Shown here: positions 1 through 26,498 of the stretch, piece after piece
How the letters are laid out: each line of letters begins with the position of its first letter
Position numbering within the stretch: the stretch's first letter is position 1
IMG/VR virus record: IMGVR_UViG_3300046804_001233
Coordinates: 1 to 26,498 of that record
From: a virus
Length of the DNA stretch: 26,498 bases
Strand: one strand, 5' to 3'
Notes under the pieces: model-generated
What the model saw: the letters and a program-made list of their open reading frames with translations, nothing else
The model's database searches: none
What the model was told of the DNA's origin: nothing
Program-made: the position numbers and the translations under genes

Positions 1-72
1 GTTGAGCCATCGGCGGGAATGCCGCTGCACCAGGAGCCGGCAGAGGACAGTGTTCAGATCAGTGAGTCTTGA
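1..72 (+). CDS. C-terminal end of an upstream structural gene (portal protein?)
   Basis: Frame 1 is open from the first base and stops at TGA 70-72, giving 23 residues (VEPSAGMPLHQEPAEDSVQI, then SES). The tail is acidic and Pro/Ser-rich, as is common at the disordered C-termini of portal proteins. In siphovirus late regions the gene before scaffold and capsid is usually portal or prohead protease, so portal is an inference from position only. The scaffold start lies 31 bp beyond the stop, and a promoter-like element fills that gap. Confidence 0.45.
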   Translation, partial: VEPSAGMPLHQEPAEDSVQISES

Positions 73-84
73 GCTACACTTTGC
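71..84 (+). promoter_or_regulatory. Putative late promoter (-10-like) before the scaffold gene
   Basis: GAGCTACACTTTGC starts within the stop codon of the upstream gene. It matches the GGCTAYAGTTTGGC-type element found before several other genes in this window. The hexamer TACACT (75-80) ends 24 bases before the GTG start. No -35 hexamer is evident. Assigned by similarity to the other copies only. Confidence 0.4.
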
Positions 85-103
85 TTAGTCACAAGGCAAC
101 TGA

Positions 104-949
104 GTGTCCCAAGAGCCCCCCGCCACTGATCTGACAATTGAAGAGCTGCGGGCCCAGCTGCAAGAACGCGAATCGCAGCTTGCCGCACTGGAGCGAACGA
201 AGATCGGCCTGCAAGCTGATCTGGTGAAGCGCAAGGGTGTGGAGCGACTGGCCAAGACTGCTGGCATCGACCTGACCGCTGATGACGCTGAGGATCGGAT
301 CTCCGAGCTGCTGAGCGCCATCAACGGTGAGAGGATGCAGGCCCAGGCCCCAGCGACCCAACAGCAGCCTCCGGTCCAGCCCCAGACCCAAGGACAGCAG
401 GACGGCAGTGGAACCCCCTCCAGCGCCGTTGAGGAGGCGATGAAGGTCCAGCTCTCCTCCCTGCAAAGCCAACTGGCCAAGATGGAGGATCAGCTGAAGC
501 AAGAGCGCAAGGAGAAGGAAGCTGAACGGAAAGCTCGTCAGCAGGAATATGTCAAGTCTGTTGTCATGCAGGAACTTGACAAGGCGAAGTGCAATCGCTC
601 GTCGCACGTCTTTGCATTGCGTGGCAAAGACTTCCGCCTTCTTGAAGATGGCGTGACCGTTGTGTTCGGTCCTGAGGAGAATCCGATCAACGTTGCTGAC
701 GGCGTTGCTCAGATTGAGCAGGACGACGATTACAGCATCTACTTCCCTGGCAATGCGCCGACCGGAAGCGGTCTGCCGTCCTATCGCTCGTCCATGCCGA
801 CGACCGATAACCCGTTTGCGAAGTCCACTGCAAACGCAACTCGGGCCGCCGAGATCATCGGTCGCGATCGGGCTCTTGCAAAGCGGCTTGTGCAGCAGGC
901 CCGCGCTCGCGGTGATCTTGATCCGATTCTTGCTCGCGCTGTCAGCTGA
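104..949 (+). CDS. Capsid scaffolding protein
   Basis: A 281-aa protein with GTG start, preceded by AAGG at 93-96. Residues about 8-60 are a Glu/Gln/Leu-rich predicted coiled coil. A Gln/Pro-rich linker follows (about 82-105), then a second strongly charged coiled coil (about 110-150). The last third holds a compact segment and the ending [20 protein letters not shown] followed by an Ala/Arg helix. That ending matches the usual scaffold tail pattern (NPF.K...N.T...., then a helix with LAKRL), thought to contact the coat protein. The role would be to template procapsid assembly and then leave the shell. Its position two cassettes upstream of the major capsid gene fits. No protease motif is seen, so a fused maturation protease is unlikely. 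A terminator follows the stop. Confidence 0.75.
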
Positions 950-979
950 GCGTGCTAGGATCCCGGCGATGTTAGAGGG

Positions 980-1013
980 GCCTCCACCTAAGGCCATTGG
1001 TGGGGGCTTTTTT
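980..1013 (+). terminator. Rho-independent terminator after scaffold gene
   Basis: A 9-bp stem pairs 980-988 (GCCTCCACC) with 999-1007 (GGTGGGGGC), including one G-T wobble. The loop is 10 nt and a run of six T (1008-1013) follows. It lies 31 bp after the scaffold stop and is followed at once by a promoter-like element. Confidence 0.85.
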
Positions 1014-1016
1014 CTT

Positions 1017-1026
1017 GCCTACAGTT
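1017..1026 (+). promoter_or_regulatory. Putative late promoter before the small basic gene cassette
   Basis: GCCTACAGTT sits 4 bases after the terminator T-run, with the hexamer TACAGT at 1020-1025. It matches the element at 7898-7910 in sequence and in its position after a terminator. A -35 would have to lie inside the terminator hairpin. A small CAGG-CAG-CCTG hairpin (1027-1037) follows before the ATG at 1047. Confidence 0.5.
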
Positions 1027-1046
1027 CAGGCAGCCTGGATGGAGCC

Positions 1047-1199
1047 ATGCCGCTGAAACGGGGTAAGTCGCAGAAGACTATTTCGTCCAATATCAGCAAG
1101 CTCCGCAAGGAAGGCTATCCAGAAAAGCAGGCTGTCGCAATTGCGCTTGATCGTGCCGGCAAGTCCCGCAAGAAAAAGAAGCCGAGCCGCAAGAAATGA
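1047..1199 (+). CDS. Small basic conserved phage protein (50 aa)
   Basis: ATG 1047, preceded by a GGATGGAG ribosome-site-like stretch, encodes 50 aa beginning [19 protein letters not shown] and ending in a Lys/Arg run ([11 protein letters not shown]). I recognise the pattern [11 protein letters not shown]......[16 protein letters not shown] as a short family common in aquatic phages, where it often sits near capsid genes. Its function is unknown. The very high positive charge suggests nucleic-acid binding, possibly co-packaging with DNA; that is inference. The stop overlaps the next start as ATGA (1196-1199), so the two are translationally coupled. The gene is short enough to be missed by ORF callers. 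Confidence 0.8.
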
Positions 1200-1357
1200 A
1201 AAAGAATGTTCCAACTGACAAAGTGCTTTACGCTCGCGTGAAAGCCGAAGCAAAGCGTAAGTTCAAGGTTTATCCAAGTGCCTACGCTAATGGTTGGCTC
1301 GTGCGCGAATACAAAAAGCGTGGCGGCAAGTACAGGAGCGTGAAGAGCAATGGCTGA
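1196..1357 (+). CDS. Small basic protein, DUF5872-like (53 aa)
   Basis: ATG 1196 overlaps the previous stop by four bases and encodes 53 aa ending at TGA 1355-1357. It contains [20 protein letters not shown] followed by [20 protein letters not shown] recognise this block as the family usually called DUF5872, found in aquatic phages and, to my knowledge, in large eukaryotic viruses. No biochemical function is known to me. It is strongly basic, with no signal or membrane segment. The next gene starts inside this one (8-nt overlap), so the three small genes are probably co-translated. Confidence 0.8.
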
Positions 1358-1610
1358 AAAGAAGCGTGGTCGCGGCGGCCTTGGTCGCTGGTTTGCTGAG
1401 GAATGGATCGACATCAAAACCGGCAAGCCCTGCGGTCGCCAAACCGGCGAGAAACGCAGGAGCTATCCAGCCTGCAGGCCCAAGAGGCGAGTTTCTGCGG
1501 AAACCCCCAAGACTGCAAGTGAACTTTCCGAAAAGGAAAAGCGTAAGTTTAAGCGCGAAAAAACAAGTTCACAGCGAATCGGCTACCAGCACAAACGGAA
1601 AAAGAAATAG
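1350..1610 (+). CDS. Small basic protein of GRWFxEEWxD type (86 aa)
   Basis: ATG 1350 lies within the preceding gene and gives 86 aa. The N-terminus [20 protein letters not shown] and the block TGKPCGRQTGEKRRSYPACR (two Cys) followed by PKRRVSAETPKTASEL form a pattern I know from short viral proteins that often occur next to, or fused with, the [13 protein letters not shown] block of the preceding gene. The paired Cys might bind a metal, but only two are present. The C-terminus is a run of Lys/Arg. Function is unknown; DNA condensation or virion packing is a guess from charge and context. Confidence 0.75.
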   Translation: MAEKKRGRGGLGRWFAEEWIDIKTGKPCGRQTGEKRRSYPACRPKRRVSAETPKTASELSEKEKRKFKREKTSSQRIGYQHKRKKK

Positions 1611-1620
1611 CTATAGTTTG
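1609..1620 (+). promoter_or_regulatory. Putative late promoter inside the small gene cassette
   Basis: AGCTATAGTTTG overlaps the stop codon of the preceding gene (TAG 1608-1610) and carries the hexamer TATAGT (1612-1617). It is the closest copy in the window to a standard -10 plus the GC-TAYAGTTT pattern, and lies 20 bases before ATG 1637. No terminator precedes this copy. Confidence 0.45.
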
Positions 1621-1636
1621 TTTGATAGGAGGCAGC

Positions 1637-1951
1637 ATGGCACCACGTCCCGCAAAAAACAAGCGCCGCACTGCAGCTTTCTATGCTGCCAATCCAGAAG
1701 CACGCAAAAAGAAGGCGGCTTACGACAAGAAGTATCACTCCACAAAGGAGCGTCGTAAGTACAGATCTGAACTGTGGGCAGAGCGTGAAGCTCGCGGTAT
1801 TGCTGGCAAGGGTGGCAGGGATCTTTCACATACTTCTGGCGGTGGCTTCAGGACTGAGGATCCATCCACCAATCGAGCACGCAATGGCCACGGCAACAAT
1901 AAGAGATTGTCACCTGGGAAGGGAACAAGAAAGCGCAAGCCCCGTCGCTAA
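1637..1951 (+). CDS. Small basic conserved phage protein, NRARNG type (104 aa)
   Basis: Start ATG 1637 is chosen because AGGAGG (1627-1632) lies just upstream; an in-frame TTG at 1622 would lie before that site. The 104-aa product has the order KRRTAAFYAANPEARKKKAA, then YDKKYHSTKERRKYRSEL, an HTSGGG turn and NRARNGHGN. I recognise this as a conserved short family in marine and freshwater phages, of unknown function. It is very basic, especially at both ends. It has the only canonical ribosome site in the cassette, which suggests higher or independent expression. Confidence 0.8.
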   Translation: MAPRPAKNKRRTAAFYAANPEARKKKAAYDKKYHSTKERRKYRSELWAEREARGIAGKGGRDLSHTSGGGFRTEDPSTNRARNGHGNNKRLSPGKGTRKRKPRR

Positions 1952-1977
1952 CCTTTGATCAAGCAAGAGGTGATGCA

Positions 1978-2316
1978 ATGGCTGGAATGCCCGAGCGCGT
2001 CAAGAGCAAGATGAAAGAGCTTGGCCTTTCCGGTGTCAACAAGCCTAAGCGCACGCCGAGCCATCCAACAAAGTCGCATGTTGTGATGGCGAAGGAGGGT
2101 GACACCTATAAAGTTGTTCGCTTTGGTCAACAGGGGGTGACCGGAGCCGGCAAAAATCCTCAAACGAAATCCGAAAAAGCTAGACGCGCAAGCTATTATG
2201 CAAGGCATAATGCCCAAGGCAAACCTACATCAAAGCTGAGCGCAAAATGGTGGAGCCATTCGGTCAAATGGGTTGCTATATTGTTTGCGTTGGGGTCGCA
2301 GTGTTATTTCTCTTGA
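1978..2316 (+). CDS. Small basic conserved phage protein, KSHVVxAKEGD type (112 aa)
   Basis: ATG 1978 follows AAGAGGTGA (1965-1973). The product has MPERVKSKMKELGLSGVNKP, then KSHVVMAKEGDTYKVVRFGQ and a basic stretch with RRASYYARHNAQGKPTSKLS and AKWWSHSVKW. This layout is familiar from short phage proteins of unknown function that normally end near the final W. Here the frame continues 14 residues further into a hydrophobic tail (VAILFALGSQ...), which may be a non-conserved extension. Its 3' end overlaps by 13 bp the stop of the convergent minus-strand gene. Confidence 0.75.
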   Translation: MAGMPERVKSKMKELGLSGVNKPKRTPSHPTKSHVVMAKEGDTYKVVRFGQQGVTGAGKNPQTKSEKARRASYYARHNAQGKPTSKLSAKWWSHSVKWVAILFALGSQCYFS

Positions 2317-2495
2317 TCTTTAATCCAGTCCTTCAGCTCAACTACATACCGCCTAAGCTCTTCCGCTTTCAACAGATGCCAGTGATCACCTGTCCGAAAG
2401 TAAATTCTATTGTGGCTATCAATAGCCTTAAGCATGTGGTGAATGATGGGGTTCCACCCTTCCCGCACAGGTGTATCCCAGGTTCTCCTTTCCAT
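2304..2495 (-). CDS. Small hypothetical protein on the opposite strand (63 aa)
   Basis: This is the only credible minus-strand gene in the window. The 63-aa product begins MERRTWDTPVREGWNPIIHH and continues with SHNRIYFRTGDHWHLLKAEE and a helix ending in LKDWIKDQEK. The balanced composition, amphipathic C-terminal helix and Trp/His-rich centre look like a real protein, whereas the overlapping plus-strand ORF (2247-2504) reads like random sequence. There is no clear ribosome site. A TAGGT-TTT-ACCTA palindrome (2502-2514) lies just upstream of its ATG. Function unknown. A gene facing backwards inside the late block suggests a separately expressed accessory insert. Confidence 0.6.
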   Translation of the reverse strand: MERRTWDTPVREGWNPIIHHMLKAIDSHNRIYFRTGDHWHLLKAEELRRYVVELKDWIKDQEK

Positions 2496-2501
2496 TTTGT
2501 T

Positions 2502-2514
2502 TAGGTTTTACCTA
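2502..2514. promoter_or_regulatory. Palindrome upstream of the minus-strand gene
   Basis: TAGGT-TTT-ACCTA is a perfect 5-bp inverted repeat with a 3-nt centre. It starts 7 bases upstream of the minus-strand ATG (complement of 2493-2495). It could be an operator half-site pair or a small mRNA hairpin at the 5' end of that gene. Only the sequence symmetry is seen. Confidence 0.35.
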
Positions 2515-2556
2515 GGACTTCTTCTTGATTCTGGCTGAATCTCGGGACTGTCTACC

Positions 2557-2589
2557 ATGTCCGCAGACACTTTCCCCGACTTCCAATGA
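2557..2589 (+). CDS. 10-codon mini-ORF before the 95-aa gene (leader or frameshift remnant)
   Basis: ATG 2557 reads MSADTFPDFQ and stops at TGA 2587-2589, overlapping the next ATG (2586) as ATGA. The downstream start has no ribosome site of its own, so the mini-ORF could provide translational coupling. Alternatively the true N-terminus begins here and a single-base indel has split the gene, because MSADTFPDF would join naturally to the next protein. Which is right cannot be told from this sequence alone. Confidence 0.35.
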   Translation: MSADTFPDFQ

Positions 2590-2873
2590 CTGTCAGTGGC
2601 GCCTATCGCACCAACGTCAACATGCGCGGCGTTCAGTCCGCCACCGCTGTTGATGAAGTTCTGTCCGCCATCGTTCTTTGCAGCCGTGGCCTGAAGAACT
2701 TTACCTTCATTCTCCCTGACGCTTTCACTGAAGCTCAGCTCAACGAGCTTTTTGCAGCTGCCCCCACCGTGACTGGCACCAAAGTCATCACCGCCAGCGG
2801 CTGTGCCGGCTGGGCCGCCCTGGACTCCGGCGAGAAGGCCGTGCTGACCGGCAAGGGCTACACGCTGAACTGA
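2586..2873 (+). CDS. Small hypothetical virion-associated protein (95 aa)
   Basis: A 95-aa protein placed just before the capsid gene. The N-terminal half is Val/Ala/Asn-rich; the middle has LKNFTFILPDAFTEAQLNEL and the end VTGTKVITASGCAGWAALDS with GKGYTLN. The pattern L..LF...P.V.G...I...G..G, ending in a short strand with GKGY, looks like the terminal unit of bacterial BspA-type leucine-rich repeats, so a small beta/alpha surface or decoration protein is possible. That is a weak inference. It ends before a structured non-coding region and a terminator, so it closes the first late unit. Confidence 0.65.
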   Translation: MTVSGAYRTNVNMRGVQSATAVDEVLSAIVLCSRGLKNFTFILPDAFTEAQLNELFAAAPTVTGTKVITASGCAGWAALDSGEKAVLTGKGYTLN

Positions 2874-2897
2874 TTTGTATCAGGCGCTACCGGGCTT

Positions 2898-2930
2898 CTT
2901 GTTGATTTACCGATAAAGCGGATCAACAAG
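2898..2930 (+). other. Long hairpin in the non-coding region before the capsid gene
   Basis: CTTGTTGAT (2898-2906) pairs perfectly with ATCAACAAG (2922-2930). Inside it, CCG (2910-2912) pairs with CGG (2919-2921) around an ATAAAG loop, leaving a TTA bulge. It has no T-run, so it is not a terminator. It lies 24 bases after the 95-aa gene stop. It may protect or process the 3' end of that mRNA, or bind a protein. Confidence 0.5.
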
Positions 2931-2968
2931 CAAGAGTCTTTTAGCTTCGTCAAGTCATGAGGAAATGG

Positions 2969-2991
2969 GCCGGGGGCAACCCCGGCTTTTT
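2969..2991 (+). terminator. Rho-independent terminator upstream of the capsid gene
   Basis: GCCGGGG (2969-2975) pairs with CCCCGGC (2980-2986) around a GCAA (GNRA-type) tetraloop, followed by TTTTT (2987-2991). It separates the small-gene unit from the capsid unit. The rest of the 2874-3100 gap holds the hairpin at 2898-2930, a promoter-like element and the capsid leader hairpins. Confidence 0.88.
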
Positions 2992-2995
2992 CTTT

Positions 2996-3010
2996 GGCTA
3001 TTATTTGGCA
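2996..3010 (+). promoter_or_regulatory. Putative late promoter of the capsid gene
   Basis: GGCTATTATTTGGCA begins 5 bases after the terminator T-run. TATTAT (2999-3004) is one change from TATAAT. A start about 7 bases further, near 3011, would put the leader hairpin (3014-3026) at the very 5' end of the transcript. The layout matches that before the tail tube gene (6425-6454). Confidence 0.55.
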
Positions 3011-3013
3011 AGA

Positions 3014-3060
3014 GAGGCAGTGCCTCGCAGCAGCGACCGTACGCGGTCGGCAGCAGTGCT
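3014..3060 (+). promoter_or_regulatory. Structured 5' leader of the capsid mRNA
   Basis: Hairpin one is GAGGC-AGT-GCCTC (3014-3026). Hairpin two is CGACCG (3034-3039), loop TACG, CGGTCG (3044-3049). A third possible small hairpin in CAGCAGTGCTG follows (3051-3061). The first shares its GGCAGTGCC core and AGT loop with the hairpin before the tail tube gene. Such 5' hairpins are known to stabilise abundant bacterial and phage mRNAs; that role here is inferred. Confidence 0.5.
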
Positions 3061-3100
3061 GTGAAGCTGAACCAAATTTCCACAAACCCGCTTTAGGACA

Positions 3101-4078
3101 ATGCTTCTCGCAGGTGTTCCCCTTATTCCCGAGCTGTTCCTTGAGTATCAGCAGGAAGAGATCCAGGACAAGAATGCCCTGGTCACTTCCGGCCTGATGG
3201 TCACGAACGCTGCCATCCAATCTGAATTCCAGAAGGGCGGCAAAACCATCGACCTCCCCTTCTTCGGTGATCTGTCCGGTGATTCGGAAATTGACTCCGA
3301 CACTGAAGCCTCCACTCCGACCGACATTGCAGGTGATCTGCAGGTCGGTGTGCGCAACATGCGTCGCAAGAGCTGGAAGTCCTCCGACCTGGCTGCCGAT
3401 CTGTCCGGTTCCGACCCGATGCAGGCAATTGCCCGCAGCACCGGTCGCTACTGGATCCGCGACATGCAGAAAACCTGCGTCTCGATCCTGCAAGGCATCT
3501 TCAGCGGCCCGCTTGCCTCCAGCCACGCGGTCGGCGGCAACTCCTCCCAGCTGTCCCAGTCCCTGATGGTGGACGGCATCGCCAAGCTTGGTGATGCTGG
3601 TGACGAGCTGACCGGCATCATGATGCGTTCGCCGGTCTATTACGCTCTGATGAAGATGGACCTGATTGTTCCGTCTTCGACCACCTCTCAGCTTGACACC
3701 CGCCTGTCTGAGCAAGCCCTGGAGAAAGGCACCTACCTGGGTCGCCCGGTGTTTGTTGATGACCGCCTGCCGGTTTCTGTCGGCGCCGGCACCGGCAGCA
3801 CCGACGTTCACGACACCTACTTCTTCGGTCCCGGTGCTTTCGCTTATGCGACTGCTCCTGCCAAGACCCCGGTGGAAACCGATCGTGATCGTTTCCTGGG
3901 CATCGACTACCTGATCAACCGGACGCACTACCTTGTGCATCCGAACGGTATCAGCTGGCGCGGTACTTCCGCCAAGGCCGCTCCCAGCAACACCGAGCTG
4001 GCCACTGCTGGCAACTGGGTGAAGGTGTTCGATGACGATCGCAACATCCGCATCACCCGGATGCGTTGCTTCGTCTGA
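3101..4078 (+). CDS. Major capsid protein (HK97 fold, Gp13-like)
   Basis: A 325-aa protein starting MLLAGVPLIPELFLEYQQEE, with AGGA at 3095-3098 very close to the ATG. After a short N-arm come a Gly/Asp-rich segment with LPFFGDLSGDSE (about 52-63, E-loop side), the block DLSGSDPMQAIARSTGRYWI (about residues 99-118, spine-helix region: D..aGsDp...Ia...gRYW.R..Q), a region with GIMMRSPVYYALMKMDLI, then TYLGRPVFVDDRLPV and the C-terminal strands with FFGPGAFAY. This order is that of the 'major capsid protein 13-like' coat family, the HK97-fold shell subunit. There is no long N-terminal delta domain, which fits a separate scaffold gene. It has its own promoter-like element, structured leader and terminator, suited to very high late expression. 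The codons are visibly more GC-ending than in the neighbouring neck genes. Confidence 0.9.
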   Translation: MLLAGVPLIPELFLEYQQEEIQDKNALVTSGLMVTNAAIQSEFQKGGKTIDLPFFGDLSGDSEIDSDTEASTPTDIAGDLQVGVRNMRRKSWKSSDLAADLSGSDPMQAIARSTGRYWIRDMQKTCVSILQGIFSGPLASSHAVGGNSSQLSQSLMVDGIAKLGDAGDELTGIMMRSPVYYALMKMDLIVPSSTTSQLDTRLSEQALEKGTYLGRPVFVDDRLPVSVGAGTGSTDVHDTYFFGPGAFAYATAPAKTPVETDRDRFLGIDYLINRTHYLVHPNGISWRGTSAKAAPSNTELATAGNWVKVFDDDRNIRITRMRCFV

Positions 4079-4099
4079 TCACTGAGCTGATCTGTAAAC

Positions 4100-4123
4100 G
4101 CCCCGGTTCGCCGGGGCTTCTTT
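4100..4123 (+). terminator. Terminator after the capsid gene
   Basis: GCCCCGG (4100-4106), loop TTCG, CCGGGGC (4111-4117), followed by TTCTTT. The stem is very stable but the T-run is interrupted by C, so termination may be partial and let some transcripts continue into the neck genes. It lies 21 bp after the capsid stop. Confidence 0.75.
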
Positions 4124-4138
4124 CTATCCACAAGAACC

Positions 4139-4318
4139 ATGAGTGCTGGAACTTTCCGTATGCGGCGTGAGGCCGCCATTGCTGCCAAGGAGGCCAAGGC
4201 CCAGGAGGCTGCCGTAGAGGCCCCGGAGCCCGCCGAGAAGCCCGCTCCTACCGTTGCAAAGGCGAAGCCCAAGCCGGCTACCCCGACTGCTGCTCCTGCC
4301 CCTGCTCCCGCCGCCTGA
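4139..4318 (+). CDS. Ala/Pro-rich small protein after the capsid (59 aa)
   Basis: ATG 4139 gives 59 aa: a short start MSAGTFRMRREAAIAAKEAK, then an almost pure Ala/Pro/Glu/Lys low-complexity tail ending in PAPAPAA. No domain is recognisable and the tail is expected to be disordered. Tiny disordered proteins between capsid and head-tail adaptor genes are common in siphoviruses and are often virion-minor or assembly factors, but the function here is unknown. The stop TGA 4316-4318 overlaps the ribosome site (GAGAGGTGA) of the next gene, so the two are coupled. The ORF uses strongly GC-rich codons. Confidence 0.7.
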   Translation: MSAGTFRMRREAAIAAKEAKAQEAAVEAPEPAEKPAPTVAKAKPKPATPTAAPAPAPAA

Positions 4319-4328
4319 GAGGTGAACC

Positions 4329-4985
4329 GTGGCCTTTGTCTCGACACTGGGGGCACCCGATGCCAACTCCTACCTGTCGGTGGCAGAGGCCACGTCTCTT
4401 CTTGGTGATATTCCTGCAAGCTATGGCATCCAGCAATGGCTTGCACTGAACGATACGCAAAAGCAGCAAACGCTGGTTGCTGCAACAATGGCGATCAACC
4501 CTTTGCAATGGAAGGGACAGCCTGCTGGGCCTGATCAGAGCCTTGCTTGGCCCAGGCTGATGATTGCCGATTACTATTATTCTGAAACTGACGAGCTACC
4601 GCTTGATTTTAAGATGGGCGTTGCCTACATGGCAGCGTTTCTTGGTATCAACGGCGGCTATACAGGAATCCGTGATGCCGATGGTGGCGTCAAAAGACAG
4701 AAAAACAGCGAATACGAAGAAGTTGAGCTTGGCAATGGTGATCTGAGGGTCAAGTTTGACAAAAGCGGAATGGCGCAAACCGGAGCGCTGTTCATTCCGC
4801 CGTACTCGATGGATATTTTTCAGCGTTACATGATTCGTGGTGACTTCGTGCAGCCTAGAGTACGCCGTGAATCAACAGCTCGCGTTGGCTACAGAGGTTT
4901 TGTGACCAGGCAGAAGCCGAGTGGTGTTCGGATGATCAATGGTCAGCTGTGGCCGTATGGTGGCTCCTGGAATAACCGCTTCTGA
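4329..4985 (+). CDS. Head-tail adaptor (connector) protein
   Basis: GTG 4329 follows a strong GAGAGGTGA site (4317-4325); the product is 218 aa. The start GAPDANSYLSVAEATSLLGD, the following helical section with LNDTQKQQTLVAATMAINPL and W.G.....QSLAWPR match the phage adaptor family (lambda gpW/HK97 gp6-like function; often annotated DnaT-like): P.ANSY.s...A......, then k...L..At..id...W.G.......lawPR. It should form a ring under the portal as the first neck piece. The C-terminal third (Gly/Arg-rich, ending WPYGGSWNNRF) is an extension beyond the usual helical core. The position directly after capsid supports the call. Confidence 0.75.
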   Translation: MAFVSTLGAPDANSYLSVAEATSLLGDIPASYGIQQWLALNDTQKQQTLVAATMAINPLQWKGQPAGPDQSLAWPRLMIADYYYSETDELPLDFKMGVAYMAAFLGINGGYTGIRDADGGVKRQKNSEYEEVELGNGDLRVKFDKSGMAQTGALFIPPYSMDIFQRYMIRGDFVQPRVRRESTARVGYRGFVTRQKPSGVRMINGQLWPYGGSWNNRF

Positions 4986-4987
4986 TT

Positions 4988-5374
4988 ATGTCACTCGTTG
5001 ATGATGTTTTTGGTTCGATTCCCGGTCCACTCATTGACGAGTGGGGGATTGATGGCGTGTATGTGAAGAAGGTGGAAAACGCTGCGTATGATCCGCTGAT
5101 GGGTACGTTCGCCACGCCGGAGACGGCCGCAACGGAAGTGCCGATCAAGTTGGTCCCGCTTCGCATCAAGCCCGAAGAGGTAAAAGGCGAAATTCAGATT
5201 ACTGATCTGAAGATTTTGATCTCAGGTGATGCGCTGGGTGACTACTATCCGAAGACCCCTGACTGGATAAAGTATTCTCAGGCTGGAGTACAGCGTACCG
5301 CAAAGGTGATCATGCCATTGACCCATAGAGGATCGGCACCCGTGCTTCATTCCATCATCGCGAGGCTTACTTGA
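4988..5374 (+). CDS. Head closure / neck protein
   Basis: A 128-aa protein, start ATG 4988 three bases after the previous stop, with no clear ribosome site. It is beta-rich, with VDDVFGSIPGPLIDEWGIDG, then VPIKLVPLRIKPEEVKGEIQ, ITDLKILISGDALGD and a C-terminal strand. The size, the single beta-domain look (a loop, then strands carrying ISGDAL..) and the place between adaptor and tail-completion genes fit head-closure proteins such as SPP1 gp16/HK97 gp7-type (stopper) proteins. Sequence similarity is not directly recognisable, so the call rests on gene order and fold impression. Confidence 0.6.
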   Translation: MSLVDDVFGSIPGPLIDEWGIDGVYVKKVENAAYDPLMGTFATPETAATEVPIKLVPLRIKPEEVKGEIQITDLKILISGDALGDYYPKTPDWIKYSQAGVQRTAKVIMPLTHRGSAPVLHSIIARLT

Positions 5375-5375
5375 T

Positions 5376-6002
5376 ATGGCGAGAAGGCTTAGCGCAAGAT
5401 CTATGCGTGCCCTTGAACGAAGGGGTAGTAAAAGAAAGGCCGGCGACAAACCGTGGAGCCAAGTTAGCGAAAATATTCGCAATCGAATCAACAATGCTGC
5501 TAGACAGGCTGCGGCAGCGGTCATGAATGACCTGGCAGAGAAGGGGCCTGCGTACAGCGGCGAATTTCGTGATAAATGGCGTGCTATTGCAATTACTGGC
5601 GGCCTTGGTCAAACAACGCCAAGCGGGTATCCGTACAGCACGCGAGATATTCCAAGACTTGACACAAAAGTTAGAACGCTTGAAAAAGTAAAGGTCTTTG
5701 AAATAGTCAATACAAGTCCATACGCCCTTTATGCTATGGATATTATTCCTGGCATCTGGAGAAAACCCGAAGGATCTGAACCAATTGGCGGTATTGAGTT
5801 TGGAGTAAAAAGAGGTAGGCGTGAATATGGAGAAACTTTCCGTGGCGATGTTGACCTTGGCCAAGAAGGCAAAGGAAGTACAACAGCTGAAAAAGACTGG
5901 TACGAGAATTATGTCAGAGGCGGTGGTCTTTCTGCTGGTGTCAAAAGGGCTGTTAAGTTCGCCATTCGTAGTGGCGGCGATGGCAACGTCAGGATCTCAT
6001 GA
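5376..6002 (+). CDS. Tail completion protein (HK97 gp10-like)
   Basis: A 208-aa basic protein beginning MARRLSARSMRALERRGSKR, with GAGG (5362-5365) upstream of ATG 5376. A long N-terminal helix (about 25-55, with NIRNRINNAARQAAAAVMND) leads to a segment with YSGEFRDKWRAIAITGG and the block VFEIVNTSPYALYAMDIIPG. The helix followed by '...v.N..pYA...e.G/pG' is the hallmark of the gp10-like family, which joins neck to tail tube. The C-terminal region is Gly/Arg-rich. Its stop overlaps the next ATG (ATGA 5999-6002). The G+C content appears lower than in the capsid gene, with many AGA codons. Confidence 0.65.
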   Translation: MARRLSARSMRALERRGSKRKAGDKPWSQVSENIRNRINNAARQAAAAVMNDLAEKGPAYSGEFRDKWRAIAITGGLGQTTPSGYPYSTRDIPRLDTKVRTLEKVKVFEIVNTSPYALYAMDIIPGIWRKPEGSEPIGGIEFGVKRGRREYGETFRGDVDLGQEGKGSTTAEKDWYENYVRGGGLSAGVKRAVKFAIRSGGDGNVRIS

Positions 6003-6430
6003 ACTATCAAGCAATCTGCGCCGCACTTGAAGCACCACTGAACAATGCGTTTATCGCCTTGACTCCTCCTGTCAAGGTTTTCTTTGACAACTTGATTGTC
6101 ATGCCTCCTGATCCGCCAGGTGAGTACGTGATGGTCAATATCACTTTTGGCCTGACAAGTGAATCTACGTTGACAAATTCTCTTGATCGTGCTCGTGGCG
6201 CGATCATTGTCAGAATCTTCACCGAAAAAGGCAGAGGCGGCAGAAGGGCCAGGCAGCTGGCCGGTGTCGCATCTCAGATTTTCAGTATTCTCGGCGCAAC
6301 AAAAAGGCCAGCTACTGGAACATTCGTGAGGGTTCATGATGTTTCCGGGCCTAATTTTTACATGGATGAAGCTCAACCCCATTTCATGGCTAGGCTCTCT
6401 GCGACATGGGACGCAACTAGCTGCGGCTAG
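5999..6430 (+). CDS. Tail terminator protein
   Basis: A 143-aa protein whose ATG overlaps the previous stop by four bases, with AGGA at 5991-5994. The pattern of an N-terminal helix (MNYQAICAALEAPLNNAFIA), a strand segment with PPDPPGEYVMVNITFG, then arginine-containing strands (SLDRARGAIIVRIFTEKGRG), a helix and a last pair of strands ending FMARLSATWDA matches the lambda gpU/HK97 gp11-type ring that caps the tail tube, and the gene sits in that position. No enzymatic motif is expected or seen. The call relies on layout and secondary-structure pattern. Confidence 0.65.
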   Translation: MNYQAICAALEAPLNNAFIALTPPVKVFFDNLIVMPPDPPGEYVMVNITFGLTSESTLTNSLDRARGAIIVRIFTEKGRGGRRARQLAGVASQIFSILGATKRPATGTFVRVHDVSGPNFYMDEAQPHFMARLSATWDATSCG

Positions 6431-6438
6431 CATTAGTG
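6425..6438 (+). promoter_or_regulatory. Putative promoter of the tail tube gene
   Basis: GGCTAGCATTAGTG overlaps the end of the tail terminator gene. TAGCAT (6428-6433) is a poor -10, but the GGCTAnnATT core matches the capsid promoter element. The distance to the following hairpin (9 bases after the hexamer) is nearly that of the capsid leader (10). Confidence 0.4.
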
Positions 6439-6441
6439 CAT

Positions 6442-6460
6442 CGGGCAGTGCCCGCACTGC
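6442..6460 (+). promoter_or_regulatory. Leader hairpin of the tail tube mRNA
   Basis: CGGGC-AGT-GCCCG (6442-6454) shares its AGT loop and inner stem with the capsid leader hairpin, while the two outer pairs differ in a compensatory way. An alternative fold pairs GCAGTG (6445-6450) with CACTGC (6455-6460). The two folds exclude each other. A T-rich stretch follows, so weak termination is also possible. Confidence 0.5.
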
Positions 6461-6480
6461 TGTTCATTTCTTCAAGGTCC

Positions 6481-7233
6481 ATGTCCTGTGATACCACGGT
6501 ACTGACCGGCTCGTCGGGCGCTTTCTGGTATAAGCCGGCAAACACCGAAGCCTGTCTTGCTGCCTCCGCTTTTCCTTCGACTGGCGCCAACATCACTGTT
6601 GGTGATTACTACGGTTTCAAGGTTGATGATCCCGTTGTCCTGGCGTATCCCTCTGGCGCAACGACCACTGGAGCTATCGCCGCTGGTGATTACTTCGTGA
6701 AAACCTATGATCCCACCACCGGGATCATGACGCTTGCCAGCACTGTTGGTGGCACCGCCGTTACCGCAACCAGTGCTCCCACCAACTTCGGCAGCTCGCT
6801 GGCCACGATTTCCTACAAGGCCTTCGCTCCGATCGCTCAGGTCCGGGACTGGACCCTGGAGATCACCAGGGCCGAGATCGACGTGACCACCATCGGTGTT
6901 CCCAGCGGCCAATTTGCGCCGTTCCGTAAGTATCAGACCTCGTTTGCTGATGCTACCGGCACGACCACCGTGTACTTCACGGACGCTGACTCGGCCATGT
7001 CGAACCGGCTCATCAGTGACGTGCTTCAGCGTCGTCAAAATGGTGCTGCAGTGAAGCTCTACATTGATGCCGTCTACTCTGGCGGTTCGATTTCGGAGAC
7101 GCTGAGCCGCTCGATCGCTTGCGATGTGGTGCTGACCTCTGCTGGTTTCGGCGTCAACCCGGATGATGCGCAGAACGTGACCATCAACTTCCGCCCGTCC
7201 GGCAACGTCACCATCGACCTGACCCGCACCTGA
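6481..7233 (+). CDS. Major tail tube protein
   Basis: Start ATG 6481 (MSCDTTVLTGSSG...) is preferred over an upstream in-frame TTG at 6436, because AAGG (6474-6477) precedes it and the leader hairpin would otherwise be coding. The 250-aa product has an N-terminal insert domain (about 1-115, Gly/Thr/Ala-rich, small beta) and a C-terminal tube domain from QVRDWTLEITRAEIDVTTIG through strands with TTTVYFTDADSAMSNRLISD, a helix and VKLYIDAVY, to a last strand pair ending in GNVTIDLTRT. That is the beta-sandwich plus helix order of lambda gpV-type tube subunits (W.L......D.T..G). Expected to be one of the two most abundant virion proteins. It is followed by a terminator. Confidence 0.85.
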   Translation: MSCDTTVLTGSSGAFWYKPANTEACLAASAFPSTGANITVGDYYGFKVDDPVVLAYPSGATTTGAIAAGDYFVKTYDPTTGIMTLASTVGGTAVTATSAPTNFGSSLATISYKAFAPIAQVRDWTLEITRAEIDVTTIGVPSGQFAPFRKYQTSFADATGTTTVYFTDADSAMSNRLISDVLQRRQNGAAVKLYIDAVYSGGSISETLSRSIACDVVLTSAGFGVNPDDAQNVTINFRPSGNVTIDLTRT

Positions 7234-7259
7234 TCCAGTGTTCGTCTGGTGCCTCGTCT

Positions 7260-7284
7260 GCCGCCGCTTGTTCGGCGGCTTTTT
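7260..7284 (+). terminator. Terminator after the tail tube gene
   Basis: GCCGCCG (7260-7266), loop CTTGTT, CGGCGGC (7273-7279), then TTTTT (7280-7284): a perfect 7-bp GC stem 26 bp after the stop. It separates the highly expressed tube gene from the tail assembly genes. Confidence 0.87.
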
Positions 7285-7287
7285 CAT

Positions 7288-7300
7288 GGGTATAGTGTTC
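7288..7300 (+). promoter_or_regulatory. Putative late promoter before tail assembly chaperone gene
   Basis: GGGTATAGTGTTC begins 4 bases after the terminator T-run. The hexamer TATAGT (7291-7296) ends 23 bases before ATG 7319. It has the same terminator-then-TAYAGT layout as 1017 and 7898. Confidence 0.5.
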
Positions 7301-7318
7301 AAGCCTCCGTCCTTTAAC

Positions 7319-7732
7319 ATGGCCTCCTCTTCGATGGGCTTCGGCTCAGCTCTTGAAAAGCTGAAGCAAGCCGCCAACCTTGAACCTGCCCGCAAGGTGG
7401 TTCCCTTGAGCGATGGCTTCACCGAGCTTGAGATGTATATCACTCCGCTCGTTGCAGCTGAGCGTGATCGCGCTCGTCGCAATGCCCGCGCTGCATCCAA
7501 GACCAAGGATGACGACAGCGATTGGCTGATTCATCTGCTGGTCGCCAAGGCCAAGAATTCTGACGGCAGCGCAATGTTTGCTGCTGGCGAGATTCCTGAG
7601 CTGAAGGCTTCCGTCCGTGCTGAAGATCTTGACAAGATGATTCTTGTTGTTCTTGGCAGCGAAGATGATGAGGTTGATGCCTCCACAAAAAAATCGCAGA
7701 CGAACTCCGCCAAGACCGTTGGACCTACCTGA
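7319..7732 (+). CDS. Tail assembly chaperone, short form (gpG-like)
   Basis: ATG 7319 (MASSSMGFGSALEKLKQAAN) is chosen because the open frame upstream would run through the terminator. The unshifted product is 137 aa: a small beta segment (VVPLSDGFTELEMYITPLVA), then helices with DSDWLIHLLVAKAKNSDGSA and LDKMILVVLGSEDDEVD, and a short Ser/Thr/Lys tail. This is the usual form of lambda gpG-like chaperones, which coat the tape measure protein during tube polymerisation and leave before completion. It sits exactly where gpG should be, between tube and tape measure. It carries a slippery A7 run near its end. Confidence 0.8.
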   Translation: MASSSMGFGSALEKLKQAANLEPARKVVPLSDGFTELEMYITPLVAAERDRARRNARAASKTKDDDSDWLIHLLVAKAKNSDGSAMFAAGEIPELKASVRAEDLDKMILVVLGSEDDEVDASTKKSQTNSAKTVGPT

Positions 7733-7881
7733 AAATGGTGGTTGCCGAGACACTTGGCAAGAGTCTCCGCGAAGTTGATACATCAATGGCGCCAGAAGAA
7801 CTGATGCTCTGGTCTGCGTACTTCAAGATCAAGCAAGAAGATCAAGAAGAAGCAGTGAAAAAAGCCAAGAGGGGCCGCTAG
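7319..7881 (+). CDS. Tail assembly chaperone, -1 frameshift fusion (gpGT-like)
   Basis: At 7687-7693 the zero frame reads ACA AAA AAA TCG, a textbook A AAA AAA heptamer. A -1 slip after 7693 continues as IADELRQDRWTYLKMVVAET, then LGKSLREVDTSMAPEELMLW and SAYFKIKQEDQEEAVKKAKR up to TAG 7879-7881: 62 more residues, total 187 aa (join 7319-7693, 7693-7881). The T part has the typical helical 'rmaefgl/sLrEv..lmspeEl..W.AYf' pattern seen in lambda GT extensions, which recruit tube subunits. A GAGG (7670-7673) lies 13 nt upstream and pairs with CCTC (7680-7683); it could act as a frameshift-stimulating site. The stop codon lies in the loop of the following terminator. Confidence 0.85.
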
Positions 7882-7895
7882 TAGGCCCCTTTTTT
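7870..7895 (+). terminator. Terminator overlapping the end of the frameshift product
   Basis: AGGGGCC (7870-7876) pairs with GGCCCCT (7884-7890), loop GCTAGTA, then T-run to 7895. The TAG stop of the T part sits in the loop, so ribosomes finishing the fusion protein would disrupt the hairpin while those stopping at 7732 would not. Confidence 0.82.
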
Positions 7896-7897
7896 CT

Positions 7898-7910
7898 GGC
7901 TACAGTTGGC
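7898..7910 (+). promoter_or_regulatory. Putative late promoter before the tape measure gene
   Basis: GGCTACAGTTGGC begins 3 bases after the terminator T-run. The hexamer TACAGT (7901-7906) ends 27 bases before GTG 7933. This is the fullest copy of the shared element. Confidence 0.55.
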
Positions 7911-7932
7911 TTAAGTAAGGCAAGTTCAAGCC

Positions 7933-10900
7933 GTGGCAACAAACAGGGAAACAATTGAAATTGCCCTGTCAGGCCTTGAAAAGCTTAATCAGCTTGAGCG
8001 AACCCTAAAAGGGCTTGAAACTTATGCAGATAATGTTGCCGATGCAATTGGAGGGATTCAATCACGAATTGATGAGTTAAGCGGCGTTGCTGGAAGGGCA
8101 GCCACCAGAGCAAGAAGTGCAAGTGTTGCCGCAAGGGCAATTGGTGGCGTTGTTGGCGATAAGTCATTCGGCAGGGGTCCAAGTGGTGGCGAAACGCTCA
8201 AAAACAGGAATCGTCTTAAAAAGATTGCAGCAAGTGTAGACCTTGAGCTTCAGCAGTCAAGAACTGTTTTTCGGGAGGCGGCGAAAGCCAGAAGAGCGCT
8301 TACACCAGAGCTTGAAAAACTTGGAAAAGCGGCAAATCAAAATGCTCGCGAGCAGGCTAAAGTTGGCGCGGAATTAACAGAGTACAGAAAAACTGTTAGA
8401 TCGGCCAGGGAAAGAATTCTTGCTGGCGTGAGCGAGCTTGGCGCTCAAGCGAGAGGCAGGAGCACAAACATTCTTCGCAGTCGCTATAGAACGCAGAGGA
8501 ACAGGCTTAGCTCTGGACCTGAGCTGAGTGGCGAGCTTGCAAAACAAGCCGAAGAGCTTGAAAGAAAATTTGAATCTACGGAAAAAAGGCTCGCGCAGCT
8601 TGACAGGGCAGAGCGTGCGCTGAATCGAACCGTTAGAGCCGCGAATCCAGGGGCAAGCTCGTCAGAGCTGAGAGGAATTATTGGCAGAGAACGGGGTGCA
8701 ATTGCATCAAGCCGTAGAGCCACGGTAACAGAGCAGGGCAGACTGCTTGAGCAAAGACGGGAGATTGGGCGCGTAAGCCGTGGCAGAAGGCTTGTTGGTG
8801 CTCAGGGAACTATTCTCAGGGAAAGAATTAGCGAACTTGAAAGAGCTGGTGTAACACCAGGAAAGCTAAAAGCCGATGTTGGCGGCCAAAGCGTTGATTT
8901 GAGGACAATCTTGCAGCAGGCGTCGCAAGCGGCAAACCTAGCCGGCAAAAAGGGTGACATCAGAGGAAATGTAGAAAGAGCAAAGACACTTCTTGAAATC
9001 GCAAAAAATCAAGTAGCTGAGCTTGAGCGCGAAGAAAAACTAAAGAAAAAAATTGCCTCAGAAGACAAAAAACGAATTACAGAAGGAAACAGAGCTGTAG
9101 CCCAAGAAAGAAGAGCTATTCGCAGCATAGAAGTACAACAAAGAAGCATCGCCGAGCTTGCTGGACAGGGCACTGAAAATCTACCCAGTTTTCAGCGTGC
9201 TCAAGCGGCTGTTCAAAGTTTACCGCGACTTCAGCGCTCTGGTAATTATGCTGAATTCGCAAATGCTCTTGCAGACGCGACAACATATGCACGTTTTGCG
9301 CGTGATGATCTAAAAGCGAGAAGCCAGGTAACCAAGCGCACAAATAAGTACGAAGGAGAAATCAACAAAATTGCCGCAGACATTCTTGCTGGCAAGAAAG
9401 TTGAACGCAGTCAAGTTGATAAGTTGCTGAAGTTCAATGAGCTGCGGGCTGGGGGTGCTCCACAGCAGCTTGCGCTGCCTCCAGCTGCCCCAGGAGCCCC
9501 TGCATTCGGCGGTGGCGCCAGACCCGGCCTGAGAGGCGCAGAGAGCGTGATCGGCGGCGTTGCCCAGCCCAGGTTGGTTGAACGTCTCGGCGGCGCCAGA
9601 ACGGCAGAAGAGGCCCTGCAGGCACTGCCGGAAAAAGCAAAGAATGCCGGCAGAAAAGCAGGTCAACAGGCTGGCCAAAGTTTTGCAAAGGCATTCGCCC
9701 AAGCAACGCCTCTTGGCGTGTCAGATAAGCTGCTTTCCGAGTTTGGCGCTACAGCGAAAAAGCTGCCATCTCTTATCGGTGGAGCCGGGGCAGCTGGCGG
9801 CAGGCAGCTTGACCCACAGGCTGCTCAGCAGCGTCTTGCGCGTATTCTTGCCAGTGGTGCGACTATCTCTGGTCAGCTTGGCATTCTTGCGCAAAAGCGT
9901 TCTGGCTTAGACCCCTCTGATCCAAAGAGAGTTCGGGTTGAGACGACGTTGATTAGCCTGCAAAATACCTTGAATGCTACAAAGCAACAGGGCTTCAGGC
10001 TTACCAAAGATACGCTTGACGCGCTGGACGGTCAGCTCAATTCCGCAAGATTGCTGCTTACCGCAGAATCGGACATCAACAAGCTTAGAAAAGATGGGCT
10101 TGCTGTTGCCAAGCGAACTGGTCAGGGCCGCCTGCCCTCCCTGCAGCGGGACACCCTGACCTCCGGCCTGATCGAACTGGGCCGCGCTGACACCGCCGCC
10201 AAGGTGTTCCGTGGTGGCCGTAGTGGCGAGCAGGCCCTGAGCGATGCCATCAGGGCGTTCAACGCCGCCACAGGCCCGCAGAAGCCTGGTGCGAGAGTCA
10301 CGCAAAAGGGCGTGCCGATCGGCAGGGAGGCTGCGGCCGGCGCTGCCGCCGCTGGCCAGAACGTTGCAAATACCCTTTCTGGTGCAATTTCAAATGGTAC
10401 CAGCAACGCCGCATCTTCAGGCACAAAGCTTGCATCTGCCATAACAAGAGCCATTGAAAAAGTTTTCGACATTAACAGCCCATCTGGGTGGGCCATTGGC
10501 ATTGCAAAGAACATCATCGGTACCTTGGCTGGAAATATTTCCGCTGGAGTTCCGACTGTTCAGTCAGCACTCAGGGACCTTCTTCGCTTTGTTGATCAGT
10601 ATTCAGAAGAAGGTAGGGCCGCTGCATCGGCATCTGTTGGGCGTTCGTTTGACTTTGCCGTTAAGTCGCCAACTCTTGGCGCTAATTACGACGCGCTTAA
10701 CCAGGCCATTGCTGACCTGACAATGAATTCGCCTCTTTACAAGAAGAGGATCGAATCAGTTGGCTTGCAAAATATGCCGACGCAGCTTCTGGGTGAAGCA
10801 AGTGCGCGTGGAACTTTGCAGGATTTAATGCCTGAGCTGAAGATTGAGCGTATGTTCAAGCAGCTGCCTGGCACTCTTGAAAGAATGCTTGACGATGCTT

Positions 10901-13900
10901 TTGTTAAGTCAGCAAACAAGTACAGTTCGACTCGATTTGTGTCAAGTCAGCTGTCACCGGCAACGGCTGGACTCGCTGGTGCCTCACCACTTAACCCAGG
11001 CATTTTGTTTGGCTCGGCTGGTCGTCTTCGCGGAAAGACTCCTCGTGGTTTTTCTGGTGCCGGATCTCCAATTTTCAATGCACCAACATCGCTTCTTGAC
11101 CTGAATCCCGACATCTGGAACACCCAGTCCTCCTTCCTTTTTGGCCAAAAGCCATCAGGTCGGCGTAATCCTAGCATTATGCCAATCTTTGGCTCTACTG
11201 CATTCACCGGCAGAACGTCCGGTCAATCGCTTGGCTCCACTTCAACCTTTAGCTTTGGCAATCCAGTTGATGAAGCCGCTCAAGCCCTTGAAAGAAGTCA
11301 GCAAGAAGTTCAGAATGGAGAAAATGCTCTTCGTGCTAGCGTTAAAAACTTCTTTGCCGAGCTTCGCAGTGGCGTAAACTTTGCAAGAGAATTCTTGGGT
11401 CAAGCTGGCGGTGGTGGCGGTGGTGGCCGCCCTCCTGTGCCCCCTGGCGGAGCTGGCGATTTTGAGGGCCAAATTGAGGGTGCTCGTGGCAATGCCCAGA
11501 GACTCCTGGGCCTTGCAGATCTTGCTGATCTTTCTAATGCAAGCAACAAACAGCTTCAGCTGTTCTCAGCTGCTCTTGCGGAAACACGTGATGGTCTGAA
11601 GGCTACAGATGCCGCATTTGGCAAGATTAACAAGGTGCTTGATCGCACCGAAGACGCACTTGCTCGCCGCGACCCTAACTCTGATCTGCTCGTCCGTGGA
11701 TTCGGCCGGAGAGGCGGCCAGGCGGTCGGGGAGGGCCTGATCGGTGGTGCGTTCCCCCTCCTGTTCGGTCAGGGCGGTGGGGCGGCACTGGGAGGCGGTC
11801 TGGGTGGCGCTCTGGGCGGCTTTGCTGGCGGGACGTTGGGCTTCGGCTTGTCGCTGGCCGGCACGGCGATCGGCAGCCAAGTGGATGCGTTGGCCCAGGC
11901 TGCACAGGACACTGGCAACTTGCTCAGGGATCTGACTGGAAATTTTGAGCAAATTAAGGACTCCGGGCTTCTTGCAAGCCGTAGCCAGGAAAAGCTTGTA
12001 GAGAATCTTTTGGAAGCTGGCAACAAAACAGCTGCGTATGCAATTCTTCAGGCTGAGTTAAACAGAAAAATCGGGGTAGAGGGCGCCGCAAAGCTTATCG
12101 CTGCCGCTGATGCCGGCGATCGACTCAAGCGTGCGATGGCAGATCTTGGAGTGCAAATGCAAGTCTTTATTGCAGGACCACTCGCTGAATTTCTCAATCG
12201 AATGACATCCATTCTCGAAGAATGGAACAAAAGCGGCACCGTGGCAACTGCGCTTGGTCAGGTATCTGGGGACAAGCAAAGAGAAGCGCTACTTACCACT
12301 CTTGCAAGAGAAAATATTGCAGCTGGCGCCAATCCACAAAAAAGCGGCGTTAATTTTAGGCGGGGTCCGCTTGGCAGTGTTCCTGTTGGGCCTGGGGCGT
12401 TTGGCGCAACCGGTCCAGATCTGCTTAAGGATATTACCTCAAATCTCTCAAGTGAGAGAGTGCGTGAAATTGTCGGTCAATTTGCATTACCCAAGAAACA
12501 ACAGCAATTAACGCCGCAGCAACAGCGTCAAGAGACGGCTAGGGCTGCAGAAACTGGTCAAGCGGCTGCTCAGCGACAACTTGACTTCTTCAGCAAAAAA
12601 AATGAAGTACCCGATCTTCTGAGGGGATTCAAGCAGCAGGCACTGGCCGCTCAACGCGAGCAGCAGGATCTTGATCGCCAATCCTTTGAGCTGCGTCGTG
12701 ACTACGAGCGCCAAATTGAGGATATTCGTCGCAACATTGAAGATCGGATCAATCAGATCCGCCAAGAAAACCAGCAAAGAGAGCTTGAGATTCTTGTCAA
12801 GCAGGGGCAGATCCGTGAGCAGCAGTTCAAAAATGCTTCTACTGCGCTTCAGAGTGCCCTTGCTGGTGATCCGCTAGCCCAAAGCCTTGCAGATGCTGTA
12901 ACGACGTATCTCGGCGCTCAGATGTCTGCTCAGGACCAGCTTGAGCAGCGTCGTAAGCAATTTGAGATTGAGATCAGTAGCCAACAACTTGAAACTGAAA
13001 AGTTTAAGCTTGAGGTTGGCCGCACTCTGTCAAGGCTTAACACTGATACGGCCGAAAAGGTTGCTGAAATTAACAAAGGCGTAAGGCGCAAAAACGAAGA
13101 TGCAGCATTGAATGAATTTAAAATTCAAAAAGAATCTGCAAAACTGCGGGCTCAGGTAATTGGTCAAGAGCTAAAAGTAATGCTTGCCAAGCAGAATCAG
13201 TTCGTTCAAGAAGCTCAAGCCCAGTACCAAAGATTTCCAATTCCAGACACTAAGGCACTCGTTGAAAGCGAGCAAAGACTTCAGCAAGCTTTGCAAAATG
13301 CTGTTAGTGGTTCGGCGCAGAACATTAAAGACATTGAAGCTGTTAAGCCACCTCAACTGCTTCGCGAGGTTTCCGGCCCAGCAGCTCGCTCCGTCAGCTT
13401 TGCTGGCGTCAATCAGGGAATCGCCAGGGCCAAGCAACTTCGCGAGCAGCTTCAGGGGCTTGAAAAAGAACTGCTCGATCTTGTCAAAGGTGGCAACCTT
13501 GAGCTTTTCGCAAATCAGCTTGGTGAAATTGCTTTCAAGGGCTTTTTTGATCTGAATAATTCCCTGAAAAATGCAAAACAGGAAGCTGCATTAGCGGGTG
13601 GTGACATAGGCGCATCTGTTAGGGCAATTGTAGACTCCTACAACGATCTGTTTGCCCTTGCCCAGCAAACTGGTGTAAATATTGATGCGCCAACGCGCAA
13701 GTTTATTGAAGGCATCAGAGACGGTCAGATTGCATTTGAGAAGATCAAGCCAAGCATGGAGTTCTATGCTTCCAATCTTCAGGACATAACGAATCAGACC
13801 AAACAATCTCGCGCTGCCATTGACGAACTGCTGCTGCCGGCCAAGGCTTATGACAAAGTGTTGGCTCAGATCAATGCACGCGGTGGGCTTGGCATCAACC

Positions 13901-15801
13901 CAGAGGAGGAGCAACTACTACTCAAGCAGGCTAGGGCTCTCGATGAGCTGAATGCAAAAGCCAAGGTTTTTGAAGGGCTAAGGGACATCGCATCTAGCTG
14001 GACCGATTCCTTTGCCCAGCTCAACAAAGAACTGCTGAAGGGCGGCGACTTACTTGAATCCGTGCAGCGCTTTGCTGAAAGCGTTGCAGATAGAACTCTT
14101 GACGTTGTTCTTGAGTTTACGCTTCGCCCAATTCAAGAACGCCTGTTCAAGAACATGGCTGATATTCTTGGCATCAAAGCGCCAGAAGATCCGGCCCTTC
14201 AGCCCATCAGGGAGACGGCTGTAAATACGAAAATTCTTGCCGATAAAGTGAAGAAAGAATTTGCTGGTCAAACAGGAGTGTCGCCTGCTCAGCCTGTTGC
14301 CCCAGCTAATGCGATTGTGCCGGGACCAGCTGCCACTGCAGCAATGACCGGCCGCTACATGCAAGGCAATGTCGGCCCCACTTCAACCGGCGATCACTTC
14401 CATGTAATGCGCCGCGACGGCTCTTATTACGGCCGCTCTGATCTTGATAAATACGTGGAAGTCAATGGTCGCCCATTGTCGTCTGGTGTGACAGTTCCGG
14501 GCGGTGAATATGGCGCCGAAAGAAGCTACGGCCCCCACTCTGGCAGAGACTACGCCTTCAGGAAGGGCGCTTCACTTGGCCTGATGAATGGAGCGCAATG
14601 GATTGGTAACAAGCCTGGCACAGGAGTTGGCGATAGAACCGCGTTTATGACACCCGATGGCAAGGTGTACGAAATTATCCATGGTCGGTTCATGGGTTCT
14701 GCAACGCCAATGAAGCCAGTTGCAGCGCCTGGCTTTCAGGTTCCGGGATCTCCTCTTGATGGTAAGCCGGCTCCACTGCCTGGATCAACAATACTGCGCA
14801 AGTTAATTCCTGCCGGCACAGCGATTCCGATGAAGCCTGGCGATGCCGGCTATGAGCAGCCTGGGCCATTTGGCACGCCAGCGCCGATTCAGCAGATTCC
14901 TTTTACTGAACAACAACAGCCTTCGCCTGTCACCCCGGCTGCTCAAGGAGCCGCTGAAGCGCTTGCAAATCTTGATGAGGTTGCACGAAAGGCGGTCGAA
15001 GGCTTCACTGGCTTCGGTGAAAGCATGTCCGAGTTTGCAACCAAGACCACTGATTCAGTCACAAAGTTTCAGCAAATTGTTGGCACCGGCTTGCAAGCAA
15101 TCACCGGAATCGCAATGGGTATCGGTGGCGCTCAAATGATCCGTAGAGGCGGGGCTTACAACACGCTGATGGGTGCCGCTTCCATCTTCGGTTCCATCAG
15201 CTCAATCACCGGCATGTTCGGCACTGGCGGTCCGCTGTCTGGCCTGTTCGGCGGGAAGGCCCCATCTGCCACTGCCAGCGCTTTCATGATGCCCCAGCTG
15301 ACCGGCGTCCCAGGCGGCGCCAGAGCCCTCGGCGGGCCGGTCTACGAGGGCATGGACTACCTCGTTGGTGAGCAGGGGCCTGAGGTCATCAGGATGGGCG
15401 CCAACGGGACCGTGGTGCCCGCTGATGAGCTGTACGTCCCCGGCCTGGATGACGAGGGCTTCAGCGCTCCCCCGATCGGTCGCTATGCCCGCCGTGCCGC
15501 AAGCAACGCTGAAAGCAGCGAAATGCAAGATGGCGATACCATCTACACCGGTAACTACGGTCGGGCGGTTCCGTATCAGCGCAGCGAAAGCACACGCGAG
15601 ATTGAACGGCTTGAGCGCGTTACCTCCAATCCCGGTGAGCTGCCTCCGATCAAGTACGAAACCACTCGTGTCAACGAGTATGATTTCGTCACCCCTGAGC
15701 AGCTTGAAGCGTCCAATGTGCGGACTGCTAAGATGGCCAGAAATCAGACGATTCGTGAGTTGGCTGATAGCCTGAAAACTCGCAAGCGTCTGGGGCTCTG
15801 A
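7933..15801 (+). CDS. Tape measure protein with embedded M23-like peptidase domain
   Basis: A 2622-aa protein with GTG start (an in-frame TAA at 7912-7914 excludes an earlier one). It sets tail length; at roughly 0.15 nm per residue the tail would be near 0.35-0.4 micrometre. Seen in order: long Ala/Arg/Glu-rich coiled coils (about 1-500); DINSPSGWAIGIAKNIIG (about 846-863), the '..I.SPS......G..i..G' motif of many tape measures; a Gly-rich hydrophobic stretch, probably membrane-inserting (about 1263-1315); more coiled coil (about 1520-1790); a metallopeptidase-like domain (about 2135-2255) with HFH 2155-2157, HxxxD 2202-2206 and IIHG His 2250; then YLVGEQGPEV (about 2476-2485), the usual tape-measure C-terminal repeat-like motif, and a charged end. 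The peptidase would open peptidoglycan during DNA entry. Several short internal patches have much higher GC than the rest. Confidence 0.93.
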   Translation: MATNRETIEIALSGLEKLNQLERTLKGLETYADNVADAIGGIQSRIDELSGVAGRAATRARSASVAARAIGGVVGDKSFGRGPSGGETLKNRNRLKKIAASVDLELQQSRTVFREAAKARRALTPELEKLGKAANQNAREQAKVGAELTEYRKTVRSARERILAGVSELGAQARGRSTNILRSRYRTQRNRLSSGPELSGELAKQAEELERKFESTEKRLAQLDRAERALNRTVRAANPGASSSELRGIIGRERGAIASSRRATVTEQGRLLEQRREIGRVSRGRRLVGAQGTILRERISELERAGVTPGKLKADVGGQSVDLRTILQQASQAANLAGKKGDIRGNVERAKTLLEIAKNQVAELEREEKLKKKIASEDKKRITEGNRAVAQERRAIRSIEVQQRSIAELAGQGTENLPSFQRAQAAVQSLPRLQRSGNYAEFANALADATTYARFARDDLKARSQVTKRTNKYEGEINKIAADILAGKKVERSQVDKLLKFNELRAGGAPQQLALPPAAPGAPAFGGGARPGLRGAESVIGGVAQPRLVERLGGARTAEEALQALPEKAKNAGRKAGQQAGQSFAKAFAQATPLGVSDKLLSEFGATAKKLPSLIGGAGAAGGRQLDPQAAQQRLARILASGATISGQLGILAQKRSGLDPSDPKRVRVETTLISLQNTLNATKQQGFRLTKDTLDALDGQLNSARLLLTAESDINKLRKDGLAVAKRTGQGRLPSLQRDTLTSGLIELGRADTAAKVFRGGRSGEQALSDAIRAFNAATGPQKPGARVTQKGVPIGREAAAGAAAAGQNVANTLSGAISNGTSNAASSGTKLASAITRAIEKVFDINSPSGWAIGIAKNIIGTLAGNISAGVPTVQSALRDLLRFVDQYSEEGRAAASASVGRSFDFAVKSPTLGANYDALNQAIADLTMNSPLYKKRIESVGLQNMPTQLLGEASARGTLQDLMPELKIERMFKQLPGTLERMLDDAFVKSANKYSSTRFVSSQLSPATAGLAGASPLNPGILFGSAGRLRGKTPRGFSGAGSPIFNAPTSLLDLNPDIWNTQSSFLFGQKPSGRRNPSIMPIFGSTAFTGRTSGQSLGSTSTFSFGNPVDEAAQALERSQQEVQNGENALRASVKNFFAELRSGVNFAREFLGQAGGGGGGGRPPVPPGGAGDFEGQIEGARGNAQRLLGLADLADLSNASNKQLQLFSAALAETRDGLKATDAAFGKINKVLDRTEDALARRDPNSDLLVRGFGRRGGQAVGEGLIGGAFPLLFGQGGGAALGGGLGGALGGFAGGTLGFGLSLAGTAIGSQVDALAQAAQDTGNLLRDLTGNFEQIKDSGLLASRSQEKLVENLLEAGNKTAAYAILQAELNRKIGVEGAAKLIAAADAGDRLKRAMADLGVQMQVFIAGPLAEFLNRMTSILEEWNKSGTVATALGQVSGDKQREALLTTLARENIAAGANPQKSGVNFRRGPLGSVPVGPGAFGATGPDLLKDITSNLSSERVREIVGQFALPKKQQQLTPQQQRQETARAAETGQAAAQRQLDFFSKKNEVPDLLRGFKQQALAAQREQQDLDRQSFELRRDYERQIEDIRRNIEDRINQIRQENQQRELEILVKQGQIREQQFKNASTALQSALAGDPLAQSLADAVTTYLGAQMSAQDQLEQRRKQFEIEISSQQLETEKFKLEVGRTLSRLNTDTAEKVAEINKGVRRKNEDAALNEFKIQKESAKLRAQVIGQELKVMLAKQNQFVQEAQAQYQRFPIPDTKALVESEQRLQQALQNAVSGSAQNIKDIEAVKPPQLLREVSGPAARSVSFAGVNQGIARAKQLREQLQGLEKELLDLVKGGNLELFANQLGEIAFKGFFDLNNSLKNAKQEAALAGGDIGASVRAIVDSYNDLFALAQQTGVNIDAPTRKFIEGIRDGQIAFEKIKPSMEFYASNLQDITNQTKQSRAAIDELLLPAKAYDKVLAQINARGGLGINPEEEQLLLKQARALDELNAKAKVFEGLRDIASSWTDSFAQLNKELLKGGDLLESVQRFAESVADRTLDVVLEFTLRPIQERLFKNMADILGIKAPEDPALQPIRETAVNTKILADKVKKEFAGQTGVSPAQPVAPANAIVPGPAATAAMTGRYMQGNVGPTSTGDHFHVMRRDGSYYGRSDLDKYVEVNGRPLSSGVTVPGGEYGAERSYGPHSGRDYAFRKGASLGLMNGAQWIGNKPGTGVGDRTAFMTPDGKVYEIIHGRFMGSATPMKPVAAPGFQVPGSPLDGKPAPLPGSTILRKLIPAGTAIPMKPGDAGYEQPGPFGTPAPIQQIPFTEQQQPSPVTPAAQGAAEALANLDEVARKAVEGFTGFGESMSEFATKTTDSVTKFQQIVGTGLQAITGIAMGIGGAQMIRRGGAYNTLMGAASIFGSISSITGMFGTGGPLSGLFGGKAPSATASAFMMPQLTGVPGGARALGGPVYEGMDYLVGEQGPEVIRMGANGTVVPADELYVPGLDDEGFSAPPIGRYARRAASNAESSEMQDGDTIYTGNYGRAVPYQRSESTREIERLERVTSNPGELPPIKYETTRVNEYDFVTPEQLEASNVRTAKMARNQTIRELADSLKTRKRLGL

Positions 15802-15804
15802 TCG

Positions 15805-16293
15805 GTGAAAAGTGAATTTGCAATCGTTAGCTACGTCCGCTTCAAGGAGCGTGGGGGAGGGGACTACCTTCCCTACGCCTACCAGAACTACTACATCAAC
15901 GAAACTCGCACTTACGGTGGAGTCGATTACGACTTTGCTCCTTTGGGTGTTGCTGGCGGGGGTGGCAAGCAAGGTGGAGAGCGGAGCAGGGGCGCAATCG
16001 TTTGCCCAGCTAACACGATCGCTCAAAATATCTTTTGGCAAGCTGACTCCAACAAGTGGTTGGTTGAAGTCACGTCAGTTGAAATTGACACCGTAACAGA
16101 GCAAGAGCTGACGCAGCTAACCAGGGTGATCTGGGCGTGCAAGGTTGAAGGAAGTATTGAGATCGGCAAACCAGGCCAGTCGGTGCTTCAGCTTTTTAGT
16201 CCACTTGATACTGTAAATGCTACAGTTGGCGGTAGACCGCTTTCACAGTCACTTGTGGGAGCGCTGCCAACATCTGGAGCCATTTCCGTATGA
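15805..16293 (+). CDS. Minor tail protein at the tail tip (gpM/gpL-like position)
   Basis: GTG 15805, four bases after the tape measure stop, gives 162 aa. It is beta-rich, with YQNYYINETRTYGGVDYDFA (strand pair), a Gly-rich loop, then KWLVEVTSVEIDTVTEQELT, CKVEGSIEIGKPGQSVLQLF and an ending SPLDTVNATVGGRPLSQSL... The end 'L.SPLD.v.a.....l....vG.LP.sG' resembles the C-terminus of lambda minor tail proteins M/L, and the gene order (tape measure, this, NlpC peptidase, gpJ) is that of lambda M-L-K-I-J. Only two Cys are present, so the four-Cys iron-sulphur site of gpL is absent. A distal-tail (Dit-like) role is an alternative. Confidence 0.55.
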   Translation: MKSEFAIVSYVRFKERGGGDYLPYAYQNYYINETRTYGGVDYDFAPLGVAGGGGKQGGERSRGAIVCPANTIAQNIFWQADSNKWLVEVTSVEIDTVTEQELTQLTRVIWACKVEGSIEIGKPGQSVLQLFSPLDTVNATVGGRPLSQSLVGALPTSGAISV

Positions 16294-16697
16294 GCCTTCA
16301 TCATTTCCTTGGGCTGAAGCATGAGTTTGGGGCTGATCCGAAAGACGGAAAAGCAGCTGACTGCCTCCTTTTGTGTTTCGCCCTCCTTGATGAAGCTGGA
16401 ATTTACAGGCCACAGTTTGATCCGCGCTGGATGGATATGGCGCGATCTGGACTTTGGAGTTCACTGGAGATGGCATGGAATCACAATACCTGCTCCATCG
16501 GTTCTGTTGAGGCTGGCTGCGTAGCACTTTACTGGAACAGGCCGACTCCCAAGCACCCGCGACTTGGCATCTGCACTGTCGTTGAAGATAGTGGCAATCT
16601 TGGCGTCGTTATGATTCACGCAAGAAAAGGCGTTGTCTGGCTGCCGCTTACAACTCCTGGACTTCCTAAGTTCAACTTTCGCCGTTTCAAGGAATGA
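16290..16697 (+). CDS. NlpC/P60-like tail tip peptidase (gpK-like)
   Basis: A 135-aa protein, ATG overlapping the previous stop (ATGA 16290-16293). HEFGADPKDGKAADCLLLCF (11-30) fits the NlpC/P60 nucleophile motif G......g..DC, with Cys25. SVEAGCVALYW (72-82) stands where the 'GDlv.f' strand is expected, and NLGVVMIHARKGVVWLPL (103-120) fits the strand holding catalytic His, here His110. It is about the size of phage tail NlpC peptidases (lambda gpK C-terminal domain, GTA orf14), which cut the stem peptide of peptidoglycan at the tail tip. The 'D.R.....M' helix between the motifs is also usual. The stop overlaps the gpJ-like start. Confidence 0.7.
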   Translation: MSLHHFLGLKHEFGADPKDGKAADCLLLCFALLDEAGIYRPQFDPRWMDMARSGLWSSLEMAWNHNTCSIGSVEAGCVALYWNRPTPKHPRLGICTVVEDSGNLGVVMIHARKGVVWLPLTTPGLPKFNFRRFKE

Positions 16698-19600
16698 AGC
16701 CCCATCTCCTGCCGATGCACTACAAGCTCGGGCGCATCCTGGGGATTCGGCCGGAGGAGGTGAAGCGGTTCTACGCGGAGGCCACCAGGCGGGCGGCTGA
16801 CGGCCCCAGGCCGGCCGTAGTCGCCGGTACGGGCCTGGAGGTGCTGGCGGTCGTTTCCCTGGTCGCCTCGGCGATCTCCGTGGGGCTGACGATCATCGCC
16901 CAGTTCTTCCGGCCTGGCGAGGTCGAGCCTGCCCGGATCCAGAGCAGTGAGCGTCTGGGCAAGACGGTCAGCGACGTGCGCCGCTATGCCCCTCGGGAGG
17001 GCTTCGATTCGCTGCAGCAGCCGGCAGCGATCGGCCAGCCGATGCCGATGGTTTTCGCTCTGAAGGAGGTGATTGACGGCGAAACCTACGGTGGCATCCG
17101 CGTCAACATGGATCTACTGTGGAGTCAGCTGCAAACAAGCAATGGCCAGCAACTACTCCGCGCTGTTTTCCTTGCTAGCGATGGCGGAATTGCTGAACTT
17201 GACCCTAATGGTTTTGCTTTGGGCAATAATCTTCTGAATGCGTATAACATTGGACCTGGAACAGAATTAGGATCCTCGTACGTCATCTACTTCAGGCCTG
17301 ATGGCGGCAGAATTACGTCTGAGGACAGAATTGCTGGCAGACTTGCAAACTTGGATCCGGGGAATGCTGAGAATCAGGGTGGCGACGATGTTTTTGCGGC
17401 TCGCTCTATTGACAGAGCATGGGCTGGTGACTTCTGCTCTGTTGTCAGACCCAGTTCAAATGCTGTTTTTGGCGTTTATTCTCCAATCGGCAACAATCTC
17501 GCTTATCGTATAAATCCTGTCATTAGGGCTCAGTATCAGGCTCAGCTCATTCCAAAGGGTGATGATGGTGACGCCAAGGTCGTCTGTCAGATTGATGACG
17601 TAGCAGCAGCGCAGCGTGATAAAACACGCGCAATCTACTCAACCCGATCTGGTTTCATTTCTGGCGACGCAAGCGCCATTGGTAACACGCTGACATACGT
17701 TCTTGACAAGAGCAGTGATGTTGAGACAAACTTCAGCAAAGCTTTTACGCCGCAGGCGTGGACAGTACAGGTCGAAGTTGAGCGACTGGCCGGAAGCGCG
17801 ACAACCAGAAATAACTATGTATCAACAACTTATTCTACTCGCTTTAAGTCAAGGCGTTTCACGTCTGTTTCGGATTCATCTCTCATTTCTGGGATTCAAT
17901 GGCTAAACTCGTCCAACCAAGTTGTCAGCAACCCGGTTGTCACAATTACAGAGACAAGTAATACGAATGTAAAGCTTAGCACAAGATTGCAGTATGATGC
18001 CTCTGGATTGACGAATGAGCAAAAGGAGGCTTTGCTTTACACAAGATTCAAGCTCAACTTTGTCAATGCCTCTGTTGATATTGATGAAGAGCCATCGGCA
18101 TATTACAGAGTTGATGTTGAAAGTAGCAGCGAAGTAACCCCAAATTACGACGCTGATTTTAATGCTCAAACTTTTTCTGCCGACTATTCGCCAGAGGACG
18201 TTACATATACAGTCGAATCGGCAGAAGAGTCAAGAAAAACGGTCGAGGCAACGCTGAATAAGGGTGATCTTTACAGTGAGCCTGCGGCCGACATTGCTTC
18301 TGCCATTGCCGGAAAGCAGGAGCAGTGGGATGATGCTATTCAAATTGGTTCCCTCTACAAGTTTGGCACAGCTCTTGTTGTATGCACTGGTCGCAGCCCT
18401 GAAGGAGAAGTTTTCACCAGTGAAGCAAACTTTTCCAATCCCGGCTCACAGAATCCGCCCCCAGGCCAAAGCATTGAAGCCACTTTCACAGTTGTTCGGC
18501 CGGGTGTAATTGGCCTAACGACACTCTCGGATCTTCGTGTCAACGCGAATGCTGGCAGCAACATCCAACGCTATACAGCTACAAACTTCCCCCATCTGTT
18601 CAAAGTTTCAATCGCAACATTTACAACTACAAGGCCGACACGCCTGATTGAAATTATCATTAGAAGCACTCTTGGCATCAGAATCAGCAATCTGTGCAAC
18701 TTTAGGGATACCATTTCCTATGGAGCTGCGGACAATAAAGCTTGTCTTGACTACAGGGGTGACACGATCTCCAAGGGATCAACGCTCAAGCAATTCAACT
18801 ATACATCTGGAACGATAAATACCGCACAAATTCGGTATTCGTTCTTCAGAATTCGCGTCAGACCAAGTAGCAGCACTGGTGAGTGGATCACGTTCGGTTC
18901 GAAATTCTGCATCCGCGGCATCAATCAGCAAAATCAATTCAATACGATAAGACTCCAGTTCCCAACAGTTGAGCAATGGGAGGTTGAGTTTGAACCGCTG
19001 TCTGGCTGGGAGATCAGATCAGGAAGTGCAACCGGCGACTTTGTTCTAATTGACGACAAGAGGGCGTCGGAAAGCAATCTGATTATTCGTGGTCCCAACC
19101 AAGGCGTGACGCTTTATGTCTACGGCAAACAGGGAACAGCTGCTGATGTTGGCGTCGTCAATGACAGCAATGATCCATTCCGTCTGCCAGCTGTCCACAA
19201 AGAGCAGTCGCAAGGATACGGAAACCTTGGCTACAGATACACTGATGGCGTGCAGTTTGTTGATGAATTCGGCGCACTAGCCGAAACATTCGTATTCCCA
19301 GAGGTTTCTTCAACGGCTGAAGGCGGGCCGGAGCACGAAATCGTCTCCGTGACCGAGATCGTTCAGAACGAGACGCTGCCGCTCTACCCGGACATGGGGA
19401 TTGTCGGCCTGAATCTCCTCCCTGGCAACACATTCCAGCAGCTGGGACAGCTCTCTGGCTACGCGAACGCTGGCTACCCAGAGGCTCGCAGGCTCCTGAA
19501 TGACATGACGCCGGGGCCGACGCATCTGTTCCCCGACATTGCCCTTGAGCTGTTCACCAATCCGGTCTACGGAACCGGTGATCAGGTCAGCGATGAACAG

Positions 19601-20557
19601 ATCGACATTGATAGCTTCCGTGAATCGGCTCAGTGGTGCTACGACAATAGGTATTTCTGTGATCTCGTCTATCTCCCGACGAATATCAAGGAGTGGGTGG
19701 CCAAGAAAGCAGAAGAGCACCTGCTGTATTTCATGGAGATTGATGGGCGCTACGTGCTGCGTCCCATGTTCCCGTATGTAGAGGGTGATCGAACCAACTG
19801 GAACGCGCCCGTTGACATCAAGGGCGTGTTCGGCCTGCTGCAAATGCGCAGCTTTTCATTCTCCGCAATTGATGAAGAATCTCGCAGGTCGATCAAGGTT
19901 TCTGGCCGCTGGCGGGAAGAGCGGAAACTGAGCACGATCACGAATCCTGGGATCTTCCCCGTTGAGCGCGAGATTCTGTTGCGCGAAGCCGGCACGCTTT
20001 CGTCAGAGGATGATCCGATCCAGTCATTTGATCTGTCAGATTTTGCGACAAACGAGAAGCACCTGATTGACTACCTGAAGATGAAGGCCCGTATTCGCAG
20101 GCTTTCAACACATGGCATCACGATGGAGCTGACGCAGGACTCGCTCCTCGCACCAATCAAGCCGGGTGATTACGTGCAAGTCCCTGTTGAGGTGACATTC
20201 TTTAATGAATACAAGACTGGTATCGTAAAGAGCGATAGCCTTGTGATTTCCGTTACCGACATTAAGCCTGGAACTTACCAGGCAATGATCTGGGATGGCA
20301 TCCTTGAAAGCGAGGTCACGGAATCTGAGCTGACGATCAACGAAGATGGCACTGCTTCGCCGTCTGGCATCATCTTCGTGATCAAGGAATCTGGCTCGGA
20401 CTACAAGACCTACAGGATCCTGGACATTGATCCAGCCGAAAACAGTGGTTTCATCGTAAATGCCATTGAGACCCCAACTGATGAAAATGGCAGGCTGATC
20501 TTGTCCCAGAATTGGGGAGGGCTGTCCACTGACGAAAACTGGGTGATTGAAAAATGA
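16694..20557 (+). CDS. Tail tip / central hub protein (gpJ-like)
   Basis: A 1287-aa protein; ATG overlaps the preceding stop, and AAGGA directly abuts it. An N-terminal hydrophobic segment, LEVLAVVSLVASAISVGLTI (about 48-67), resembles the gpI-type membrane helix that is often fused to gpJ-like proteins. The rest is beta-rich: RYAPREGFDSLQQPAAIGQP and an 'IGQPMPMVFA...' start of the hub domain, inserted Ig-like repeats in the middle (about 330-720), and from about 845 a hub block with GNLGYRYTDGVQFVDEFGAL, then QWCYDNRYFCDLVYLPTNIK and KKAEEHLLYFMEIDGRYVLR. The last follows the gpJ pattern '.W......c.e.v.... ..f.....d.ry.l.P'. It should form the tail tip ring and receptor-facing tip. The first 370 bases and about 19320-19600 are markedly GC-richer than the middle. 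Confidence 0.8.
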   Translation: MKPHLLPMHYKLGRILGIRPEEVKRFYAEATRRAADGPRPAVVAGTGLEVLAVVSLVASAISVGLTIIAQFFRPGEVEPARIQSSERLGKTVSDVRRYAPREGFDSLQQPAAIGQPMPMVFALKEVIDGETYGGIRVNMDLLWSQLQTSNGQQLLRAVFLASDGGIAELDPNGFALGNNLLNAYNIGPGTELGSSYVIYFRPDGGRITSEDRIAGRLANLDPGNAENQGGDDVFAARSIDRAWAGDFCSVVRPSSNAVFGVYSPIGNNLAYRINPVIRAQYQAQLIPKGDDGDAKVVCQIDDVAAAQRDKTRAIYSTRSGFISGDASAIGNTLTYVLDKSSDVETNFSKAFTPQAWTVQVEVERLAGSATTRNNYVSTTYSTRFKSRRFTSVSDSSLISGIQWLNSSNQVVSNPVVTITETSNTNVKLSTRLQYDASGLTNEQKEALLYTRFKLNFVNASVDIDEEPSAYYRVDVESSSEVTPNYDADFNAQTFSADYSPEDVTYTVESAEESRKTVEATLNKGDLYSEPAADIASAIAGKQEQWDDAIQIGSLYKFGTALVVCTGRSPEGEVFTSEANFSNPGSQNPPPGQSIEATFTVVRPGVIGLTTLSDLRVNANAGSNIQRYTATNFPHLFKVSIATFTTTRPTRLIEIIIRSTLGIRISNLCNFRDTISYGAADNKACLDYRGDTISKGSTLKQFNYTSGTINTAQIRYSFFRIRVRPSSSTGEWITFGSKFCIRGINQQNQFNTIRLQFPTVEQWEVEFEPLSGWEIRSGSATGDFVLIDDKRASESNLIIRGPNQGVTLYVYGKQGTAADVGVVNDSNDPFRLPAVHKEQSQGYGNLGYRYTDGVQFVDEFGALAETFVFPEVSSTAEGGPEHEIVSVTEIVQNETLPLYPDMGIVGLNLLPGNTFQQLGQLSGYANAGYPEARRLLNDMTPGPTHLFPDIALELFTNPVYGTGDQVSDEQIDIDSFRESAQWCYDNRYFCDLVYLPTNIKEWVAKKAEEHLLYFMEIDGRYVLRPMFPYVEGDRTNWNAPVDIKGVFGLLQMRSFSFSAIDEESRRSIKVSGRWREERKLSTITNPGIFPVEREILLREAGTLSSEDDPIQSFDLSDFATNEKHLIDYLKMKARIRRLSTHGITMELTQDSLLAPIKPGDYVQVPVEVTFFNEYKTGIVKSDSLVISVTDIKPGTYQAMIWDGILESEVTESELTINEDGTASPSGIIFVIKESGSDYKTYRILDIDPAENSGFIVNAIETPTDENGRLILSQNWGGLSTDENWVIEK

Positions 20558-21753
20558 ACTTCGTACAGTTCCCAGGCATCATCCCTTCGTCAATGGATTT
20601 TGTGGCCCCGCGCTTTCCGGTGGGGTCCGATACAAGCCTTGGTGGCGTTTCGTCAAGACGTAAGTTTGGCAATCGTCAATACGACGGCAGGCTTACAGTT
20701 GAATTCAGGAATATCTCAAACTACCTGTGCGCTCAGGTGCTGCTCACCTGCATCAACTCAAAAGGACTTGCACCGATTGCGTTTTACGAAAGCTTCTTTC
20801 GTGGGGCCGGCGATGACCTGAAGCCGTTTCTTGATGGCTCGGCCTATCCGGGACTGCTTTGGTACTTCATTGAAGATTCGCCACCACGCATCAATCGCGT
20901 AGAGGGTGGCGCAGAAGTATCAAATATGTCGATGGAGCTGGCGGCTCGGCTCATGCCGGACTCCACCGGTTCATCGACCACGCCGATCCTGCCTGCCCCT
21001 CTGCCAGCGCCAGGCGGCCCCGGAGGCGGCACGGTCCAGCCGACCCAGTACGTCACCAGCGTCAGCGCTGAAGCGCCCCTCAGCTCGACCGGGGGCGCCG
21101 ATCCGGTGCTCTCCCTGCCCATGGCCACCCAGACGGCCGATGGCGGGATGTCGAAGAACGATAAGTTGAAGCTAGACAACATTGAAGTTGGCGCACAGCC
21201 AAATGTTCCAACAAACCTTGCCTATACGCCGTCAACAAGGCTGCTTGCAAGTAGCACTGGCGATGACGCAACACTCCCGCTTGTTTCTAGTGGCGATGCC
21301 GGTCTTGCGCCTGCAAGCGGTGGCGGAACATCAAACTACCTGAGAGCAGACGGCACATGGGCTCAGCCGCCTGGAACCGGCGTTTCAGCAAGTACACTTA
21401 CGCATACGACCGGATCTCTTGCGGCTGGCGCAAGTGCTGATTTTACGTTGTCAAGCAATAGCCTGTTTCAACTGCTGAGCTTTACAGCATCTACTCCAAC
21501 TTGGATTAGAGTGTATGGGACCAGCGCTGCACGTTCCGCTGATACAAGAACGAGCCCAGGCGGCACACTACCATCTGCAGGCAGTGAGTATTATGCAGAG
21601 CTTGTCACCACGGCGGCACCTGAAACTATTCGCCTCTCGCCGGTCCCACTTGTTCAGCCAACAAGCGAGCAAGTTTTTATGCGCGTCAAGAACATGGACT
21701 CGGCTGCACGCATAATTTCAATGACATTCTCAATCCTTTCGCTTGGGTTTTAG
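20554..21753 (+). CDS. Tail fibre protein with short fibre repeats
   Basis: A 399-aa protein, ATGA overlap with the gpJ-like gene. Residues 1-135 form a phage-attachment domain (FPGIIPSSMDFVAPRFPVGS, then RKFGNRQYDGRLTVEFRNIS). A Pro/Gly-rich linker follows (about 138-165). Then come two familiar trimeric fibre motifs: ADGGMSKNDKLKLDNIEVGA (about 194-213, the 'GlMs..dK.KLd.Ie.gAq' unit) and GLAPASGGGTSNYLRADGTW (about 250-269). The C-terminal 120 residues are a compact beta domain (WIRVYGTSAARSADTRTSPG ... ISMTFSILSLGF) seen at the ends of many fibres, likely receptor binding. The linker is a high-GC patch. Confidence 0.75.
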   Translation: MNFVQFPGIIPSSMDFVAPRFPVGSDTSLGGVSSRRKFGNRQYDGRLTVEFRNISNYLCAQVLLTCINSKGLAPIAFYESFFRGAGDDLKPFLDGSAYPGLLWYFIEDSPPRINRVEGGAEVSNMSMELAARLMPDSTGSSTTPILPAPLPAPGGPGGGTVQPTQYVTSVSAEAPLSSTGGADPVLSLPMATQTADGGMSKNDKLKLDNIEVGAQPNVPTNLAYTPSTRLLASSTGDDATLPLVSSGDAGLAPASGGGTSNYLRADGTWAQPPGTGVSASTLTHTTGSLAAGASADFTLSSNSLFQLLSFTASTPTWIRVYGTSAARSADTRTSPGGTLPSAGSEYYAELVTTAAPETIRLSPVPLVQPTSEQVFMRVKNMDSAARIISMTFSILSLGF

Positions 21754-21755
21754 CC

Positions 21756-22730
21756 ATGCCAGTTACAAAGCAAGTCTATTCGCTTACCCCAACCTGGGCA
21801 ACTACACAGCTCGCCGATGCTTTTAGATCTGCTTTTATTGATGCCGGCTTGATGACGGACTGGTTTGATGCCTTTCTAAGTGGATCAGTTGAGAATCGCA
21901 TTCTCCGCGTTTCGTACGATGACACGAAAACCTATGGCATAACCTATGTGTGGTTTATGTTCAGCGGTGCATCGGTATTCGTAAATTGCGCTAGCGGCTG
22001 GAACGCTGTCACGCACGTACCGCAGGGAACACTATCCGTAGATTATGTAAGTCTATCCACCAATACTACTGCCAATCATTTACAAATCTTTTCTGGATCC
22101 CCTACCGTTAGCGGTTCGCTTACTAGATATACTTCTGGGATTTCTGCTGCCAAGTCATGGTTTCTTGTTAGATCTACGTCATCTTCTTTTGCTTTTACTA
22201 TAGACAGTGGCACCAGCGTTGCCAGCTTCATTGATCTTACGAAAAGCTGCCATACTCCCTTCGTTTATCCAAGAGCAATCAGCAGCGCTACGACCTACAG
22301 GGGAATATCATTTGCGACGCCAATACTCCCATACCGTAGATCATATTTTCAGTCAATGAACTCCTACACGTACAGCAACCCAACCCCATCCCCAGTCGAA
22401 AAAGGATATGTATTCCTGAGCAAAAATCATGCACCAGTAAACTTCGGCGCATCATTGCCATACATTATTCTTCCGATTGCTACCACAGCTGGAAACCCTG
22501 CATACACTACAGATAAAATTCCAGTTCTGACAGAATGTAGAATTTCTGACTATACCAATAATCAGCTTGCATCTGACTTTGGCCTCATACCCTACTTTCC
22601 CAACAATACAATGCAGGTGCAAGATATAATCGTCATAACAACTGGCGTAGAAGAATGGGAGATAATGGCAGTTTCAGCTGGCGACGCATCTAGTATTCCA
22701 AGTGCATTACTTGCTGCAAGAGTCATCTGA
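21756..22730 (+). CDS. Tail appendage protein of unknown function (324 aa)
   Basis: ATG 21756, two bases after the fibre gene stop. The N-terminal helix pair has LADAFRSAFIDAGLMTDWFD, then FLSGSVENRILRVSYDDTKT, a start I associate with cyanophage tail fibre or structural proteins; the rest is Ser/Thr/Tyr-rich beta sequence ending MAVSAGDASSIPSALLAARV. No enzyme motif is seen. The position after a fibre gene suggests a host-range appendage. Base use is clearly more AT-rich than in flanking genes (many ATA, AGA and TCT codons), a sign of a different history, possibly recent exchange. Confidence 0.6.
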   Translation: MPVTKQVYSLTPTWATTQLADAFRSAFIDAGLMTDWFDAFLSGSVENRILRVSYDDTKTYGITYVWFMFSGASVFVNCASGWNAVTHVPQGTLSVDYVSLSTNTTANHLQIFSGSPTVSGSLTRYTSGISAAKSWFLVRSTSSSFAFTIDSGTSVASFIDLTKSCHTPFVYPRAISSATTYRGISFATPILPYRRSYFQSMNSYTYSNPTPSPVEKGYVFLSKNHAPVNFGASLPYIILPIATTAGNPAYTTDKIPVLTECRISDYTNNQLASDFGLIPYFPNNTMQVQDIIVITTGVEEWEIMAVSAGDASSIPSALLAARVI

Positions 22731-22966
22731 TGGCAAGCTTCAATCAGTCAGCAAGCAGTCCACAAGTTGCTCCGATTGCTATTTTTGATACACAGTCTTC
22801 GGTCGGAAGCTCCACTGGCAATGCGATAGTCAAGTCAGCATACCAACAAGACAGATATGGCACGATTTCAATCGTCAAAATATCTGCAATGGGTATTGGC
22901 AATGACTTTCCCGGCAGTGCTCAACAGATTCCAGCAACTGGCCAAATATGGCCAAGCGGATTTTGA
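22730..22966 (+). CDS. Small hypothetical tail protein (78 aa)
   Basis: ATG 22730 shares one base with the previous stop (TGATG), which implies translational coupling. The 78-aa product is Ser/Ala/Gln-rich: MASFNQSASSPQVAPIAIFD, then STGNAIVKSAYQQDRYGTIS and VKISAMGIGNDFPGS. It has no membrane segment or recognised domain. Low GC like its upstream neighbour, so the two probably travel as a pair. Possibly a fibre chaperone or cap, but that is only a guess from its position. Confidence 0.55.
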   Translation: MASFNQSASSPQVAPIAIFDTQSSVGSSTGNAIVKSAYQQDRYGTISIVKISAMGIGNDFPGSAQQIPATGQIWPSGF

Positions 22967-22983
22967 TCCGATCAAGGCGTGGA

Positions 22984-23006
22984 CTTGAGTCAAGACGATA
23001 GAATGC
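22984..23006 (+). promoter_or_regulatory. Palindrome and -10-like element before the second tube-fold gene
   Basis: CTTGA-G-TCAAG (22984-22994) is followed 4 bases later by TAGAAT (22999-23004), which ends 22 bases before the GTG at 23026. The spacing resembles other putative promoters here, but the GGC flank is missing. Confidence 0.28.
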
Positions 23007-23025
23007 CGTAAAGCGCTGGGGTCAA

Positions 23026-23427
23026 GTGGGTATCGCAACGGGGGCCGACGCATACGTTTACTGGAACGGCCAGCACGTTGGCAGCTTCATCTCCGCTGAA
23101 CAGCCAACCGAGAAGCCGGCACTTGAAACTACCTCGCTGGGCGCCAGCGATCGAACATACGTCAGCAGCAAGCTGAGAAATAACACGTTTTCTGGCACGC
23201 TGTTTTATGATCCATCGGATTCTGTTGCTGCATCGCTGATTAACGCGATTGATCAAGACAATACTACCGATGGTACCCTGAAGATTGAGTGGATCAAGAA
23301 TACCAGTAACGGTTCGCGTGAAGGAACGGCAATCATTACCTCTCGCGGTGCATCCGTTTCTGTTGGTGATCTGCTGCGCATCAGCATCTCAATTCAGTTC
23401 AGCGGTCCTGTTACCGGTTCCTTCTGA
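23026..23427 (+). CDS. Second tail-tube-fold protein
   Basis: GTG 23026 gives 133 aa; the nearest upstream ATG (22962) is out of frame. The layout is that of compact tail tube proteins: GADAYVYWNGQHVGSFISAE (first strands), ETTSLGASDRTYVSSKLRNN, then FSGTLFYDPSDSVAASLINA (strand and helix), GTLKIEWIKNTSN, a long loop and SVSVGDLLRISISIQFSGPV. The order strand-'D/T-S-L-G'-helix-'L.I......'-last strand is the same as in the main tube gene (6481-7233), but the sequence is short and divergent. It may build a tail-tip collar, baseplate ring or the distal tube. It is coupled to the next gene by TGATG (stop 23425-23427). Confidence 0.6.
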   Translation: MGIATGADAYVYWNGQHVGSFISAEQPTEKPALETTSLGASDRTYVSSKLRNNTFSGTLFYDPSDSVAASLINAIDQDNTTDGTLKIEWIKNTSNGSREGTAIITSRGASVSVGDLLRISISIQFSGPVTGSF

Positions 23428-24587
23428 TGTCTGTCATTCTTGGCTATGGCGGCTATGTGCAGCTCAGCCGGGAATGGCCTGAGCCCACTGTTTTCCCGCA
23501 GTCCAGCAGGGCTGGATCCAATGCAATTTTCTGCCAAGACAAAGCTTTTTGGACTGGTCAGAGAGTCCTGATCTACTCGTATCTCGGCCTTCCTGTAAAG
23601 ACCTCCGGCCAGCAATACGCCCCATGTCCAGAAGGACATAGGTTCTGGGGTGGCAGTAGCTGGGCGCAGGGGCCTGAAACCGCTCACAGGGGAAGCGGAA
23701 ACACGATCTTCTGGAAGCCTGATGTTGCGCCGCTGATGATCAATCCAGGGACGCCTGGTGATCCAGCCGATGACTTCATTGTTCCCGGCACGCTTCAGGA
23801 TCCAGCAGACGACTTCTTCGCTTATACGATTTCCGCCGGTTTTTGGGAAACGCAGCTGACGACGGGTTTTGATCAAGTGATTGAAGCCTATATCAATCGC
23901 GACCAGCTTGATCGTATCACTTTCTATACCTCTGAAAATGGAGCGATCAACAGAAGTCCAGACCAGCTAATCACTTTCTCAAATGTTGACTACAAGAATC
24001 TGCTAATTGCTCCATACAGCTCGTCAACTGACTACCAAATTGCGTTTGAGGCTCTTGGACAGTTTCTGTTTGAAGAAATGCCTCAACGTGAGCAGGGAGC
24101 AAGCGCTTATATCGACCTACCGGAAGAAATGACAAGCGTTGCTGACGATCCAGAGCAACGTGGCTGGTCGATTCTTGTTGGCTGCCGCGAATGGACACTA
24201 CAAACCGATCCAACCGTTCTTGATACGACTGCTATTGGCGAAGACTTTGGCGATAGCGTCAAAGATGTAGTCAGGGGATCTGGAAGCTTCAATGGATTCA
24301 TTCCTGTCAGCAATCCAAGCTCTGGCAGCTTTGATGCAAGGGGCTTCATCAGGCTGATGCTGATGACAGAAACTGGATCAAAGGCAAGAGTCCGTCTTCG
24401 TGTTCAGGATCAACGATCCGTTGGCTGCGAGAAAGAAGATGCCGTATGGATTGAAGCCGACATTCTGCTTGGCCCCGGTGAAATCGGAGCTTCTGTGGAC
24501 GAAGCGATCAACTACTCTTCTCAATTCGTCGTCGTCAAAGATAAAGACGGAATTGGCATCAAGCCATTGATCGGACCCTTCTCCTAG
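23427..24587 (+). CDS. Tail protein with C-terminal tube-like domain (386 aa)
   Basis: ATG 23427 overlaps the previous stop by one base. The N-terminal part (1-135) is Gly/Pro/Trp-rich with Cys38 and Cys67 and ends in a short tandem repeat (DPADDFIVPGTLQDPADDFF). The middle (about 135-245) has FDQVIEAYINRDQLDRITFY, the 'DRI.FYt...a.........' start I associate with cyanophage tube-like structural proteins. The last 130 residues again follow the tube pattern: EWTLQTDPTVLDTTAIGEDF, GSFNGFIPV, then RVRLRVQDQRS and IGASVDEAINYSSQFVVVKD. It could be a large tube-tip or tail-spike-base subunit paired with the preceding gene. No enzymatic motif seen. Confidence 0.6.
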   Translation: MSVILGYGGYVQLSREWPEPTVFPQSSRAGSNAIFCQDKAFWTGQRVLIYSYLGLPVKTSGQQYAPCPEGHRFWGGSSWAQGPETAHRGSGNTIFWKPDVAPLMINPGTPGDPADDFIVPGTLQDPADDFFAYTISAGFWETQLTTGFDQVIEAYINRDQLDRITFYTSENGAINRSPDQLITFSNVDYKNLLIAPYSSSTDYQIAFEALGQFLFEEMPQREQGASAYIDLPEEMTSVADDPEQRGWSILVGCREWTLQTDPTVLDTTAIGEDFGDSVKDVVRGSGSFNGFIPVSNPSSGSFDARGFIRLMLMTETGSKARVRLRVQDQRSVGCEKEDAVWIEADILLGPGEIGASVDEAINYSSQFVVVKDKDGIGIKPLIGPFS

Positions 24588-24615
24588 ACTTGCCAACTGG
24601 CTCAATCTCAGCGCA

Positions 24616-24628
24616 TCTACACTGTGCG
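24616..24628 (+). promoter_or_regulatory. Putative late promoter before the final fibre gene
   Basis: TCTACACTGTGCG closely matches the element at 71-84 (CTACACTTTGC), and in both the hexamer TACACT ends 24 bases before a GTG start. It occupies the middle of the 59-bp gap 24588-24646, which otherwise shows nothing distinct. Confidence 0.42.
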
Positions 24629-24646
24629 TATTGACGCGCTTGTGCT

Positions 24647-26498
24647 GTGACCAAGATTGTCCGCAGTGGCCAGGTCGGCTCTTTTGACAACATCAACAGC
24701 TCGCAAGGCACTGTTCGCGCTCAGGTTGCAGCGATCACCGATGCTGTTCGCCAGCTGAGCGGCGGCGCTGAAATTGGCCCCGGCGCTATTATCAACGATC
24801 CGCTGTCCGCACCCTACGTCCTTTACGTCAATCCATATATTGGAAGTGATAGATTCGTAAGCGGAAGCTACTCAACGAGTGGATCGGCAATTGAGCGTAT
24901 TGAACTTCAGCGCTTGGAATGTGGTTACACGCCGGCAAGACCTTTCAGGACAATCAACAGGGCCGTCATTGAAGCTGGCATCATCACCGCAAAGTCATAC
25001 TACGAGAACCCACTTGCAAATACCGATCTCGTCAGCATTTTCCTGTCTCCTGGCGTCTCCTACGCCCTGAACAGCGCCGGGGCTGCGTCCGTGAGCGAGT
25101 GGGAGAACGGCAAGGATCCCACGGACGCGGAGCTGGAGGCCTTCAACCCCTCCGGCACCGGGGGCATCCTGCTGGTCCGTGGCGCGAGCCTGTGCAACAT
25201 CGACCTGCGCAAGACGATCGTTCGGCCTGGCTCGGTTCCGGCGCCCGCTGACGAGGCATCCGACTACAGCAACCGCCGAGCCATTTTCAAGGTGACTGGG
25301 GCTGGATATTACTTCGGCATGACCTTCATGGATCAGGTTGGCAGTACATCGTCTCACCACCTGCTCGACTGCTTCCAGTTTGCAAGCAAAGCGGAACTTG
25401 ATGAATTCTACGCCAAGATTGTTCAGGCGTTTGGTGGCGTCAACAATACTGGCAATCTTGACAATAGCCTTGCGGTAACGCGCACAGCTGAATACGAAAT
25501 TGTCGGCCCCAGGCCAGCATCTGGCGCTCAGACGATCAACACTGATACGACCCTTTCCGCCTCTCCGTACATCTTCAACTGCTCAATCCGAAGCAACTAC
25601 GGCATCTGCGGCATCTTTGCTGATGGCTCCAAGCCTTCCGGCTTTAAGTCGATGGTGACGGCGCAGTTCACTGGCGTCAGCCTGCAGCGCGACCTGTCCT
25701 GCTGGCAGAAATACGCATCAAATCAGAGTCCGCAGTGGGGCAACTACTTCACCGGCTACAACGACCTGATCAATAGCGATCCAGACGATGTGCGGATGAA
25801 TCCGGCGCGTCGCAGCTTCCATATTCGCTGCATCAACGATGCAATCATCCAAGAGGTTTCCGTTTTTGCGATTGGCCAAGGCGTCCACCACTGGGTTGAT
25901 TCTGGCGGTGAGATCACCATCACGAATAGCAACAGCAACTTCGGCGGATGCGCCGCGATTGCTGAGGGCTACAAGAATACTGCGTTTGTCAGTGATTCAA
26001 ACTGGAACGTTGGATCAATCCGTGTCGCAACTGACCTGACAGAAAAGCGCAACAACGTTCGCAAGATCTATCTTGGCGTCGTTGACGAAGGTGTCGCAAA
26101 CAACGCAACTTCAATCACACTGATAGTTCCACTGAGTGACAGCATTTCTAGCCCAGGAACTCCCGCATCACTTGCGCGTGACGGATACTCGCTGAAAGGT
26201 AACTCCTTCATCTGGATTGAAAATGCCAGAGGGCTTGACTATCGCGCTCGCCTTACAGGAACTGCATGGGATCCGGCGCAGCCTGATGTCATCACCGTTA
26301 CTGCAGTCTTCCAGGATCAGAATGGAATCAAGCCTGGCGATGCGATTCTGAACTCACAGGGTCTGAGCACTGGTCAGAGCTGGCCTGATCTGGCTGGCGC
26401 AAGGATCTACGTTCGCCGGCTGCAAGATACGCGCTCGATTGATGAACGCCGCTACTCGCTGCGTGTCAACAACACCAGCATTCTGTCGCGCACTCCTG
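24647..26498 (+). CDS. Large tail fibre / virion structural protein (5' part)
   Basis: GTG 24647 (an in-frame TGA at 24632-24634 excludes anything earlier) opens a frame with no stop to the window end: 617 codons, incomplete at the 3' side. It contains APYVLYVNPYIGSDRFVSGS, then IELQRLECGYTPARPFRTIN, RAVIEAGIITAKSYYENPLA, NRRAIFKVTGAGYYFGMTFM and a 'SHHLLDCFQFASKAELDEFY' block. I recognise these as a large structural protein of cyanophages (also of T4-like cyanomyoviruses), with a right-handed beta-helix, pectate-lyase-like start ('y.vnp..G.D...G....r.f.TI..A'). It is probably a fibre or spike. A high-GC patch lies at about 25050-25270. It is the strongest pointer to a cyanobacterial host. 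Confidence 0.78.
   Translation, partial: MTKIVRSGQVGSFDNINSSQGTVRAQVAAITDAVRQLSGGAEIGPGAIINDPLSAPYVLYVNPYIGSDRFVSGSYSTSGSAIERIELQRLECGYTPARPFRTINRAVIEAGIITAKSYYENPLANTDLVSIFLSPGVSYALNSAGAASVSEWENGKDPTDAELEAFNPSGTGGILLVRGASLCNIDLRKTIVRPGSVPAPADEASDYSNRRAIFKVTGAGYYFGMTFMDQVGSTSSHHLLDCFQFASKAELDEFYAKIVQAFGGVNNTGNLDNSLAVTRTAEYEIVGPRPASGAQTINTDTTLSASPYIFNCSIRSNYGICGIFADGSKPSGFKSMVTAQFTGVSLQRDLSCWQKYASNQSPQWGNYFTGYNDLINSDPDDVRMNPARRSFHIRCINDAIIQEVSVFAIGQGVHHWVDSGGEITITNSNSNFGGCAAIAEGYKNTAFVSDSNWNVGSIRVATDLTEKRNNVRKIYLGVVDEGVANNATSITLIVPLSDSISSPGTPASLARDGYSLKGNSFIWIENARGLDYRARLTGTAWDPAQPDVITVTAVFQDQNGIKPGDAILNSQGLSTGQSWPDLAGARIYVRRLQDTRSIDERRYSLRVNNTSILSRTP

Follow-up and report, generated by a model that had tools for sequence, protein, structure and literature searches.

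The leaders of the major capsid and tail tube genes in this cyanophage carry small hairpins with a common triloop, N-G-U, and related marine and freshwater phages keep the loop, its place in the leader and its restriction to these two genes while the stems change and still pair. The window, meaning the whole 26,498-nucleotide stretch that we analyzed, is a partial genome of an uncultured cyanosiphovirus. We consider it somewhat probable, judging from sequence comparison, that the capsid and tube mRNAs share a cis-acting RNA element whose triloop would be read by a trans-acting factor that sets mRNA stability or translation. Capsid and tail tube are the two most abundant virion proteins, each needed in hundreds of copies. 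The relevant features of the window are as follows.

2967..2988, + strand: terminator-like (intrinsic) hairpin with a T-rich tail, immediately 5' of the capsid promoter, from a terminator scan
2996..3004, + strand: capsid promoter -10 box, GGC-TATTAT (GGCTAnnAT); no -35 seen, GCTAnnnT kept in relatives
3011..3011, + strand: predicted capsid transcription start, an A, 7 nt past the -10 box
3014..3026, + strand: capsid leader hairpin H1, GAGGC-AGU-GCCUC, conserved in relatives
3034..3050, + strand: variable insert hairpin, CGACC..GGUCG, from the leader alignment
3050..3062, + strand: capsid leader hairpin H2, GCAGC-AGU-GCUGU, an NGU triloop with a G.U outer pair
3101..4078, + strand: major capsid protein gene (phrog_247)
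4100..4117, + strand: terminator-like (intrinsic) hairpin 3' of the capsid gene, from the terminator scan
5999-6430: tail-terminator gene, upstream of the tube gene; its stop codon is overlapped by the tube -10 box
6425..6433, + strand: tube promoter -10 box, GGC-TAGCAT, kept in relatives
6440..6440, + strand: predicted tube transcription start, an A
6442..6454, + strand: tube leader hairpin, CGGGC-AGU-GCCCG, supported by conservation and pair counts in relatives
6444..6461, + strand: alternative stem, GGCAGUG-CCCG-CACUGCU, overlapping the tube hairpin and mutually exclusive with it; clade-specific
6481..7233, + strand: tail tube (major tail) protein gene, assigned by position and because relatives match the S-2L 'major tail protein'; the product had no PHROG hit of its own
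7260..7279, + strand: terminator-like (intrinsic) hairpin 3' of the tube gene, from the terminator scan

An earlier note on this DNA had reported matching hairpins, GAGGC-AGT-GCCTC at 3014-3026 and CGGGC-AGT-GCCCG at 6442-6454, before the capsid and tube genes. Both 13-mers are present at these positions, so that the observation is confirmed, and it understates what exists. They are the only perfect 5-bp AGT-triloop hairpins in the window, where dinucleotide shuffles predict 0.4. The loop and the inner three pairs are identical between the two, and the two outer pairs differ and are still paired. The differences had been called compensatory changes; pairing is indeed kept, but the comparison is between the leaders of two different genes and not between orthologues. 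Among freshwater capsid orthologues the H1 stem is near-constant as GAGGC/GCCTC, with a G.U pair in one relative (L032) and GGGGC/GCCCC in another (L313), and among tube orthologues the outer pair alone varies (C-G in 20, U-A in 7, U-G in 3, broken in 0). Because the tube stem is near-invariant, structure and sequence are inseparable for the tube copy. Covariation across related phages, which the earlier note had proposed to analyze, is present over the wider set of NGU hairpins described below.

Each hairpin follows a GGCTAnnATT element, as had been noted, but at a spacing of 8 and 7 bases, not 9-10. The window has no perfect match besides these two elements (2996-3005 and 6425-6434); allowing at most one mismatch gives 20 matches against 15 expected, so the motif alone is no rarer than chance and its significance derives from its conservation. 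Single-sequence folds were mostly no more stable than shuffles, and we used comparative evidence instead. The T run expected of an intrinsic terminator is missing after both 13-mers, and the terminator scan lists, weakly, only the alternative tube stem at 6444-6461. That stem was considered as part of a bistable switch and set aside: freshwater clades keep it with wobble changes, but most marine tube leaders are without it, so it is not a general feature.

Tube leaders were collected on protein similarity alone. Among the matches listed, 59 of 61 distinct leaders contained CGGGC-(A/T)GT-GCCCG, which lay 9 nt past a CTAnnnT -10 box in every one of the 59; a hairpin 7-9 nt past the box was found in 63/63. 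The predicted start A, seven bases past the -10 box, was invariant in 41 non-redundant tube promoters. With such a start, 2-3 nt would precede the hairpin, which would begin at +3/+4 in tube and freshwater capsid leaders alike. Two tube leaders had ACT and ACC loops, the reverse complements of allowed loops, and the tube leader hairpin was absent in MED4-184 and KBS-S-2A. In the window, 26 nt separate the end of the tube hairpin from the ATG.

In 44 distinct freshwater capsid leaders there were 95 NGU-triloop hairpins, against 1.0 in total in shuffles, and 43 of the 44 had at least one. NGT made up 72 of 102 perfect triloop hairpins in freshwater capsid leaders versus 2 of 117 in the coding sequence of the same phages. 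Most freshwater capsid leaders had two or more copies, the later ones distant from the 5' end. In the window the later copy is H2, which could also form the alternative pairing UCGCAGCA/UGCUGUGA and whose outer pair is A-U in three relatives (L020, L026 and L043); the alignment finds the insert hairpin before it in some relatives only, others having different paired stems. The terminator-like hairpin 5' of the capsid promoter is part of a layout that recurs in many freshwater relatives.

Marine relatives were retrieved through the tube protein only, and capsid identity is down to about 30%. All 24 marine capsid leaders were nonetheless positive, with 29 NGU hairpins (0.3 expected), and NGT accounted for 29 of 31 Y-R-closed triloop hairpins. 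These hairpins, whose stems are GCCCC, GTCCC, GCACC, GCATC, CCAAGTC and CCAGATC, directly adjoin the stop codon of the preceding gene, and no promoter intervenes. From the last hairpin to the AUG the distance is 25-60 nt overall, 28-35 nt in marine capsids and 25-31 nt in tubes. Among phage isolates, MED4-184 of Prochlorococcus shows two UGU hairpins past a TAGTAT box in its capsid leader, KBS-S-2A and S-H1 have UGC loops before the capsid instead of NGU, and S-2L has no such hairpin.

Taken over the whole set, 35 distinct NGU hairpins have 18 distinct stems, all continuous and of at least 5 bp; the loop stays NGU and the stems differ yet pair. The closing pair is C-G in 32 and U-A in 3, and the first loop base is A in 12, C in 7, G in 7 and U in 9. 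Only 2 distinct hairpins have an ACN loop, so that the NGT form is almost always in the sense orientation, which argues for an RNA element and not a DNA operator. Across 15 near-whole phage records, capsid and tube were the only genes preceded by recurrent NGU hairpins. Relatives therefore do carry the hairpins before both genes, the point on which the earlier note had staked its reading, and the element is structural, promoter-linked and widely conserved.

Several other origins or relations of the element were examined and rejected. As a genome-wide repeat, GGCAGTGCC occurs at background frequency outside the two leaders, and the single off-target match of the H1 signature (L072) is a chance match in an unrelated contig. 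Host mimicry found no support: the promoter with the tube hairpin occurred in none of 201 genomes from the picocyanobacterial family, and GAGGYNGTGCCTC matches in two of four hosts appear within coding sequence. In 400 kb of the RCC307 host chromosome, NGT accounted for 8 of 143 intergenic triloop hairpins, about one in sixteen, and thus showed no such bias. No prophage was found in sequenced genomes. It is not a general trait of the capsid family, being absent in six non-cyanophages with homologous capsids and also in the T7-like P-SSP7. A small basic protein at 1978-2316 was considered as the binding factor; it is kept in all phages compared, but also in HMO-2011 and roseophages, and no case could be made for it. 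Against Rfam 15, no family scored above its gathering cut-off in the window or in four relatives (L008, L030, L033 and L027), and matches to the leader alone were all far under gathering scores.

In the mechanism that we propose, one to four small hairpins with an N-G-U triloop closed by C-G (rarely U-A) would form in each leader. Tube and freshwater capsid leaders would begin at a GCTAnnnT promoter and marine capsid leaders would follow the stop codon of the preceding gene, and the last hairpin ends before the start codon at the distances given above. Since the loop is kept and any paired stem suffices, the triloop is probably recognized, most likely through both sequence and shape, by a trans-acting factor, of which a protein is the likeliest kind. 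Binding would adjust mRNA stability or translation for these two genes alone, most likely upward. The first hairpin, close to the predicted 5' end in tube and freshwater capsid leaders, could also shield against 5'-dependent decay.

The earlier note had offered an mRNA stabilizer or a shared regulatory target, and as a whole its interpretation is partly supported. A 5'-terminal stem-loop of the ompA/papA kind, with 2-3 free nucleotides, would slow pyrophosphohydrolase/RNase E-dependent decay and leave the loop incidental. The constant spacing from -10 box to hairpin and the invariant start A are in its favor, as is the finding that B. subtilis RppH requires unpaired 5' nucleotides and that 5' stem-loops can stabilize mRNA (PMC3997798 and works cited there). 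We nevertheless regard it as fairly unlikely, since it leaves unexplained the kept NGU loop, the extra capsid-leader hairpins and the promoterless marine copies at the stop codon; a plain stabilizer thus appears insufficient, and the same observations favor the shared binding target. Translational repression, with a virion or regulatory protein delaying or limiting capsid and tube synthesis, would suit the narrow distance to the AUG in marine capsids and tubes, and several sites per leader would fit cooperative binding. We think it unlikely all the same: the hairpins do not overlap the ribosome-binding site, and it would be strange for the most abundant products to require repression.

Nascent-RNA antitermination or RNA polymerase modification, as at HK022 put or lambda nut/boxB, would let polymerase pass the capsid and tube terminators. 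The hairpins come immediately after a promoter, in units flanked on both sides by intrinsic terminators, and phage sigma factors imply polymerase reprogramming. In the window, however, terminators close both hairpin-bearing genes, an apparent arrangement that readthrough would defeat. In marine phages the capsid hairpins have no promoter in front, and inspection of the leaders by eye showed no put/nut traits (two contiguous stems, boxA), which makes this reading improbable. It is more improbable still that the repeats are DNA palindromes, operators of a dimeric DNA-binding protein over the transcription start. Every hairpin is a perfect DNA dyad, the tube copy is fixed within the promoter, and the ACT and ACC loops read as allowed loops on the opposite strand; against this stand the sense orientation (35 NGT versus 2 ACN), the outer bases that change symmetrically and remain paired, and the many copies far from a promoter.

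The shared RNA element resembles several known systems in part. The ompA and papA 5' stem-loops of E. coli are also short hairpins beside the mRNA 5' end of a highly expressed gene, but here the loop is conserved, there are several hairpins per leader, and some are internal. The iron-responsive element, bound by IRP1/aconitase, has a CAGUGN loop in which AGU forms a pseudo-triloop, giving the same C-AGU-G apex. The NGU hairpins lack the sixth loop base and the unpaired C that precedes the loop by five bases, and their first loop base is free, so that A-G-U is not fixed. HK022 put and lambda nut/boxB are phage RNA hairpins right after a promoter; their loops and layout differ, and here terminators close both genes. 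The TNF constitutive decay element has a UGU triloop hairpin (PMC5603727). Like the NGU hairpins, it is closed by a Watson-Crick pair, and Roquin reads it mainly by shape; it is a destabilizing element of an animal 3' UTR, whereas the NGU element lies in a phage 5' leader with N at loop position 1, and the likeness is one of working principle only. The PhotoRC-II, wcaG and manA motifs of Rfam are also structured cyanophage 5' leaders (PMC2864571), but of other genes.

More tentatively, the NGU hairpins may be the recognition code of an RNA-binding protein, defining a two-gene post-transcriptional regulon of marine and freshwater cyanosiphoviruses in which hairpin number tunes output. Such a regulon, if real, has no phage counterpart that we could find, and a triloop-reading protein, if found, would be a new modular RNA-protein pair. 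This phage group is common in ocean and lake metagenomes (a tube protein search of IMG/VR gave at least 600 matches), and the hairpins offer a cheap signature for the two most abundant virion genes in unannotated contigs. That so compact an RNA signal persists in cyanophages with such divergent capsids raises a testable question: by what means does a dsDNA phage whose late genes are clustered produce two of its products in hundreds of copies, and is a dedicated RNA-binding factor responsible?

We found both hairpins that the earlier note had placed on the capsid and tail tube leaders, GAGGC-AGT-GCCTC at 3014-3026 and CGGGC-AGT-GCCCG at 6442-6454, and the window has no other perfect 5-bp hairpin with an AGT triloop (0.4 expected). 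The distance from the GGCTAnnATT element, which had been put at 9-10 bases, measured 8 for the capsid and 7 for the tube. A further hairpin of this type, GCAGC-AGU-GCUGU, lies at 3050-3062 in the capsid leader. Because terminator-like hairpins lie after capsid, after tube and also before capsid, each of the two genes looks like a separate transcription unit.

The genes of this 26.5-kb IMG/VR virus fragment run scaffold, capsid, adaptor, head-closure, tail-terminator, tube, tape-measure and tail. There was no DNA match among the records of the phage collection, and the sole isolate relative of the tube protein in the first search was Cyanophage KBS-S-2A (43%); the tube of a marine relative scored 65% to KBS-S-2A and 33% to S-2L. 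We therefore treated the window as an uncultured cyanosiphovirus, its host being presumed. The cyanobacterial palindrome HIP1, GCGATCGC, has zero copies in 1-26498. A small basic protein (1978-2316, plus strand) is kept in all compared phages including MED4-184, has a 79% identical counterpart in Puniceispirillum phage HMO-2011, and had no Pfam match.

Both leaders are strikingly identical in close freshwater relatives. The signature GAGGCNGTGCCTCGCAGC gave 36 matches in all viral contigs, all except one on contigs with this capsid gene; the lone exception was put down to chance. In more distant freshwater phages, with capsids 72-78% identical, the capsid leaders are arrays of short hairpins in which the triloop is NGT (NGU in RNA, any base-G-U) and the stems vary (GAGGC, GCGGT, GCGGC, GCAGC, ACAGC, TCGGC, GGGGC, CTGGC). 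NGT accounted for 72/102 perfect triloop hairpins in 44 distinct freshwater capsid leaders, versus 2/117 in these phages' coding sequence. With one G.U allowed, 95 NGU hairpins were present, in 43 of the 44 leaders, versus 1.0 in dinucleotide shuffles. One capsid leader (L019) lacks the terminator and promoter stretch of another (L031) with the hairpins kept, either a real loss or an assembly collapse.

A search with the pattern CGGGCNGTGCCCGCA brought in marine contigs where it precedes a tube gene and whose capsids are ~30% identical to that of S-H1. Their capsid leaders have one or two NGU hairpins on stems entirely unlike the freshwater ones (GTCCC/GGGAC, GCCCC/GGGGC, GCATC/GATGC, GCACC/GGTGC, CCAAGTC/GACTTGG, CCAGATC/GATCTGG). 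To avoid the bias of finding contigs through the hairpin, a second marine set was retrieved from IMG/VR by tube protein only, which gave at least 600 matches. Among the matches listed there were 61 distinct tube leaders; 59 carried CGGGC-(A/T)GT-GCCCG, at a distance of exactly 9 nt from CTAnnnT in every case, and the other two had a single change at the same place. Likewise among the matches listed, NGU hairpins were present in all 24 distinct capsid leaders, where the loop was NGT in 29 of the 31 triloop hairpins with a Y-R closing pair, versus 0.3 expected. Relatives lacking the hairpins before capsid and tube genes had been named as evidence against the original reading; the hairpins are widely kept in related phages. 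The two tube hairpins outside the 59 are CGGG-CAGTGT-CCCG in L387, an IRE-like hexaloop (IRE, iron-responsive element) through one insertion, and CGGCC-AGT-GCCCG in L425, with one mismatch. In the L249 and L291 tube hairpins the loops are ACC and ACT, reverse complements of allowed NGT loops, on intact stems.

Among isolates, MED4-184, taken together with P-HS2 and MED4-117 as capsid matches, has a TAGTAT box in its capsid leader, then ACGTGGT-TGT-GCTACGT and GAGGT-TGT-GCCTC; its tube gene has no such hairpin upstream. S-H1 and KBS-S-2A (L214, L343), both on Synechococcus WH7803, have two UGC-loop hairpins before capsid, possibly a shift in specificity from NGU. In the single-cell marine virus AG-345-A17, a UGU loop sits on a stem of nine pairs. 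No leader hairpins of this kind were found in S-2L, nor in six other phages with homologous capsids.

Comparison over related phages, proposed in the earlier note, showed covariation: stems differ and pairing is kept. The outer pair of the tube hairpin is C-G 20, U-A 7 and U-G 3 times and never broken, and in the last hairpin of one set of capsid leaders the outer and inner pairs are each A-U or G-C. Distinct perfect hairpins read NGT in the sense orientation 35 times and ACN, the antisense, twice; the closing pair is C-G (32) or U-A (3), and the first loop base is free. Since stems change on both sides yet stay paired, and loops are almost all sense NGT, the element appears to act as RNA rather than DNA.

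In 15 near-whole phage records, recurrent NGU hairpins occur in capsid and tube leaders only, other sites being scattered singletons. The end of the last hairpin is 25-31 nt from the start codon in tube leaders and 28-35 nt in marine capsid leaders; in freshwater capsid leaders the gap is nearly always 25-60 nt. A GCTAnnnT promoter with no -35 box heads both the tube leaders and the freshwater capsid leaders; the A at the expected tube start is invariant, so the hairpin would begin at +3 or +4. The marine capsid hairpin lies directly against the preceding gene's stop codon, or almost so, with no promoter seen between the two. Thus the very 5' end, where the hairpins had been placed, is the usual position for tube and freshwater capsid copies, judged by predicted start, and is not a requirement. 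In one relative (L228 ~19700; G003:59712, minus strand), a third GGCTAGCAT promoter directly follows the capsid terminator, then TGGCGG-cttt-CCGCCG, a 5' hairpin without an NGU loop, and a small gene. The GCTAnnnT promoter may be read by a sigma-70-family factor of the phages, found in 10/13 related records (open frames of ~290-350 aa):

L332:16188-17048, minus strand: sigma-70-family factor, as an example; one per record in G001-G004, G020-G022, G027, G028 and G034

The element does not appear to be host-derived; the tube promoter plus hairpin was present in 0/201 genomes of the picocyanobacterial family, and NGU loops were not enriched in 400 kb of one marine Synechococcus chromosome. A constant loop on freely changing stems has the look of protein-read hairpins. 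The IRE has an AGU pseudo-triloop, an apex like that seen here, but its defining features are absent from these hairpins. Roquin recognises the TNF decay element by its shape, and that element shares a UGU triloop with the NGU hairpins (PMC5603727). We claim membership in neither family. No description of the leader element was found in Rfam or the papers searched, most subscription papers lying outside reach. The NGU hairpins are most likely a post-transcriptional element that would serve the two most abundant virion mRNAs, capsid and tube. It would probably raise their stability or translation, and the tube and freshwater capsid copies would also cap the mRNA 5' end.

Follow-up and report, generated by a model that had tools for sequence, protein, structure and literature searches.

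The tape measure gene and its neighbours

Our analysis covered a viral DNA stretch of 26,498 nucleotides (IMG/VR record IMGVR_UViG_3300046804_001233, hereafter the window). Its genes include an open frame of 2622 amino acids that lies between head genes and tail-tip/fibre genes (Table 1) and fits a tape measure protein (TMP) in both size and position. The assignment is further indicated by the tail gene neighbours, by 59-61% identity over about 1470 residues with the large ORFs of two other contigs (L001 and L002), and by matches to PHROG tail length tape measure families, which are weak (E 0.0022 and 0.0067).

Behind a Pro/Ala linker the tape measure protein carries motifs of M23, which is among the commonest and best-studied families of cell-wall peptidases. 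The canonical motif order in M23/LytM enzymes is HxxxD, then the His of a YxH-type strand, then HxH. An earlier note, made from the sequence alone, had described these motifs in the tape measure protein with HxH ahead of HxxxD and the last His, and had read them as a true circular permutation. We could verify every motif residue, its position and the order, and the span given there (14341-14700) needed a minor correction, the homologous unit being located in the same place at about 14344-14703. A census of His residues counted four in the entire protein, which are the four motif His; there is therefore neither an HxxxD upstream of HFH, which the note had named as a way back to the normal order, nor an HxH downstream.

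Two genes follow the tape measure gene. A gene of the phrog_25799 type, as found directly behind it, also adjoins the tape measure gene in many relatives of group 1 (see below; tblastn). The ORF after that had been termed NlpC-like, a label that we do not retain, as this ORF had no match in Pfam, PHROG or NCBIfam. It has a stretch with Cys (AADC) and one with His (MIHARKG); its counterparts beside L015 and L018 read ACCF at the Cys stretch.

Table 1. Features in and behind the tape measure gene, with positions in the window.
Feature	Position	Strand	Basis
Tape measure protein ORF	7933..15801	+	Open frame, 2622 aa
Permuted M23 domain, residues 2138-2257	14344..14703	+	Similarity to TMPs L003-L018, L037-L040
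First half, C-terminal half of canonical M23 (GxxIGxxGxTGxSTGPHxH...)	14344..14457	+	Profile A1 matches to LytU, LytM
STGDHFHV: H2155 (LytM His291, catalytic), H2157 (LytM His293, zinc ligand)	14383..14406	+	Alignment
YYGRSDLDKYV segment	14425..14457	+	Translation
New linker, old C-terminus to old N-terminus	14458..14508	+	Gap between matched halves (hhalign)
Second half, N-terminal half of canonical M23 (HxGxD ... GxV ... YGNxV ... DG ... YxH)	14509..14691	+	hhalign; PF01551 in relatives
YGPHSGRDYAF: H2202, D2206 (LytM His210, Asp214, zinc ligands)	14527..14559	+	Alignment
IIHGRF: H2250 (LytM His260, catalytic), new C-terminus of domain	14674..14691	+	Invariant HG in A1
Next tail gene, 162 aa, phrog_25799	15805..16293	+	PHROG family
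135-aa ORF, termed NlpC-like in the earlier note	16290..16697	+	AADC and MIHARKG stretches

Profile and predicted-structure comparisons with M23

The window domain on its own has no Pfam match and stays below the Pfam gathering cut-off for PF01551, and single-sequence searches against Pfam, PHROG and the PDB returned nothing useful. Because both the family motif order and the Pfam threshold fail, the domain is not an ordinary member of M23. The failure of single-sequence searches to detect M23 would fit motifs that look like M23 by accident in a protein of great length and low complexity, but the family is conserved in many contigs and isolates and its profile scores are far above those of shuffles. 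The PDB profile matches and rotation scans refute this explanation, whose probability we regard as practically nil.

A profile of 16 relatives (A1) was compared with all PDB sequences and matched four entries, three of which are M23, LytU (5kqb) with E=0.0013 and LytM with 0.059 for its two sequences. All three matched as two stretches whose order was swapped. Profile positions 49-87 fell on LytU residues 13-51 and positions 6-35 on residues 98-127; in LytM, positions 8-36 fell on residues 99-126. For profile-profile comparison (hhalign) with canonical M23, represented by 10 phage and 5 bacterial sequences, it was always the profile of the known M23 family that was rotated, while the window sequence was left as is. 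The unrotated profile scored 43.0 and aligned with its N-terminal half only, whereas the tandem (doubled) profile scored 57.2 in a single alignment of 98 columns with the His and Asp residues in register. The second half aligned family columns 70-122 with M23 columns 22-76. The rotation scan gave its highest scores with breakpoints from 76 to 100 of 127, in the stretch that separates the YxH strand from the GNTGxSTG loop, and controls remained far lower (mean 12.3 and maximum 21.0 for 200 column shuffles, 10.3 for the reversed profile). An independent canonical set of 35 viral M23 sequences (alignment A4) gave an increase from 45.0 to 64.9 on rotation, against a shuffle maximum of 22.0, and the increase was found for both groups of relatives taken separately (31.7 to 47.2 for group 1, 34.9 to 46.8 for group 2).

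Accordingly, the domain consists of the old C-terminal half (glycine loop and HxH strand), a new linker whose length varies among relatives, and the old N-terminal half from HxxxD to the YxH strand; its new ends, as placed by the alignments, fall in the stretch from the YxH strand to the GNTGxSTG loop. Compared with M23 (PF01551; LytM, LytU, MepM, ShyA), both halves are homologous, the three motifs are present and predicted strand lengths and spacings agree after rotation. The differences are the reversed halves, the position of the ends and an HxD in place of HxH in many relatives. We regard it as highly likely that the window domain is homologous to M23 and circularly permuted.

The structure of the domain predicted with AF2 (pLDDT 79.8, pTM 0.77) was used for Foldseek searches. 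Against BFVD it matched a phage tape measure fragment, the P60 internal virion protein and the S-TIM5 virion protein with probability 1.00; against the PDB no M23 structure was among the best 50 matches listed. The M23 domain of cyanophage Pf-WMP4, a canonical control run through the same pipeline, found LytM, ShyA and others at E < 1e-8 with dozens of matches. A miss is to be expected where a sequential aligner meets a permutation, and it is neither proof nor refutation. The strands of the second half measure 4/4/10/7/11 residues in the window model and 4/3/10/8/10 in the canonical M23 model, with their order rotated. Counted from the zinc-ligand Asp, strands start at D+8 in both models and at D+16 (window) versus D+15 (canonical), and the His of the last strand is its sixth residue in both. 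Strand pairs correspond as well (RDYA/SLGL versus LDFG/RAL; GRYMQ and FHVMR versus canonical VIALT and HLHLEVT), and a rotation scan with secondary structure only favoured the same breakpoint, weakly (62 vs 58.5).

Tape measure proteins are multimers, and the HxH half of one copy might complete the HxxxD half of its neighbour in trans. With such a domain swap, no permuted fold in a monomer would be needed to account for the split halves. However, the AF2 model is a monomeric domain, and the two halves, joined by a short linker, always travel as one compact module among otherwise dissimilar proteins, and we regard an active site in trans as decidedly unlikely.

Relatives in phage virion proteins and their putative active sites

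The same unit of 119 amino acids, with 54-81% identity and the same motif order, is encoded on 18 IMG/VR contigs, and a wider scan with alignment A1 extended this number to 93 contigs. The earlier note had suggested a search for such domains in other tape measures; these exist, and all relatives, which split into two groups, have the HxH half first. Group 1 (L001-L018, L036-L040) comprises large tape-measure-like ORFs. The TMPs of L003-L018 and L037-L040 match the window protein at about residues 2093-2294, mostly at 2140-2257, and are mostly dissimilar in the rest; the permuted unit is therefore an exchangeable module. Group 2 comprises internal virion proteins of about 1000 amino acids from T7-like Synechococcus phages, among them the cyanopodoviruses DSL-LC07, P60 (gp33) and S-CBP1. 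These proteins end within few residues of the HG of the last His, so that the permuted domain closes them. At the end of three relatives (L060, L054 and L118) positions 3-51/96 of PF01551 were matched.

N-terminal to the permuted unit, DSL-LC07 has a glucosaminidase domain and P60 a phage-lysozyme match that is below the cut-off. A second wall-lytic domain is paired with the permuted M23 in four cyanophage virion proteins (L019, L020, L126 and L131), in L020 as the match below the cut-off. In P60 gp33 (L020) residue 876 is the last one covered by the PHROG family, directly before the permuted domain (877-1000), which suggests that the latter is a separately acquired C-terminal module. Matches in Shewanella MSO-5, Vibrio and Acinetobacter phages were discarded as chance matches without the motifs, and those in BillNye and CHP58 proved to be M23 in canonical order. 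Scans of about 85,000 prokaryote genomes (two, starting from short peptide patterns) and of plasmids, which reach close relatives only, revealed no relatives, and neither did a scan of viral contigs with the S-TIM54 domain.

The virion structural proteins of the cultured cyanophages S-TIM54 and S-TIM66 pass the Pfam cut-off for PF01551 (E=1.8e-11 and 3.1e-9) with the halves swapped. In S-TIM54, M23 positions 89-119 are found at residues 497-525, followed by positions 5-79 at residues 539-609, and the motifs in this order (GNTGSSSGPHAHIEF, NHNGIDI, AHL) are those of textbook M23. PHROG and NCBIfam profiles likewise place the C-terminal half of MepM at 497-520 and the N-terminal half of a peptidoglycan hydrolase at 538-601. 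The proteins of S-TIM5 and S-TIM61 have the same swapped order. In hhalign, S-TIM54/66 and the window family align colinearly (E=2.3e-11); the S-TIM54/66 proteins also contain a Phage_lysozyme2 domain. With these sequences, the swapped PDB matches, the rotated and tandem profile scores above all shuffles and the strand lengths and spacings that agree after rotation, the permutation proposed in the earlier note is supported.

Upstream of the permuted unit, at about residues 404-450, the proteins of S-TIM5 (L213) and S-TIM66 (L131) contain a degenerate M23-like segment (VKEGDKVEIGQIIG) without HxH, which in S-TIM5 gave a SpoIIQ-like NCBIfam match (E=0.0045). This segment may be a relic of a tandem duplication that could have yielded the permutation. 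As such a state is an intermediate when a permutation arises by tandem duplication, one might see in the permuted domains only remnants of two canonical M23 copies, with HxH left from a lost upstream copy and HxxxD from a truncated downstream one. Such remnants are, however, very improbable, since the window protein has no upstream remnant (four His only, with the Pro/Ala linker ahead), nor does DSL-LC07, where the glucosaminidase domain is found instead, and the unit of two halves is kept as one module over many proteins.

In LytM, zinc is bound by His210, Asp214 and His293, and His260 and His291 are catalytic (PMC4594094). Among the equivalent positions, alignment A1 shows no variation at the first His of HxH, at the Asp of HxxxD or at the terminal His-Gly. 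In the window H2202 and D2206 align with the HxGxD column of M23, H2250 aligns with its YAH, in the context IIHG instead of YAHL, and the HxH is formed by H2155 and H2157. The position of LytM Tyr204, to which oxyanion stabilisation is attributed, appears to be taken by Glu2196 in the alignment of profile A1 to LytM, with Tyr2193 and Tyr2199 nearby. All five residues are kept in the window, L001, L009, L036-L040 and S-TIM54/66/5. The second His of HxH is replaced by Asp in most other relatives, including all 25 group 2 and 12 group 1 sequences counted, and the His of HxxxD is kept in group 1, whereas in group 2 it is one residue nearer to the Asp and P60 lacks it altogether. The earlier statement that this is not a decayed domain is thus supported for the window copy, and it does not extend to the whole family. 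Since Asp replaces the zinc-binding second His in so many of them, some HxD relatives may, judging by their sequences, be altered or inactive. In the HxD forms, for example in L003-L008, L011-L018 and L046-L102 (PHFDIK, PHLDVK), a zinc ligand of canonical M23 has thus been exchanged in a conserved manner.

The LytM domains of EnvC and NlpD have structural or regulatory functions without catalysis, and the window domain might similarly be an M23-derived fold of this kind. The Asp in the HxH of so many relatives and the shifted or absent His of HxxxD in group 2 and P60 would fit such a role. We nevertheless consider it unlikely, given that the complete set of five residues persists in the window and the relatives named above, that A1 is invariant at the first HxH His, the HxxxD Asp and the last His, and that group 2 and S-TIM proteins bear a second wall-lytic domain.

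Possible function, origin and significance

We consider it highly likely that residues 2138-2257 of the tape measure protein represent a complete circularly permuted M23 domain of the LytM type. As its residue set is complete and it is located in a tape measure protein, the window copy is probably a working zinc peptidoglycan endopeptidase that is used at DNA ejection. The tape measure protein would exit the tail as infection begins, and the permuted domain would then fold in cis in the periplasm and bind zinc via H2202, D2206 and H2157. H2250 and H2155 would activate water, and the cutting of peptide bonds in the peptidoglycan would give the DNA a local passage through the wall.

In a tree of 94 columns, computed from sequences aligned half by half, groups 1 and 2 cluster in a single clade (support 100/99). 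The free tree search placed the S-TIM sequences apart from the other permuted sequences; a constrained tree with all permuted sequences together had a better likelihood than the free search and was not rejected (p-AU 0.73), and one origin of all permuted sequences is possible from these data. We may speculate, as a tentative scenario, that a single ancient permutation founded an M23 lineage confined to phage virion proteins, whose zinc site drifted to His-Asp-Asp (HxD) and thereby to a different use of metal or a different substrate specificity, perhaps for walls of the cyanobacterial type.

M23 domains of the canonical type occur in tape measures and lysins of phages (e.g. TomSawyer, Thermus phage G20c, Pf-WMP4), where a virion or tail protein likewise includes a wall peptidase domain. 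Unlike the window domain, the canonical phage M23 sequences read here have the normal motif order, and the internal protein of cyanophage A4 (9k2v) is matched to M23 end to end by sequence and fold searches. A precedent for natural permutation of a wall hydrolase fold exists in the NlpC/P60 superfamily (YaeF, LRAT, Tox-Act1), (PMC6403190, PMC12994826), which is unrelated and has a cysteine papain-like fold. The open-access literature searched, a scope that leaves out most subscription papers, contained no description of a permuted M23, LytM or Peptidase_M23 domain. The virion proteins of P60 (gp33), S-CBP1, DSL-LC07 and S-TIM5, which have the same permuted domain, carry no annotation beyond virion, internal or tape measure protein. 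A circularly permuted M23 therefore seems to be new, and the domain apparently unnamed in the virion proteins of cultured cyanophages.

An M23 permutation would explain why model cyanophages in culture (P60, S-CBP1, S-TIM5) have this unnamed domain in their virion proteins, and permuted M23 enzymes can escape profile searches that are bound to motif order. Permuted NlpC/P60 members act on lipids, i.e. their substrate has changed (PMC12994826, PMC6403190), and this shift raises the question of whether permuted M23 enzymes cut peptidoglycan.
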